Source of the DNA: Allokutzneria sp. NRRL B-24872
GTDB taxonomy: Bacteria; Actinomycetota; Actinomycetes; Mycobacteriales; Pseudonocardiaceae
DNA: 60,869 bases
Assembly: GCF_002155965.1 (NCBI RefSeq)
Contig: NZ_MUMH01000116.1
Coordinates: 1 to 60,869, forward strand
Reading direction: 5' to 3'
Under the pieces are notes generated by a model. That model did no database searches and had not been told where the DNA came from. It saw only the letters and a program-made list of their open reading frames with translations. A program made the translations under genes and the position numbers. Positions 1 through 60,869 of the stretch are shown piece after piece (positions within the stretch are counted from its first letter, which is position 1; each line of letters begins with the position of its first letter).

Positions 1-2
1 CC

Positions 3-23
3 ATCCCCACCGTGACCGCCTGA
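3..23 (+). CDS. possible 3' end of an upstream gene
   Basis: The first bases can be read as six G/C-ending codons (Ile-Pro-Thr-Val-Thr-Ala) followed by TGA at 21-23, which would be the tail of a plus-strand gene lying mostly outside the window, convergent with the TetR gene. Six codons are too few to be sure; nothing can be said about the product. Confidence 0.2.
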   Translation: MPTVTA

Positions 24-45
24 CGTCCGCCCAGCCGTCGTGGCT

Positions 46-675
46 CTAGTGCCAGGCGGACCACTCGGCGGGGAGTGTCGCGGTGGCCAGGCGGAGTGCC
101 TGGTCGACGGTCGCGCGGAGTTGGGCGGGCTCGCAGGTGTTGCGGCGGCACGCGGTCTCCACGCCGAGGCGCGCGCTGGTGAAGACCAGGCGGACCAGCA
201 GGCGGCAGCGGATGTCCTGCTCGGGGTCGACGCACTGGCGCTCACCGATGATCACTGTCAGGCGGTCCTCGGTGGCGGCGTCGCGGCGCAGTGACGCGGC
301 GAGCAGGGTGGGGCTCTGCGCGATGAGGCCGTGCGTGGCGCTGAACCGCTCCGATCCGCCCTCCTCCTCGTAGAGCCGGTCGAGCATGGCGCTGTGCGCG
401 GCGCGCAGCGCGACCAGGGGGGCCTCGTCGGCGGGGCGCGTGGCGAGCGCGGTGATCGCGTCCTCGTCCATGGCGGAGAGCTGGCCGAGCGCCACGTCCT
501 CCTTGCCGTCGAAGTAGCGGAAGAACGTGCGCGGGGAGATCTCGACGGCGGCGGCGATCTCCTCGACCTTCGTCGCGTCGTAGCCCTTGGCGGAGAACAG
601 CTCCAGGGCGGCGTCGGTCAGCGCCGCACGGGTGCGCCGCTTCTTCCGCTCGCGCAGTCCTGGCTCGGTGGTCAC
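46..675 (-). CDS. TetR/AcrR family transcriptional regulator
   Basis: A 209-residue protein of the usual TetR length. The N-terminal helix-turn-helix covers about residues 10-60 (RAALTDAALELFSAKGYDAT, then ISPRTFFRYFDGKEDV); the C-terminal ligand-binding part is not recognisable by effector. The start is a GTG at 673-675. It is divergent from the MDR oxidoreductase gene with 99 bp between the two starts, and that interval carries a dyad plus a direct repeat, so the simplest reading is a repressor of itself and of the oxidoreductase gene. The family assignment is firm; the ligand and target are inference from position. Confidence 0.9.
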   Translation of the reverse strand: MTTEPGLRERKKRRTRAALTDAALELFSAKGYDATKVEEIAAAVEISPRTFFRYFDGKEDVALGQLSAMDEDAITALATRPADEAPLVALRAAHSAMLDRLYEEEGGSERFSATHGLIAQSPTLLAASLRRDAATEDRLTVIIGERQCVDPEQDIRCRLLVRLVFTSARLGVETACRRNTCEPAQLRATVDQALRLATATLPAEWSAWH

Positions 676-724
676 ACCCCGATTGTGCCACCTCGCAAGC
701 CGGAAGGTGTCATGGTATGTTTTT

Positions 725-753
725 TGTCAGTCGGTGACAGAATTACGGTGACA
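725..753. promoter_or_regulatory. dyad and direct repeat in the TetR/oxidoreductase promoter region
   Basis: TGTCA-gtcgg-TGACA (725-739) is an inverted repeat, and CGGTGACA occurs twice, at 732-739 and 746-753, 14 bp apart. The sites sit between the divergent TetR and oxidoreductase starts and just upstream of the AGAGGAG ribosome site at 762-768. They are the best candidates for the TetR operator; no experimental consensus is known to me. Confidence 0.45.
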
Positions 754-774
754 AGGTTTTCAGAGGAGTTCGTG

Positions 775-1785
775 ATGACGCTTCCGGAGCACGGTGTCGA
801 GATCCGCCTGGCCGCCCGCCCCGACGGCTGGCCGACGCCGGCGGACTTCGCCGTGGCCAAGGCCGAGGTGCCCGCCGTCGGCGCTGGTCAGGTGCTGGTG
901 CGCAACCTGGTGATGAGCGTCGACCCCTACATGCGCGGCCGGATGAACGACACGAAGTCCTACATCCCCGCCTTCGAACTGGGCAAGGCGCTCGAAGGCG
1001 GCGCGGTCGGCGAGGTCATCGCCTCGGAGTCGCCGGACCTGGCGGTGGGCGACGTCGTGCTGCACAGCCTTGGCTGGCGCGAGTTCGCCGTTCTGGACGC
1101 GGCGAGCGCGGTCAAGGTCGACCCGAACCTGGCTCCACTGGGTGCTTTTCTCGGCGTTCTGGGCATGCCGGGGCTGACCGCCTACGCCGGCCTGCTCAAG
1201 GCGGCTGACTTCCGCGAGGGCGACGTCGTGTTCGTCTCCGGCGCTGCGGGCGCGGTCGGCGCGCTGGTCGGGCAGATCGCCAGGCTGCGCGGGGCCTCGA
1301 AGGTGATCGGCTCGGCGGGTAGCGCGGAGAAGGTCGCGCACCTCAAGGACGACCTGGGCTTCGACGAGGCGTTCAACTACAAGGACGGCCCCGTGCGGGA
1401 GCAGCTGGAGAAGGCCGCTCCGGAGGGCATCGACGTTTACTTCGACAACGTCGGCGGCGACCACCTGGAGGCCGCGCTCGCCGTCTCCAACAAGGGCGCG
1501 CGTTTCGCGCTGTGCGGGGCGATCTCGCAGTACAACGCGACGGAGCTGACCGGCGGCCCGAACAACCTCTTCGCCGCGATCGGCAAGGGCATCAACATGC
1601 GCGGCTTCATCGTCGCGGAGTACAGCGACCTCAAGGAGCAGTTCTTCGCCGAGGTCGGCGCCTGGCTGGCCGAAGGCAAGATCGTCGCGCGCGAGACCGT
1701 GGTGGAGGGCCTGGAGAACGCGCCGACGGCCTTCATCGACCTGCTGCGCGGGGCCAACACCGGCAAGATGCTCGTCAAGCTCTGA
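775..1785 (+). CDS. NADP-dependent MDR-family oxidoreductase (leukotriene B4 dehydrogenase-like)
   Basis: Medium-chain dehydrogenase/reductase of 336 residues, the typical length of the zinc-free subgroup that reduces enones, such as leukotriene B4 12-hydroxydehydrogenase and curcumin reductase. Visible marks are the SVDPYMRGRMND motif near the N terminus, the nucleotide-binding segment VFVSGAAGAVGALVGQIA near the middle and DVYFDNVGG after it; the zinc-binding cysteines of alcohol dehydrogenases are absent. The reading frame is open much further upstream, but the ATG at 775 has an AGAGGAG site 6 bases before it and begins just where the conserved domain begins. It is probably a cytoplasmic alkenal/enone reductase controlled by the divergent TetR protein. 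The substrate cannot be told. Confidence 0.9.
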   Translation: MTLPEHGVEIRLAARPDGWPTPADFAVAKAEVPAVGAGQVLVRNLVMSVDPYMRGRMNDTKSYIPAFELGKALEGGAVGEVIASESPDLAVGDVVLHSLGWREFAVLDAASAVKVDPNLAPLGAFLGVLGMPGLTAYAGLLKAADFREGDVVFVSGAAGAVGALVGQIARLRGASKVIGSAGSAEKVAHLKDDLGFDEAFNYKDGPVREQLEKAAPEGIDVYFDNVGGDHLEAALAVSNKGARFALCGAISQYNATELTGGPNNLFAAIGKGINMRGFIVAEYSDLKEQFFAEVGAWLAEGKIVARETVVEGLENAPTAFIDLLRGANTGKMLVKL

Positions 1786-1800
1786 GCACCGCGAGCGAGA

Positions 1801-1834
1801 GCCCGGCCGTTCCCCGTGACGGTGACGGCCGGGC
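1801..1834. terminator. bidirectional terminator-like hairpin
   Basis: A perfect 10-bp stem (GCCCGGCCGT at 1801-1810 with ACGGCCGGGC at 1825-1834, 14-base loop) lies in the 60-bp gap between two convergent genes. There is no U-run, which is common for actinomycete terminators. Confidence 0.65.
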
Positions 1835-1845
1835 CTCGCGCGCGC

Positions 1846-3078
1846 TCAGGCGGTCTTGGTGATGCCGAGCTGCCAGACGTCGATGTAGCGGGCGCGGAAC
1901 CCGGCCTCGCAGTACGCGAGGTAGAACTCCCACATCCGCCGGAACGTGGAGTCGAAGCCGAGTTCGGCGACCTGCTTCCACCGCTCGGCGAAGCGCTCCT
2001 GCCACTCGCGCAGCGTCTGCGCGTAGTGCGGGCCGAGCGAACGCTGCTCCACCAGCCGCAGGCTCGTCGGCGCGAGGTTGTCCTCGATGGCGCGCAAGGA
2101 CGGCAGCAGCCCGCCGGGGAAGACGTACTTGTGAATCCACGTGTAGGTGCTGCGCGTGGCGAGCATCCGGTCGTGCGGCATCGTGATGGCCTGCAACCCG
2201 ATCCGTCCGCCGGGCACCAGCAACCGGTCCAGCGCGCCGAAGTAGATCGGCCAGTACTCACGGCCAACCGCCTCGATCATCTCCACGGACACGATCGCGT
2301 CGTAACGGCCCTCTGCGTGCCGGTAGTCGCGCAGCTGCACCTCGACCTTGTCGTTGACCCCTGCGGAGCTGATCCGCTGCTCCGCCAAGGACTTCTGCTC
2401 ACCGGACAACGTCAGCGACGTCACTTCGGCGCCGCGTTGTGCCGCCCGGATCGCCAGCTCGCCCCAGCCCGTGCCGATCTCCAGCATCCGCGTGCCCCCG
2501 CGCACCCCGGCGTAGTCGAGGATGCCGTCGATCTTGCGGCGCTGGGCCTGCGCGAGATCGGTCGAGCCCGGGGTGAACCACGCGGCCGAGTACGTCATCG
2601 TCTCGTCCAGGAACGTGGCGAACAGTTCGTTGGACAGGTCGTAGTGGCGGTGGATGTTCTCGCGCGCGCCGTCGACGGTGTTGTGCTCCTCCTGCGGCTG
2701 CTCGTGGTCCACCACGCGGCGAAACGCTTGCAGCGGCTTGGGAACGAGCGTGGCCATCCGCCGCGCGAACGGGGTCAGCAGATCGGCCAGCCGGGTGCTC
2801 GTCCAGTCCCCGGCCATGTAGGACTCGCCGAAGCCGATCTTGGAGTCCAGCCCGATCCGGTGGAAGAACGTGGTCGGCCGCAGCACCCGCATCACCGGGG
2901 AGTCCGGCCCGCCCGCGCCGAGCACTTGCCCGCCCGGCAAGTGGACCTGGACCGGCAGCGTGCGCACCGCGTGCCGGAACAGCCGCTCGGCGATGCCCGC
3001 GCGCAGCGGGCTGGGCGGGGGAGCGGCGAGCCCCGGCCAGCGGAGGATGTCGGGCCCCGGCGGATGGATCGAAGTCAC
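1846..3078 (-). CDS. cyclopropane-fatty-acyl-phospholipid synthase family methyltransferase
   Basis: A 410-residue SAM-dependent enzyme of the CFA synthase family, which transfers a methylene group to double bonds of phospholipid acyl chains at the membrane. The N-terminal lipid-binding region holds IGFGESYMAGDWTS (about residues 80-95). The catalytic domain follows with the marker HYDLSNELFATFLDETMTYS (around 145-165), the SAM motif LEIGTGWGELAIRAA (around 198-212) and VSVEMIEAVG. The start is GTG at 3076-3078 with AGGAGG upstream (3089-3094). The best guess is ordinary CFA synthase or a close relative acting on lipids. It is monocistronic, with the ABC transporter operon ending 71 bp upstream on the same strand. 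Confidence 0.9.
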   Translation of the reverse strand: MTSIHPPGPDILRWPGLAAPPPSPLRAGIAERLFRHAVRTLPVQVHLPGGQVLGAGGPDSPVMRVLRPTTFFHRIGLDSKIGFGESYMAGDWTSTRLADLLTPFARRMATLVPKPLQAFRRVVDHEQPQEEHNTVDGARENIHRHYDLSNELFATFLDETMTYSAAWFTPGSTDLAQAQRRKIDGILDYAGVRGGTRMLEIGTGWGELAIRAAQRGAEVTSLTLSGEQKSLAEQRISSAGVNDKVEVQLRDYRHAEGRYDAIVSVEMIEAVGREYWPIYFGALDRLLVPGGRIGLQAITMPHDRMLATRSTYTWIHKYVFPGGLLPSLRAIEDNLAPTSLRLVEQRSLGPHYAQTLREWQERFAERWKQVAELGFDSTFRRMWEFYLAYCEAGFRARYIDVWQLGITKTA

Positions 3079-3149
3079 AGCGCGCCTCCTCGGTGCTGTT
3101 CTCCTTGGCTAGGGAAGGCCATCCTGCACCGCCGGGGCCGATTCGGCAG

Positions 3150-3887
3150 CTACAACCGCCCCGCCTGGATGATTCGTGACAGAAACTGTTGCGTACGAGG
3201 GTGTTCCGGGGCTTCCAGGATCTGGGACGGTGGCCCGGACTCGATCAGCGCGCCGCCGTCGAGGAAGCAGACGCGATCGGCGACCTGCTTGGCGAAGCCC
3301 ATTTCGTGCGTCGCCATCAGCAACGTCGTCCCGCTCGCGGCCAGCTCCCGCACCAACGTCAGCACCTCGCCGACCAGTTCCGGGTCGAGCGCGCTGGTGA
3401 TCTCGTCCAGCAGCAACAGCTTCGGGTCGTAAGCCAGGGCGCGCGCGATCGCCACGCGCTGTTGCTGACCGCCGGAGAGCCGGTCGGGGTAGGACTTCGC
3501 CTTCTCTTCGAGACCGACCTTCGCCAGCAGCTCCAGTGCGCGCTCGCGGGCCTGCTCCTCGGGCACCTTGTGCACGACCTTCGGTGCGAGCATCACGTTG
3601 TCGAGCACGTTCAGGTGCGGGAACAGGTTGAACGCCTGGAACACGATGCCCATGCCGCGCCGCGCGTGGTCGGGGTTCGTGCGCGGATCGGAGATGTCGA
3701 CGCCGTCCAGCACGATCCGGCCGTCGTCGATGTCCTCCAACAGGTTCACGCATTTGAGCAACGTGGACTTGCCCGAGCCGGAGGAGCCGATCAGCACGAC
3801 CACCTCGTGCTCGGCGACGTCCAGGTCGACGCCGTCGAGCACCAGGTGCGTGCCGTAGCGCTTCACCAGGTTGCGGACCTCAAGCAC
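3150..3887 (-). CDS. polar amino acid ABC transporter, ATP-binding protein
   Basis: A 245-residue ATPase of the GlnQ/ArtP type that powers import of polar amino acids. Walker A is GSSGSGKST (about residues 34-42), the Q-loop is FQAFNLFPH, the ABC signature is LSGGQQQRV (around 139-147) and Walker B is LLLLDEITSALDPE, followed by the switch histidine in MATHEMGFA. The start is a GTG overlapping the end of the permease gene by 8 bases, so the two are translationally coupled. It is the last gene of a three-gene operon. Family and role are secure; the amino acid carried is not known. Confidence 0.93.
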   Translation of the reverse strand: MLEVRNLVKRYGTHLVLDGVDLDVAEHEVVVLIGSSGSGKSTLLKCVNLLEDIDDGRIVLDGVDISDPRTNPDHARRGMGIVFQAFNLFPHLNVLDNVMLAPKVVHKVPEEQARERALELLAKVGLEEKAKSYPDRLSGGQQQRVAIARALAYDPKLLLLDEITSALDPELVGEVLTLVRELAASGTTLLMATHEMGFAKQVADRVCFLDGGALIESGPPSQILEAPEHPRTQQFLSRIIQAGRL

Positions 3888-4728
3888 CGGGGCCTCCCGC
3901 GTTCTGCCGCCGCGCCGCGCGCCGGGAAGCCCAGTCCGCCAACCGGCTGGAGGGCACCGCGAGCAGCACGAAGAGCAACCCCGCCACCACGTACGGGGTG
4001 AAGTTGTAGGACGTCGCCGACTCGATCTGCGCCGCGCGAACCGCGTCCACCGCGCCGAGCACGGAGATCAGCCCGCAGTCCTTCTGGAACGCCACGAAGT
4101 CGTTGAGCAGTGGTGGGAGCACGCGCCGGACCGCCTGCGGCATCACCACGATGCGCATCGTCTGCGCGTGGGTCAGCCCGAGCGAGCGCGCCGACGCCAG
4201 CTGCGAGGGGTGGATCGACTCGATGCCCGCGCGGAAGACCTCGGCCACGTAGGCGGAGTAGACCAGCACGAGCGCGATCGAGCCCAGCACGACCGGGTCG
4301 TTGGGGATGCCGCCCAGCCTCAGGCCAGGAAGGCCGAAACCGATGAGGTACAGGCAGATGATCAGCGGCAGCCCTCGGAACAGGTCCACGTAGGCGGTCG
4401 CGAGCGCGCGCAACGGGAACCACACCGGCCCGCGCAGCGTGCGCAGGGCGGCGATCGCCAGGCCGATGACCAGGATCAGGATTCCGCACACGACGAGCAC
4501 GCGGACGTTGAGCCACAGCCCGTCCAGCAGCGCCGGGAACGACTTCTTGGCCGTCTCCCAGTCGAAGAAGGAGTCCTGGACCCTGGGCCAGCCCGGCGCG
4601 TTGGTGATCGTCAACCAGGCCGCGACCGCGAAGACCACAGTGGAGGCGAACGCGACCACTGTGGACCTTCGTGCGCGGGAACGCTTGTACGCCAAGCGCT
4701 CCAGGTGGAGTTGGCTGGGCGCGCTCAC
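3880..4728 (-). CDS. polar amino acid ABC transporter, permease
   Basis: Inner-membrane permease of the HisM/GlnP class, 282 residues from the GTG at 4726-4728. I chose this start because it forms a GTGA overlap with the stop codon of the binding-protein gene (4725-4727); a longer reading from 4764 would run deep into that gene. Several hydrophobic segments are visible, starting with TVVAFASTVVFAVAAWL, and the EAA-like loop that docks the ATPase is present (EVFRAGIESIHPSQLASARSLGLTHAQTM). The long cytoplasmic front with RLAYKRSRARR before the first helix is common in actinobacterial members. Confidence 0.9.
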   Translation of the reverse strand: MSAPSQLHLERLAYKRSRARRSTVVAFASTVVFAVAAWLTITNAPGWPRVQDSFFDWETAKKSFPALLDGLWLNVRVLVVCGILILVIGLAIAALRTLRGPVWFPLRALATAYVDLFRGLPLIICLYLIGFGLPGLRLGGIPNDPVVLGSIALVLVYSAYVAEVFRAGIESIHPSQLASARSLGLTHAQTMRIVVMPQAVRRVLPPLLNDFVAFQKDCGLISVLGAVDAVRAAQIESATSYNFTPYVVAGLLFVLLAVPSSRLADWASRRAARRQNAGGPGA

Positions 4729-5597
4729 GTCAGCTTCGGCGCCTTGCCCGCTTCGGCCAGCCACTGCTTCTCCGCCTGCGTCAGCGTCCCGTCCGCGCGC
4801 AGCGCGTCCACGGCCGCCGAGACGCAGCGCGTCAGCGAACTGCCCTTGTCCAGCACGATGCCGAACTGCTCGGCCTTGCCGCCGCTCGCGGGCAGTTGGC
4901 CGACGATCGCCGCGTCCGTCAGCTCAGCCGAGGTGATGTAGAACGCCGTCGCCAGGTCGACCACGATCGCCTGCACCTGGTTGTTGCGCAGCGCCTGCTT
5001 CGCGTCGTCGTTGTTGTTGTAGACCGCGACCTGCTGCGTCGGCTGCACCTGCTTCGCCGCCGCGTCGTAGCTCGTCGTGCCGACCTGCGCGCCGAGCTTG
5101 AACTCCTTGAGCGCCGCGACCGTCGTCGCCTTCGCCGCGGGGGAGGACTTGAACGCGACGACGGCCTGCGTCACGTCGTAGTACGGGGTGGAGAAGTCAA
5201 CGGCCTTGCGGCGGTCCTCGGTGATCGAGAACTCGTTCAGGTTGGCGTCGAAGGACTTCGGCCCCGGCTGGATCGCGGCGTTGAACGGCACGCGCACCCA
5301 GTCCACCTCGGCCTTGGCGTAGCCCAGCTTCCCGGCGACCGCGTAGGCCACGGCCGACTCGAACCCCTTGCCGTTGCTCGGGTCGTCGCCGGAGAACCAC
5401 GGCTCGTACACCGGCTGGTCCGTGCCGAAGGTGAACTTGCCCGGGGTTCTCGTCTTCAACGCCGCCTTGGCGCAGTCCCCGGCCCCCGCGGTGGCGGGAC
5501 CTCCGGCAGCGGGACCCTGCTCCTCGACCGGAGCACACCCCGCCGCCACGACGAGCACGGCGGCGAACAACGCAGTGACAGCACGCATGCCCCGCAT
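4725..5597 (-). CDS. polar amino acid ABC transporter, substrate-binding lipoprotein
   Basis: A 290-residue extracytoplasmic solute-binding protein of family 3. The N terminus is a lipoprotein signal (MRGMRAVTALFAAVLVV, then AAGC with Cys21 as the probable lipidated residue), followed by a flexible Gly/Pro-rich linker. The mature domain shows GKFTFGTDQPVYEPW, the region FDANLNEFSITEDRRKAVDFSTPYYDVTQAV and LGAQVGTTSYDAA typical of the family. A second ATG at 5588 is an equally possible start. First gene of the importer operon; the nine-unit palindrome array lies in its upstream region (5688-5940). Confidence 0.92.
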   Translation of the reverse strand: MRGMRAVTALFAAVLVVAAGCAPVEEQGPAAGGPATAGAGDCAKAALKTRTPGKFTFGTDQPVYEPWFSGDDPSNGKGFESAVAYAVAGKLGYAKAEVDWVRVPFNAAIQPGPKSFDANLNEFSITEDRRKAVDFSTPYYDVTQAVVAFKSSPAAKATTVAALKEFKLGAQVGTTSYDAAAKQVQPTQQVAVYNNNDDAKQALRNNQVQAIVVDLATAFYITSAELTDAAIVGQLPASGGKAEQFGIVLDKGSSLTRCVSAAVDALRADGTLTQAEKQWLAEAGKAPKLT

Positions 5598-5687
5598 CTT
5601 CCCCCATCACCGTCTCCCCGACCCACGATGCGGGACGTTCAGGCAACCACCCCTCCGCCAATGCCGCGTTTGTGTGGTTGAACGTGC

Positions 5688-5940
5688 TGAATGAGTCATT
5701 CGGGTACTTGAACTCCCTCAATGACTCATTCAGTCCGTTCAACCACCTCAATGAGTCATTCAGGGAGTTCGGCGGCTCCCAGTGAACGGCTCGTTTGGTG
5801 CGTTGGGAGCCCTGAACGACCCGTTCAGCTCGCTCCGAACGACCCGTTCAGTGCGTTCAAGTACCCGAACGACCCGTTCAGTGCGTCGGCGGTCCTGAAC
5901 GGGTCGTTTGGTGCGTTCAAGTACCTGAAGGGGTCGTTCA
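5688..5940. repeat. array 1: nine 15-bp palindromic units at about 30-bp period
   Basis: Nine imperfect palindromes begin at 5688, 5718, 5748, 5783, 5813, 5836, 5866, 5896 and 5926. Units 1-3 are TSAATGASTCATTCR; units 4-9 are of the TGAACGNCYCGTTCA or TGAACGGGTCGTTYR kind. Spacings are 30, 30, 35, 30, 23, 30, 30, 30. Spacers are semi-conserved (GTGCGTTCAAGTAC recurs). The last unit contains the TGA stop of the antiporter gene, and the array lies between that gene and the binding-protein gene, both on the minus strand. Because 30 is a multiple of three, every frame encodes a 10-residue repeat such as NDPFSAFKYP, but there is no good reason to call it a gene. The same architecture recurs at 39329-39591. 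Confidence 0.9.
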
Positions 5941-7128
5941 GGACTCGGCGCCGGCTAGGCGGCGTTGGCGGAGGGACCACGCCCAGCGGGCCATGGGTTC
6001 GACGACGCGCGCGGCGACGGGGCCGAAGACGGCCATGAGCAGGACGTAGGCGGTGGCCAACGGAGCCAGGCCCTGGTCGACGGCGCCGCTGGCGACGGCG
6101 AGGCCGGCGATGACGATGGAGAACTCACCGCGTGCCACCAGGGCGGCTCCGGCGCGGAGGCGGCCGAGGCGGGCGATGCCCTGGAGCTTGGCGGCGAACC
6201 AGCCGGTGAGCATCTTCGTGGCGGTGGTGACCAGGGCCAGCGCGATCGCGACGCCGAGCACGGGCGGGATGGCCTTCGGATCGGTGTTGAGGCCGAACAC
6301 GACGAAGAAGACCGCCGCGAAGAGGTCGCGCAGCGGTTCGAGCATCCGCGTGGCGTTCTCCGCGGTGGAGCCGGAGATCGCGATGCCGAGCAGGAACGCG
6401 CCGACCGCCGCGGAGACCTGCAACTGCGAAGCGACGCCCGCGACGAGCAGTGCGGCGCCGAGGACGCGGAGCAGGAAGACCTCGGGCTCGGGCGAGTCGA
6501 CCAGAGCGGAGACGAAGCGGCCGAAGCGCAGCGCCACCACGAGGACCACGGTCACGGTGACGAGCGCGATGCCGACGGTGGTGAGTCCGCCGACGAAGCT
6601 CACCCCGGCCAGCAGCGCGGTCAGGATCGGCAGGTACACGGCCATCGCGAGGTCCTCGAAGACCAGGACCGACAGGATGACCGGGGTCTCCCGGTTACCG
6701 AGTCGGCCCAGGTCGCCGAGCACCTTGGCGACGATGCCGGAGGAGGAGATGTAGGTGACGCCCGCCATGACGAGCGCGCCGACCGGGCCCCAGCCCAGCA
6801 TCAGCGCCACCACCGCGCCGGGCAGCGCGTTGAGCACGAGGTCGATCAGCCCGGCCGACCACGACCGGCGCAGACCGGTGACCAGCTCGGCGGCCGAGTA
6901 CTCCAGGCCCAGTAAGAGCAGCAGCAGGACGACGCCCAGCTCCGCGGACAGCTCGGTGAAGCCCTCGATGCCGTCCAGCGGCAGCACGCCGCCGTGGCCG
7001 AAGGCCAGCCCGCCGATCAGGTAGAGGGGGATGGGCGAGATCCCGATCTTCCACGCCAGCCTGCCGAGCAGGCCGAGGCCGAAGAACACGGCGCCCAGTT
7101 CGATGAGGGACAGCGCGACGTTGTGCAT
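5938..7128 (-). CDS. CPA2-family cation:proton antiporter (KhtU/KefB-like)
   Basis: An integral membrane protein of 396 residues with about 12 hydrophobic segments, belonging to the Na+/H+ or K+/H+ exchanger domain family (CPA2). Marks include SPIPLYLIGGLAFGHGG, ELGVVLLLLLLGLEYS and VFEDLAMAVYLPILTALLAG (the ED pair is typical of CPA2), and LVARGEFSIVIAGLA near the end. The ATG at 7126-7128 starts exactly at the first membrane helix; the longer reading overlaps the upstream gene and is rejected. It lacks the C-terminal RCK/TrkA-N domain of KefB/KefC; the upstream gene supplies a separate TrkA-C-like subunit, as in the Bacillus KhtT-KhtU pair. The ion is inferred, not shown. Confidence 0.9.
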   Translation of the reverse strand: MHNVALSLIELGAVFFGLGLLGRLAWKIGISPIPLYLIGGLAFGHGGVLPLDGIEGFTELSAELGVVLLLLLLGLEYSAAELVTGLRRSWSAGLIDLVLNALPGAVVALMLGWGPVGALVMAGVTYISSSGIVAKVLGDLGRLGNRETPVILSVLVFEDLAMAVYLPILTALLAGVSFVGGLTTVGIALVTVTVVLVVALRFGRFVSALVDSPEPEVFLLRVLGAALLVAGVASQLQVSAAVGAFLLGIAISGSTAENATRMLEPLRDLFAAVFFVVFGLNTDPKAIPPVLGVAIALALVTTATKMLTGWFAAKLQGIARLGRLRAGAALVARGEFSIVIAGLAVASGAVDQGLAPLATAYVLLMAVFGPVAARVVEPMARWAWSLRQRRLAGAES

Positions 7129-7138
7129 GCGGCCCCTC

Positions 7139-7621
7139 TCAGCCCCTGTCCAGCCGCTCGGCGGCCTTGCTGATCCCGTCCGGGGTACCCACCACGACGA
7201 GCAGGTCACCGCCGACGAAGCGGAAGTCGGGCGTTGGCGAGGGGTGGGCCGCCGCCGCGCGCATCACCGCGACGACGGAGACGCCGGTGCGGGTGCGCAG
7301 CTCGGTGTCGCCGAGCGTGCCGCCGTCGAAGCGCGAGCCCGGCGTGATCGGCAGCTGCGCGGTGGAGATGCCGCTGACCTCGGCGTGCTGCCGCTCCAGG
7401 TGGTTGACCAGCTGCGGGGCGCCGAGCAGGCTCGCCAGCGTGCTGATCTCCTCGGGGACCAGCGGTATGGACGCCACGCACGCGTCCGGGTCGTCGGTCT
7501 TGGAGACGATCAGCTCGTGCCGACCGTCGCGGTAGCTCACGATCCCGATCCGGCGACCGGAACGGGTCTGGAAGTCCTGGCGGGTGCCGATCCCCGGAAG
7601 CGGCGTCACCTCGACATGCAC
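7139..7621 (-). CDS. TrkA-C domain regulatory subunit of the antiporter (KhtT-like)
   Basis: A small soluble protein of about 160 residues. The C-terminal half (GVSVVAVMRAAAAHPSPTP ... GGDLLVVVGTPDGISKAAERL) is a TrkA-C/RCK_C ligand-binding fold; the N-terminal half (TPLPGIGTRQDFQTRSGRRIGIVSYRDGRHELIV) matches the KhtT-like group. It lies 10 bp upstream of the antiporter gene on the same strand, so the two should form one channel-gating unit. Two GTG codons (7628-7630 and 7619-7621) are possible starts; the inner one has GGGTGG 5 bases ahead and is preferred. Confidence 0.82.
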   Translation of the reverse strand: MHVEVTPLPGIGTRQDFQTRSGRRIGIVSYRDGRHELIVSKTDDPDACVASIPLVPEEISTLASLLGAPQLVNHLERQHAEVSGISTAQLPITPGSRFDGGTLGDTELRTRTGVSVVAVMRAAAAHPSPTPDFRFVGGDLLVVVGTPDGISKAAERLDRG

Positions 7622-7646
7622 GGAGACCACCCTAACAATTGCGTGC

Positions 7647-8195
7647 TCAACAGTCCGGTTCGCCCGAATCCGGGGGCAGGGCCGGGATGTCGGCGCGGTG
7701 CAGGCTCAGCAGCAACGTGTAGGCCAGCCCGCCCTCCTCGTCGGGCAGCGTGCCCTGCTCGGCCCACTCGCCGAGCCGTTCGGCCAGCTCAGCGGCGCGC
7801 TCCGGGGTGATCCGCAGGTGACGCAGCCGCGTCGTGGACGGCTCGCCCGGCAGCAGCTCGGCGAGCGCGGTGCTGATCATCACGCGGGTGCCCGCGCCCG
7901 GCTCGGCGTCCGGGCTCACGACGAGGCCGCTGCCGACCGGCTCGTAGTACTGCTCGGTCCCGCCCCGGACGCGCCGCGTGCTCGCCACGCGCACCAGGCC
8001 CGCCTCCTGGAGCACGCCCGCGTGGTAGCCGACCGTGCCCTTGGTCGAGCCCAGCGCCGCTGCCAGCTGCGCGAGCGTCGCCGGGCGCTGCCGCAGGGTG
8101 ATCACCATGCGATGCCGCAGCGGGTGACCGAGCGCCTTGAACTGCTCGGGCGTGCTCAGCACGACAGGTCTGCTCGCCGAGGGGCTGGTCTCCAC
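7647..8195 (-). CDS. ArsR-like winged-helix transcriptional regulator
   Basis: A 182-residue protein with an N-terminal winged helix (about residues 14-75: EQFKALGHPLRHRMVITLRQ, then LAAALGSTKGTVGYHAGVLQEAGLV) like HTH_20/ArsR proteins, followed by an uncharacterised C-terminal part of about 100 residues. No metal-binding CxC motif is seen in the recognition helix, so a metal sensor is unlikely. The frame runs far upstream, but the GTG at 8193-8195 is the first start before the domain and leaves 72 bp to the divergent O-methyltransferase gene. Its target may be that gene. Confidence 0.8.
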   Translation of the reverse strand: METSPSASRPVVLSTPEQFKALGHPLRHRMVITLRQRPATLAQLAAALGSTKGTVGYHAGVLQEAGLVRVASTRRVRGGTEQYYEPVGSGLVVSPDAEPGAGTRVMISTALAELLPGEPSTTRLRHLRITPERAAELAERLGEWAEQGTLPDEEGGLAYTLLLSLHRADIPALPPDSGEPDC

Positions 8196-8267
8196 CCGAA
8201 CAGCCTGGCACAGGACACGCCGAAAGCGTCTAGGATGGTCGACACTTACCGCCTTGGGAGGACATCC

Positions 8268-8915
8268 GTGGACATCCTTGCCCCCGCCATCAGCGACTAC
8301 CTGCTGGAGAACTGCACGCCCGCCGACGAGCTGCTGCGCGAGCTGGCCGAGGAGACGCGGGCGAAGCTGCCCGACGCGGCGATGATGCAGATCTCGCACG
8401 ACGAGGGCGAGTTCCTGACGATGATCACGCGGCTGATCGGCGCCCGCCGCGTCGTCGAGGTCGGCGTCTTCACCGGGTACTCCTCGATCTGCATCGCGCG
8501 CGGCATGGCCGAGGACGGGCACCTGCTCGCCTGCGACGTCAGCGAGGAGTGGACCTCGATCGCGCGCAGCTACTGGGAGCGCGCCGGGTTGACCGACCGC
8601 ATCGAGCTGCGCATCGCGCCCGCGTTGGAGACGCTGCGCTCCCTGCCGAGCGACCCCGTGCTGGACATGGCGTTCATCGACGCGGACAAGGTCGGCTACC
8701 CCGACTACTACGCGGAACTGGTGCCGCGCCTGCGCCAAGGCGGGCTGATCGTGCTCGACAACGTGTTCAGGGGCGGCGGCGTGCTCGACGGGAACAGCGC
8801 CAACGAGGGCGACATCGCGATGCGCCGGATGAACGAGATCGTCATGGCCGACGACCGCGTCGACTCGGTCATGCTCCCCGTGCGCGACGGCGTCACCCTC
8901 GCCCGCAAGCGCTGA
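8268..8915 (+). CDS. O-methyltransferase family 3 (caffeoyl-CoA/catechol type)
   Basis: A SAM-dependent methyltransferase of 215 residues, normal for the family acting on catechols and caffeoyl-CoA-like substrates. Visible are the SAM-binding segment VVEVGVFTGYSSICIARG (around residues 62-79), the acidic residue region LLACDVSEEW, the metal-binding pattern MAFIDADKVGYPDYY and VLDNVFRGGGVLDG near the end. The start is GTG at 8268 with GGGAGGA 5 bases ahead (8256-8262); a TAGGAT box at 8231-8236 is a possible -10 element. The divergent ArsR-like gene may regulate it. The acceptor molecule is unknown. Confidence 0.9.
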   Translation: MDILAPAISDYLLENCTPADELLRELAEETRAKLPDAAMMQISHDEGEFLTMITRLIGARRVVEVGVFTGYSSICIARGMAEDGHLLACDVSEEWTSIARSYWERAGLTDRIELRIAPALETLRSLPSDPVLDMAFIDADKVGYPDYYAELVPRLRQGGLIVLDNVFRGGGVLDGNSANEGDIAMRRMNEIVMADDRVDSVMLPVRDGVTLARKR

Positions 8916-8980
8916 CGTCCGGCCCTCAGTGCAGAATCACGGAGCAAGCTTCACCGTGACTGTTCTAGGAGGGCACACCA

Positions 8981-9670
8981 GTGGGAGTCGTTGCGATGGA
9001 CGGTCCCTCCGGTACGGGCAAGTCCACCGTCTCCAGGCGGCTGGCCACCGCCCTCAGCGCCCGCTACCTGGACACCGGCGCGATGTACCGCGCGGTCACG
9101 CTGGCCGTGCTGCGCGCGGGGATCGACCCGACCGACGCCGAGAAGGTCGCTGAGGTCGCCGAGCGCGCGCGACTGGAGATCGGCACCTCGCCCGCCGCTC
9201 CGACCGTGCGCCTGGACGGAGACGACGTCGCCGCTGAGATCCGGGGGCCGGAGGTCACCACCGCCGTGTCCCCGGTCTCGGCGGTCGCGCGCGTGCGCGA
9301 GCTGCTGGTCGGCCAGCAGCGGGCGATCATCGCCGACGCCACGGCCGCCGGGCAGGGCATCGTCGTGGAGGGCCGCGACATCGGGACCACGGTCGCGCCC
9401 GACGCGCCGCTCAAGATCTACCTGACAGCCTCCGCCGAAGCCCGCGCCCGCAGGCGCACCGCGCAGGACACCGCGTCCGGGCGAGTGTCCACTGTGGACG
9501 CTACGCTGGCCGACGTGCAGCGCAGGGACCGCTACGACTCCACCCGCTCCGTCTCGCCGCTGCGGATGGCCGAGGACGCGGTCGAGGTCGACACGACCGA
9601 GCTGGACATCGACGGCGTGCTGGCCCGGCTGCTGGAGCTCGCGGGGCCGCTCGGACTGCGGACCGGATGA
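8981..9670 (+). CDS. cmk: (d)CMP kinase
   Basis: Cytidylate kinase, which phosphorylates CMP and dCMP with ATP in pyrimidine nucleotide synthesis. The 229-residue protein has the P-loop GPSGTGKST (residues 8-16), the [12 protein letters not shown] segment, the CMP-binding region [16 protein letters not shown] (around 127-142) and a LID arginine cluster (ARARRR). The start is GTG at 8981 with AGGAGG at 8970-8975. It heads a coupled run cmk - acyltransferase - der - DUF952 in which each start overlaps the previous stop by four bases, a gene order often seen in actinobacteria. Confidence 0.95.
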
Positions 9671-10356
9671 GCGCGGCGGGCGGTTCCGGTCTGCCGGACG
9701 GGGCGTGGCCGCGCCTGCACGACGCGTGCCGCCGACTGGGCCGTCTGCTGGTGCACGTAGTATTCCGGGTGCGGGTGCACCGCGGGGAGTTCATCCCGCG
9801 GACCGGCCCGCTGGTCCTGGTGTCCAACCACACCGCTTTCCTGGACGGCCCCGTGCTGTTCTGCGTCCTGCGGCGGCGTTCGGTCTTCCTGGTCAAACAC
9901 GAGAACTACCGCGGCCCGCTGGGCCGGTTCCTGCGTCGCCTCGGTCAACTCCCGGTGCGCCGTGGCGCGCCGGACCGCACGCCGCTGCTCACCGCTGTGC
10001 ACCTGCTGCGCTCCGGTGGGGTGGTCGCCGTGTTCCCGGAGGGCACCAGGGGTACCGGAGAGGTCGCCAGGGCGCAGCACGGCGCCGCGTGGCTGGCCCG
10101 CTCCGGAGAAGCACTGGTGCTGCCGGTGGCCTGTCGGGGAATCCGGCGGCCCCCGGGCTCGTGGCCGCGCTTCCGCCCCAGGGTGGACGTGCTGGTCGGG
10201 GAGCCGTTCGCGGTGCCTGTCGGCAAGGGTCGGGTGGTGCTCGCCGCCGCGACCGAACGGGTGCGCTCCGAGCTCTCCGGGCTCGTCAGCGAGCTCGACC
10301 GGCTACTGGCCGGCGAGCTCGGCGCACCGAAGAAGGCGAAAGGGGAACGGGCGTGA
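9667..10356 (+). CDS. 1-acyl-sn-glycerol-3-phosphate acyltransferase family protein
   Basis: A 229-residue acyltransferase of the PlsC family, the enzymes that add the second acyl chain in phosphatidic acid synthesis at the membrane. Motif I is NHTAFLD (around residues 56-62, His and Asp catalytic), motif III is [10 protein letters not shown] (around 122-131), and a Gly/Pro-rich motif IV lies near LPVACRGIR. It overlaps cmk as ATGA. Placement between cmk and der suggests constitutive expression with growth genes. The specificity (lysophosphatidate or another acceptor) is not certain. Confidence 0.9.
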
Positions 10357-11759
10357 CCGGGTTGGACGGCACGTGGACCGACGAGGCGGACTGGGCGGCC
10401 ATCGAGGCTGCCGCCGAGGCGGGGGCCGACACCAGCGCGGAGGCCCCGCAGCCGGTGCTGGCCATCGTCGGCAGGCCGAACGTCGGCAAGTCCACCTTGG
10501 TGAACCGCATCCTCGGACGCCGGGAAGCCGTGGTGCAGGACGTGCCCGGGGTGACTCGCGACCGGGTGGCCTACGACGCGCTGTGGAGCGGACGCCGCTT
10601 CACCGTCGTGGACACCGGTGGGTGGGAACCGGACGCCAAGGGGCTTCAGGGAGCCGTCGCGCTCCAGGCCGAGTACGCGATGAAGACCGCGGACGCGATC
10701 CTCGTCGTTGTGGACGCCACCGTGGGCGCGACCAGCACGGACGAGGCCGTCGCCCGCGTGCTGCGGCGCTCGAAGCGGCCCGTGCTGCTGGTGGCGAACA
10801 AGGTCGACGACCAGCGGCTGATGTCCGAGGTGGCCTCGCTGTGGTCGCTCGGCCTCGGTGAGCCCTACGCGGTCAGCGCGCTGCACGGCCGCAGCTCCGG
10901 CGACCTGCTGGACAAGATCCTGGAGGTGCTGCCCGAGACCCCGCGCGAGGTCTTCGGCGGCGAGGGCGGCCCGCGCCGCGTCGCGCTGGTCGGCAAGCCG
11001 AACGTGGGCAAGTCCAGCCTGCTGAACAAGCTCGTCGGCGAGGAGCGCTCCGTCGTCCACGACGTCGCGGGCACCACCGTCGACCCGGTCGACTCGCTGG
11101 TGGAGCTGGACGGGCAGGTGTGGCGCTTCGTCGACACCGCCGGTCTGCGCCGCCGGGTCAACCACGCGCAGGGCGCGGAGTACTACGCCTCGCTGCGCAC
11201 CCAGGGGGCCATCGAGTCCGCTGAGGTCGGCATCGTGCTGCTGGACGCCAGCCAGCCGATCAGCGAGCAGGACCAGCGCGTGATCGGCATGGTCGCCGAG
11301 TCCGGCCGCGCGCTCGTGGTGGCCTTCAACAAGTGGGACCTCGTCGACGAGGACCGCAGGCTCCAGCTGGCCAAGGAGATGGACCGCGACCTCGCCCGCA
11401 TCCCGTGGGCCGAGCGCGTCAACGTCTCCGCCCGCACCGGCCGCGCCGTCGCCAAGCTCGCGCCCGCGCTGCGCACCGCGCTCAACTCGTGGGACTACCG
11501 CGTGCCGACCGGCCAGCTCAACACCTGGTTGTCCGACCTGACCGCGGCCACCCCGCCGCCGGTGCGCTCCGGCAAGCAGCCGAAGATCCTCTTCGGCACC
11601 CAGGCCGGGACCCGGCCGCCGACCTTCGTGCTGTTCACCTCCGGCTTCCTGGAGGCGGGCTACCGCAGGTTCATCGAGCGCAAGCTGCGCGAGGACTTCA
11701 GCTTCACCGGAAGCCCGATCCGCGTCTCGGTCCGGGTGCGCGAGAAGAAAAAGAAGTGA
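10353..11759 (+). CDS. der: ribosome-biogenesis GTPase Der (EngA)
   Basis: Double GTPase required for maturation of the 50S subunit. The 468-residue protein has an acidic front extension of about 35 residues usual in actinobacteria, then two G domains: GRPNVGKST (around 43-51) with DTGG and NKVD, and GKPNVGKSS (around 214-222) with DTAG and NKWD; the KH-like C-terminal domain ends in a lysine-rich tail (REKKKK). The GTG start at 10353 overlaps the acyltransferase stop and has AGGGGA 6 bases before it; the longer open frame upstream is a shadow of the preceding gene. Confidence 0.96.
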
Positions 11760-12112
11760 TCCTGCACTTCTGCCCCCGGTCGGACTGGGACGCCGCTCTC
11801 GCGAGCGGCGTCTACCGGCACCCGTCGCTGGAGTCGGAGGGGTTCATCCACTTCTCCGACCCCGGCACGGTGCACCTCCCGGCCACCGCGCTGTTCGCCG
11901 GGCGCACCGACCTCGTCCTGCTGGAGGTCGATCCGTCCACTGTGGACGTTCCGCTGCGGTGGGAGCCCGGCACCGGCGAGGCGCCCGGCGGGCCGTGGTT
12001 CCCGCACCTCTACGGCGAGCTGCCCGTGCCGCTCGTGGTGGGCGTGCACGACTTCCCGCCCAACCCCGACGGCACCTTCACCCTGCCGCCTGCGCTCGCC
12101 CGCCGTCCCTGA
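11756..12112 (+). CDS. DUF952 family protein
   Basis: A 118-residue protein of the DUF952 family (PF06108), whose function is not established. Recognisable are the opening [34 protein letters not shown] and the ending [19 protein letters not shown]. The GTG start at 11756 overlaps the der stop codon as GTGA, so it is co-translated as the fourth gene of the cmk run. It ends 4 bp before the end of a convergent small gene. Confidence 0.85.
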
Positions 12113-12116
12113 CGCG

Positions 12117-12401
12117 TCAGAGCAGGTGCTCGAAGTTCGCCAGGACTTCTGCCCGTGCGCCATCCCGCGTCGCTGCGAGCCGTGCGGCCAGCACACGGGT
12201 GAACTCGACCTGGTCCTCTTCGCTGACCGGTTCGACCGGTGTCGCTTCGACGCGCCACGCGTAGTGCAGGTAAGCGCGCTCGCCGTCCGACGTGACGCCG
12301 ACGCCGAACTGGTGGCTCGGGTAGTGGGCGGCCGTGAAGGTTCGTGGCAATGGCGCCCTGAATGACTCATTCAGGACGCTCAAGCGCACCAAACGAGGCA
12401 T
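12117..12401 (-). CDS. small hypothetical protein, N terminus made of a palindromic repeat
   Basis: I do not recognise this protein of up to 94 residues (ATG at 12399-12401). Residues from TFTAAHYPSHQFGVGVTSDGE onward use G/C-ending codons and look genuinely coded, ending in an Arg/Ala-rich helix (EFTRVLAARLAATRDGARAEVL). The front part (about 20 residues, VLNESFRA) is simply the translation of two palindromic repeat units at 12359-12404, and the proposed ATG lies inside one of them. A TTG at 12348-12350 preceded by AGGG is an alternative start after the repeat, giving 78 residues; a GTG at 12461 is another. The repeat may have landed in or next to the 5' end of this gene. Confidence 0.5.
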   Translation of the reverse strand: MPRLVRLSVLNESFRAPLPRTFTAAHYPSHQFGVGVTSDGERAYLHYAWRVEATPVEPVSEEDQVEFTRVLAARLAATRDGARAEVLANFEHLL

Positions 12402-12404
12402 TGG
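12359..12404. repeat. two palindromic repeat units related to arrays 1 and 2
   Basis: TGAATGACTCATTCA at 12359-12373 is a perfect palindrome around a single central base and matches units 1-3 of the two long arrays; a degenerate unit CAAACGAGGCATTGG follows at 12390-12404, 31 bp on. The pair covers the presumed start region of the small minus-strand gene. Confidence 0.75.
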
Positions 12405-12500
12405 CGTGGGGTCGGAGTGCGGGTGCGCCGAACGCCCGGGTGCGCGTCCGCGAGCCTTCACCGCCGCTCCCGCTCAACCTCCGCCGGGGTCGCCAAAGCT

Positions 12501-12561
12501 CCGTTTCGTACTCCTAGCGGGAGAAAGAGCGCTCCCAAGAACCGTTAGGAGTACGAAACGG
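12501..12561. repeat. 16-bp perfect inverted repeat with 29-base loop
   Basis: CCGTTTCGTACTCCTA at 12501-12516 is exactly repeated in inverse at 12546-12561. The loop holds a second smaller stem (GGGAG with CTCCC). It lies in the 200-bp gap between the 3' end of the PRISE-like reductase gene and the small hypothetical gene, both on the minus strand. It could end transcription of the reductase gene, but there is no U-run, and its length also fits a small non-autonomous element. I see nothing else in the gap besides G-rich spacer at 12590-12660. Confidence 0.7.
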
Positions 12562-12661
12562 GATGGTTCAGACCACGGCCACGCGCGATGAGGGGAGCGG
12601 GGCGGTGGGGTGCATGAGGAGATTCTAGCTGGTGAGCGAGGGTATGGGGGCGGGGCAGGAG

Positions 12662-13729
12662 TCAGGGGATCACCTTGCGGGCGCGGAGGTCGGTGAAGAT
12701 GTCGAGGAACATGCGCTCGGTGTCGACGAACTCGTGGAAACCGGCGCGCCGGGCCTTGGAGCCGTCGGCGAACATGTCGTAGTCCCACGAGAAGACGAAG
12801 TCGCCGAAGGTCCACGACGAGACCGACGAGTAGGAGTGCGGTGCCAGGCCGTGCTCGGCGATCATGGCTTCCCACAACGGTTCCTTGTCGGCCATCACCA
12901 CTGACAGCGACATGGGCAGCGGCGGCGCGACCTCCATGCCGAAGAACGCGGCGATCTTGGGCCACAGCTCGCTCCACCGGAACAGGTCGCCGTTGTTGAT
13001 GTTGTAGGCCTGGTTGGCGCAGCGCGGGTCGGTCGCGGCCCACACGGTGGCCTTGGCGAGGAGTCCGGCGTCGGTCATCTCCAGCAGCGAGTGGTAGGCG
13101 CCGGGCTTGCCGGGGAAGCGCAGCGGCAGGCCGAGCTGCTTGGAGATGGACGCGTACACGGCGATCACCATGGCCAGGTTCATCGGGTTGCCGAGCGCGA
13201 ACCCGGCGACGACGGAGGGGCGGATCGCCGACCACGTCCACTGCTTGCCGACCTGGCGCCGCTCCAGGAACTGCTGCTGGTCGACGTTGAACTCGGGCGG
13301 CATGTGCCCGGCGTCGTCCTCGCGCGCGGGGGTCTTGAACGGGCCGAGGTGCGCGCCGTAGACCTTGTAGCCCTGCATCAGGCTGATGTGTCGCAGCCCC
13401 GGCGCGGCGGGCTCGATCGCGTCGACGACATTGACGAGCATGGCGAGGTTGGGCGGCACGAGTTCGGCCCAGCTCGGGCGGTCCTGGTAGGCGGCGTAGA
13501 AGACGTGCGTGACCTCGCTGAGGCCGCTGAGCCTGGCCCGGGTGTCCTCGGCGTCGAGCAGGTCGACGGCCACGTGCCGGATCGATCCGGAGTCTGACAC
13601 CGCGTGGCCGCCGCGCCGCGAGAGGCCGATGACCTCCCAGTCGGGCAGCGTCGTCAGGTGCTCGATCAGGTTGCGGCCGATGACCCCGTTCGCCCCGACC
13701 ACGAGGGCGACCTTGCGTTCGTTCTGCAT
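12662..13729 (-). CDS. PRISE-like SDR reductase (progesterone 5-beta-reductase/iridoid synthase type)
   Basis: An extended short-chain dehydrogenase of 355 residues. The nucleotide-binding motif is GANGVIGRNL (about residues 11-20), with SRRGG following. The segment MQGYKVYGAHLGPF and the later WTWSAIRPSVVAG match the PRISE group of enone 1,4-reductases, in which the usual SDR YxxxK is replaced by a KVYG lysine and a displaced tyrosine. The start is the ATG at 13727-13729, where the Rossmann fold begins. It is divergent from a LysR gene with a dyad between them, so it is probably LysR-controlled. The substrate, presumably an enone, is unknown. Confidence 0.85.
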   Translation of the reverse strand: MQNERKVALVVGANGVIGRNLIEHLTTLPDWEVIGLSRRGGHAVSDSGSIRHVAVDLLDAEDTRARLSGLSEVTHVFYAAYQDRPSWAELVPPNLAMLVNVVDAIEPAAPGLRHISLMQGYKVYGAHLGPFKTPAREDDAGHMPPEFNVDQQQFLERRQVGKQWTWSAIRPSVVAGFALGNPMNLAMVIAVYASISKQLGLPLRFPGKPGAYHSLLEMTDAGLLAKATVWAATDPRCANQAYNINNGDLFRWSELWPKIAAFFGMEVAPPLPMSLSVVMADKEPLWEAMIAEHGLAPHSYSSVSSWTFGDFVFSWDYDMFADGSKARRAGFHEFVDTERMFLDIFTDLRARKVIP

Positions 13730-13757
13730 ACCCCTACCCTCCGTCCACCAGTACAGA

Positions 13758-13772
13758 TAAGTCCAAGGCTTA
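13758..13772. promoter_or_regulatory. candidate LysR binding box
   Basis: The interrupted dyad TAAG-tccaagg-CTTA lies in the AT-rich 71-bp gap between the divergent reductase and LysR starts. It has the T-N(n)-A form expected of a LysR recognition site, though the spacing is longer than the classical T-N11-A. Confidence 0.45.
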
Positions 13773-13800
13773 GTTCTCATGAAAGTAATAAGCTTCGTTC

Positions 13801-14703
13801 ATGCCTAGCCTGCGTCAGCTGGAGTACCTGGTCACGGTGGTGGACGAGGGGTCGTTCACCCGGGCCGCCGAACTGCTGCACGTCACGCAGCCCGCGCTGT
13901 CGCACCAGATGCGCGCGCTGGAGCGGACGGTCGGCGGGCCGCTGCTGGAGCGGCTGCCGAGGATGGTGCGGCCGACGCCGATGGGCCGGGCCATGCTGCC
14001 GCACGCCAGGGCAGCGCTTGCGGCGGCGGAGCGCGGGCGTTGTGCGGCGAGGCAGGCCTCCGGGCTGGAGTGCGGAGAGCTCCAGCTGGCGACGGTGTAC
14101 TCCGTCAGCCTCGGCGTGCTCCCACCCGTGTTGCGGTGCTGGCGGCGCGAGTACCCGGACGTGCACATCCGGCTCTTCGAGCACCGGCACGCGGACGAGC
14201 TGCGCGAGGCCATGGCGGCGGGCGAAGCCGATATCGCCGTGGGGCCAACGCCTTCCGACTGGGACGGTCCTATGAGGACGATCGGTGAGGAGGAGTTCGT
14301 CGTGGTCGTGGCGCCCGACGACCCGTGCGCGGGAGCGAGCACCGTGGAGCTGAGCGCGCTGGCGGAGCGGAGTTGGGTGCACTACGCGCCGGGCCACGGG
14401 CTCGCGACGGTGCTCGATCAGCACTGCGCCGCAGCGGGATTCCAGCCGCGCGCGGCGGTGCGGACAGAGCAGACCGCGACCGCGCCGATCCTGGCGGCTG
14501 CGGGACTCGGCCCGGCACTGGCTCCGGCCAACGTGATCCCGCCGCACTTCGACGGGTGCGTCCTGCGACCCGAACCGCCGATCCGGCGGAGCCTCGTCGC
14601 GTACACGCGCGGCACGCCGGACCCGTTGACCAGTGCGTTCATCGAGACGCTGGCCGCGAACGCGTGCGTGACGCCGGAGCACCTGCACGGGCTACTACGG
14701 TGA
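13801..14703 (+). CDS. LysR family transcriptional regulator
   Basis: A 300-residue LysR protein of standard length. The winged helix-turn-helix fills residues 1-60 (LRQLEYLVTVVDEGSFTRAAELLHVTQPALSHQMRALE), followed by the linker helix and a periplasmic-binding-protein-like effector domain beginning around residue 90 (GELQLATVYSVSLGVLPPVL). The ATG at 13801 follows an AT-rich promoter region shared with the divergent reductase gene, which is the likely target. The effector is unknown. Confidence 0.92.
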   Translation: MPSLRQLEYLVTVVDEGSFTRAAELLHVTQPALSHQMRALERTVGGPLLERLPRMVRPTPMGRAMLPHARAALAAAERGRCAARQASGLECGELQLATVYSVSLGVLPPVLRCWRREYPDVHIRLFEHRHADELREAMAAGEADIAVGPTPSDWDGPMRTIGEEEFVVVVAPDDPCAGASTVELSALAERSWVHYAPGHGLATVLDQHCAAAGFQPRAAVRTEQTATAPILAAAGLGPALAPANVIPPHFDGCVLRPEPPIRRSLVAYTRGTPDPLTSAFIETLAANACVTPEHLHGLLR

Positions 14704-14707
14704 AGCG

Positions 14708-15469
14708 GTGACCCGTTGGCTCCCGCCCCTGTCCTTCGCGCTGCTCGTGACGCTCTACGCGGTGCTGCGCAATGTGTTCCCGTTGCGCGACTTCACCGAG
14801 ACCCGCCGCGACGAGACGTGGTGGGCGGTGTTGAACCTGGGCGTCTTCGACCGCGCCGACGACAACCACGTGCCGCCGCTGCACTGGAGCACCCTCGGCC
14901 TCGCCGTGCTCGTGCTCGCGGTCGCCGTGGGCTGTTCCTGGTGGAAGCACCGGGGCAACGCGTGGCTCCCGCTGCCGATCTTCCTGGTCTTCCTCGCAGT
15001 GCTGTCGGCGGTGAAGTCCCTGTCCTTCAACAACATCGCCGTTGCGATGGGTTTCGTCGTGGTGGGCGTGGCGCTGATCTGCCTCGCGCTGTACCTCTAC
15101 CGCCGCGACCGGTGGTGGGGCCTGGCCGGAGTGCTCGGGGCGAGCCTGGCCGCGACGGTGTTGCGCCCGGTCGACGGGTTCATGCTGGTGGTCTTCGCGG
15201 TGCTGATGGCCTACGCGGTCGCCGAGCGCAGCGCCGTGCTCGCCGCAACCTCCGCCGTGTACCTCGTGGTGCTGTGGTGGCCGCAGTGGACGATCGACTA
15301 CGGCGGCGGGTTCCAGATCCTCACCCAGGAGCAGTTCGACCAGCTGAACGTTTTCTGGCTCACCGCAAGGGTTTACCTGGGCCCGGTGGTCGTCCTGCTC
15401 CTCGGCGCGCTCGTCGCTGCGAGCGCGCCGAGGTGGAGTAGGACTACTGCTTCGCAACCGCCACAGTGA
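14708..15469 (+). CDS. hypothetical membrane protein
   Basis: I do not recognise a family for this 253-residue protein. It starts at a GTG 4 bp after the LysR stop. About seven hydrophobic segments can be seen ([60 protein letters not shown] and others). The C terminus ([13 protein letters not shown]) overlaps the 3' end of the convergent ileS by 26 bases. It may be co-transcribed with the LysR gene. Confidence 0.75.
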
Positions 15470-18400
15470 CCTTCACGCTGTCACCGACGGTCCCGGCGAA
15501 GCCCTCGACGGGCGCGTAGGAGACCGAGGTGGCCAGGGTTTCCTGAGCCACGAACGCCTCGTGCGCCTTGACCGCGGCCTCGACCTCGGCGGGCGCGTCC
15601 ACGGTCAGCGAGATGCGGTCGGACACGTCGAAGTCTGCGTCGCGCCGCGCCTGCTGCACGATCCGCACCAGGTCACGCGCGACACCCTCAGCGGCCAGCT
15701 CGGGCGTGACGTCGGTGTCGAGCAGCACCAGGCCGGAGCCGCCGGGCAGCTCAGCGGCTGCGCCGGAGTCCTTCGCGACCAGGCGGCGGTCGTACTCCGT
15801 CTCCAGCAGCTCGATCCCGGCAGCGACCACGGCGCCGGAGCCGGAGGTGGTCCACTCCCCGGCCTTCACCGCCTTGATCACCTTCTGCACGTCCTTGCCG
15901 AGGCGAGGCCCGGCCGCGCGGGCGTTGACCGCGACCTCGAACGCGCCGTGGGTGGCCACGTCGGTGTCCAGCTCGACGGACTTCACGTTGACCTCGTCGC
16001 GGATGATGTCCGCGAACTCCTCAAGCGCCGCAACGTCTTCGGCCGCGACGAGCAGGCGCGACAGCGGCAGCCGCACGCGCAGCTTGTTGGCCTTGCGCAG
16101 TGACGACGCCGACGAGCACACCTGGCGCACGCGGTCCATCGCGGTCACCAGCGCGTCATCGGCCGGAACCGAGTCGGCGGCGGGCCAGTCGGTCAGGTGC
16201 ACCGAGCGCTCGCCGGTGAGCCCGCGCCACACCGCCTCCGAGGTCAGCGGCAGCAGCGGCGCGATGACCCGGCAGGTCACCTCCAGCACGGTGTGCAGCG
16301 TGTCGATCGCGTCCTTCTCGCCCGCCCAGAAGCGGTCGCGCGACCGGCGCACGTACCAGTTCGTCAGCACTTCGAGGAACTCGCGCACCGACTGGCACGC
16401 GCCCGCGACGTCGCAGACGTCCATGCCGCGCTGCACGTCCGCGACGAGCTGGTTGGTCTTGGCCAGCACGTAGCGGTCGAGCACGTGCGTGGAGTCCGTG
16501 CGCCACGTGCCCTCGACGCCCGCCGCGTTCGCGTACAGGCTGAGGAAGTACCACGAGTTCCACAGCGGCAGCACGGCCTGGCGCACCGAGTCGCGGATAC
16601 CGCGGTCGGTGACGACGAGGTTGCCGCCGCGCAGGATCGGGCTCGCCATGAGGTACCACCGCATGGCGTCGGCGCCGTCGCGGTCGAAGACCTCGTTGAC
16701 GTCGGGGTAGTTGCGCAGTGACTTCGACATCTTCTGGCCGTCGGAGCCCAGCACGATGCCGTGCGAGACGCAGGTGCGGAACGCGGGCCGGTCGAACAGC
16801 GCCGTGGCCAGCACGTGCAGCAGGTAGAACCAGCCGCGGGTCTGGCCGATGTACTCCACGATGAAGTCACCGGGGTAGTGGTGCTCGAACCACTCGGTGT
16901 TCTCGAACGGGTAGTGCACCTGGGCGTACGGCATCGAGCCCGAGTCGAACCACACGTCCAGCACGTCCGGCACGCGGCGCATGGTGGACTTCCCGGTCGG
17001 GTCGTCCGGGTTGGGCCGCGTCAGCTCGTCGATGAACGGGCGGTGCAGATCGGTCAGGCGCACGCCGAAGTCGCGCTCCAGCTCGTCCAGCGAGCCGTAG
17101 ACGTCCGTGCGCGGGTACGCGGGGTCGTCGGAGACCCACACCGGGATCGGCGTTCCCCAGTACCGGTTCCGCGAGATCGACCAGTCACGCGCGTTCTCCA
17201 GCCACTTGCCGAACTGGCCGTCCTTGATGTGCTCGGGGTACCAGGTGATCTCCTGGTTGAGCTCCACCATGCGGTCCTTGAACGCGGTCACCTTCACGAA
17301 CCACGAGGACACCGCGCGGTAGATCAGCGGGTTGCGGCAGCGCCAGCAGTGCGGGTAGGAGTGCTCGTAGGTCTCGTGGCGCAGCAGCACGCCGCGCTGC
17401 TTCAGGTCCTTGATGATCTGCGGGTTGGCGTCGAAGACCTGCTGGCCCGCGTAGTCGCTGACCTCGGCGGTGAAGCGACCCTTGGAGTCGACGGGCGTGA
17501 CCGGCACGATGCCGACCGCGTCGGTGACCGCCTTGTCCTCCTCGCCGAAGGCCGGCGCGATGTGCACGATGCCCGTGCCGTCCTCGGTCGTGACGTAGTC
17601 CGCCGCGAGCACACGGTGCGCGCCCTCGTGACCGACGAAGTACGGGAACGGCGGCTCGTAGCGCAGGTCCAGCAGCTCCGCGCCGGTGTGCCGCGAGACG
17701 ACCTCGGGGTCCTCGCCCAGCTCCTTCGCGTAGGCGCCGACACGCGCTTCCGCCAACAGGAACCGGCGGTCGTCCTCGGTGCGCACGACGACGTAGGAGA
17801 CCTCGGGGTGCACGGCGGCGGCGAGGTTCGACGGCAGCGTCCACGGCGTCGTGGTCCAGATCAGCAGCTGCGCGCCGTCGACGGGGGAGTCGTTGCCGGA
17901 CAGGCGGAACCCGACGGTGATCGCCGGGTCCTGACGGCTCTTGTAGACGTCGTCGTCCATCCGCAGCTCATGGTTGGACAGCGGCGTCTCATCGCGCCAG
18001 CAGTACGGCAGGACGCGGAAGCCCTCGTAGACGTAGCCCTTGTCCCACAACTGCTTGAAGGCCCAGAGCACCGACTCCATGTAGCTCACGTCGAGCGTTT
18101 TGTAGTCGTTGTCGAAGTCCACCCAGCGGGCCTGCCGGGTGACGTACTCCTGCCACTCGTCGGTGTAGCGCAGCACCGACTCGCGGCAGGCCGCGTTGAA
18201 CGCCGCCACGCCCATCTCGTCGATCTGCGACTTGTCGGTGATGCCCAGCTGCCGCTCGGCCTCCAGCTCCGCGGGCAGGCCGTGGGTGTCCCAGCCGAAG
18301 CGGCGCTCGACGCGCTTGCCGCGCATCGTCTGGTAGCGCGGCACGATGTCCTTGACGTAGCCGGTCAGCAGGTGCCCGTAGTGGGGCAGGCCGTTGGCGA

Positions 18401-18587
18401 AGGGCGGGCCGTCGTAGAAGACGTACTCGTTGGCGCCGTTGACCCCGGCATCGCGCGCGTCGATCGTGGCCTGGAAGGTCTTGTCGGCCTCCCAGTAGGC
18501 CAGGACGTGCTTCTCCAGCTCGGGGAAGGACGGCTGCGGCGCGACAGCGCCCTGGTTCTGTTCGGCGCTCGCCTTGGGGTAGGCCAT
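15444..18587 (-). CDS. ileS: isoleucyl-tRNA synthetase
   Basis: Class I synthetase of 1047 residues that charges tRNA-Ile with isoleucine. The HIGH-type motif is GLPHYGH (around residues 60-66) and the KMSKS loop is [11 protein letters not shown] (around 613-623). The editing CP1 domain lies between, and a long anticodon-binding C-terminal part follows. Length and sequence style fit the eukaryote-like type 2 enzymes common in actinobacteria, a group often less sensitive to mupirocin (family knowledge, not shown here). The start is the ATG at 18585-18587 with GAGGAG ahead; in-frame sequence further upstream is the T-box leader, not protein. Expression should be controlled by that leader. Confidence 0.97.
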
Positions 18588-18795
18588 CGTGGCGCTCCTC
18601 GCGGTTCGTCTCGTGCACAAACCGCGGGGACGAAGCCCCGCCGTGCCCGGCGCGCTCCGCGGTACCACCCCGCTTGCCCCGCGAACGGGGCCACTCTTGA
18701 CAAGGCTGTGACGGGCCGACCCGTCCGGTTCTACTGAGGGCTGGCCCCGTTCTTCCGGAGGCTCCCCGGTGATGTCCGGATCAACGCCTGTGGGG
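18588..18795 (-). promoter_or_regulatory. T-box leader of ileS (isoleucine, ultrashort stem I type)
   Basis: Read on the minus strand, the leader contains TCCGGACATCACCGGGGAGC (18780 to 18761), a short stem I whose specifier codon is ATC (18773-18771, Ile). Further on comes the T-box core GGGTGGTACCGCGG (18670-18657), which pairs with the free CCA end of uncharged tRNA. A GCGGGG-cttcgt-CCCCGC hairpin and then the GAGGAG ribosome site of ileS follow. There is no U-run terminator, so control is probably at translation initiation, as known for actinobacterial ileS T-boxes. The spacing and motifs are seen directly; the exact 5' end is estimated. Confidence 0.92.
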
Positions 18796-18847
18796 CCAAG
18801 GCTAACGCGCGGTGTCACGCGGATTTCCTTGACCCCCCGGCGTCGGT

Positions 18848-20095
18848 TCACGCGGACTTGGCGAAGAGTGCGACGAGTTGGGGAGTGACCCTGAAGCCTG
18901 TGGCGTATCCGGCTCCGAGACTGGAGTTGGCGTCGTCGTAGACGGCAGTCAGCGCATCCGGGGCGATCGCGGAGAGCATGCCTTCGGTGCGGAGGTACTC
19001 GGTGATCCGGTTGACCGGCCGGGTGAAGCCCCGAAGCAGACGGTTCTCGTGAAACTCGCCGAGAGCGTAGACGGTCTGCCGGTTGATGAATCCGCCGTTC
19101 TCGGCGGCGACGGCGATCGTGTCAGCCTGAGCTTTCCACCCCTCCGATCGCAGTCTTTCGAGCAGGAGGTCGGCTGCTTGCTGGGTCCAGCTCGCTTCGC
19201 CGTCGGATGCGGACTCGGCCACCTGTCCGACATCGGAGAAGGAGTTCTCGCTCACCGCGACGGAGAGCGCCACACTCGCTCGCTTGAGGAAGTCGTCCGT
19301 GCGCAGCATGTACAGGCTTGAGCCCGAGTTGCTCCGGAGTTCTTCTGCCAGCTCCGTCCGAGGTCCCCTGCGGCTGCGGTCTTCGTAGCGCCACCAGTCC
19401 TCCTTCACATCGGCGGTTACCAGCAGCACGCTGCTCGCGGATCGCAGCTTCGACTCGATGAGGACCTGCTTCCAGATCAGGTAGTCGCCGGGGCGGGTGT
19501 CGCGAAATCCGGGAGGAACTTTGGCCTCGCGTCTGCGCGCGGCCTCTTTCACGGCCGCGTTGTGCTCGTCGTCCGGCAGAGGAGGTCCCACGCGGTTCTG
19601 GAGGATGTTCTCCAGCCTTTCGAGAACCGCGTCGTCGCCGGTGTCTTTCGTGCTTGTCGGATCGCCGTCCGCCAGCTGCCTGACTGCGGTGAGCGTGTTG
19701 CCCCAGTTCTCGTCGGCTTCTCGTATCAGCCTCTCCTTGTCCGCCGGGCCGAGGCTGATCTGATTCGCCCAGGTTCGGATGACCTGTCTGGTCTCTTCGT
19801 TCAGTGAGGTCAGCTCTTTGATCGTGCCCTGGGTCTTTTGCGGATCGTTCAGCACTGACTCGCGATTCTTCCAGAACTCGACGAGGACCTGGTGGGGTAT
19901 CCACAGGCGGTCACCAAGCTTCTCCAGTGTTTCGAGAAGTGACCTGCTCGTCTCCGACCTGACCCGGTAAAGGCTGAGCAGCACGTTCGTGTCGAGCACG
20001 ACGACGCCCTTGGTCATCGCCTCTCGGTAGTGATCGGCGGTCGGCGTCCGGTACGCCTCGAACCCGTCGTACAGCCCTCTGCCTCGTGATGACAC
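18848..20095 (-). CDS. PIN_8-domain (PIN-like nuclease) protein
   Basis: A 415-residue protein whose N-terminal half is a PIN-like domain of the PIN_8 (PF18476) type. The pattern is [13 protein letters not shown] (Asp35 region), [10 protein letters not shown], then [20 protein letters not shown] and [12 protein letters not shown], giving the acidic residues that bind metal in PIN nucleases. The middle (residues 80-150) is predicted helical; the C-terminal third (about 300-415) has no domain I recognise. Proteins of this family are widespread, some in phage-defence islands, but there is no visible partner gene here. GTG/ATG choice: translation opens with [15 protein letters not shown]. The gene ends about 50 bp before the ileS T-box leader and may be read through into it. 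Confidence 0.8.
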
Positions 20096-20334
20096 GTCGC
20101 CTCCAGGGTGGTCAGCAGTACCTGGTTCGTCCGCGGCCGCGGGTCGCTCGTTATCGACGAGTCTGTTTCGTGGGTGCGGCTCGACGTGGTCGTGACCTCA
20201 CATCTGCACATGCCTGAAGCTCGCGCGGCGCGCCGCTTGCGTCGCGGGCTGTCGCGTGCTCTGCGTCCGTGGTTCCAACGGGGCAGCCGGATGGGCCGTT
20301 CGGCGGCAATCGGGTCGCGAAAGGGGCTCGCGTC

Positions 20335-20364
20335 TTGACCTCGCGGTGGTCTAGACCACATCTT
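20335..20364 (+). promoter_or_regulatory. chitinase promoter with a DasR (dre) operator
   Basis: GTGGTCTAGACCAC at 20346-20359 is a perfect 14-bp palindrome identical to the core of the DasR-responsive element that controls chitin and N-acetylglucosamine genes in streptomycetes. It sits between a TTGACC -35 box (20335-20340) and a CATCTT -10 box (20359-20364), so a bound repressor would block RNA polymerase. The chitinase start follows 46 bp later. Between this promoter and the PIN_8 gene start (20096-20334) I see no gene. Confidence 0.88.
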
Positions 20365-20409
20365 TGGCCAACTTGTCCGCGCCGCCGCCCGGTTCGGAAT
20401 GAGGAATTG

Positions 20410-22038
<1,629 letters not shown>

Positions 22039-22051
22039 TTCCAGCCAGACG

Positions 22052-22081
22052 CGGGGCCGGTGGTGTCAGCCACCGGCCCCG
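22052..22081. terminator. bidirectional terminator hairpin
   Basis: CGGGGCCGGTGG (22052-22063) and CCACCGGCCCCG (22070-22081) form a perfect 12-bp stem with a 6-base loop. It stands at the convergent ends of the chitinase gene and the hypothetical gene, and includes the stop codon of the latter. Confidence 0.8.
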
Positions 22082-22836
22082 TTCCACATCCCCGTCACGC
22101 GATCATGCTTGACCTGCACGGGAAACGCCCTCGGCCCGGGATCGTTGGGCCGCCACCCCTGTGGCGCCAGGCCGATCTCCACGCCGTAGGGGCCGGTCCC
22201 GGTGACGCGACCGGTCCAGAACGGGCTCCGGTCGAGCAATTGAGCGCACAGCTCCCACGGCGGCTCGGTGATCGTCCCACCGTCCTCGACACCGAGCGCG
22301 CTCGCCGCGAGCAGGGCGAGTAATCGAGCGAAAACCCTTGGTGCAACTGAAGAATCGTCGCTGCGAACGCTGAGGTAGCTGTCGTGCTCGCTGTGCAGGT
22401 GCGTACCGCGAAGGTCCCCGCGCGCGACCGCTTCGGGGGCCAGCTCACCGGTCCAGTCCACGATGTCGACCCCGTAGAGGGTCCAGTCCGAGAAGAAGGC
22501 GCGCAGGTCCTGGCGTGCCAGCACGAGCAGCGGTGCCGCGTCACCGATGTCGTGCGCCACCGAGGGAACGTTCTGCTCCTCGGCGATCTCGTGCGGGCGC
22601 AGGCTGCGCAGGTCCTCGTCCAGCCAGCTGTTCTGGCCGACGTTGAGCACCGCGACGTTCTCGGCCCACGGCAACGCGTCCACGATGTCGTAGGCGGTCG
22701 ACGCCGTGCCGTGCACGAGCCAGGTCCCGCCCTGCTGCACGACCTCGATCGACAGCGGGAAGGCCGCCGAGCCGATGCCCGCCCGCTTCACGTCGAAGGC
22801 GTTCCACTGGTCGATCCGCACCTCGCGCCCGCTCAC
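22066..22836 (-). CDS. hypothetical protein coupled to the LAL regulator
   Basis: I do not recognise this 256-residue protein. It has no signal peptide or membrane helices and is rich in Trp and Asp ([58 protein letters not shown]). The GTG start at 22834-22836 overlaps the stop of the LAL gene as GTGA, so it is the second gene of that operon. Function unknown; the coupling suggests a job connected with the regulator or its signal. Confidence 0.75.
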
Positions 22837-25565
22837 GTGAGCAGCTCGCCGCGCGAGCTCACGCCGAGCTTGCGCAGTGCCCGTGCCACGTGCTGCTCGA
22901 CCGTGCGTGGAGAAAGGAACAACACCTCGGCGATCTCCCTGTTCGTCCGGCCCTGCGCCAGCAACCGCGCCACATCCTGCTCCCTCGGCGAGAGCTCGTT
23001 GCCGTAGCCCCGCCTGCCGCGCCGCGAGGGCGTTCCGCCGCCGAGCCCGCGCAGCAGGTGCCTGCACCGCGCGGCGTCCCTGGTCGCCCCGAAGTCGTCG
23101 AAGGTCTCGGCGAGCGCGGCCAGCTCCTCCTGACTGCGGTCACCGCCCATGCGGCACAACAGTTCGCGCTCGGTCGCCAGCGCGGCGAAGTACGGCGCGC
23201 CGATCTTCTCGTAGCGCGTGGTCGCCGCGCGGTGCAGCTCGATCGCGCCGGAGCGGTCGCCGCGCGCCTCGGCCAGCTGAGCCCGGCAGGTGAGCAGGGC
23301 GGCAGTGGGCAGCGGCGCGTCCAGCCCGGCGATGCCGGTTTCCAGATCGTCGACCACCCGGTAGGCGTCGTGCTCCCGCCCCGTGCCGAGCAGCGCGGTC
23401 ACCGCGACCGGGGCAATATCGCCCGACCAGGACCAGATCCCCTTGTCCCGCAGGAGCTTCAGTCCGTCATCCGCGGCCTGCGCGGCGGCTTCGGGCTCGC
23501 CCTTGGACAGCCACATCCTGGTCAGGCCCGCGCACGCGTCGATCGCCACCGGCCCGATTGCCTCGCGCGGCCGAGTCACCCCCGTCGCGGCGAACCACCG
23601 CGCGGCCTCGTCCCATTCGCCGCGCGCCACCGCGAGCAGGCCCAGCACCAACGACAGCTCGCTGGCGACGGGGAACAGGTCGTGGTACTCGTCGAGCAGC
23701 CGCACGCAGCGGTCCGCCAACCCGGACCACGCGCCGGTGAACCAGTCCAGCCGGGCCTGAGTCGCCCGCGCGGTGCTCACCACGAACGGCGCTCCGCAGT
23801 CGTTGGCCAGCCGCAATCCGCTGACCAGAAGGCTGCCCGCCCACTCGTAATGGCCGATGGAAGCGCACGCGTCCGCGAGGTTGCAGTGCGCCCGCGCGAG
23901 CTGCCGTTGCTCGCCCTGCGTCGCCACGTCCTCGGGCAACGCGGCGAGCAGTTCCCGCACTCCGCCGCCCTCGCCGATGTGCAACCGCGCCGGAAGATGG
24001 CTCGCCAGCAAGGAAACACGCAGTTCGGGGTCGACGCAGTCGAAGACTCCGTCGTGCAGCTGCTTCTGCCAGCGCCGCAACACGGGCAGCTGCGCCGAGC
24101 CCAGGAACGGCTGCGCCAGCACGGCGACGCCCTTGACCGCGAGATTCGGTCGCTCGGCGAGTTCGCGCACGGCCAGCTCGATCTCGGCGAGCCCGGCGGA
24201 GAGATTGCCGTCCTGGCGGATGAGCAGCATTCCCAGGAACAGCCGCACTTCGCCGCGCACGGCCGTGGCCAGTCGACGGTCACCGAGCAGCCGTCGCAGC
24301 GTCGTGATCGGGTCGAGCTGGTCAATGCCCACGTGCGCGGACTGGCCCAGTCGCACGGCGAGCCGGTTCACGTCGGCCGCCGCCAGCTCAGGCTCCTCCA
24401 GCAGGCGCTGCAAGAGATCCGTCGCCGTGGCGTGGTCGCCGGACTCCGTCGCCTGTGCCGCCGCGGCTTCCCCGTAACGCATCCAGTTCGTCAGCACTCC
24501 GGCGCGGCGGCTGTGCTCGGCCAAGCGCAGCAACGGTTTCGGCTCACGTCGTTCGAGCACGCGCAGTGCGCGGAGGTGCAGCTCGCGACGGTCCGGACCT
24601 GCCACGGTGTCGTGAACCGATTGCTGGGCAAAGGAATGCCGGAAGCCGTAGCGGCAATCGCCCACCTCGCGGAGCGCTCCGGCGGCGAGCGCGGCGGTCA
24701 GGGCCACGCGGCAGCGCTGCGGTGTCAGGCCCGCGACCTCGCCGATGACCTCCGCCGTCTCAGCGACGCCGAGCACCGCCGCCGCCTGAGCGACGCGGTT
24801 CGCGGTGATCGGCAGCCGTGCCAGCCGCTCCAGCACGTCCTCGCGCACCATCGGCGGAACGCCGTCGGAGCCCCAGCGCAGCGCCTCCTCGACCACGAAC
24901 GGGATGCCCGCGGTGCGCTCGTGCAGCACCTCGGCGGAGACGGGTTCCTCGCCGATGAGAGCGCGCACTTCGGCAATGGTGAAGGGCCGCAACGAGATCT
25001 GCGTGCGCGCAACGTGTTCCGGCGGGCGACGACCGCCCAGCCCGCCGGGCAGCTCCTCGCGGCGGAAGGTCACCACGACGGCCAGCTCCGGCGGCGGATC
25101 GGTGATCAGAAAGCCGACGAGCTGCCTGGTGTCGTCATCGGCCCAATGCAGGTCCTCGATCACCAGCACCGCCGGGCCGAGCGAGGCGAGGAGTTCGCGC
25201 ACGGCGCGGAAGATCCGGTGCCGGTCGAACCGTCGATCGCCGACCGGAGCGGGCTCCGGAGGCAATAATCGCGTGATCTCGGGTAGGAGTGTTCGAAGCA
25301 CTCCCGTTATCCGACTGGGCTGTTCGGCCGTTTCCGTTAGACCGTTCAGCGCATCAAGAATCGCGCCGTACGGGAACGGATGGCCGCAGCGTCCCATGAG
25401 GACGGTGCGGTCGACTCGGTCAAGTGCTTCCCTGACCAGGCGACTCTTGCCGATCCCGGCCTCGCCCTCGACCACGGCGAACGCGGCGCTCCCGCGCGGC
25501 AGCAACAGCGCGCGCAGCGATTCCAGTTCCGCGGTGCGGCCGACGAACACCGATGAGCGCGTCAC
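22833..25565 (-). CDS. LAL-type LuxR family regulator (AAA ATPase plus TPR-like plus HTH)
   Basis: A 910-residue large ATP-binding LuxR regulator. Walker A is [12 protein letters not shown] (around residues 33-44), Walker B is [13 protein letters not shown] (around 128-140), the long middle is helical TPR-like repeat, and the C-terminal LuxR helix-turn-helix is [45 protein letters not shown] split over residues 852-900. Start is GTG at 25563-25565. Such proteins activate secondary metabolism or sugar genes. The nearest candidate targets are the divergent subtilisin genes; the intergenic region carries a tandem 10-bp repeat. Confidence 0.93.
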
Positions 25566-25600
25566 GTGTCCACCTCCGGTTCGCTCGCGGATAAGAATCC

Positions 25601-25620
25601 GTATGCCTACGTATGCCTAC
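25601..25620. repeat. tandem 10-bp repeat in the LAL/subtilisin intergenic region
   Basis: GTATGCCTAC occurs twice head to tail, 35 bp upstream of the LAL start and about 115 bp upstream of the first subtilisin start. LuxR-type proteins often bind short repeats, so it may be an operator; this is inference from position. Confidence 0.5.
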
Positions 25621-25734
25621 CCGGATTGTTCGAACGGGAGTACCCGTCAGAAGGTGATGACTGCGTGGCTGTCAGTTAACCCCTGCAAGTTGACCCCCTG
25701 CCCGACGGCCACCTGTGTGAACGGAGTGCGAACC

Positions 25735-26900
25735 ATGCGACGTCAGAAGATCGCTGCCGCCACCATCACCGCCCTCGCGGCCCTCGTGGTGACCGCGGGC
25801 CAGGCTGGCTCCGCGCCCGCCGAGGGCTCGATCCGCAACGCCAACCAGCCCACCTCGGTGCCCGGCAGCTACATCGTCGTGCTCAAGGACGGGCCCGGCA
25901 TCAGCTCCGCCGGTGTCGCCTCGAAGGTCGGCGCCGCGGTCGAGCGCGAGTACACCGCCGCCCTGCGCGGTTTCTCGGCGAGGATGGACGAGAGCGCCGC
26001 CAAGCGCCTCGCCGCCGATCCGGCCGTCGAGTACGTGGAGCAGGACGGCTACGCCTACGCCAGCGACACGCAGAACAACCCGACGTGGGGCCTTGACCGC
26101 GTCGACCAGAAGAACCTGCCGCTGGACAAGAAGTACAACTACGCCACCAAGGCGGAGAACGTCACCGCGTACATTGTGGACACTGGCGTTCACAAGGCGC
26201 ACAGCGACTTCGGCGGGCGCGCCAGCGACGGCTACGACTTCATCGACAACGACGCCGTCGCGCAGGACTGCAACGGCCACGGCACCCACGTCGCCGGAAC
26301 CGTCGGCGGCACCACCTACGGCGTTGCCAAGGGCGTCAAGCTCGTCGGCGTCCGCGTGCTGAACTGCCAGGGCTCCGGCCAGTGGTCGCAGGTCATCGGC
26401 GGCATCGACTGGGTCGCCAAGAACGCCAAGAAGCCCGCTGTCGCCAACATGAGCCTCGGCGGCGGCGCGAACTCCTCCATCGACGACGCCGTGCGCAAGG
26501 CCATCCAGTCCGGCGTGACCTTCGGCATCGCCGCGGGCAACAACAACGGCGCCGACGCCTGCAACACCAGCCCCGCGCGCACCCCCGAGGCGATCACCGT
26601 CGGCTCCACCGACAACGCCGACAACCGGTCGTCGTTCTCCAACACCGGCCGCTGCCTGGACATCTTCGCGCCGGGTTCGAGCATCACCTCGGCGTGGCAC
26701 ACCGGCGGCACCAACACCATCAGCGGCACCTCGATGGCCACCCCGCACGTCGTCGGCGCCGCGGCGCTGTACCTGGCCGGCAACGCTTCCGCCACCCCGG
26801 CGCAGGTCGCCACCGCGCTCACCGGCGCCGCCACCAACGGCGTCGTGAAGAACGCGGGCAACGGCTCCCCGAACAAGCTGCTCTTCACCGGGGCGCGGTA

Positions 26901-26901
<1 letters not shown>
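25735..26901 (+). CDS. secreted S8 subtilisin-like serine protease
   Basis: Exported peptidase of 388 residues: signal peptide (MRRQKIAAATITALAALVVTA), inhibitor I9 propeptide (about residues 42-110: PGSYIVVLKDGP ... ADPAVEYVEQDG), then the S8 domain with catalytic Asp in YIVDTGVHKAH, His in NGHGTHVAGTVGG and Ser in SGTSMATPHV. It matches the aqualysin/proteinase K branch, including DRVDQKNLPLDKKY at the mature start. The ATG at 25735 is preceded by GGAG. A second, homologous protease gene follows, overlapping by one base (TAGTG), so the pair is a tandem duplication expressed together. Confidence 0.95.
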
Positions 26902-28034
<1,133 letters not shown>

Positions 28035-28044
28035 GGTTTGCGTT

Positions 28045-28079
28045 TGGGGGCGTCCTCTTTGGGGGGCGCCCTCTTTTTT
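28045..28079 (+). terminator. intrinsic terminator after the subtilisin pair
   Basis: GGGGGCG (28046-28052) pairs with CGCCCTC around 28067-28073 across a CCTCTTTG-type loop, followed directly by TTTTTT (28074-28079). This is one of few textbook hairpin-plus-U-run terminators in the window. Confidence 0.75.
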
Positions 28080-28142
28080 AGCTCTTTCCAGCGGGGTGCG
28101 GCTGGTCTGCCCGGTTGGGTTGGGTTCGCGGGGGTGTGGATG

Positions 28143-28257
28143 GGGTCGGCTTGACCTGGGGGCCCCTTGCGCGTGCCCCTGGGCCTTACAGGGGCACGGG
28201 TGGTGAACCCGGCCCTCGCGTGAGCGTATGGCACGCGCACCCCAGGTAAAGCCGACC
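28143..28257. repeat. inverted repeats enclosing a strong hairpin, upstream of the DUF222-HNH gene
   Basis: GTCGGCTTGACCTGGGG (28145-28161) returns in inverse with one mismatch as CCCCAGGTAAAGCCGAC (28240-28256). Between them lies a perfect 10-bp stem CGTGCCCCTG / CAGGGGCACG (28172-28181 and 28189-28198). The element ends about 110 bp before the nuclease gene. The rest of the 335-bp gap (28035-28369) contains only the terminator of the protease pair and G/T-rich spacer. The structure could be a transposon-like end pair, a recognition site or an RNA structure. Confidence 0.7.
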
Positions 28258-28369
28258 ATTCCAGCCGCGCGTTCTGTTTCGCGGGGGTTGCGTTTTCGGC
28301 GTGGCGGGCGCCTGGGATTTCATCCTTTAGGGCCATGATCGACTATTTAAAAGGCGTAGAATAGAAGGT

Positions 28370-29479
28370 ATGGACGAAGCTGACGTAAAAGCGGCGTACG
28401 CGGCCATCTCTGAAGCTGTCGCGACGTTCTCCGCAACGCTGGTCGACTACCTCGCGGGTTTGGATTCTCGTGATCGTGAGTTTGCCGATAACTTCATCGC
28501 GCCCGTGTTGAAGGTGTCGCCCATCAAAGCGGGTCGGTTGATCGATAGCGCGGTGGAGTTGGTGGAGCACCGCGTGGTCTTCGAGGCGATGGCCGAAGGC
28601 CGAATTGACCAGGGCAAGTCACTCATGATCCTCGACCTGTTGCGTACCCTCCCCGCAACCCAAGCGGCGATCGTCGAGGAAGCCCTGGTCACCCACGCAA
28701 CGACCAACACCTACTCCGCGACCCGTCAGTACGGTGTCCGGTTCATCCACCGCCTCGACCCCAAGGCCGCCGAACGTCGCCATGCGGAGAAGCACAAGGC
28801 CCGTTTGGTGGAGAAGTTCAACCTCGAAGACGGCATGTCCTCCCTGCGTCTGACGATGACTGCCCACGACGCCGCCCTGTCCTACGACCGCGTTGACCGC
28901 ATCGCTAAGGCCTTGCCCAAAGACGATCGCACGCTGGATCAGAAGCGCTCCGACGTTGCCCGTGACCTGTTGCACGGTAAGGAAACTGCAGCGCCGCAGG
29001 GGCAGACGGTGGTGTACTTGACGATGCCGGTCACCTCAGCGCTGGGTTTGACTGACGATCCGGGGATGCTCACCGGCTACGGCCCCCTCCCCGCACCCTT
29101 GGCGAGGGACATCGCCGCCGGTGGCGTCTGGAAGCGGATCTTGACCGACCCGGTCACCGGCATGGCTGAAGAGATCAGCGATGTCTACCGCCCGACCGCC
29201 AAACAGCGCGAACTCATCGCCGCCCGCTATCCGACCTGCACCGCGATCGGCTGCAGACAACCCGCTCACCGCTGCGACTACGACCATTGCCGCCCCTACA
29301 ACGGCTCGAACACCACGATCACGAACCTGCGACCCAAATGCAGGCGTCACCACCGCATGAAGACCCACACCAACTGGCAGTGCGCCAACGGCGAAGACGG
29401 CGTCCACACCTGGACCACACCCAGGGGCCACACCTACGAAACCAAGCCCGAACCCATCGCCGAACCGGCACCTTTCTAG
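28370..29479 (+). CDS. DUF222/HNH endonuclease domain protein (13E12-type)
   Basis: A 369-residue protein with an N-terminal DUF222 helical region (residues 5-200) and a C-terminal HNH nuclease motif (about 285-335) in which CTAIGCRQPAHRCDYDHCRPY and ITNLRPKCRRHHRMKTH supply the zinc cysteines and catalytic His residues. This is the 13E12 repeat family of actinobacteria, often present in many copies per genome; the role is unsettled, with a homing or mobile-element nature suspected. The codon use is less G/C-biased than in neighbouring genes in its first third. The stop codon lies inside a long perfect hairpin, and inverted repeats lie upstream, both in keeping with a mobile unit. Confidence 0.9.
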   Translation: MDEADVKAAYAAISEAVATFSATLVDYLAGLDSRDREFADNFIAPVLKVSPIKAGRLIDSAVELVEHRVVFEAMAEGRIDQGKSLMILDLLRTLPATQAAIVEEALVTHATTNTYSATRQYGVRFIHRLDPKAAERRHAEKHKARLVEKFNLEDGMSSLRLTMTAHDAALSYDRVDRIAKALPKDDRTLDQKRSDVARDLLHGKETAAPQGQTVVYLTMPVTSALGLTDDPGMLTGYGPLPAPLARDIAAGGVWKRILTDPVTGMAEEISDVYRPTAKQRELIAARYPTCTAIGCRQPAHRCDYDHCRPYNGSNTTITNLRPKCRRHHRMKTHTNWQCANGEDGVHTWTTPRGHTYETKPEPIAEPAPF

Positions 29480-29509
29480 GGCCCCTCCACGGGGAGGGGC
29501 CCTAGAAAG
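29472..29509. terminator. perfect 17-bp hairpin between convergent genes
   Basis: CTTTCTAGGGCCCCTCC (29472-29488) and GGAGGGGCCCTAGAAAG (29493-29509) pair without mismatch around a 4-base loop. The stop codon of the HNH gene is inside the left arm, and the convergent DUF1062 gene ends 3 bp beyond the right arm. Position fits a bidirectional terminator; the unusual perfection also fits the end of an inserted element. Confidence 0.75.
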
Positions 29510-29511
29510 AC

Positions 29512-30063
29512 TCAGCGCTTCAGCGTGAACGTGAAGTCATCGGAGAGCTTGCCGCTCAGCCGCACGGCCGAAACGAGCTTCCCCTCCGCGATCAGTCTCT
29601 CGACCTCACCCCGCGACAGACCGCAGCCCTCGGCGATCAACCGCACCGGTCGGACAGGTATCCGTGCCGCGAAGCGCACACGGACGTCAATCACCTCGCG
29701 ATCCGGCAGGGAATTGCCGCCGGTGTCGAGCCGCCAGGTGTTGTCCCAATCCAGGGTGAAGCGGTTGCGGCGCTGCACATCCGGGGCTTGGAGCAGTTCG
29801 GTCACGAGGCTGGGGTCGTTGTCGTGCCATCGGTTCAGCAGTTCTGGACTGATCGAGCGCACGTTCGCGCGCTCGGCGAGCCGGAGCTTCGCGGTGTCAC
29901 CGCACACGGTGCAGAGCACGAGGAGCCAGGCGTCGAGGACCTTGTGATGGGCGTTGACGCGGAACTTGCCGCTCGCCTCGAAACGATCGGAAGCGCACAC
30001 GTGACAATGCCGGACGACGAGCGGAGGGCAGGTGGGAACGACCACCCATTGCAGTTCGAGCAC
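29512..30063 (-). CDS. DUF1062 domain protein
   Basis: A 183-residue protein of the DUF1062 family (PF06353), function unknown. The diagnostic opening is WVVVPTCPPLVVRHCHVCAS, then ASGKFRVNAHHKVLDAWLLVLCTVCGDTAKL, in which paired cysteines (HCHVC and CTVC) suggest a structural zinc site. The C-terminal part (GCGLSRGEVERLIAEGKL) resembles an S4-like helix pair that could bind RNA, which is my inference. Start is GTG at 30061-30063. The 160 bp up to the kinase gene end hold nothing recognisable. Confidence 0.85.
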   Translation of the reverse strand: MLELQWVVVPTCPPLVVRHCHVCASDRFEASGKFRVNAHHKVLDAWLLVLCTVCGDTAKLRLAERANVRSISPELLNRWHDNDPSLVTELLQAPDVQRRNRFTLDWDNTWRLDTGGNSLPDREVIDVRVRFAARIPVRPVRLIAEGCGLSRGEVERLIAEGKLVSAVRLSGKLSDDFTFTLKR

Positions 30064-30225
30064 AGGAATACACCCGTTTCAGTGAGAAATCCGCAGCAAG
30101 AAGAAGCGCGGCGGCGCTAGAGCGCGGCGCGCACGTGCTCGGGAGGTCTCACTAGGCGTACAACGGCACATCCCTGGCTGGACAACTCGGTCAGCGGGAC
30201 CGTAGCGGCGCGGGGGCGGGTGGGG

Positions 30226-31128
30226 CTAGCGGTTTTCCGGCTCCGCCTGGCCGACAACGCGGGCGTACATCCGGCCAGGGCTCGGAGTGGTCGGCGGAGT
30301 GAGGAAACCCGGTAGGGAAGGCACATTCGCGGCGAAGGGTCGCAGCCGCTGGTACAGCTCGACGGCGTCGGCGGGGCGGTGCTCGGGGTCCTTCTCCAGC
30401 AGTTGGAGCACGAGCGCGTTGAGCTCCTGCGGGACGCCGAGGACGGCGGGAGGCCGCTCCTTCACCTGCTTCTCGAAGATCGCGTAGGCGGTGGGGCCGG
30501 TGAAGAGCTGGTGCCCCGTCAACATTTCGTGCAGCACGCAGCCGAGGGCGTAGAGATCGCTGCGCGGACCGGCGACACCGCGCTGGATCTGCTCGGGAGC
30601 CATGTACGACGGGGTGCCGAGGAGCTGGCCGGCACGCGTGAACTGGGCGACATCGCTCTCCCGAAGTACGGCGAGACCGAAATCGAGCACCTTCACGCTG
30701 CCGTCAGGGCACAGCATCAGGTTGGTGGGCTTGAGATCCCGGTGACAGATCGCCAGCGCGTGCGCGGCCGTCAGCACGGCGCACGCCTGCGCGGCGACGG
30801 ACGCGGCCCACGGGACGGGAACGGGACCGAGCTCACCGACGAGATCGGAGACGGTGACGCCGTCGATGAACTGCATCACCTGGAACAGCCGGTGATCCAC
30901 GGTGCCGAAGTCGTAGAGCACGGGCGCGCCAGGATGCTCCAAGCGAGCGAGGATGCGCGCCTCGCGGACGAAACGCCGCTCAAGCTCGTCGTCGGGACCA
31001 CCGGGCAACTGGAGGAACTTCACCGCGACGCGTCGGTCGAGGTGCTTGTCGTGCCCCCGGTACACCGCGCCCATCCCGCCGCGCCCGAGCGGCAGGTCTT
31101 CGAGCAGATAGCGGTCGGCGACGAGCAT
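30226..31128 (-). CDS. soluble serine/threonine protein kinase
   Basis: A Hanks-type kinase of 300 residues without a transmembrane or sensor domain. The glycine loop is LGRGGMGAVYRG (residues 14-25), the ATP lysine is in RVAVKFLQ (Lys37), the catalytic loop is CHRDLKPTN, the magnesium loop is LDFGLA and the APE motif is YMAPEQI. After the kinase fold only about 25 residues remain (PSLPGFLTPPTTPSPGRMY), with Thr/Pro sites that could be autophosphorylated. The ATG lies 3 bp after the methylase-like gene and its GAGGAG site is inside that gene, so they are one operon. The divergent PP2C phosphatase gene is a natural counterpart. Substrates unknown. Confidence 0.93.
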   Translation of the reverse strand: MLVADRYLLEDLPLGRGGMGAVYRGHDKHLDRRVAVKFLQLPGGPDDELERRFVREARILARLEHPGAPVLYDFGTVDHRLFQVMQFIDGVTVSDLVGELGPVPVPWAASVAAQACAVLTAAHALAICHRDLKPTNLMLCPDGSVKVLDFGLAVLRESDVAQFTRAGQLLGTPSYMAPEQIQRGVAGPRSDLYALGCVLHEMLTGHQLFTGPTAYAIFEKQVKERPPAVLGVPQELNALVLQLLEKDPEHRPADAVELYQRLRPFAANVPSLPGFLTPPTTPSPGRMYARVVGQAEPENR

Positions 31129-31131
31129 CCA

Positions 31132-32871
31132 CTAGCTCCTCGGTCCCAGGCTGCCATCGACGAGTCCGTCGAAGCCTAGCCGGACAAGCGCCTGCCCGGC
31201 GGCGGCGGTCTCGCGCAGCGCGTCGGCCAGCTCGGCGAGGCGGCGGAACGCGGCACCGTACGCGCGCTGCTCGGCGAGGGAGAGCCGGGGCAGCTGCGTG
31301 CGTCGCGCGTCGACGCGGCTGGAGCCGAGGTGAGCGCGGTGGTCGCCCGCACGCAGCGCTCCGGCGAGGAAGTCGGCGTCCATCCGCTCGGGGTCGACCC
31401 GGTACGCCGCGAGGTGCGCGCCGAGCGTGACCGGCGCGGTGGCCACGCGCGCGATGCCGAGCGGCGAAGCGATCACGTCGCCGGGCTCGGCCGTGACCAG
31501 GTCGGAACCGCCAGCGCGGCCGGTCGGGGTGAGGCCGTCGGCGAGGTCGTCGAAGGTGAGCACGAGCTGGTCGCCGTCGCTCATCCTGGCGGGGGAGTGC
31601 CGCACCGACACCAACCCGGCCTTCAGCAGCTCGCCGAGCGTCGTGGTGGGCAGCGACCTGCGGCGCGCGAACACGTCAAGCTCGGGGGCAGCCGCTGGTG
31701 CCAGGTCGCGAAAGCGTTGCAGCGCAGAGGAGAACTCGCCGCCGAGATCGCGGTTGCCGCCCCGGTGCCGCGCCGGGCTGACGTCCACGTCGTCATCGAG
31801 GAGGTCGATGATGCGGACCTGGTCACCGGCATCGAGGTTCACTGTGGACAGATCGGCGTCGGCCTCCATCAGGATCAGCTGGGACGGCGGGCGTTCCTGC
31901 GGCTCCGGGCGGCGCAGCAGCCACAGGTCCGAGCCCGTCGCCGGGAGCGTCACCACCGCGCGCAGTGCCCCCGCGCGCAACAGGTTGCCTCGGATGCGCC
32001 GACCGGGACGACGGCTCGCGGCGGCGCTGGGCAACAGGATCGCGACGCGTCCGCCGGGCCGCACGTGCGCGAGGCAGTGCTGGACCCACGCCAGCTCCGG
32101 CTCCCCGCGCGGCGGCAGACCGTACTCCCAGCGGGGGTCGCCGGTCAGCTCCGCATAGCCCCACTTGGTGTCGCCGAACGGCGGCTCGCACACAACGGCA
32201 TCGGCCTGAAGGTCGGGGAAACCGTTCTGTCGCAAGGAATCCGCGCACACGACTTCGGACGAGAGCCCGTGCAGGACCAGGCGCGCCTCGGCGATCTTGG
32301 CCTGCACGGGATCGATGTCCTGGCCGAAAACCCGGTCGGGAGAGCCGCCGAGCAGCAGTGTGCCCAGTCCGCACGCCGGGTCCAGCACCGTGCCGGTGCC
32401 CGCGCCCGTCAAGCGGATCATCAGCTCGGCGACCTCGGGTGAAGTGACGGTCAGCCGCCGCGAGTGCGCCTCCACGTAGCGCTCGCAGAGCAGGTCGAGC
32501 GCGGTCGCCGGGCCGTTCTCCCTGGCCAGGTCGAGGATCGCCTCGGTGTCGTTGGGCATGGCGCCCGCGGTGAAGAAACCCGCCTCGCGCAGCAGCAGGA
32601 CCGCGGCCGAGGCGACCAACTCGCCGAGCCGGAGATCGTCGCCCTCCGCGCGCAGCCGCTGCCACGCGCGGTCGGCGAGGGACAGCTCGTAGGACTTGCC
32701 GTTGCGGCGCAACCAGTCCTCGACCTCGCGCAGCGAGAACAGCGGGCTGGTCGCCGTGCCGCCGACCGGCTGCGGGAAGTCCTCGTGGCGGCGCCGCCAG
32801 TTGCTCACCGCGGCACGGCCCACGTCGACGAGACGCGCGATGTCACCCGCGTTGACCGTGGCCTCACTCAT
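31132..32871 (-). CDS. N6-adenine DNA methylase-like protein with altered catalytic motif
   Basis: A 579-residue protein built like a fused HsdM/HsdS: an N-terminal helix-turn-helix (residues 8-55, DIARLVDVGRAAVSNWRRRH ... SLREVEDWLRRNGK), an HsdM-like N6-methylase domain (about 120-330) with SAM motif VLDPACGLGTLLLGG and FGQDIDPVQAKIAEARL, and a C-terminal specificity-like region (about 400-579) ending in LPRLSLAEQRAYGAAFRRLAELADAL. The catalytic (D/N)PP(F/Y/W) motif reads CEPPFGDTKWG: the DNA (gag codon at about 32190) clearly encodes Glu, which would be expected to impair methyl transfer. There is no restriction subunit nearby. It may act as a DNA-binding regulator rather than an enzyme; that is inference. 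Confidence 0.85.
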   Translation of the reverse strand: MSEATVNAGDIARLVDVGRAAVSNWRRRHEDFPQPVGGTATSPLFSLREVEDWLRRNGKSYELSLADRAWQRLRAEGDDLRLGELVASAAVLLLREAGFFTAGAMPNDTEAILDLARENGPATALDLLCERYVEAHSRRLTVTSPEVAELMIRLTGAGTGTVLDPACGLGTLLLGGSPDRVFGQDIDPVQAKIAEARLVLHGLSSEVVCADSLRQNGFPDLQADAVVCEPPFGDTKWGYAELTGDPRWEYGLPPRGEPELAWVQHCLAHVRPGGRVAILLPSAAASRRPGRRIRGNLLRAGALRAVVTLPATGSDLWLLRRPEPQERPPSQLILMEADADLSTVNLDAGDQVRIIDLLDDDVDVSPARHRGGNRDLGGEFSSALQRFRDLAPAAAPELDVFARRRSLPTTTLGELLKAGLVSVRHSPARMSDGDQLVLTFDDLADGLTPTGRAGGSDLVTAEPGDVIASPLGIARVATAPVTLGAHLAAYRVDPERMDADFLAGALRAGDHRAHLGSSRVDARRTQLPRLSLAEQRAYGAAFRRLAELADALRETAAAGQALVRLGFDGLVDGSLGPRS

Positions 32872-32911
32872 CCGCCCAATGTAGCAGCGCGCGCATGCAC
32901 AGCCGACTTGC

Positions 32912-32940
32912 TTGTGAACTCAGTTCACAGGTGTTCTACT
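32912..32940 (+). promoter_or_regulatory. leaderless PP2C promoter overlapped by a perfect 17-bp palindrome
   Basis: TGTGAACT-C-AGTTCACA at 32913-32929 is perfectly symmetric around one base. It overlaps a TTGTGA -35 box (32912-32917); a TCTACT -10 box (32935-32940) follows after 17 bp, and the PP2C ATG starts 7 bases later, implying a leaderless mRNA. The palindrome lies in the 75-bp gap to the divergent methylase-like gene, so one regulator could control both directions. The nearby helix-turn-helix of the methylase-like protein is an obvious but unproven candidate. Confidence 0.75.
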
Positions 32941-32946
32941 GGGGGC

Positions 32947-33747
32947 ATGACACACAGCTTGCGCGTCGCGATCGGCTCCGACCCCGGGCCGCACCGAGCG
33001 GAGAACGAGGACTCCGCGCTGTTCGGCCGGAGCCTGCTCGCGGTCGCCGATGGCATGGGCGGTCACGTCCACGGCGAGGTGGCCAGCTCGGCGACCATCG
33101 GCGCCCTCGTCGACCTCGACACCTGGACCGAGGGCGTTGACCTGCGCGAACGCGACACGCTCGGCCTCGTCCGGGACGGCGTGGCCGAGGCGGCGCGCCG
33201 ACTGGACGTGCTGGCCGACGCCGATCCCGAGCTGCGCGGCATGGGGACCACGGTCACGGCGCTGCTCTGGGACGGCAGCGGCTTCGCGGTGGCCCACGTC
33301 GGGGACTCGCGCGCTTACGTGCTGCGTGACGGCCTGCTCGGCCAGATCACTCACGACCACACGATGGTCCAGTCCCTCGTCGACGCGGGGCGGCTCACGG
33401 CGGAGGAGGCCGAGCGGCACCCGCGTCGCTCCGTGCTCATGCGCACCCTCCAGGCGGGCAACGCCTTCGAGCCGGACCTGTTCCGCGTCGACGCCCACGT
33501 GGGCGACCGCTTCCTGCTGTGCTCCGACGGCCTGACCGACGTCGTCGGCGACCACGCCGTGCGCGAGGCGCTGGCCTCCGCGGCCGAACCGGCCGAGGCC
33601 GTGCACTGGCTGATCACGCTGGCCGTGCGCGCGGGCGGGCCGGACAACATCACCTGCGTGGTCGCCGACGTGGTGCAGGAGGAGACTCCCGCCGAGCGGA
33701 TCACCGTTGGCGCACACCGTCTTCTCGGCTCCCGCGCCGCGAGCTGA
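32947..33747 (+). CDS. PP2C-family serine/threonine protein phosphatase
   Basis: A 266-residue metal-dependent phosphatase (PstP-like catalytic domain without membrane anchor) that removes phosphate from Ser/Thr residues. Metal-binding and core motifs are visible: RAENEDSALF, AVADGMGGHVHGE (around residues 32-44), MGTTVTALLWDG, VAHVGDSRAYVLRDG, LCSDGLTDVV and GGPDNITCVVADV. The ATG at 32947 is 7 bases after a -10 box; the longer open frame upstream overlaps the divergent gene and is rejected. It faces the kinase/methylase-like operon across a shared palindrome, suggesting a kinase-phosphatase pair. Confidence 0.93.
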   Translation: MTHSLRVAIGSDPGPHRAENEDSALFGRSLLAVADGMGGHVHGEVASSATIGALVDLDTWTEGVDLRERDTLGLVRDGVAEAARRLDVLADADPELRGMGTTVTALLWDGSGFAVAHVGDSRAYVLRDGLLGQITHDHTMVQSLVDAGRLTAEEAERHPRRSVLMRTLQAGNAFEPDLFRVDAHVGDRFLLCSDGLTDVVGDHAVREALASAAEPAEAVHWLITLAVRAGGPDNITCVVADVVQEETPAERITVGAHRLLGSRAAS

Positions 33748-33759
33748 GCGCGCCGCGCC

Positions 33760-34058
33760 GGGTTTGCCGGTCTTCAAAGCCCTTCGTTCGATCACCGCGA
33801 ACCCCGGCGTGGCAGACGGGTGTGCTCCACTGTCGATCATGACCAACCAGCACGAATCCACGTGACGCGAGGGTTTGTGGTGGTTGAAGACCGCCGCAGC
33901 GGGGGTTGGGGGGCTTGAAGACCAGCAAACCCCCTTGTCGATCATCGTTGACCGCCGCGTACCCCGCGTGAGCCGAGGGGAGCCGCCGCCAAACCGGCGC
34001 GGGCGAGGCGTGCCGACGATGGGGCCACGGCGCCGAGGGCTTGAAGACCGGCGAACCC
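33760..34058. repeat. cluster of degenerate 22-bp repeats in a gene-free stretch
   Basis: The 403-bp gap between the PP2C and M1 peptidase genes holds GGGCTTGAAGACCAGCAAACCC at 33911-33932, a close copy at 34037-34058, and an inverted copy (GGGTTTGCCGG-TCTTCAAAGCCC) at 33760-33782, with a partial unit at 33871-33892. A second short motif, TGTCGATCAT followed by GACC, occurs near 33831 and 33936. I see no convincing gene, though several short frames are open. These look like remnants of a dispersed repeat family different from the 30-bp palindrome arrays. Confidence 0.65.
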
Positions 34059-34150
34059 GAGGGCGTGCAGGGCGTCGCGGCCAGGCTTCGGCGCGGGACG
34101 AATGCTCGGCCGCCTACAACCGCGCGTCACGCTGACGGCGTACAAGACGC

Positions 34151-35539
34151 GTGAAGCACATTCGTCATCTCGTGGCACTGGCCCTCGCGCTGGTCCTCAT
34201 CGCGCCGCCCGCGCACGCGGCCGGGCTCGGCGACCCGATCTTCCCCAACGACGGCGACACCGGGTACCGCGTCACCCACTACGCGCTCGACTTCGCTTGG
34301 CAGGCACCGAAAAGGCCGTTCGAGGCCACCGCGACCGTCGAGGCCGAGGCGACGCAGGCGCTGTCGAGCTTCACCCTCGACTTCGCGGGCAACCAGCTCC
34401 GCGAGGTCACAGTGGACGGTGCCGCCGCGACGACCAAGCGCGTGGGCGACAAGCTCACCGTCACCCCGGCCAAAGCCGTTGCAGCACGACAGCGCTTCAC
34501 CGCGACCGTCCGCTACACCGCCGATCCGACCTTGCAACGCAGGCGAAGCGATGCGATCAGCGTCTACGGCTGGATTCCCACGCCCGACGGCACCGTCGTC
34601 TACCCGCAGCCCAACGGCGCGCGGCTGATCTTCCCCAACAACGACCACCCGAGCCAGAAGGCGCCGATCTCGATCACGATCTCCACCCCGGCCGACATCA
34701 CCGCCGTGGCGACCGGAACCCTGAAATCCCGCACGGCGATCGCCGGGAACCGCGTTCGCTGGAGCTACGACTCGCCGCAGCCCGTCGCGACGCAGCTCAT
34801 CGGCCTCGCGATCGGCAAGTTCACCGTCACCAACAGCACCGGGCCCAACGGGCTGCCGCTGCGCGACGTCGTACCGACCGACCTCGTCCAGCAGGTCGAG
34901 AAGTACCGCACCCGCACTCCCGGGCACCTGGAGTGGATGGAGAAGCGGGTCGGCAAGTACCCCTTCGACAACTACGGAATCCTTGTGGCGCACACGGATC
35001 TCGGTGTCGCGCTGGAGACGCAGACGCTGTCGATGTTCCCGGAGGGCGACCTCGCCGGCTCCGAGAGCGCGGCCGAGAAGGACATGATCCACGAGCTCGC
35101 GCACCAGTGGTTCGGCAACAGCGTCACCGTCCGGCAGTGGTCGGACCTGTGGCTCTCCGAGGGCCACGCGCAGTTCTACCAACGCCTCTACGCCGCCGAG
35201 AAGGGCTGGGAGAACCTGGAGTCGAAGATGCGCGAGATCCACTCGCAGCACGACTCGTGGCGCTCCACCTACGGCCCGCCCGCCAAGCCGACCGAGCCGA
35301 AGCTGTTCAGCCGCATGGTCTACGACGGTTCCGCGCTGGTGCTCTACGCGCTGCGCCAGAAGGTCGGCGCCGCCACCTTCGAGAAGATCGAGCGCGCGTG
35401 GGTCGCCCAGTACCGGGACAAGGCGGCGAGCACGGCCGACTACATCGCGCTGGCCTCACGGGAGTCCGGCACCGACCTGACGGCCTTCCTCCGCTCCTGG
35501 CTCTACGACGCCAAGACCCCGCCCATGCCCGGCTGGTAG
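34151..35539 (+). CDS. secreted M1 family metallopeptidase
   Basis: An exported zinc aminopeptidase-like enzyme of 462 residues. The signal peptide is KHIRHLVALALALVLIAPPAHA (cleavage near residue 23), followed by an N-terminal beta domain (GYRVTHYALDFAWQ ...). The catalytic motif is HELAHQWFG (His314, Glu315, His318) with the third ligand Glu337 in WLSEGHAQF, exactly 18 residues after the second His, as in M1 enzymes. The C-terminal helical domain is short compared with full-length aminopeptidase N. The M1 exopeptidase motif GAMEN is replaced by GVALETQT, so substrate handling may differ. Start GTG at 34151. Confidence 0.93.
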   Translation: MKHIRHLVALALALVLIAPPAHAAGLGDPIFPNDGDTGYRVTHYALDFAWQAPKRPFEATATVEAEATQALSSFTLDFAGNQLREVTVDGAAATTKRVGDKLTVTPAKAVAARQRFTATVRYTADPTLQRRRSDAISVYGWIPTPDGTVVYPQPNGARLIFPNNDHPSQKAPISITISTPADITAVATGTLKSRTAIAGNRVRWSYDSPQPVATQLIGLAIGKFTVTNSTGPNGLPLRDVVPTDLVQQVEKYRTRTPGHLEWMEKRVGKYPFDNYGILVAHTDLGVALETQTLSMFPEGDLAGSESAAEKDMIHELAHQWFGNSVTVRQWSDLWLSEGHAQFYQRLYAAEKGWENLESKMREIHSQHDSWRSTYGPPAKPTEPKLFSRMVYDGSALVLYALRQKVGAATFEKIERAWVAQYRDKAASTADYIALASRESGTDLTAFLRSWLYDAKTPPMPGW

Positions 35540-35540
35540 C

Positions 35541-36449
35541 TCACTTGCCGTCGGACTGCTCGGCGAGGAAGCGCTCGAACTCCTCGCCGAGCTCGTCGGC
35601 GGTGGGCATGCGCTCGTTGGACTCCGCGAGCAGGCTGCGCTCGCCGACCGCCTCGGTGAAGGTGTCGTACTGGCGCTCCAGGCCGCGCACGACCTCGGAG
35701 ACCTCGTCGGACTCCGAGACCTGGCGCTCGATCTCCTCGTTGGTGCGCTCGGCGGCTTCGCGCAGGCCTCGGTCGGGCAGCTCAAGAGCGGCGACGGAGC
35801 CGACGGCGTCGAGCAGGCGCAGACCCGCCTCGGGGTAGACCGACTGCGACAGGTAGTGCGGCACGTGCGCTGCGTAACCGATCGCGTCGTGACCGGCCTC
35901 GCCGAGACGCAGCTCCAGCAGAGCGGACGCGCTGCCCGGCACCTGGATGCGGTTGAAGACCTGGGCGTAGTCCGCGACCAGCTCGCCACGCGTCGCGTGC
36001 GCGGTGACGCCGAGCGGGCGGGTGTGCGGAGTGCCCATCGGGATGCCGTGGAAGCCCACGGTCAGCCGGACGCCCCAGCGCTCGATCAGGCCGCGCACCG
36101 CCGCGATGAAGCGCTCCCACTGGTTGTCCGGCTCAGGGCCGGTGAGCAGCAGGAACGGCGTGCCCGCGGTGTCGTGCATCAGCCGAACGACCAGCTCGGG
36201 AGCCTCGTAGGCGGCCCAGTGGTCGGTCGCGTAGGTCATCGCGGGGCGGCGTGAGCGGTAGTCGATCAGGGAGTCCACGTCGAAGCGCGCGATGACACGG
36301 CCTTCGAGCGAGTCCACCAGGTGCTCGGCCAGCACGCGACCGGCGCCGCCGGCGTCCATGAACCCGTCCAGGTTGTGCAGCAGCACGGCGCCGTCGAGGT
36401 CGGGGACGTCGGAGTCCACCTCCACCAGCTGTTCCGGTTCCAGTGCCAC
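35541..36449 (-). CDS. PAC2 family protein
   Basis: A 302-residue member of the PAC2 (proteasome assembly chaperone 2-like, PF09754) family found in nearly all actinobacteria that carry proteasomes. The domain runs from DVPDLDGAVLLHNLDGFMDAGGAGRVLAEHL to about residue 230, with VGFHGIPMGTPHTRP in the middle; the last 60 residues are a charged coiled coil (EEIERQVSESDEVSEVVRGLERQYDTF). Start is GTG at 36447-36449 with GGGAGG ahead. A role in proteasome-related assembly or ATP-dependent chaperoning is suggested by the family name but not proven in bacteria. Confidence 0.9.
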   Translation of the reverse strand: MALEPEQLVEVDSDVPDLDGAVLLHNLDGFMDAGGAGRVLAEHLVDSLEGRVIARFDVDSLIDYRSRRPAMTYATDHWAAYEAPELVVRLMHDTAGTPFLLLTGPEPDNQWERFIAAVRGLIERWGVRLTVGFHGIPMGTPHTRPLGVTAHATRGELVADYAQVFNRIQVPGSASALLELRLGEAGHDAIGYAAHVPHYLSQSVYPEAGLRLLDAVGSVAALELPDRGLREAAERTNEEIERQVSESDEVSEVVRGLERQYDTFTEAVGERSLLAESNERMPTADELGEEFERFLAEQSDGK

Positions 36450-36585
36450 CGCTGCCTCCCAGTACCCGACCGACTCTTGCTCTTGCCTCTGCTGATCCCC
36501 AACGCGTGAAGGTGGCGGGGCATTCCTGTGATCCTGCTCGCCCGCTTACCGCGCCCGGACCGTTCAGCATGCTAAGGATTGCACG

Positions 36586-37341
36586 GTGATCTGGTGGCAC
36601 GCGGTCGTCATCTTCGTCGCCGGGGTCTGGGCGGGCACGATCAACACGGTCGTCGGCTCGGGGACCCTGGTGACCTTCCCGGTGCTCGTCGCGCTCGGCT
36701 ACCCGCCGGTGACGGCGACGACGTCCAACGCGATCGGCCTCGCGCCCGGCACCATCAGCGGCGCCATCGGCTACCGCGAGGAGCTGCGCGGGCAGGGCCC
36801 GAGGCTGCTGCGTTTCAGCGCCGCCTCGCTGCTCGGCGCGATCGGCGGCACCGTCCTGCTGCTGTCGCTGCCCAAGGACGCCTTCGAGGCCATCGTGCCG
36901 GTGCTGGTCGGCCTGGCCGTGGTGCTGGTGGTCATCCAGCCGCGCGTGTCGAAGTGGGTCGCCTCCCGCAAGAGCGCGGCCGCGACCGGCAGCGGCTTCC
37001 TGCTGCTGTTCCTGATCTTCCTGATCGGCATCTACGGCGGCTACTTCACCGCCGCTCAGGGCGTGATGCTGGTCGCGGTGATGGGCATGCTGATGGCGGA
37101 GCCCCTGCAACGCCTCAACGGCATCAAGAACGTGCTCTCCGCGGTGGTGAACGTGGTCGCGGGCGCGATCTACGCCTTCGTCGCGCCGGTGAGCTGGCCG
37201 GTGGTGGGCCTGCTCGCCGCGGGCTCGGTGCTCGGCGGCGTGCTCGGCGCGAAGATCGGCAGGAAGCTCTCGCCGACCGTGCTGCGCGGGGTGATCGTCG
37301 TGGTCGGCGTCGCTGCCGTCATCCACCTGCTCGTGCAGTGA
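36586..37341 (+). CDS. TauE/SafE family sulfite/anion exporter
   Basis: An integral membrane protein of 251 residues with about eight helices. The family mark is the repeated GxxxGxxxGxGG-like segment: VWAGTINTVVGSGTLVTFPVLVALGYPPVTATTSNAIGL near the front, and YGGYFTAAQGVMLVAVMGML in the second half. Members export sulfite, sulfoacetate or other organic anions. A TAAGGAT box at 36573-36579 lies 7 bases before the GTG start, so the message is probably leaderless. Its 3' end overlaps the convergent acetyltransferase gene by 23 bases. Confidence 0.9.
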   Translation: MIWWHAVVIFVAGVWAGTINTVVGSGTLVTFPVLVALGYPPVTATTSNAIGLAPGTISGAIGYREELRGQGPRLLRFSAASLLGAIGGTVLLLSLPKDAFEAIVPVLVGLAVVLVVIQPRVSKWVASRKSAAATGSGFLLLFLIFLIGIYGGYFTAAQGVMLVAVMGMLMAEPLQRLNGIKNVLSAVVNVVAGAIYAFVAPVSWPVVGLLAAGSVLGGVLGAKIGRKLSPTVLRGVIVVVGVAAVIHLLVQ

Positions 37342-37867
37342 GCCACTCGTCCTTGGTCAGCGCGTACTCGACCTCGCCGTGCTCGGTGCCGGGCAGCGGG
37401 TCCTCGAACTCCTCGTGATAGGTGCGGATGTGCTTCAGCCCGCACTTCTCCATCACGCGCCGCGACCCGGAGTTCACGAACATCGTGTTCGCGGTGACGC
37501 GCTGAAGGCCCGCCTCGCGGAAGCCCCAGCCGATCAGCGCGAGTGAGCCCTCGGTCGCGTACCCCTTGCCCCACGCGGACTTCCGCAGCCGATAGCCCAG
37601 TTCGAGCTCGCCATCCGGCGCGCCCTCGTTGGGGCTGAGGGCGAACCAGCCCAGGAACTGGCCATCGCGGTCCTCGGCCGCCCAGTAGCCGGAGTCCTCG
37701 CGCAGGAAGCCCGGCAGAATCCGGTTCTCGACCTCTTCGCGCGGGGTGGGCACGCTGTCGATGTAGCGCATGACCTCGGGGTCGCCGTCCAGCTCGACGA
37801 GTTTGTCCACATCGGACTCGGTGAACCGGCGCAGCACCAGGCGTTCGGTCTCCAGGAAGACGTGCAT
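37319..37867 (-). CDS. GNAT family N-acetyltransferase (RimJ-like)
   Basis: A 182-residue acetyltransferase. The front LETERLVLRRFTESDVDKLVEL is typical of the RimJ/RimL group, the acetyl-CoA loop is LRKSAWGKGYATEGSLALIGWGF (around residues 95-117), and NTMFVNSGSRRVMEKCGLKHIRTYH completes the fold. The ATG at 37865-37867 begins exactly at the conserved N terminus; a longer frame reads 9 extra codons. It follows the DUF4173 gene by 27 bp on the same strand, so they may be co-transcribed. The acceptor (protein N terminus, antibiotic or small amine) is unknown. Confidence 0.9.
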   Translation of the reverse strand: MHVFLETERLVLRRFTESDVDKLVELDGDPEVMRYIDSVPTPREEVENRILPGFLREDSGYWAAEDRDGQFLGWFALSPNEGAPDGELELGYRLRKSAWGKGYATEGSLALIGWGFREAGLQRVTANTMFVNSGSRRVMEKCGLKHIRTYHEEFEDPLPGTEHGEVEYALTKDEWLTARAGG

Positions 37868-37894
37868 GGGCAGATGGTCGCACGGGCCCTCCAC

Positions 37895-39301
37895 TCAATT
37901 ACGGAACGAGACGTCTCGGCACGGCACGGGCTGCGCGACCAACCAACGGCGTGCTTGTGAGCGGGCGAGGTTGAACTCCCGCAGGCTGTCCGGGTTTCTC
38001 TCCAGCTCGCGCGTGGGCCAGCTCAGCACGCACGTGCGCTGCGGCTCGGGCAGCCGTGCCAGCGCCGGTGCCGCGTCGGCTGACAGGCCCAGCAGGTAGT
38101 GGTAGTCGATGCGCCCGATCCGCTCGTAGCGGTCCAGGTTGCGGTCGGCGATCAACCGCTCCGGGTTCAGAGCTGCGAGCCCGAGCAGCGTCGCCATCGC
38201 GGTGGCCACCACGACGCCCGGCAGCCACGATCCGCGCAGCCGCACCCCTGCCGTGATCACGAGGAGGTAGACCAGGCCCAGCCACAGCTCGCAGGTGAGC
38301 ACCAGGACGCGCAGCACGGTGAACCCGTACTCCTGCTGGTAGATCCACATCCGGACGGCGGCGCCCGCGACGATCACCAAGGACAGCAACGACAAGGCCC
38401 CCAGCAGCGCGCGCAGCCAAGCCCGGTCAGCGGACGTTTCCCTTGGCGCCAAACGAGAAGCTAGCGCGATCACGCCGAGGGTGAGTGCCGTGACGACCAG
38501 CAGCTGCCAGAAGCCGCGGCGCGCGTACTCCGCGTAGGACAGGTCGCCGACGACGCTGAACAACGCGGGCAGTTGCACCGAGACGAAGGCCGCGAACAGC
38601 AGCACGAGCACGCTGATCGGCAGCACCCACTCGATCCGGCGGAGGCTGATTCGCTTCACCTGAAAGGAAGAATCCGCTTGCGGTTGGGTCAGCGCCCAGC
38701 ACAGCCCCGTCGTGAACAGCGCGGCCAGCACGAACACCGTGACCGACGTGAACGACGAACCGTCCACTGTGGGCACGAGGTTCTTCACGAGTGCTTCGAA
38801 CGCCGGGTCTGCGCTGACGAGCAATCCGCCGAACACGACGAGCAGCACCACTGACACCGCGATCGCGAGTATCGTCCTCGTGTTGCCGCGCGGACGAATC
38901 GCTTGGACGCCGCGCTTGATCCAGTGCAGTCGCGTCAACGCGTTGATCGGCGCTTCGACCGCTCCGCGCAAGGAAGTTCCGGCCACCGCGAGCGACGCCG
39001 CGGCCAGCGCCGTGAGCACGCACAGCGTGAACAACCACCGCGAGTCGCGGAACACGCCGACCGCGATCAGGGCCACCGCGAACACCGCCCAGACCGGATT
39101 CCTCTTCCTGGCGCTCGTTTCCGTGCACCGCGCCGTGACGATCACCGCGCCCGTCACCGCCAGCGCCGCGACCAGCCAGCCGAGCCCCGGGCGGCCCGGG
39201 CTCAGCGCGAGCGCCGCGACGACGCCGCTCGTGACGACCGCGGCCAGCACCGGAGGAGCCGCTGCTTTGCTATCCACTGCTTGTTTATCCACTGTGGACA
39301 C
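37895..39301 (-). CDS. DUF4173 (DUF4153-like) membrane protein
   Basis: A 468-residue integral membrane protein with about twelve hydrophobic segments, followed by a C-terminal soluble part containing RTCVLSWPTRELERNPDSLREFNLARSQARRWL. The family hallmark is the central SADPAFEALVKNLVP with the following helix and the region YAEYARRGFWQLLVVTALTLGVI. The function of DUF4173 proteins is not known. The GTG start at 39299-39301 is inside a CCACTGTGG palindrome (39289-39297 region), and the second nine-unit array lies just upstream. Confidence 0.88.
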   Translation of the reverse strand: MSTVDKQAVDSKAAAPPVLAAVVTSGVVAALALSPGRPGLGWLVAALAVTGAVIVTARCTETSARKRNPVWAVFAVALIAVGVFRDSRWLFTLCVLTALAAASLAVAGTSLRGAVEAPINALTRLHWIKRGVQAIRPRGNTRTILAIAVSVVLLVVFGGLLVSADPAFEALVKNLVPTVDGSSFTSVTVFVLAALFTTGLCWALTQPQADSSFQVKRISLRRIEWVLPISVLVLLFAAFVSVQLPALFSVVGDLSYAEYARRGFWQLLVVTALTLGVIALASRLAPRETSADRAWLRALLGALSLLSLVIVAGAAVRMWIYQQEYGFTVLRVLVLTCELWLGLVYLLVITAGVRLRGSWLPGVVVATAMATLLGLAALNPERLIADRNLDRYERIGRIDYHYLLGLSADAAPALARLPEPQRTCVLSWPTRELERNPDSLREFNLARSQARRWLVAQPVPCRDVSFRN

Positions 39302-39328
39302 TCCTTGTCTTGGGCAGGGTTGAACGCC

Positions 39329-39591
39329 TCAATGACTCATTCATGTGGTTGAACGGACTGAACGAGTCATTCAGGTGGTTGAGCGTGCTGAACGAGTCAT
39401 TGAGGTGGTTGGGGGGAGAGCCCTGAACGGGTCGTTTGGTGCGTTGAGCGCACTGAACGGGCCGTTCAGGGCTGGGGAGAACGCCCTGAACGGGTCGTTT
39501 GGGTACTTGAACGCACTGAAAGGGTCGTTCAGGGAGTTGAAGTACCTGAAGGGGTCGTTCGGGGAGTTGGGCGCACCGAACTAGGCGTTGA
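39329..39591. repeat. array 2: nine 15-bp palindromic units at about 30-bp period
   Basis: Units begin at 39329, 39359, 39389, 39424, 39454, 39487, 39517, 39547 and 39577, giving spacings 30, 30, 35, 30, 33, 30, 30, 30. Units 1-3 carry TCATT half-sites (AATGACTCATT, AACGAGTCATT twice); units 4-9 carry CGTT half-sites (AACGGGTCGTT and variants). Count, order of the two unit classes and even the 35-bp step agree with array 1 at 5688-5940; only step 5 differs, by 10 bp. It fills the 312-bp gap between the histidine kinase gene end and the DUF4173 start, both on the minus strand, the same relative placement as array 1. Outside the units the gap holds nothing else. Confidence 0.9.
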
Positions 39592-39613
39592 TGTTGGGCG
39601 TGGAGGAGGGGAG

Positions 39614-40609
39614 TCAGGGGGAGGTGGCGGGGAGGGTTACGCGGATGTGGCTGCCGAGGGCGGCGATGGTGCCGCCGTGCAGGTCGACGATCCAGCGCGC
39701 GATGGCCAGGCCGAGGCCGGTGCCACCGCCACCAGCGCGCTCGCCGCGGGTGAAGCGCTCGAAGACGCGGTCGCGGTCCTCGGGTGGGATGCCGGGGCCC
39801 TCGTCGTGCACTTCGAGCACCAGGTCGGCGCCGCGCGTCGAAGCGACGAGCCGGACGGAGCCGTCGGGAGGGCCGTGGCGGGCGGCGTTGTCGAGCAGGT
39901 TCACGACGACCTGGTGCAGTCGTGCGCGGTCGGCGTGGACGGTGGCACCGGGAGCGACGACGAGCACGAAACGGGCGGAGGGCGCCATGACGCGGGCCTC
40001 GGCGACGACGGACTCCAGCAGCGGCTCGACGAGGAAGACGGTGCGGTCCAACCTGTGCGCTCCGGCGTCGATGCGGGAGAGGTCGAGCAGCTCAGCGACC
40101 AGGTTTCCGAGGCGCTCGGTCTGCGCGAGCGCGGTGCGCATGGTCGCGGAATCAGGCTGTGTCACGCCGTCCACGACGTTCTCCAGCACGGCGCGCAGCG
40201 CGCTGATGGGCGTGCGCAGCTCGTGCGAGACGTTGGCGATCAGGTCCCGGCGTTGCTGGTCGGCGCCGCCGAGGTCGGCGGCCATGCGGTTGAACGCGGT
40301 GGCGAGCTGGCCGACCTCGTCGCGGGCGGTGTCGCGGACGCGGCGCTCGTAGTCGCCGCGCGCCATGGACTTGGCGGCGGAGGTCATCTCGCGCAGCGGC
40401 CGGGTCATGCCGTGCGCCAACACCTGCGATGCCACCAGAGCGATCAGCACGGCGGTCAAAGCGGTGCGTGGTGGCAGCCAGCCGATCTGGTACCAGAAGA
40501 ACAGCAGAGAGACGGTGATCGAGCCGGCCACGACGACGCCGAGCTTGAACTTGATCGACGGAACGCCGTCCAGCGGGCGCGGAACGCGGTCGAGCCAGGC
40601 GCGGATCAC
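39614..40609 (-). CDS. two-component sensor histidine kinase
   Basis: A 331-residue membrane kinase. Two helices (KFKLGVVVAGSITVSLLFF and ALTAVLIALVASQVLA) are joined by a short loop, so there is almost no external sensor domain. A HAMP linker (HGMTRPLREMTSAAKSMARGDYERR) follows, then HisKA with the phospho-acceptor in NVSHELRTPISAL, and the ATPase with NLLDNAARHG, DEGPGIPPED and GTGLGLAIARW. The GTG start at 40607-40609 overlaps the stop of the regulator gene as GTGA, so the pair is coupled. With so little outside the membrane it probably senses a membrane or cytoplasmic signal. Confidence 0.94.
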   Translation of the reverse strand: MIRAWLDRVPRPLDGVPSIKFKLGVVVAGSITVSLLFFWYQIGWLPPRTALTAVLIALVASQVLAHGMTRPLREMTSAAKSMARGDYERRVRDTARDEVGQLATAFNRMAADLGGADQQRRDLIANVSHELRTPISALRAVLENVVDGVTQPDSATMRTALAQTERLGNLVAELLDLSRIDAGAHRLDRTVFLVEPLLESVVAEARVMAPSARFVLVVAPGATVHADRARLHQVVVNLLDNAARHGPPDGSVRLVASTRGADLVLEVHDEGPGIPPEDRDRVFERFTRGERAGGGGTGLGLAIARWIVDLHGGTIAALGSHIRVTLPATSP

Positions 40610-41265
40610 CGGGGCACCTCCAGCGCGTAGCCGACGCCGTGCACGGTGCGGATCAGATCGGCGCCGAGCTTGCGGCGCAACGCTTTCACGTGGCTGTCGA
40701 CCGTGCGGCTGCCGTTGGCGTCGCTCCAGCCCCACACCGCGCGCAGAAGCTGTTCGCGCGGCAGCACGGCGCGCGGGCGTTCGGCGAGGCAGACCAGCAG
40801 GTCGAACTCGGTGGGCGTGAGGTGCACCTCCTCGCCAGCGCGGTGCACGCGCCGCTCGGTGGCGTCGATGCGCAGGTCGCCGAGGTCGGGCGCTGCCGCG
40901 CGGCTGACCCGGCGCAGCAGCACCCGGACCCGGGCGGCCAGCTCCCTGATGGAGAACGGTTTGGTCAGGTAGTCGTCGGCGCCGACCGCGAGCCCGACGA
41001 GCATGTCGGCCTCGTCGTCGCGCGCGGTCAGCATGAGCACCGGCACCGGCCGCGTGGCCTGGACGCGCCTGCACACCTCAAGGCCGTCGAAGCCCGGAAG
41101 CATCACGTCCAGCACCACGAGGTCGGGCAGGGTCTCTTCGGCGAGGCGGACCGCGGTGGGGCCGTCGTGCGCCAGCTCCACCGCGAACCCCTCGGCCCGC
41201 AGCCGGTCGGCCACCGAGGTGGCGATGGTCAGATCGTCCTCGACGACCAGCACTCGCTGCTGCAT
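40606..41265 (-). CDS. OmpR-family response regulator
   Basis: A 219-residue regulator with a receiver domain (residues 4-115; acidic pair EDD at 9-11, phospho-acceptor Asp53 in VVLDVMLPGFDG, Lys in DDYLTKPFSI) and a winged-helix output domain (about 125-218: VHLTPTEFDLLVCLAERP ... GSRTVDSHVKALRRKLGADLIRTVHGVGYAL). The ATG at 41263-41265 is 6-7 bases after TAGAGT, a possible -10 box, so the transcript may be leaderless; a GTG at 41283 gives a slightly longer form. First gene of the two-component operon; targets unknown. Confidence 0.94.
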   Translation of the reverse strand: MQQRVLVVEDDLTIATSVADRLRAEGFAVELAHDGPTAVRLAEETLPDLVVLDVMLPGFDGLEVCRRVQATRPVPVLMLTARDDEADMLVGLAVGADDYLTKPFSIRELAARVRVLLRRVSRAAAPDLGDLRIDATERRVHRAGEEVHLTPTEFDLLVCLAERPRAVLPREQLLRAVWGWSDANGSRTVDSHVKALRRKLGADLIRTVHGVGYALEVPR

Positions 41266-41328
41266 GGACCCGACTCTAAGCACCGGATGTGGTGCTCACG
41301 CGGCCGAGTTGTGCAGATCCTGTGAAGG

Positions 41329-42120
41329 TCAGCGCTGCCCGAGCCAGCCGAGCCCGTCGATCAGGAACCGGTTCTGCACCTCGCTGCCGAAGGTCGAGGA
41401 CAGCGGCCGGTTGTTCGGGTAGTCCATGGCGTTGTGCCCGAAGTTGGCGTAGAGCATGCGGAAGTTCTTGTTGCTCCACATGATCGGGTAGTAGCCGCTG
41501 TACCAGCTCTGGTTCGGGTCGGTGCCCAGCGGGAAGCTGGAGGAGTCGACCGAGGCCAGGATCTTGATGTTCGGGTTGCGGCGCAGGTCGTTGTTCCAGC
41601 TGTACCACTCGCTCACCGCCGAGGTCCACGTCGCGGGCAGTCGCGTGGTCGACGGGTGACCGCGGTCCTCGGTCCGCAGCGTCGCGGTCGTCGGGCCCCA
41701 GGTGTTGGAGCGGAAGGAACCCGTGCCCAGGAACGTGTTGTGGTACCAGGACCACCCGCCAGGATCGGTGGTGAAGGCCGCGACGTGGAAGCCCAGCCAG
41801 CCGCCGCCGTTCTCCATGTAGCGCTGGAAGCCGGAGCGCTGCGCGGCGGTCTGCGGCAGGTTGTCCAGGAACATCACCACCTGGTACTGCGCCAGCTCGT
41901 TCGAGGTCAGCAGGTTCCAGTTGGTCGAGGCGGTGTAGGAGAAGTTGTGCTGCGCCGCGAGCTGCGGGAAGCGCTCGTTGGCCTCCTTGACGAAGCTGAT
42001 GTGCGCGGCGTCCCAGGTCCCGCTGTAGAGCGCGAGGACCTTGAAGCGCGGAGCCGCCTGAGCGGGCAGCGTGGTCAGGAACAGGAAGGCGGCGAACAGC
42101 ACTAACAGACGCTTGAACAT
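41329..42120 (-). CDS. secreted ThuA-like domain protein
   Basis: A 263-residue exported protein: signal peptide FKRLLVLFAAFLFLTTLPAQA, then a ThuA-like class I glutamine-amidotransferase-type fold (about 28-255) with FKVLALYSGTWDAAHISFVKEANE, YQVVMFLDNLPQTAAQRSGFQRYMENGGGWLGFHVAAFTT, and FGHNAMDYPNNRPLS near the end. ThuA proteins are linked to trehalose and other sugar use, but secreted single-domain forms in actinobacteria are not well understood. RBS GAAGGGA precedes the ATG, and a LacI-type half-palindrome lies 73 bp upstream. Confidence 0.85.
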   Translation of the reverse strand: MFKRLLVLFAAFLFLTTLPAQAAPRFKVLALYSGTWDAAHISFVKEANERFPQLAAQHNFSYTASTNWNLLTSNELAQYQVVMFLDNLPQTAAQRSGFQRYMENGGGWLGFHVAAFTTDPGGWSWYHNTFLGTGSFRSNTWGPTTATLRTEDRGHPSTTRLPATWTSAVSEWYSWNNDLRRNPNIKILASVDSSSFPLGTDPNQSWYSGYYPIMWSNKNFRMLYANFGHNAMDYPNNRPLSSTFGSEVQNRFLIDGLGWLGQR

Positions 42121-42192
42121 GCAGGGTCCCTTCGGTGTTGCGGAGGGAACCGGCGGCTTGTTGCCATCCGCGAAATGTGTTGCCGCATCGGA

Positions 42193-42207
42193 TGGTAAGC
42201 GCTCTCA
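42193..42207. promoter_or_regulatory. candidate LacI-family operator upstream of the ThuA-like gene
   Basis: Read on the minus strand the site is TGAGAGCGCTTACCA, containing the AGCGCT core typical of LacI-family operators in front of sugar genes. Only one half (TGAGAGCGCT) matches well; the other is degenerate. Confidence 0.4.
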
Positions 42208-42234
42208 CAGTCATCCGTCGAGGTGAACCTGCCC

Positions 42235-42253
42235 TTGACAAAAAAATTTGTCA
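42235..42253. promoter_or_regulatory. palindromic operator at the ArsR promoter
   Basis: TGACAAA-aaaa-TTTGTCA at 42236-42253 is a perfect 7-bp dyad overlapping a consensus -35 box TTGACA (42235-42240), directly in front of the ArsR gene at 42270. This fits autoregulation of the ArsR protein and the co-transcribed SRPBCC genes. It is the most AT-rich spot in the region. Confidence 0.7.
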
Positions 42254-42269
42254 GTGTCAGCGTGGGGCC

Positions 42270-42854
42270 ATGTTCGAAGTGGCGGTGATCGAGGACCCGG
42301 CGGCGGCCGAGGTCTGCCTGGACCCGATCCGCGCCCGGTTGCTGGCCGAGCTGGCCGAACCGGGCTCGGCGACCACGTTGGCGACCAAGGTCGGCCTGAC
42401 CAGGCAGAAGGTGAACTACCACCTGCGCGCCCTCGAGGCGCACGGGCTGGTGGAGCTGGTGGAGGAGCGGCCGAGGGGCAACTTCACCGAGCGGGTCCTG
42501 CGCGCCACCGCCGCCTCGTACGTGATCTCCCCGGCGGCGCTGGCCCCGGTCCAGCCCGATCCGGCCCGCGCGCGCGACAACCTGTCGGCGCGCTGGCTGC
42601 TGGCCGTGGCGGCGCGCCTCGTCCGCGACGTGGGCGCGCTGATCACCGGGGCCGCCAAGGCGCGCAAGCGCCTGGCCACCTTCGCGGTGGACGGCGAGAT
42701 CCGCTTCGCCACCGCCACCGATCGGGCGGCCTTCGCCGAGGAGTTGGGCTTCGCCGTGCGGAGCCTGGTCGCCAAGTACCACGATGAGTCCGCAGAGGGC
42801 GGACGACCGCACCGCGTCGTCGTCGCGTTGCACCCGAGCGTCAAGGAGAGTTGA
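42270..42854 (+). CDS. ArsR/HTH_20 transcriptional regulator
   Basis: A 194-residue winged-helix protein: the DNA-binding region spans about residues 15-75 (CLDPIRARLLAELAEPGSATTLATKVGLTRQKVNYHLRALEAHGLVELV), followed by a helical C-terminal part. Proteins of this type are often encoded directly before activator-of-Hsp90-like SRPBCC genes, as here, and usually repress them. The start is the ATG at 42270, right after the palindromic operator; longer readings pass through it. The next gene starts 5 bp after the stop. Confidence 0.88.
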   Translation: MFEVAVIEDPAAAEVCLDPIRARLLAELAEPGSATTLATKVGLTRQKVNYHLRALEAHGLVELVEERPRGNFTERVLRATAASYVISPAALAPVQPDPARARDNLSARWLLAVAARLVRDVGALITGAAKARKRLATFAVDGEIRFATATDRAAFAEELGFAVRSLVAKYHDESAEGGRPHRVVVALHPSVKES

Positions 42855-42859
42855 GAGAG

Positions 42860-43552
42860 ATGGGTCGCGAGTACGAGATCGTCAAGGAAGTCGCCCTGCC
42901 CGTGAGCCCGGACGCGGTCTGGGCGGCGGTCGCGACCGCGAACGGCCTGGCCGGCTGGTTCATGCCGATGGACATCTCCTCCGGCGAGGCCGAGGTCTGG
43001 GACCCGCCCAAGCACCTGGTGATCAAGAACCCGGCCGGCGAGGACGGGTCCTTCCACCGCTTCGAGTACGTCATCGACGGCGAGGACGGCCGCAGCTCGC
43101 TCCGCTACGTCCACAGTGGACGGACCGGGGACGGCTGGCCGGAGAACTACGAGGTGATCACCTCCTTCGGCTGGGACTTCTACCTGCACTCGCTGGAGGA
43201 GTACCTGGCCCACTTCGCCGGTCGCACCGCCGTCTACGTCGAGGCCGAGGGGCCCGCCGTCTCCGCCGAGCGCGCGGCGTGGGACCGCTTCGTCGCGGCG
43301 CAGGGCGTCTCCGCCGTCGGCGACAAGATCTCGGTGTCGCTGCCCGGCCTGCCGGCCATGGACGGCGTCGTCGACCTGATCAACGAGAACTTCCTCTGCT
43401 TCCGCACGGCCGACGCGCTCGTGCGCTTCCACGGCCGGATGCCGCAGAACATGCCGGTCGCGATCAGCCACCACGCCTTCACCCCGGTCGACGCCGACGC
43501 CTGCGCCGAGGCGTGGAAGACGTGGCTGGGCACGCAGTTCGAGGGGAGCTGA
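42860..43552 (+). CDS. SRPBCC (AHSA1-like) domain protein, copy 1
   Basis: A 230-residue protein with an Aha1/START-like SRPBCC fold at the front (about residues 6-125: EIVKEVALPVSPDAVWAAVATANGLAGWFMP, EVWDPPKHLVIKNP, FEYVIDG, WDFYLHSLEEYLAHFAG) and a second half of related alpha-beta pattern (KISVSLPGLPAMDGVVDLINENFLCFRTADALVRFHG). The ATG at 42860 is preferred over a TTG nine bases earlier. It is the first of three adjacent paralogues behind the ArsR gene. SRPBCC folds bind hydrophobic ligands; the ligand here is unknown. Confidence 0.88.
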   Translation: MGREYEIVKEVALPVSPDAVWAAVATANGLAGWFMPMDISSGEAEVWDPPKHLVIKNPAGEDGSFHRFEYVIDGEDGRSSLRYVHSGRTGDGWPENYEVITSFGWDFYLHSLEEYLAHFAGRTAVYVEAEGPAVSAERAAWDRFVAAQGVSAVGDKISVSLPGLPAMDGVVDLINENFLCFRTADALVRFHGRMPQNMPVAISHHAFTPVDADACAEAWKTWLGTQFEGS

Positions 43553-43553
43553 C

Positions 43554-44249
43554 ATGGGGCGCGAGTTCGAGCTGCGCAAGGAGGTCGTGCTGCCGGTGAG
43601 CCCGGAGCAGGTCTGGCAGGCCGTCGCCACGGCGCAGGGCCAGGCCGCCTGGTTCATGAGCACCGAGGACATCGCCCCGGCCGACGCCGAGGTCTGGGAC
43701 CCGCCCAAGCACCTGGTGATCAGGACGCCGCAGGCCGAGGACGGCTCCTTCCACGCCTTCGAGTACCTGATCGAGGGCCGCGAGGGCACCGCCGTGCTCC
43801 GCTTCGTCCACAGTGGAATGTCGGGCGAGGCGTGGCCGGACGAGTACGTCGACATGACCTCGATGGGCTGGAACACCTACCTGCACTCGCTGCGCGAGTA
43901 CCTGGTGCACTTCCCCGGCCGCCCCGCGCTGTACGTGGAGGCGGAGGCCCCGAAGTCCTCTGTGGACAGTGGGGCGTGGGACCGCTTGGTCGCGGAGCTC
44001 GGTGTGGCCGCGGTCGGCGACAAGGCGTCGATCCCGTTGCCCGGGCTGCCCAGTCAGGACGGCGTCGTGGACATCATCGAGGAGAGCTACGTCGGCATCC
44101 GCACGGCCGACTCGCTCGTGCGCTTCCACGGCCGGGCGCGCATCGGCATGCCGATCGCCGTCGGCCACCACGTGTACACACCGATCGACACCGACGCGTA
44201 CGGCAAGGCATGGGCGGCGTGGCTCGGCTCGGTCTACCAGGAGGTCTGA
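43554..44249 (+). CDS. SRPBCC (AHSA1-like) domain protein, copy 2
   Basis: Paralogue of the preceding gene (231 residues), one base after its stop, with GAGGGGAG as ribosome site. The same landmarks are present: LRKEVVLPVSPEQVWQAVATAQGQAAWFMS, EVWDPPKHLVIRTP, FEYLIEGREGTAVLRFVHSG, GWNTYLHSLREYLVHFPGRPALYVEAE, and IPLPGLPSQDGVVDIIEESYVGIRTADSLVRFHG. By eye it is closer to copy 3 than to copy 1. Recent duplication within the operon is likely. Confidence 0.88.
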   Translation: MGREFELRKEVVLPVSPEQVWQAVATAQGQAAWFMSTEDIAPADAEVWDPPKHLVIRTPQAEDGSFHAFEYLIEGREGTAVLRFVHSGMSGEAWPDEYVDMTSMGWNTYLHSLREYLVHFPGRPALYVEAEAPKSSVDSGAWDRLVAELGVAAVGDKASIPLPGLPSQDGVVDIIEESYVGIRTADSLVRFHGRARIGMPIAVGHHVYTPIDTDAYGKAWAAWLGSVYQEV

Positions 44250-44250
44250 G

Positions 44251-44943
44251 ATGACCCGTGAGTTCTCGCTGAGCAACGAGATCGTCCTGCCGGTCACTCC
44301 GGAGGAGGTCTGGACCGCCGTCGCCACCCCGGAGGGCCAGGCCGCCTGGTTCATGTCCGGCCACGCGGTCTCGCCCGAGGCCGCCGAGGTCTGGGACCCG
44401 CCGAAGCACCTGGTGATCAAGGCGCCGGAGCGCGAGGACGGCTCCTTCGACGCCTACGAGTACCTCATCGAGGGGCGCGAGGGCTCGACCGTGCTCCGCT
44501 TCGTCCACAGTGGACTCATCGTCGGGGACGGGTGGCCGGACGAGTTCGAGGACATGACCTCGGTGGGCTGGCGCACCTACCTGCACGCGCTGCGGGAGTA
44601 CCTCGTGCACTTCCCGGGGCGCCCGGCCGTCTACGTCGAGGCCGAGGGGCCGGAGCGGTCCGCGACCTGGCCCGGGTGGGAGCACTTCATCGCCTCGCTC
44701 GGTCCCACCGAGGTCGGCGACGAGGTGTCGTTGACCGTGCCGGGGCTGCCGAAGCAGGAGGGTGTCGTGGACATCGTCATGCCGGGCTTCGTCGGCATCC
44801 GCACGGGCGACTCGCTCCTGCGCTTCCACTGCAGGGTGCCCTTCGGCATGACGGCGGCCGTAGCGCACCACGTGTACTCGCTGATCGACGTCGACGCGTA
44901 CAACGCGGCCTGGAAGGAGTGGCTCGCTTCGGCCTTCGGCTGA
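44251..44943 (+). CDS. SRPBCC (AHSA1-like) domain protein, copy 3
   Basis: Third tandem paralogue (230 residues), starting one base after copy 2 with GGAGG ahead. Landmarks: LSNEIVLPVTPEEVWTAVATPEGQAAWFMS, EVWDPPKHLVIKAP, YEYLIEGREGSTVLRFVHSG, GWRTYLHALREYLVHFPGRPAVYVEAEG and LTVPGLPKQEGVVDIVMPGFVGIRTGDSLLRFH. All three copies contain a CCACAGTGG palindrome at the same codons (HSG). They probably form a set with different ligands or a hetero-oligomer, under ArsR control. Confidence 0.88.
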   Translation: MTREFSLSNEIVLPVTPEEVWTAVATPEGQAAWFMSGHAVSPEAAEVWDPPKHLVIKAPEREDGSFDAYEYLIEGREGSTVLRFVHSGLIVGDGWPDEFEDMTSVGWRTYLHALREYLVHFPGRPAVYVEAEGPERSATWPGWEHFIASLGPTEVGDEVSLTVPGLPKQEGVVDIVMPGFVGIRTGDSLLRFHCRVPFGMTAAVAHHVYSLIDVDAYNAAWKEWLASAFG

Positions 44944-44973
44944 GTGTCGGTGGCGCGGGTTACCTTCTGCGCC

Positions 44974-45924
44974 ATGAACGCCTTCCTCGCGGTGGCCGAC
45001 CCGTTCCGGCGGGAGTTGCTGGCGCACTGCTACCGGATGGTCGGCTCGGTGCACGACGCCGAGGACCTGGTGCAGGAGACCTACCTGCGCGCGTGGCGGG
45101 CCTACGACAGGTTCGAGCAGCGGTCGTCGGTGCGGACCTGGCTCTACCGCATCGCCACCCGCGTGTGCCTCACGGCGCTCGAAGGGCGGGGACGGCGACC
45201 GCTGCCGACAGGTCTCGGCGGCCCGCGCTGCGATCCCGGCGAGGAGCCCTTCCAGCCGCCGGAGATCACCTGGCTGGAGCCGTTCCCGGACCGCGACGAC
45301 GATCCCGCCAGCATCGTCGTCGGCCGGGAGAGCCTGCGTCTCGCGCTGGTCGCGGCGTTGCAGCACCTGCCGCCGCGCCAGCGCGCGGTGCTCGTGCTGC
45401 GCGATGTGCTCCAGTGGCGGGCCGCCGAGGTCGCCGAGGCGCTGGAGCTGTCGGTCGCGGCGGTGAACAGCCTGCTCCAGCGCGCCCGTGCTCAGCTGGA
45501 TTCCGTTGCGCCGCAACAGGACCAGCTCGTGGAGCGATCGGACCAGCGCGAACTGCTCGACCGCTACGTGCGCGCGTTCGAGGCCAAGGACGTCGCCGCG
45601 ATCGTCGCGCTGTTCACCGCCGACGCCGTCTGGGAGATGCCGCCGTTCGCCACCTGGTACCAGGGGCGGGAGGACATCGCGTGGCACCTCGCGAACCGCT
45701 GCCCGGCCGTGCCCGGTGGCCAGCGGCTCATCCCGATCAGCGCCAACGGGCAGCCCGGCTTCGCGAACTACCTGCGCGGGCCGGACGGCGTGATGCGCGC
45801 GTTCAACGTCCAAGTGCTGACCATCGGGCCGGGCGGTGTCTCGCACGCGGCCGTCTTCCTCGACACCAGCCTCTACGCCGCGTTCGGCCTGCCCGAGGTC
45901 CTCACGACGGCAGCCGAGGGCTGA
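44974..45924 (+). CDS. ECF sigma factor with SnoaL-like C-terminal domain (SigX5/TIGR02960 type)
   Basis: A 316-residue sigma-70 family factor. Sigma region 2 is ELLAHCYRMVGSVHDAEDLVQETYLRAW (around residues 14-41) and region 4 is LPPRQRAVLVLRDVLQWRAAEVAEALELSVAAVNSLLQRARAQL (around 127-170, in two parts); residues 190-310 form a SnoaL-like domain (VRAFEAKDVAAIVALFTADAVWEMPP). In such factors the C-terminal domain takes the role of an anti-sigma factor. The ATG at 44974 follows a TACCTT box (44961-44966) by 7 bases, implying a leaderless transcript. Its end overlaps the convergent SARP gene by 23 bases. Confidence 0.9.
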   Translation: MNAFLAVADPFRRELLAHCYRMVGSVHDAEDLVQETYLRAWRAYDRFEQRSSVRTWLYRIATRVCLTALEGRGRRPLPTGLGGPRCDPGEEPFQPPEITWLEPFPDRDDDPASIVVGRESLRLALVAALQHLPPRQRAVLVLRDVLQWRAAEVAEALELSVAAVNSLLQRARAQLDSVAPQQDQLVERSDQRELLDRYVRAFEAKDVAAIVALFTADAVWEMPPFATWYQGREDIAWHLANRCPAVPGGQRLIPISANGQPGFANYLRGPDGVMRAFNVQVLTIGPGGVSHAAVFLDTSLYAAFGLPEVLTTAAEG

Positions 45925-47686
45925 GCGTGGGGGACAGCGGCGTCGGGCTCGGTGCCCCGCCGAGCACCGCGGCCAGCCGCCGGGTGAGCAGGTCCACCGT
46001 GAACCCGTCCACCTCCGCGCGGATCAGGTTCCAGGTGACCAGCTCGCTCAGCGGCCGCCGCACGCTCGTCGCCGAGGTGCGCAGCAGCCCGGCCGCGTCC
46101 TCCACCGTGAACGAGGCGCGCGGCAGCATCCCCAGCAGCGCCAGCAGCCGCTGCGCCGCGAAGGTCAGCCGTTCCTGGGTGCGAGCGAAGGACGCGGGCA
46201 CGGAGGCGAGCTCGTCGCCGGGGATGACCATCGCGGCGAAGAAGTCGCCGGAGGACAGGTCGGTGACCAGCGCGGCGAGCGACTGGCCGCACCGGTTGGC
46301 CCCGGCGATCCGCACCGCGAGCGGGTTCCCGCAGCACAGCAGCGCGATCTCCGCGGCGGCGTCGTACTCCGTCATCACCAGCGCCTCGCCGGTGACCCTG
46401 CCGAGCAGCGCGACCGCCTCTGCGGTGGGCAGCGGCCCCAGCTCCACCCGGGCCGCCCCCTGAAGCGCGACCAGCCCGCTGAGCCGGTTCCTGCTGGTCA
46501 CCAGCACCGTGCACGGTGCTGAGCCGGGCAGCAGCGGCCTGATCTGGTCGGCGTGGGTGGCGTCGTCGATCACGATCAGCAGCCTGCGGTCGGCCAGCGC
46601 GGAGCGGAACAGCGCCGAGGCGCCGTCGACGCTCGGCGGCACCTCGGTGGCCGGGACGCCCAGTGACACCAGGAACGCGGTGAGCACGTCCAGCGTGCTC
46701 GCCCCGCCGCGCAGGTCCGCGTAGAGCTGGCCGTCCGGGAACCGCTCGGCCGCCCGGTGCGCCCAGTTCAGCGCGAGCGCGCTCTTGCCGATCCCGCCCG
46801 GCCCGGTCAGCACCACCAGCGAGCCGGGCTCCTCGTCCAGCAGGGCGAGTTCTTCTTGGCGCCCAACGAAATCCGGTACCGCGAGGGGCAGTTGCTGGGG
46901 CAGCGCCGCGCTGGCCCGCGCCGGGTTCAGCGACGGGTCGCCGTCCAGGATGCGCCGCCGCAGCTCGCACAGCGCGGCGCCGGGCTCGATGCCGAGCTCC
47001 TCGCGCAGCAGCACCTCGGCCCTGCGGTAGGTCGCCAGCGCGTCGGCCTGCCGCCCGGAGCGGTGCAGCGCCCGCATCTCCAGCTCCCACAGGCGTTCCC
47101 GCAGCGGGTTCGCGTTGGTCACCAGCGGCAGCTCGGCGGCGGCCACGTCGTGCCTGCCCAGCGCGAGCAGCGCCGCGTAGCGGTCCTCGGTGGCGTCCAG
47201 CCGCAGCTCCTCCAGCCGCGCCGCCTCGACCTCCAGCGCCTGCGGCAGCGGCAGGTCCTCCAGCACCGCTCCGCGCCACAGCTCCAGCGCGGCGGTCAAC
47301 CGGTCCAGCGCCAGCACCGGATCGCCCGCCGCCAGCGCCTCCCCGCCCGCCGCCGCGAGCTCCTGGAACCGCTCGGAGTCCAGCTCACCAGGCTCCACCC
47401 GCAGCAGGTAGCCGCCCCGGCTCGCGGGCAGCCGCGGCGCCGAGCCGTCGTCGTCGAGCACCTTGCGCAGACCCGCGAGGTAGGACTGCAGGTTCGCCGC
47501 GGCCGAGGGCGGCGGCTGGTCCCCCCACAGCTGCGTGACCAGCTCCGAGGTCCTGACCGGCTCGTTGGCGCGGGCGAGCAGCATCGCCAGCGCCACCCGC
47601 TGCTTGCGCCGGTTCAGCACGACCGGCGCGCCGGCCGCGTCGCGGACGTCCAGAGCGCCCAGTACCCGGAATCTCACGTCGCGCAT
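45902..47686 (-). CDS. AfsR/SARP family regulator with NB-ARC ATPase domain
   Basis: A 594-residue regulator with an OmpR-like winged helix (residues 1-95: FRVLGALDVRDAAGAPVVLNRRKQRVALAMLLARANEPVRT), a BTAD domain (about 95-250, ELGIEPGAALCELRRRIL at its end) and an NB-ARC ATPase domain (about 270-540; Walker A TGPGGIGKSALAL, then DDATHADQI and TSRNRLSGL). It lacks the long TPR region of full AfsR. It is divergent from the EF-hand/synthase operon and is its most likely activator; SARPs typically bind near the -35 region of biosynthetic promoters. Direct evidence for this target is positional only. Confidence 0.92.
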   Translation of the reverse strand: MRDVRFRVLGALDVRDAAGAPVVLNRRKQRVALAMLLARANEPVRTSELVTQLWGDQPPPSAAANLQSYLAGLRKVLDDDGSAPRLPASRGGYLLRVEPGELDSERFQELAAAGGEALAAGDPVLALDRLTAALELWRGAVLEDLPLPQALEVEAARLEELRLDATEDRYAALLALGRHDVAAAELPLVTNANPLRERLWELEMRALHRSGRQADALATYRRAEVLLREELGIEPGAALCELRRRILDGDPSLNPARASAALPQQLPLAVPDFVGRQEELALLDEEPGSLVVLTGPGGIGKSALALNWAHRAAERFPDGQLYADLRGGASTLDVLTAFLVSLGVPATEVPPSVDGASALFRSALADRRLLIVIDDATHADQIRPLLPGSAPCTVLVTSRNRLSGLVALQGAARVELGPLPTAEAVALLGRVTGEALVMTEYDAAAEIALLCCGNPLAVRIAGANRCGQSLAALVTDLSSGDFFAAMVIPGDELASVPASFARTQERLTFAAQRLLALLGMLPRASFTVEDAAGLLRTSATSVRRPLSELVTWNLIRAEVDGFTVDLLTRRLAAVLGGAPSPTPLSPTLSPRLPS

Positions 47687-47984
47687 CGTAGGGAGGTTCG
47701 CTTAACGCCCACTAATCGCAGCAGGTCGGCGCCCTTTGCAAACGATCTTGGAGTTCTCCAGTTCCTTTCACGACCGGATTGTTCGCAGGCGACTCTGCGT
47801 AGTCGAAACGTGCGCCTGGTGGCACGGGGATGATTCTCGAACGTGCGACTTACCGGCCTCCCCGCCCGGCACTAACGTCGAATGATGGCTGGATCGGCCG
47901 TGGTCACGGCCAGGCCGCGTCATTAATTCACATTCTTTCTCTCGTCGTTTTCGCATGCCCGAAAAAAGATGGGAAGTGTTCACA
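47687..47984. other. intergenic control region between SARP gene and synthase operon
   Basis: 298 bp with lower GC than the surroundings, especially at 47920-47960 (TTAATTCACATTCTTTC), where a promoter for the operon is likely. TCGAAACGTGCG (47803-47814), TCGAACGTGCG (47837-47847) and TCGAATGATGG (47878-47888) are loosely repeated; they could be SARP sites but the 34 and 41 bp steps do not fit the usual 11-bp periodicity. No gene is visible. Confidence 0.45.
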
Positions 47985-48563
47985 ATGACTTCTTCGACGG
48001 CCTCTCCGGCGACCTCTTCGGAGAACCTGCTGGAGCGCAAGTACGCTCGCCGCTTCGCGATGTTCGACGTGGACGGCAACGGCCACCTGGAGCCGGAGGA
48101 CTTCGCCCAGCTCGCCGACCGGCTCATCGCGGGGCTCGGTGCCGACCCGGACTCGGCGAAGGCCCAGCGCGTGCGGGCGGGCTACCAGGACCTGTGCTCG
48201 GCGCTGGTCGGGGAGATCGACACCGACGGCGACGGCAGGATCTCCCAGCCCGAGTTCCTCACCGGCATGGCCCGCGTCGCCGGGGACCGCGAGGGCTTCG
48301 CGCGGATGATCGCCCCGCTGGCCCGTACCAACCTCGACCTGTGCGACACCGACGGGGACGGCCAGCTCGACCGGCAGGAGTTCGCGCGCCTGCTCGGTCT
48401 GTTCAACGCCGCGGCGATGGACGACGCCGGGCTGATCTTCGACCGGCTCGACACCGACGGCGGCGGCACCCTCTCGGTCGCGGAGATCCTCGACGCGCTC
48501 TGCGACTTCTACCTGAGCACCGACCCCGCCTCGCCGGGGAACCTGCTCTTCGGCGAGATCTGA
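47985..48563 (+). CDS. EF-hand calcium-binding protein (calerythrin-like)
   Basis: A 192-residue cytoplasmic protein with four EF-hand loops: DVDGNGHLEPEDF, DTDGDGRISQPEF, DTDGDGQLDRQEF and DTDGGGTLSVAEI. All positions needed for calcium are filled, apart from the last loop, where position 12 is Glu in AE. The spacing of the loops matches bacterial calerythrin/sarcoplasmic-type proteins. The ATG at 47985 with GGGAAG ahead is chosen over one ten codons earlier. It is the first gene of the synthase operon, 13 bp before the SDR gene, which suggests a calcium-dependent or structural role in that pathway; this is inference. Confidence 0.92.
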   Translation: MTSSTASPATSSENLLERKYARRFAMFDVDGNGHLEPEDFAQLADRLIAGLGADPDSAKAQRVRAGYQDLCSALVGEIDTDGDGRISQPEFLTGMARVAGDREGFARMIAPLARTNLDLCDTDGDGQLDRQEFARLLGLFNAAAMDDAGLIFDRLDTDGGGTLSVAEILDALCDFYLSTDPASPGNLLFGEI

Positions 48564-48576
48564 GGGGGGGCGGGCC

Positions 48577-49383
48577 GTGTTCGCGCTGGAAGGAAGAACG
48601 GCGCTGGTCACCGGCGCTTCGCGGGGGATCGGCAGGGCGATCGCGCTGGGCTGCGCCGAGGCGGGTGCCGACGTGGCGCTGCTGGCGCGCGGAAGCGACG
48701 CGCTGCGCGAGGTCGCCGAGATCGTGGAGAAGCTCGGCCGCCGCGCGGTCGTGCTGACCTGCGACGTCGGCGACGCCGAGCAGGTGCGCGCCGCGGTGTC
48801 GGACACCGTCGCGCAGTTCGGCCGGCTCGACGTGCTGGTCAACAACGCGGGCGGGTTCGGCTTCGCCGGGCCGTTCCTGGAGCTGACCGCGCAGGACTGG
48901 ACCGACGCGATCCGGCTCAACCTGGAGTCCGTCGTGCACTTCTGCCGCGAGGCGGGCCGGGTGATGGTGCGCCAGCGCTCCGGCTCGCTGATCAACATCG
49001 GCTCGGTGTCCGGGGTCGGCGGCGTGCCGATGCTCTCGCACTACGCGGCGACCAAGGCGGCGGTGGCGTCGCTGACCAGGTCGCTGGCCGCGGAGTGGGC
49101 GGCGAGCGGGGTGCGGGTCAACTGCGTGGTGCCTGGCTGGATCGCCACCGAGCTGACCAGCGCGATGTCCGGGCAGGAGCACATCTCCGACGGCCTGCTG
49201 CGTTCGGTGCCCGCGCGGCGGTGGGGCGATCCGGAGGACGTCGTCGGCGCCGTGCTCTACCTGGCCGGTGACGCGGCGCGGATGACAACGGGCTCGTGCC
49301 TGACCCTCGACGGCGGCATGACGAGCACGATCGGCGGCCCGACGCTGATCGAGCTGATGGAGATGGGACGGATACCGGTATGA
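48577..49383 (+). CDS. FabG-like short-chain dehydrogenase
   Basis: A classical SDR of 268 residues. Cofactor motif TGASRGIGRAIAL (residues 12-24) indicates NADP or NAD binding, NNAGG follows at about 89-93, the catalytic Ser is in IGSVSGVGG and the catalytic pair is YAATK. Residues PGWIATELTS and LTLDGGM complete the fold. It is likely a 3-oxoacyl reductase or an alcohol dehydrogenase working with the synthase. GTG start at 48577; its stop overlaps the AT-ACP start as ATGA. Confidence 0.9.
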   Translation: MFALEGRTALVTGASRGIGRAIALGCAEAGADVALLARGSDALREVAEIVEKLGRRAVVLTCDVGDAEQVRAAVSDTVAQFGRLDVLVNNAGGFGFAGPFLELTAQDWTDAIRLNLESVVHFCREAGRVMVRQRSGSLINIGSVSGVGGVPMLSHYAATKAAVASLTRSLAAEWAASGVRVNCVVPGWIATELTSAMSGQEHISDGLLRSVPARRWGDPEDVVGAVLYLAGDAARMTTGSCLTLDGGMTSTIGGPTLIELMEMGRIPV

Positions 49384-50693
49384 GCGCCAGGACGGTCCTG
49401 CTCTTCCCCGGCCTCGGGGCGTACTCCACGGGGATGCTGCGGCAGGCGGCCGGCGAGCACCCGGAGGTCTCACGGACCCTCGCCGAGATCGACCGCGCCG
49501 CCGCCCAGCACGGAGTTCCCTCTGTGGCGCAAGCGGTTCTGCGGGACGAGCCGCGGCCGATCCGCGAGATGCTGGCGTTGCCGACCGAGGTCCTCCAGTT
49601 GGCGATCTTCGGCGCGTCGGTGGTGACGCACCGGGTGCTCGCGGCGGCGGGGCTGCGGCCGTACGCCTTGCTGGGGCACAGTTTCGGCGAGATGGCCGCG
49701 CTCGTGTCCGCGGGCGCGTTCACCCTCGCCGAAGGGGTGCGCCTGGTGTGCGCCCGCGCCGAGGCGCTCGCCGACTGGGAGGGCAAGGGGGCGATGGCCG
49801 CCGTCGGCGCGAACGAGGCCGTGGTGCGGCACCTGATCGGCGCGATGGACGAGCCGGAGCTCGCGGTCGGCTGCCTCAACGCGCCGAGGCAGACGGTGAT
49901 CAGCGGCCCGGTCGAGGCGATCGACCGCGCCGGGCGGGTGGCCAAGGCGCTGGAGCTGTTCTACGCCAAGCTCCACCTGCCCTACGCCTCGCACCACCCG
50001 AGCGCCCGGCCCGCGGTCGCGCGGTTCCTCGGGCTGATGTCGGGGATCGAGCAGAAACCCTTGGAGCACAGGGTGTACTCGCCGGTCCACGGCCGGTGGT
50101 ACTCCGACATCGACGACCTGAAGCACGCCATCGCGGAGTGCATGGTGCTGCCGGTGCGCTTCACCGACGCGGTCCGCGACCTGCACTCCTCGGGGGCGAC
50201 GGTGTTCGTGGAGTCCGGAGCGCTCAACGCGCTCACGCGCTGTGTCGAGCTGACGGTGCCCGGGGTGCGCACGATCGCCCCGCTGCTCGATCCCGCTGAC
50301 GAGACGGGGGGTTTGCGGCGCGCGCTCACCGGGGAGGCCGATGTGCGCCCGCAGCGGACCGACACCGCCTCCGCAGTCGTTGCGCCGGTGGAGATCCCCG
50401 CCGCGCGCGAGCCGGAACCGGTGGTCGAGACGGCCCTCGGCAAGGACGCCGTGCTGGCGAAGCTGCGCGCGCTGTACGCGGCGGCGCTGGAGTACCCGGA
50501 GGACGCGCTCACCGAGCAGGCGCTGCTCGAAGCCGAACTCGGCGTGGACTCGTTGAAGCAGACCGCTCTGCTGTCGCGGGTGGTGGAGGAGTTCGGCCTG
50601 CCCGACCAGCCCGGCGAGCTGCGGGTGTGGGAACTGCCGTCGCTCGGTGCGATCGCCGATCACGTCATGGGCGCAGAGCGGGTTCTGTCATGA
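49380..50693 (+). CDS. acyltransferase-acyl carrier protein (AT-ACP) didomain
   Basis: A 437-residue protein. The front (about 1-300) is a malonyl/acyl-CoA:ACP transacylase of the FabD/PKS-AT fold: FPGLGAYSTGM, the nucleophile Ser101 in LLGHSFGEMAALVSAGA, and ASHHPSARP (catalytic His region). After a linker rich in Ala/Pro/Glu comes a carrier protein (about 350-430) with the phosphopantetheine serine Ser391 in LGVDSLKQTALL. No phosphopantetheinyl transferase is visible in the window. AT-ACP fusions of this shape are uncommon; here it would load and carry the chain for the following synthase. Both neighbours overlap it by four bases. Confidence 0.9.
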   Translation: MSARTVLLFPGLGAYSTGMLRQAAGEHPEVSRTLAEIDRAAAQHGVPSVAQAVLRDEPRPIREMLALPTEVLQLAIFGASVVTHRVLAAAGLRPYALLGHSFGEMAALVSAGAFTLAEGVRLVCARAEALADWEGKGAMAAVGANEAVVRHLIGAMDEPELAVGCLNAPRQTVISGPVEAIDRAGRVAKALELFYAKLHLPYASHHPSARPAVARFLGLMSGIEQKPLEHRVYSPVHGRWYSDIDDLKHAIAECMVLPVRFTDAVRDLHSSGATVFVESGALNALTRCVELTVPGVRTIAPLLDPADETGGLRRALTGEADVRPQRTDTASAVVAPVEIPAAREPEPVVETALGKDAVLAKLRALYAAALEYPEDALTEQALLEAELGVDSLKQTALLSRVVEEFGLPDQPGELRVWELPSLGAIADHVMGAERVLS

Positions 50694-53600
50694 GCCGGAT
50701 CGTCCTCGTCACGGGCGGCGTGCGCGGGCTGGGCAAGGCCATCGCGCTCGCGTTCGCCGCCCGTGGTGACCGGGTGATCGCCAACTACTTCCACGCCCGT
50801 GAGCAGGCGGTCGCGTTCGAGGCCGAATGCGCGGCGCTGGGCCACCCGGTCGAGCTGATCAGGGCATCGGTGGCCAATCAGGGCCAGGTCGAGGCGATGT
50901 TCGACGAGATCGCGGCACGCCACGGCCGGCTTGACGTGCTGGTGAACAACGCCGCGTCCGGAGCACTGCTCCCACTGTCCGAAGTGGACGATTCGCACTG
51001 GCAGCGCGCCTTCGACACCAACGTGCGCGGAAGCCTGTGGTGCGCGCGCAGGGCCGTCGAGCTGATGACGGGGGAGCACCCGGCGATCGTCAACCTGTCC
51101 TCGCTCGGCAGCGGCATGGTGATCAGCGACTACGCCACGGTCGGCACCACCAAGGCCGCGGTGGAGTCGCTGACCCGCTACCTCGCCGTCGAGTACGCCG
51201 GGCGCGGGATCAGGGTGAACACCGCCTCCGGTGGCCTGCTGGACAACGCGATCGCCGGGATGTTCCCGGACGCGCAAGCGCTCGCGGACCAGGTCCGGGC
51301 GTCCACGCCGCTGGGCAACCGCCTCGGCACCGAGCGGGAGCTGGCCGAGCTGGTGGTCTTCCTGGCCTCCCCGCAGGCGTCCTGGATCACCGGGCAGACC
51401 GTCATCGCCGACGGCGGCCTGTCACTGGGCGCGATGTCGTTGTCCCCCAGGCGCGATGAGCCCGAGTCGGTGCCGGGGGCGATCGCCGTGGTCGGCATGG
51501 GCGTGGTCGCGCCCGGTGCGACCGACCCCGTCGAGCTGTGGAAGGTGCTCTCCGGCGAGCACAACGTCTTCGTCGAGCCGGAGCGCTTCGACATCTCCTC
51601 CTTCCACTCCACCGATCCGGCCGCCGAGGACCGCACGTACACGCGGCGGTCCGGCTTCGTGACGTCGTTCGACCCGCATCCCGAGTTGGCCGACCGGAGC
51701 ACGCAGTGGTTGCGGCACAGCCTGATCGCGGCGTTGGCGGGCGTGCGCACCGGCGACCGGTGCTTCGCCGCGTTCGGTGCGACGGCGGACGGCAGCCAGG
51801 AGCTGGAGGAGTACCTGGTCTACGCGGGTGCGCGGGAGCACTTGGGGGACAACGAGGTTCTCCGTGATCGCTACGTCCGCGGAACGGACCCCTCGGAGTA
51901 CCTGCCCCATCGCATCGGCCGCAACGCCATCGCGGGACTGCTGCCGGACAGGACCGAGCTGGTCATGGTCGACACGGCGTGCTCGTCCTCGCTCTACGCG
52001 ATCGACCTGGGCATGAAGGCGCTGCGCGAGGGCTCGTGCGAGGTCGCGGTGTGCGGTGGGACTTTCGCCTACAGCGCGCGGAACCTGGTGCTCTTCTCGA
52101 AGCTCTCCGGGCTCTCCAGGTCGGGGCAGGTCCGCTCCTTCGACCGAGCCGCAGACGGCGTGCTGTTCTCCGACGGAGCCGGGGTCGTCGTGCTCAAACA
52201 GCTCGACAGGGCACGTGCGGACGGTGATCGGGTGCTCGGTGTGATCGAGAGCGTCGGCCTGTCCTGCGACGGGCGCGGCAAGGCGATCTACGCGCCCAAC
52301 GAGGCCGGGCAGGCTTTCGCGCTCCGCCGCGCTTACGAACGCGCTGGTGCCGACCCGGCTTCGGTGCAGTGGGTGATCGGCCACGCCACGGGCACGCAGG
52401 CGGGCGACAGCACGGAGTTGGCCGCGCTGCACCGGGTCGCCGGCTCCGGCCCGCCCGCGCTGTTGTCGTCGAACAAACCGATCGTCGGGCACACCGGGTG
52501 GAGCGCGGGCATCGTGTCGCTGGTGCAGGCCCTGTCCGGGCTGGAGCGCGGATCGGTTCCGGCGCAACGCTATCTCCAACAACCGATCCCGATCCTGGAG
52601 GGCAGCCGGTTTCGGCCGATGACCACCGAAACCCCTTTGCCAGCAAGGAAACCTCGACGCGTGGCGGTCTCCTCGTTCGGGTTCGGCGGAACCAACGCGC
52701 ACCTGCTGCTCTCCGACACCCCGACGGCTCGCGAGGACGCGCTCTCCACCGACGAGCTGGTCGTGGTCGGCTGGTCGGCGCACCTGCCCGGTTTCGACGC
52801 CGCTGAGGCCTCCGCGTGGCTCCGCGGTGACCGAGCCGCTCCGGCCGTGGGCTTCGGCACCGACTACCCGTTGCCCTCCTTCGCGGAAGTGCGGCTGCCG
52901 CCAGCGACGCTGCGCACGATGGACCGCAGCCAGATCATGGTGCTGCGCGCCGCCGGCCAGCTCGACCCGCGGGTGCGGGCGATGTGCGAGGAGCTGAAGG
53001 ACACGACCGGTGTCGTGGTCGGTCACACCGGGCCGACCCGGCGCGCCGTGCAGTACGCGTTGCGCTGCTACCTGGGCGATCTGCGCACCTGCGCCGGATC
53101 GGAGCCCGGGTTCGGTGAACTGGAGCGGGAGGTGCGCGCGGCCGTTCCGCCCAGCACGGAGGACGCCTTCCCCGGGATCATGCCGAACCTGATCCCGGCC
53201 AGGTTGTCCGCGCTGGCCGACTGGCACGGGCTGAACCTCACCGTGGACACCGGGGTCGACGCCGGGATCGACGCGATCCGGTGCGCGGAGCGGTATCTCC
53301 GCCACGGAGACCTGGACGTCGCCGTGGTGGCCGGAGTCAGCGGCAACAGCGGCCCCGAGCTGGCGGCCGTCATCGCCGACCACCCGCCGGTCGCGGAGGG
53401 CGCTTTCATGGTGGTGCTGACCAGGAAGTCCACCGCCGCGCGGCACGGCCTGCCCGTTCTCGGCACCGTTCGCACGGAACTCGGCTCTGTGGAGCCGCTT
53501 TCCCGGCCGCAGGCAGTTCGCCCGCTCGCCGGGCTCGGACGCACCTACCTCGGCGCGGACCCGCTGCTGGTGATGACCGCGGCCTTGGCTTCAGGTCGGT

Positions 53601-55684
53601 CGAGCACGATCGGCGGTGCGTGCGAATGGGGACCGAAGATCGTCTTCGCGCCACCGCCCGCTGCCGTCGAGCGGATGGAGCGCCGCCTCGCGCAGGCGCC
53701 GCCGCGCCCGGTCCGGCCACCACTGCCCGCCATCCCCGACGGAGCCTTGGTGATCACGGAGGAGACCGAGGCAGTGTCCGCCGCTCGGCACGTCCGCGTG
53801 ATCATCGACATCGGCGCGTCACGGACGTCGCCAGAAGACCTGTCGGCCTTGTCGCGCCTGCGAGAAGTGCACGACCTGGCCTACGAGGCGGCTCAGTTGT
53901 GGGAGGAGGACGGCTCGTTCGCGGTGCTGATGGTCGACGCGCTGCGCGACGGCGTCGTCCATCCCGCCACCGCGCCGTTCACCGGGCTGGTGAAGAGCCT
54001 CGCCAGGGAGAGGTTCGCCTTCGCCGTCCTCACCGATTCGGTGGACATGACTCCGGACGTGCTGGCAACGGAGTCCGCGCTGGACCGCGAGCTGGCCGTG
54101 GCGGTGTACTCCGGTGGCAGGCGGATGGAGCACGTGCTGTGCCCGGCCCCGGTCGTTCCCGGCCCGGTCGAGCCGATCGACGTCGTCGTCGCCGTGGGAG
54201 GAGCGCGCGGGCTGACCGCGCGGTTGCTCGGCGATCTGGCCCGCGAGCACCAGCCGACGATCTACGTGCTGAGCCGGACGGGGCCCGGAACCGATGTCGC
54301 GACCCGGCAGGCGTTCATCGCCGAGCATCCACAGTGGACTGTTCGTGAGGCTTCGGCGGAGTTCGACCGGCGGCTCGCGGCAGCGGAGGCCCGGCGCACG
54401 CTGGAGGCGCTCACCGAGCTGTGCGGCGAGGGGAAGGTCCACCACATACCCTGCGACGTCACCGATGCGGAGGCCGTCACGGCTGCGGTCGGCCAGCTCC
54501 CCGCGCGGGTGGACCTGCTGATCAACGCCGCCGGGCTGCACAACGGCGGTGGGGTTCGCTCGGTGTCGCTGGAGCGGGCGCGCGCGGTCCGTGACACCAA
54601 GTTGCTCGGCTACCTCAACCTGCGCCGCGCGTTCGCGGGCCGCGAACCGGCGCGGTGGATCAACTTCGGCTCCTTGCTCGCGGTGCTCGGCTGGCCGGGG
54701 GAGGCGGATTACTGCTCCGGCAACGACATCCTGAACGCGGCGGCGAGCTGGCAGCGGAACTTCGGCGGAACGCACGAGACGACGCTGTCCTGGGCGCTGT
54801 GGACGGAGTCGGGTTTCGCCGCCCAGCCGGTGATCCGCGATCTCCTGCTCCGGCAGAACGCGCTGACCGGGCTCTCCGACATTGACGGCAGTGCGCTGTT
54901 CGCCGGCGAACTGTCCACTGTGGATGGAACGCCGGAGGTGACCTACCTCGGTCCTGCGGAGCGGCGCCTCGTCTCCCTGCGCTGGCGGCCCTCCGGTGAT
55001 TTCCTTTCCTGTCATCGCATCCGTGGCCGCGCCGTGGTGCCCGCCGCGATGATCATCGACCAGATCGCGCGTCCGGGCGATGTGCTCACCGACCTGGAGT
55101 TCCACGCGCCGGTGCTGCCGGACTCGGATTACCGGGTGACGGCCGACGCCGTGCTGAGCGACCTCGCGGTGCTCAAGGCGCCTCGCGCGCACATGACCTG
55201 CACCGTCCACGCCGGACAGTCGTCCCGGTCGTCCGTGGAGCGAGTCGTGGGGGCCGCGATCACGCCGCCCTTCTACTCGCCGGGTGGAGAGGTCGAGCTG
55301 AGCGGGCCGTTCGCCTCGCTCCGCGATGTCCAGATCTCCGATTCGGGTGCTTCAGCGGTGTTCGCGCCGTCGTTGGCGGAATGGGACTTCTCGTCCTTCC
55401 GGGCCCCTGTTCTGCTCGTCGACGCGTTGGTGCAGCTGCTGTTGCTGCCGCGCATCGCGATCCCCGTGCGCATCGGCATGGTCGAACTGCGCACGGAGTT
55501 CAACGACGTCGAACTCCTCTCCCTTCACGGCAAGTCGATCGTGCTGACCACGGACGGCTCCGGTGCCGCCGTGGCGAGTGCGGCCGGGACCGTGCTCGTC
55601 GTGGTGTCCGGAGTGGAAACGAGACAAGGAGAAGCCAGTGAGCGATCAGAGCCTGTCAGCGTTGGCGCGGTTGGTGCACGGTGA
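50690..55684 (+). CDS. multidomain fatty-acid/polyketide synthase: ER(FabL-like)-KS-CLF-KR-DH
   Basis: A 1664-residue enzyme. Residues 1-262 are an SDR whose catalytic spacing is Tyr148-x6-Lys155 (YATVGTTKAAVESLTRYLAVE), as in the enoyl-ACP reductase FabL, not the YxxxK of FabG. Residues about 275-700 are a ketosynthase with Cys431 (DTACSSSLYA), His565 (HATGTQAGD) and His601 (KPIVGHTGWSAG) intact. Residues about 710-1040 are a second KS-like fold in which the Cys is replaced (TVDTGVDAGIDA, Val856), as in chain-length factors. About 1155-1420 is a ketoreductase (GGARGLTARLLG, Tyr1341 in YCSGNDILN). About 1425-1640 is a hot-dog dehydratase with His1442 in CHRIRGRAVVP (HxxxGxxxxP). No carrier or thioesterase domain is inside; the AT-ACP is the preceding gene. 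KS-CLF-DH recalls PUFA synthases. Domain order was read by eye. Confidence 0.88.
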   Translation: MSRIVLVTGGVRGLGKAIALAFAARGDRVIANYFHAREQAVAFEAECAALGHPVELIRASVANQGQVEAMFDEIAARHGRLDVLVNNAASGALLPLSEVDDSHWQRAFDTNVRGSLWCARRAVELMTGEHPAIVNLSSLGSGMVISDYATVGTTKAAVESLTRYLAVEYAGRGIRVNTASGGLLDNAIAGMFPDAQALADQVRASTPLGNRLGTERELAELVVFLASPQASWITGQTVIADGGLSLGAMSLSPRRDEPESVPGAIAVVGMGVVAPGATDPVELWKVLSGEHNVFVEPERFDISSFHSTDPAAEDRTYTRRSGFVTSFDPHPELADRSTQWLRHSLIAALAGVRTGDRCFAAFGATADGSQELEEYLVYAGAREHLGDNEVLRDRYVRGTDPSEYLPHRIGRNAIAGLLPDRTELVMVDTACSSSLYAIDLGMKALREGSCEVAVCGGTFAYSARNLVLFSKLSGLSRSGQVRSFDRAADGVLFSDGAGVVVLKQLDRARADGDRVLGVIESVGLSCDGRGKAIYAPNEAGQAFALRRAYERAGADPASVQWVIGHATGTQAGDSTELAALHRVAGSGPPALLSSNKPIVGHTGWSAGIVSLVQALSGLERGSVPAQRYLQQPIPILEGSRFRPMTTETPLPARKPRRVAVSSFGFGGTNAHLLLSDTPTAREDALSTDELVVVGWSAHLPGFDAAEASAWLRGDRAAPAVGFGTDYPLPSFAEVRLPPATLRTMDRSQIMVLRAAGQLDPRVRAMCEELKDTTGVVVGHTGPTRRAVQYALRCYLGDLRTCAGSEPGFGELEREVRAAVPPSTEDAFPGIMPNLIPARLSALADWHGLNLTVDTGVDAGIDAIRCAERYLRHGDLDVAVVAGVSGNSGPELAAVIADHPPVAEGAFMVVLTRKSTAARHGLPVLGTVRTELGSVEPLSRPQAVRPLAGLGRTYLGADPLLVMTAALASGRSSTIGGACEWGPKIVFAPPPAAVERMERRLAQAPPRPVRPPLPAIPDGALVITEETEAVSAARHVRVIIDIGASRTSPEDLSALSRLREVHDLAYEAAQLWEEDGSFAVLMVDALRDGVVHPATAPFTGLVKSLARERFAFAVLTDSVDMTPDVLATESALDRELAVAVYSGGRRMEHVLCPAPVVPGPVEPIDVVVAVGGARGLTARLLGDLAREHQPTIYVLSRTGPGTDVATRQAFIAEHPQWTVREASAEFDRRLAAAEARRTLEALTELCGEGKVHHIPCDVTDAEAVTAAVGQLPARVDLLINAAGLHNGGGVRSVSLERARAVRDTKLLGYLNLRRAFAGREPARWINFGSLLAVLGWPGEADYCSGNDILNAAASWQRNFGGTHETTLSWALWTESGFAAQPVIRDLLLRQNALTGLSDIDGSALFAGELSTVDGTPEVTYLGPAERRLVSLRWRPSGDFLSCHRIRGRAVVPAAMIIDQIARPGDVLTDLEFHAPVLPDSDYRVTADAVLSDLAVLKAPRAHMTCTVHAGQSSRSSVERVVGAAITPPFYSPGGEVELSGPFASLRDVQISDSGASAVFAPSLAEWDFSSFRAPVLLVDALVQLLLLPRIAIPVRIGMVELRTEFNDVELLSLHGKSIVLTTDGSGAAVASAAGTVLVVVSGVETRQGEASERSEPVSVGAVGAR

Positions 55685-57449
55685 CTGTGAGCCCGAGTTC
55701 CGCGACGAGCTGCGCAAGATCTTCGGCGATGAGCTGTTCGCCCGGCGCGACGGGCTCACCTACCAGGAGGAGCTGCGGCTGACCTACGAGCGGATGCGCT
55801 TCGCCAACGACCACGTCAGCCCGGAGGAGCTGGTGGAGCACCCGCACCGCCTGTTCGCGTTGCTGGAGTTCTCCGCTGTGGTAAGCCCGTCGCTGTTCAT
55901 CGCCATGGTGACGCACTACTGCGGCGCCTTGGCGGCGATCCGCGAACTCGGTGCGGGCCGCGACGACCTCGACGAGTACGTCACCGCACTGGAGAAGATG
56001 ACCTCGACGGGCGCGTTGCTGATCACCGAGCTCGGCTACGGCAACAGCCACGTTTCCATGCGCACACGGGCGACCTACGACCACGAGCGCCGCGACTTCG
56101 TGTTGCACACACCGGATGAGGCCGCCCGCAAGTTCATGCCCAACGTCGGCCTTCCCGGTGTGCCCAAGCTCGCGACCGTCGCCGCGCAGCTCAACATCGG
56201 CGGCGAGGACCGTGGTGTCTTCCTGTTCGTGGTGCACCTGCGCGGGGATGACGGGCTGCTCCCGGGCGTGACGATCACCCAGCTGCCCGAGGCGACGCAG
56301 GTGCCGATGGACTACGCGGTGATCTCCTTCGACCACGTTCGCGTGCCGATGAGTTCGCTGCTGCACGACAGCGCCTCCATCGCCGAGGACGGTGACTTCC
56401 ACGACCCGATCGACGACCAGAAGGCGCGCTTGGTGCGCTCGCTCACCGTCGCGCAGAGCGTGCGCACCGCCCAGACCGCCGCGCTCGCCGCAGCCGCGCG
56501 CGCCAGTGCTCAGATCGCGCTGCGCTACTCGATGAACCGCCCCGCCATGGAGCCGAACAGCCCGTGGGGCCCGGTGATCCGCCACCGCACCCAGCAGCGC
56601 GCGCTCTACGGCGCTCTCGCCACCGCCTACGCCCTGACGTGCCACGCCAACCGCGCGAAGGCCGCCAAGGCCACGGCGATGATCCACAACTCCACCAACC
56701 GCCAGGTCCCGCCGTCGCCGTTGGACCCGCTGCCCAGGACCTTGTCGCTGACCAAGGCCATCACCACGTGGAAGACCGAGCGCCTGACCGCCGAGTGCAG
56801 GCAGCGGTGCGGCGCGCGCGGTGTCTTCACGGTCAACCGCCTGCTGGACTACCAGGGCTTGGCCATCGTCAGCAATGCCGCTGGGGGTGACAACTTCCTG
56901 CTGTGCCTCGACGCCGCGCGGTCGATGATCGCCGACCACCACTACGAGCCGCCGTCGGCCGATCTGCTCGACCGCGATCTCTGGCTCAGCCTGCTCGGCA
57001 CCCGCGAACGCGAACTCCACCGCGCCCTCAAGTCCCACGACAGCCTCACCGAGGCCGTGGAGTTCGTCGAGGCCCACGGCAACCGGCTGATCCTGGCGAG
57101 CTTCCTGGAGGCTGTATCCACTGTGAACTCTCCGGAGGCCGCAGCGGCGCTGCGCCCGCTGACCGAGCTCTACGCCCTGACGGAGATCCAGTCTGCTGCG
57201 GCGTGGTACCTCTGCGAAGGGTTGCTGACCCCCGCTCAGGTCCGGTCGATCCCCGGGCGCCTCAACGAACTGTGCGAGGAGCTGACGCCGCACGTCGACC
57301 TGTTGCTCGCCGCGTTCGAGCTGCCCGAGGACCTGCTTCGCGTGCCGATCACCAACGGCGACCTGTCCATGGTCGCGGACACGGACACCGTCGACCTCCC
57401 CCAGCAGCGCGCCACCACGGAGCTTCCCACTGTTGCCGCTGTGCCGTGA
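55638..57449 (+). CDS. acyl-CoA oxidase/dehydrogenase-like flavoprotein
   Basis: A 603-residue protein of the acyl-CoA oxidase family. The front third shows YQEELRLTYERMRFANDHV and the flavin/substrate motif LLITELGYGNSHVSMRTRATYDHERRDFVLHTP; the middle has PMDYAVISFDHVRVPMSSLL; a helical half includes RCGARGVFTVNRLLDYQGL and VSNAAGGDNFLLCLDAAR. Peroxisomal-type oxidases introduce an alpha-beta double bond with release of hydrogen peroxide. Start GTG at 55638 with AAGGAG 6 bases ahead, inside the last 47 bases of the synthase gene, so the two are coupled. It may desaturate or tailor the synthase product. Confidence 0.88.
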   Translation: MSDQSLSALARLVHGDCEPEFRDELRKIFGDELFARRDGLTYQEELRLTYERMRFANDHVSPEELVEHPHRLFALLEFSAVVSPSLFIAMVTHYCGALAAIRELGAGRDDLDEYVTALEKMTSTGALLITELGYGNSHVSMRTRATYDHERRDFVLHTPDEAARKFMPNVGLPGVPKLATVAAQLNIGGEDRGVFLFVVHLRGDDGLLPGVTITQLPEATQVPMDYAVISFDHVRVPMSSLLHDSASIAEDGDFHDPIDDQKARLVRSLTVAQSVRTAQTAALAAAARASAQIALRYSMNRPAMEPNSPWGPVIRHRTQQRALYGALATAYALTCHANRAKAAKATAMIHNSTNRQVPPSPLDPLPRTLSLTKAITTWKTERLTAECRQRCGARGVFTVNRLLDYQGLAIVSNAAGGDNFLLCLDAARSMIADHHYEPPSADLLDRDLWLSLLGTRERELHRALKSHDSLTEAVEFVEAHGNRLILASFLEAVSTVNSPEAAAALRPLTELYALTEIQSAAAWYLCEGLLTPAQVRSIPGRLNELCEELTPHVDLLLAAFELPEDLLRVPITNGDLSMVADTDTVDLPQQRATTELPTVAAVP

Positions 57450-57469
57450 GGATTGGCAGACTGGCGACC

Positions 57470-58045
57470 ATGCCTCTCCTGGTCGCCCCCGTCTGTGAAC
57501 CCGGAACTCTCGCGAAATCACCGCAGCCCGTCATCACCTCGGCGGACTTGGAGTTGCGGCCGTGGCGTGCCGAGGACGCGCCCGCGCTGCTCGTCGCCTT
57601 CGCCGATCCGGACGTCCGGCAGTGGCACCGGCTGTCGCTGGAGTCCACCGCTGAGGCGGAGGCGTGGGCGGCGAGCTGGGCACGTCGGTGGGCCGCCGAG
57701 GAAGCGTCCAGCTGGGCGATCACCGCGGACGGCCAGGTGCTCGGGCAGGTCGGGCTGCGCGGTGTCGATCTCGCGGAGGGCGAGGCGGAGCTGTCCTACT
57801 GGCTGCTCCCCGCGGCGCGCGGGCGCGGTGTCGCCACGCGCGCGGCGGAGGTGCTGGCGGAGTGGGCGTTCGACGTGGTCGGGCTGCACCGGCTTGAGCT
57901 CGGCCACGCGGTGGGCAACACGGCTTCGTGCGCGGTCGCTCGGCGGCTCGGATTCGCCCTGGAGGGCACGCGCAGGAGCGCCTACCTGCAACCGGACGGC
58001 AGGCACGACGCGCACATGCACGCCAAGATCAGGCCAGCGAGCTGA
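57470..58045 (+). CDS. GNAT family N-acetyltransferase
   Basis: A 191-residue acetyltransferase with the RimJ/RimL pattern: LELRPWRAEDAPALLVAFADPDV, acetyl-CoA loop LLPAARGRGVATRAAEVLAEWAF (around residues 107-129) and VGNTASCAVARRLGFALEGTRR. The ATG at 57470 follows the oxidase stop by 20 bp, so it could be the last gene of that operon, though nothing in its sequence links it to fatty-acid chemistry. The 3' end overlaps the convergent membrane protein gene by 17 bases. Confidence 0.88.
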   Translation: MPLLVAPVCEPGTLAKSPQPVITSADLELRPWRAEDAPALLVAFADPDVRQWHRLSLESTAEAEAWAASWARRWAAEEASSWAITADGQVLGQVGLRGVDLAEGEAELSYWLLPAARGRGVATRAAEVLAEWAFDVVGLHRLELGHAVGNTASCAVARRLGFALEGTRRSAYLQPDGRHDAHMHAKIRPAS

Positions 58046-58538
58046 ACACCAGGCTGGACAGCAACAGTGTCAGCCCCGAGAGCACACCGCTGACGACCGG
58101 CACCCACGCGACCGCCGACGTCCACGCCATCGCCAGTCCGATTCCGCCCAGCACAGCCAAGATCACGCCGGGGACCGCGATGGTCCACGTCCGCCACACG
58201 AGCACGAACGCGACGAAGTGGAGACCGACGACCACCGCGACCCAGGCGACGTTCGCCTGCGGTGGGGCGTCGAGGGCGCGCAACACCTGGAAGCCGCCGA
58301 AGAGCGCGACGACCTCGGCCAGCACGACGAACCAGTAGCCCTTGGTGAAACCGCCCGACGCGGTCGCGGGTTTCTCCCTCTGCCGAAACGTTACGGCGAG
58401 CACCGCGACCAAGAGCGCGACGCCGAGGACGCGCGCCACCGTGGTCAGGGTGTCGCTGAGCGGGGCTCCCGCGTTGACCAGGACGAACGCCGTTCCGCCG
58501 GTCGCTCCGATGAGGGTGCCGATGGCCTGCTGCCGCAT
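58029..58538 (-). CDS. hypothetical membrane protein
   Basis: A 169-residue protein with about five hydrophobic segments (IGATGGTAFVLVNA, VARVLGVALLVAVLAVTF, GYWFVVLAEVVALFGGFQVL, VAWVAVVVGLHFVAFVLVW, IAVPGVILAVLGGIGLAMAW) and a final Leu/Ser-rich helix. I do not recognise a characterised family. It lies 23 bp downstream of the CHAT-like gene on the same strand and may be co-transcribed with it. Confidence 0.75.
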   Translation of the reverse strand: MRQQAIGTLIGATGGTAFVLVNAGAPLSDTLTTVARVLGVALLVAVLAVTFRQREKPATASGGFTKGYWFVVLAEVVALFGGFQVLRALDAPPQANVAWVAVVVGLHFVAFVLVWRTWTIAVPGVILAVLGGIGLAMAWTSAVAWVPVVSGVLSGLTLLLSSLVFSSLA

Positions 58539-58561
58539 CGTCGGAGACTACCCGGCCGCGA

Positions 58562-60869
58562 CTACCCCGCGGCGAGGCCGATCGACGGTGAGACGAACGG
58601 CACGTAGGCGAGGCCGAGCGGGTTCCCCTTGGCCAGCAACGAGATCCGGGCGCGCATCACCGCGACCCCGATGGCGTCGCGGTTGATCACGAAGGAGCGC
58701 AGCACCTCCTGGCCGAACTCGTCGGCCAGTTCCTCGAACACCGTGGTCTCCGTGCCGATCACGCCGCTGGCGAGCGCTTCGTTGACGAAGTAGCCGATCA
58801 GGCCCATGGCGCGCTCGGGCCGCATCCCGGTGACACCGCTGGTGTTGAGGAACACCAGCGGCCTGCTCCGCTGCCACCGCAGCCCGCGCTGGCGGAAGTC
58901 GGCCGGGGTGAGCGGATCGTCGGAGTCGGAGCCCACGCGCAGGAACGGGATGTCGCCGTCGACCCCGCCGTGCGAGTAGAAGTAGACGACCTGCGGGTCA
59001 CTGTCCAATTCGGACAGTGTGCGCTCCGGGGTCTCGCCGAGCTGGAAATCGCGCCACGGAAGCATCCTGCGCAGTGCGGCGCTGTGCTCGTCGGCGGAGG
59101 CGAGGCCCCGGTGCAGCCCGCCGGCCAGGCCGACGCCGTTGCCGGAGGGCAGGGTCGGCGGCAGCGACGGCCCGAGCCCGACCGAGACCGGGAGCCCGAG
59201 CGCGTGCCGGAAACCCCAGAAACCGCCGGGGCACACCGTCGTCGGATCGGGCTGCCGCGCGTGCGCGCAGGTGCGCAGGAAGCACGGGCTGCCGTAGAGG
59301 CCGCCGCGCTGCACCGCCGCGAGGAAGTCCGCGCACAGCCGCAGCACCGGCGAGCCGATGTCCAGCGGCAGGTCGTAGATCAGCGCGGTCGGCAGCACGT
59401 GGCGGCTGGACGGGGCGAGCGGGACCTGCACGAAACCCGGCTTGGCGAACGCGGCGCCGACGTGCTCGGGCACCCCGCTCATCAGCAGCTGGTACAGGCG
59501 ACGGCCGTGCGTGGCCAGCAACCCGAGGTCGAGGGTGAACTGCTCGACCGTCGGCGGTGCGGCGTAGCGGTACTCCAGGCCCGCGCGCCACGGTTCGGAG
59601 CTGGCCCACGCCACCCGGTTCAGCGCGCCGCGCGCGAGGCGGATCTCCTCGGCGAGCTGGTGCTCGCCGAGCGAGGTCTCCGCGCGCAGCGTCTGACCGC
59701 CGTCCGTCGCGAGCAGCCGCACCGACTGGCTGCCCCTGCCGTCCCCGGTCAGCATCAGGCTCGCCGAGTGCTCGGGAACCCTTGTCATGCCCAGCGTTTC
59801 CGCGGGGTCCGCGATGCGGTAGTCCACTGTGGACGACATGGCGTTCGGGCACGGAACGGGTTTCGCCGTGACCTGGACGTGCACCAGCACCGACTGCACC
59901 AGCGTCTGCCGCCAGTAGACGTTGCAGCGCAGGCGCGCGGGGCCGAGTGTGTACGGCGAGGTGACGGGGAAGCACAGCCGCGTCCCGTCCTGGACGATCG
60001 ACGGCTGCCGCAGGACCGTGGAACTGCCGTCCGCGCCGAGCCGGATCTGCCCGAGCGCGGCGTCCTGCTTGATCGCGAACTCGCCGGGGAACTCGAACAG
60101 CGCCACCGACAGCACCGAGTCCTCCGCGCCGGGAACCGGTTGCACTGCCGGGATCTCCACCCAGAACCAGAAGTTCTGCGCCGCTGGCACGCCGAGCCCG
60201 GCTTCGAGGTCCTTGCGCGGGTCGGCCGCCAGCGCGAGCCCTGTGCGCACCGCCGTCACCGCCGTCGCCGGTGGGGGAGAAGCGGGCCAGGGGCCGCTCG
60301 ACCGGCCGCCGTTCGCCGGGATCGGCAGTGGCGCGGAGAGTTGCGGCGGCGCGGGCAGGGGGATCGCCGGGCGTGAGGCCTGGGCGGGGTGCGCCGGGTG
60401 CGTCGCGGGCACCGGGGCGAGCACTGTCGGCGCGCCGTTCTGTGTGTCGGCCGGGTTGAGGACGGTGGTGGCGTTCGGCCCCGGCTGTGGTGCGGTGGGC
60501 GGCTGGGTGAGGTTGGCCGGGGCGAGCACGGTGGGCGAGTCGGCGGCCTTGGGTGGGGAGATCGCGGGCGAACTCGCGAGGGAGGGGACGACGACGGTGG
60601 GCGGCGCCACGACCGTCCGCGGGGCATCGGCCGACCTGGGGGCAACGGTGGCGGGAACGACGACGGTCGGCTGCGGGGAAGGCTTGGGAGGTAAGGGTTT
60701 CTGTGGTGCGGAGGGCACGGGTGTCAGGGCGATCGACTTCGCGGCGGGATCGCGGCGGAGCGCGGTCGTCGCCTGCGGCTCGGGCGCGGTGACCTGGGAG
60801 AGCAGCTTCGTGACGCGCGGGGTCTCGCCGGTCGGCAGCGCGTGCTTGCGGCGGCGGCCCGGGTGCTGG
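58562..60869 (-). CDS. CHAT-like (caspase-fold) protein with Pro/Thr-rich N-terminal region, 5' end outside the window
   Basis: The open frame runs off the right edge without a stop and keeps strong G/C third positions, so the gene is partial; an internal GTG at 60716-60718 would give 718 residues but is probably not the true start. Numbering from that codon, residues 1-150 are a Pro/Ala/Thr-rich stretch with six or seven PTVV/PTVL-type motifs, 170-300 a beta-rich region, and 540-718 a CHAT-like domain: VVYFYSHGG with His583, then PLVFLNTSGVTG and the ending of the domain (GNPLGLAYVPF). The residue aligned with the usual catalytic cysteine is Ser627 (agc codon). Without the front of the protein, localisation cannot be judged. 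Confidence 0.75.
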   Translation of the reverse strand, partial: QHPGRRRKHALPTGETPRVTKLLSQVTAPEPQATTALRRDPAAKSIALTPVPSAPQKPLPPKPSPQPTVVVPATVAPRSADAPRTVVAPPTVVVPSLASSPAISPPKAADSPTVLAPANLTQPPTAPQPGPNATTVLNPADTQNGAPTVLAPVPATHPAHPAQASRPAIPLPAPPQLSAPLPIPANGGRSSGPWPASPPPATAVTAVRTGLALAADPRKDLEAGLGVPAAQNFWFWVEIPAVQPVPGAEDSVLSVALFEFPGEFAIKQDAALGQIRLGADGSSTVLRQPSIVQDGTRLCFPVTSPYTLGPARLRCNVYWRQTLVQSVLVHVQVTAKPVPCPNAMSSTVDYRIADPAETLGMTRVPEHSASLMLTGDGRGSQSVRLLATDGGQTLRAETSLGEHQLAEEIRLARGALNRVAWASSEPWRAGLEYRYAAPPTVEQFTLDLGLLATHGRRLYQLLMSGVPEHVGAAFAKPGFVQVPLAPSSRHVLPTALIYDLPLDIGSPVLRLCADFLAAVQRGGLYGSPCFLRTCAHARQPDPTTVCPGGFWGFRHALGLPVSVGLGPSLPPTLPSGNGVGLAGGLHRGLASADEHSAALRRMLPWRDFQLGETPERTLSELDSDPQVVYFYSHGGVDGDIPFLRVGSDSDDPLTPADFRQRGLRWQRSRPLVFLNTSGVTGMRPERAMGLIGYFVNEALASGVIGTETTVFEELADEFGQEVLRSFVINRDAIGVAVMRARISLLAKGNPLGLAYVPFVSPSIGLAAG

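Follow-up and report, generated by a model that had tools for sequence, protein, structure and literature searches.

A KS-CLF synthase operon of Allokutzneria sp. NRRL B-24872 carries an acyl-CoA-oxidase homologue with glycine at the catalytic glutamate position

What might be made by an operon that places an EF-hand protein and an acyl-CoA-oxidase homologue beside a large synthase with a KS-CLF pair? The question is raised by five plus-strand genes at 47985-57449 of the window, the whole stretch of 60,869 nucleotides analysed here, which comprises bases 1-60,869 of contig C20 in the 8.19-Mb draft genome of Allokutzneria sp. NRRL B-24872, a genome with 101 KS matches. The genes contain no internal stops, and their starts were picked from overlap and upstream sequence. 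They encode an EF-hand protein of 192 aa (47985..48563; Pfam and PDB search), SDR1, a FabG-like SDR of 268 aa (48577..49383), an AT-ACP protein of 437 aa (49380..50693), an ER-KS-CLF-KR-DH synthase of 1664 aa (50690..55684) and the oxidase homologue of 603 aa (55638..57449; Pfam, PDB, alignment and tree), with intergenic gaps of +13, -4, -4 and -47 bp in gene order. A SARP/AfsR-like regulator gene with Pfam BTAD, Trans_reg_C and NB-ARC matches (45902..47686, minus strand) is divergent from the operon. Five co-directional genes next to a divergent SARP gene were also what the sequence-only reading had described, and coordinates, gaps and Pfam matches agree with it.

Domains above the Pfam cut-off in the operon were EF-hand, SDR, AT, PP-binding, KS, KR and ACOX. 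SDR1, identified by Pfam and NCBI models, has Y-x3-K, and the AT-ACP protein carries the motifs GHSFGE, YASH and LGVDSLK; with Pfam models above cut-off for both, the earlier naming of a FabG-like SDR and an AT-ACP protein was upheld. The same is true of the single ACP, for which motif reading gave one ACP motif and Pfam a single PP-binding stretch, and of the missing thioesterase, for which Pfam gave no match among the five operon proteins.

The synthase, assigned by Pfam, motifs and alignment, begins with an SDR domain (50690..51436, plus strand, approximate boundaries) that had been read as a FabL-type enoyl reductase fused at the N terminus. Y-x6-K was present in 14 of the 15 aligned fused SDRs, the fifteenth (locus L156) being read out of frame from a broken frame that is absent from the trees; SDR1 of the window and two relatives have Y-x3-K in the alignment. 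The text available from PMC9260719 gives Y-x6-K without the internal Met as the FabL signature. As far as that source describes it, FabL of Bacillus subtilis (3oic) shares with the fused SDR Y-x6-K without the FabI Met, and it was the best PDB match across the whole domain (187.7 bits; second best, 134.1 bits). The two differ in that the ER here is fused to a KS-CLF synthase and, at 238.9 bits, scores below the cut-off of 328 of the NCBI FabL equivalog model. The motif and the structural match thus support the earlier assignment, although the FabL model falls short of its cut-off, and the fused SDR likely acts as an enoyl reductase, as judged from its sequence.

The remaining synthase domains, all on the plus strand, follow in the order KS, CLF, region X, KR and DH. 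The KS domain (51470..52771, approximate boundaries) was recognized by Cys-His-His motifs, Pfam and tree position. The CLF domain (52772..53851, approximate boundaries) is KS-like; its active-site Cys is replaced by Gly in the alignment (TVDTGVDA versus VDTACSS), and in Pfam it is visible only as a second, weaker ketoacyl-synt stretch. Region X (53852..54181), for which no Pfam model was reported, is conserved in the alignment and, from its position, probably forms the KR's structural half. The KR domain (54182..54916, approximate boundaries) was identified by Pfam and by the motif GSLL...DYCSGN. The DH domain (54917..55684) gave no Pfam match in the window copy; we assigned it because it carries HRIRGRAVVP (HxxxGxxxxP) and DALVQ (DxxxQ) and because PKS_DH_N matches were found in relatives, namely the synthase of L065 (Burkholderia) and the KR-DH protein of L157. 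A fold model of the KR-DH half of the synthase with one relative was too poor to use (pLDDT 34.7). Of the domains that the sequence-only reading had expected to score, KS and KR did so, the CLF appeared as the second ketoacyl-synt stretch and the DH by motifs, with no Pfam match. KR, DH and the FabL-like ER have intact signature motifs, beside a separate AT-ACP protein and a KS-CLF pair.

We then asked how far this arrangement extends. When the oxidase was used as the query against 297 genomes of the host family, matches at E <= 1e-60 were obtained in 32 genomes; 30 oxidase matches were examined with short flanks, and 12-20-kb regions were taken for 20 of them. The order SDR1, AT-ACP, ER-KS-CLF-X-KR-DH, oxidase was kept in seven genomes of three genera, the window included (two of its own genus, four of g22 and one of g24), and outside its own genus the synthase identity was 56-58%. 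By sequence comparison, conservation of gene order across three genera at this identity is beyond chance, and the neighbourhood comparison suggested by the sequence-only reading thus recovered the SDR1/AT-ACP/synthase/oxidase cassette. A query with the CLF and region X (E <= 1e-25) matched 41 of the 297 host-family genomes, where several second CLF matches are not among the loci analysed, and 5 of 197 genomes in a class sample, its own genome included. Outside the host family, the synthase was found in Burkholderia puraquae and on a plasmid of Paraburkholderia ginsengisoli (Burkholderiaceae), and whole or partial in three Streptomyces plasmid records. Among 80 loci kept from a genome-contig scan with SDR-derived patterns, only L065 has the synthase; at L098, from the same scan, SDR and KS matches are separate. 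A candidate synthase-oxidase fusion in G023 (L054) was rejected, since the translation of the long open frame stops resembling the family within the DH stretch. The window locus is therefore, by these sequence searches, no isolated oddity: it represents one branch of an extensive synthase family. The earlier statement that no characterised pathway has this gene set is matched by the open-access literature, in which we found no description of it; MIBiG and subscription papers lie beyond that scope.

The sequence-only reading had likened the synthase to polyunsaturated-fatty-acid (PUFA) synthases of the PfaA/PfaC type. The KS-CLF pair present here is what a rearranged Pfa synthase, with long-chain polyunsaturated fatty acids as its products, would have. 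The ACP motif LGVDSLK, presumably of the kind found in Pfa ACPs, points the same way, and the TIGR02813 PfaA model matches the synthase, but its 219.8 bits are far below the cut-off of 1010.1. The window's own genome has two loci, C31 and C42, that we classed as Pfa-type by domain content. The first protein of C31 contains KS, AT, ACP, KR and a PKS-type DH, and the second contains KS, CLF, a weak AT match and FabA; C42 has NMO, KS, AT, ACP and KR in one protein. C31 resembles the window locus in having a PKS-type DH and a single PP-binding stretch in Pfam; this weakens DH type and ACP number as distinctions and makes the lack of tandem ACPs in the operon a weak test. However, no FabA-like domain (PF07977), which C31 has, occurs in the operon, and no PfaD-type NMO enoyl reductase (PF03060), which C42 has, occurs in the five proteins. 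In a 34-row KS tree, the window KS was separated from the Pfa-type KSs of its own genome by a branch with support of 100/99, with 16 family KSs and the L059 KS on one side and Pfa-type, modular-PKS and HxcO-linked KSs on the other; the Pfa-type KSs in this tree all come from the window's own genome, and L053 was left out for an internal stop. Judged from the KS position and the lack of a FabA-type DH and a PfaD-type ER, the synthase is probably not a PUFA synthase, and the earlier likening was not borne out. We rate a rearranged Pfa synthase as very unlikely, and it is the domain content of C31 that keeps us from placing it lower.

In the available text of Shulse and Allen 2011 (PMC3098273), single-ACP Pfa clusters are not excluded, and the Pfa and secondary-lipid synthases treated there share with the window synthase an iterative type I logic, KS-CLF, KR, DH and ACP, and a patchy distribution. 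They differ from the present locus in that it has a separate AT-ACP protein, one ACP, an N-terminal FabL-like SDR as the ER and no FabA-like DH. None of the 20 types is described in that text with the window architecture; several types, among them Type M of Actinosynnema, Frankia, Renibacterium and S. avermitilis, are shown only in a figure, and the window architecture could be identical with one of these.

The oxidase homologue matches peroxisomal acyl-CoA oxidases in Pfam and PDB searches, and its ACOX domains PF22924 and PF01756 are above cut-off. The motif T-E-x-G-x-G is kept as TELGYGN, in which we take TELGYG to be the FAD-site motif. At the position aligned to the catalytic Glu of rat acyl-CoA oxidase, which we take to be residue 421, the window protein has Gly. 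The domains and the FAD motif agree with the name 'acyl-CoA oxidase' given by the sequence-only reading, but the name does not stand at face value because the catalytic Glu is missing. Gly or Ala replaces this Glu in 14 of the 34 aligned sequences (33 homologues and the rat fragment), the seven cassette copies included. In the 34-sequence tree, computed with the Glu column left in as one of 591, the 14 Glu-less sequences make up one side of a branch with support of 100/99; in an extended set with later loci, Glu was missing in 21 of 42 rows, three of the 21 being repeats. A fold model of the oxidase alone was likewise too poor to use (pLDDT 38.9).

Each of the 14 Glu-less oxidases lies in a retrieved region that also contains a KS or KASIII match. 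KS-AT-ACP-TE-type genes are near L063 and L064 and, by similarity to L164, L058; KS genes are near L060; KASIII, SDR1-like and AfsA-type hotdog genes accompany L162 by Pfam, and L161 and L163 by similarity; and in Streptomyces chattanoogensis the Glu-less copy lies beside AT, SDR, KASIII and KS. A nearby KS does not set the Glu-less clade apart: a KS match within 1.5 kb was also seen for ten copies that retain Glu (L021-L025, L027, L029, L030, L032 and L035). What is new, on the alignment and tree, is that oxidases with Gly or Ala for the catalytic Glu form a single KS/KASIII-associated clade.

The oxidase might nevertheless be a normal alpha,beta-desaturase of the HxcO/Aco kind that acts on an ACP-bound chain with its catalytic base moved, a reading that we consider possible but would not favour. 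It would be compatible with the retained TELGYGN motif and with an Asp that lies two residues past the Glu position in 13 of the 14 Glu-less copies, and a moved catalytic base has a precedent in isovaleryl-CoA dehydrogenase. It also has relatives to point to: Glu-bearing L050 lies in a KASIII-ACP-KS-oxidase row like CtmA-D of cystargamide as presented in the text available from PMC9136287, and Aco is the avenolide autoregulator synthase in that available from PMC7670052. Against it, Glu has been kept in the ten copies that lie within 1.5 kb of a KS match, and the cassette copies sit in the Glu-less clade with its support of 100/99. From what these sources describe, HxcO/CtmB (PMC9136287) and Aco (PMC7670052) are, like the window protein, acyl-CoA oxidase/dehydrogenase-type enzymes beside acyl-chain or signal genes; the window oxidase differs at the catalytic position from the KS-linked Glu-bearing copies, a comparison that concerns these copies and not the HxcO, CtmB and Aco sequences themselves, and has no KASIII beside it. 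An HxcO-type cassette consists of KASIII, a free ACP, KS and oxidase, and neither KASIII nor a free ACP was found in the operon by Pfam.

The acyl-CoA dehydrogenase fold has also been turned to other chemistry, namely oxygenation or decarboxylation-desaturation-epoxidation, in TdaE and EpxF, according to the text available from PMC8283759 and PMC12624316. EpxF is presented in the latter as a flavoenzyme of this fold acting on a beta-keto acid in a PKS/NRPS pathway, and the window oxidase may be comparable in this respect; the EpxF PDB entry 9gn5 was not recovered by the oxidase profile, which matched 39 sequences. Because the proton-abstracting Glu is missing, we infer that the Glu-less oxidase probably works either on an activated substrate or with a base located elsewhere.

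The AT contributes a further hint about the product. YASH was found in all seven ATs of the cassette clade and in none of 45 other ATs, of which 31 read xFH and 14 have no recognisable motif. YASH is a mark of methylmalonyl-selective ATs, whose active-site motif is GHSQGE, and the window AT has a mixed signature in which YASH is combined with GHSFGE. YASH therefore suggests methylmalonyl units, and hence methyl branches in the product, but this prediction is tentative because the active site reads GHSFGE, not GHSQGE.

Whether the EF-hand and SARP genes belong to the pathway is a separate matter. Three EF-hand_1 stretches of the EF-hand protein pass Pfam, and four loops are seen by eye; its closest PDB chains are 3akb/3aka (putative calcium binding protein) and calerythrin (1nya), which are likewise EF-hand proteins, whereas the gene here sits inside a lipid-synthase operon. 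Both genes could be mere neighbours with no pathway role, as both are missing from the equivalent position at the five g22 and g24 loci and several EF-hand genes occur per genome (8 to 13 PF13499 matches in four genomes). Yet the EF-hand gene is only 13 bp from SDR1 in the window, and its place before SDR1 is kept in G068, the second genome of the same genus and the only other one with this order, where a SARP gene orthologue is also at the equivalent position by synteny. In G194, an EF-hand gene lies about 4 kb beyond the cassette, and at L224 of G113 only 11 bp separate the end of an EF-hand match from the AT match that follows it, which belongs to a distant, ER-less synthase; this distance is between matches, the gene ends there not being called. 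Since it recurs in G068, G113 and G194, the EF-hand gene is likely no stray in the operon, and we regard the two genes as unlikely to be neighbours without a role.

To place the cassette among its relatives, we used a quick KS tree of 55 family KSs and two outgroups, from which L216 (no CLF) was dropped and in which L155, L225 and L229 form long branches beside the outgroups, so that their family membership is unsure; neighbour genes within 9 kb were located by tblastn with single queries. The family core had varied partners across loci: P450s, WS/DGAT acyltransferases, AMP ligases, PKS modules and the Glu-less oxidase. An ER match was found in 41 of the 55 loci, in every case in one open frame with the KS. 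P450 matches occurred at 22 of 55 loci; in the 18-row clade joined to the window clade and its one Streptomyces neighbour, L154, such a match was present in 16 rows. At L153, L158 and L160, the P450 gene directly follows the synthase (KR-DH) gene, the slot occupied by the oxidase in the window clade. This pattern speaks for an oxidative tailoring step on what the synthase makes. An oxidase was found at eight loci, the seven of the window clade and L059, in which Glu is kept, and an EF-hand match at four (window, G068, G194 and G113). The Gram-negative relative L153 adjoins annotated lipoprotein-sorting, ABC/FtsX, PPTase and lipase genes.

Ten of the 55 synthases have a WS/DGAT match within 9 kb, and two separate subclades account for 9 of these. 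Over ten genomes, chance alone predicts about 0.13 such adjacencies, against an observed 9; seven of the ten genomes were chosen for having such a neighbour, and the Poisson figure overstates certainty because the loci share ancestry. The WS/DGAT matches in g22 and g16 relatives suggest an ester lipid there; WS/DGAT was absent from the window operon, from G068 and from the G023 locus.

Taken together, we think it somewhat more probable than otherwise that a specialised lipid, possibly methyl-branched, is built by the operon's synthase, working iteratively in the manner of a fatty-acid synthase, and is oxidised on the ACP by an unusual flavoprotein. In this proposal, the AT would load an extender unit, perhaps methylmalonyl and thus a source of methyl branches, onto its own ACP; the KS-CLF pair would elongate the chain; and KR, DH and ER would reduce each cycle fully or selectively, gene presence fixing no cycle. 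The acyl chain would stay on the ACP, where SDR1 and the oxidase homologue would subsequently change its oxidation level close to the thioester, the oxidase probably acting on an activated beta-keto or decarboxylating acyl chain or through a relocated base. A probable role for the EF-hand protein is that of a synthase accessory responding to calcium, and for the SARP gene that of operon activator; in the relatives with WS/DGAT, the chain might end in an ester lipid.

By analogy with EpxF, the Glu-less clade could be a new class of thioester-acting flavoenzymes that work with ketosynthases and oxidise, perhaps decarboxylate or oxygenate, a beta-keto or otherwise activated chain passed on by the KS-CLF synthase. 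If this were true, the operon, and with it a large and so far undescribed family of ER-KS-CLF-KR-DH synthases, would thereby yield a new methyl-branched, alpha/beta-oxidised specialised lipid under EF-hand calcium control, a speculative reading that we hold to be improbable. The base-less oxidase homologues are in any case a natural set, 14 of 14 being near KS or KASIII, in which function is directly testable. The synthase family, which extends over soil bacteria, is common in the host family, with its CLF match in 41 of 297 genomes, and reaches the Burkholderiaceae; given the varied partner genes of its core, it might yield specialised lipids not yet characterised.

The operon is flanked in the window by three tandem reading frames (42851-44937) with mutual identities of 53-64%, and the scan, which covered frames 1 and 2, scored AHSA1 in both. 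Next to them, at 44944-45924, the domain scan identified a sigma-70 factor with a SnoaL-like domain at its C-terminal end. In G068, a second genome of the host's genus with the same operon, two of the three tandem frames are retained beside the operon, and so is the sigma-70/SnoaL-like gene.

Besides the operon, the host genome carries two loci assigned from domain content to the polyunsaturated-fatty-acid synthase (Pfa) type: one on contig C31 (L167:9428-19899), where a FabA-like domain is present, and one on contig C42 (L168:8766-16049), which encodes a PfaA-like protein with a fused PfaD-type enoyl reductase (NMO-type) domain. Contig C5 of another compared genome, G194, holds a tandem pair of synthase cassettes from different subclades (L215 and L046), each with a WS/DGAT gene of its own.

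A second EF-hand/oxidase neighbourhood is found in G239 (L061:8724-11182), where the oxidase match keeps the textbook catalytic Glu and an EF-hand match lies ~100 bp ahead. Oxidase homologues with Gly or Ala at that position (Glu-less oxidases) also occur in other gene sets. In Streptomyces chattanoogensis, the genes for an AT, a Glu-less oxidase, an SDR, a KASIII and a KS form a dissociated set (L172:7645-15526). At L162:9032-13471, consecutive genes encode KASIII, a FabG-like SDR, an AfsA-type hotdog protein and a Glu-less oxidase; the same row was recognized by similarity at L161, L163 and L165, and these four loci perhaps represent a signalling-lactone pathway.
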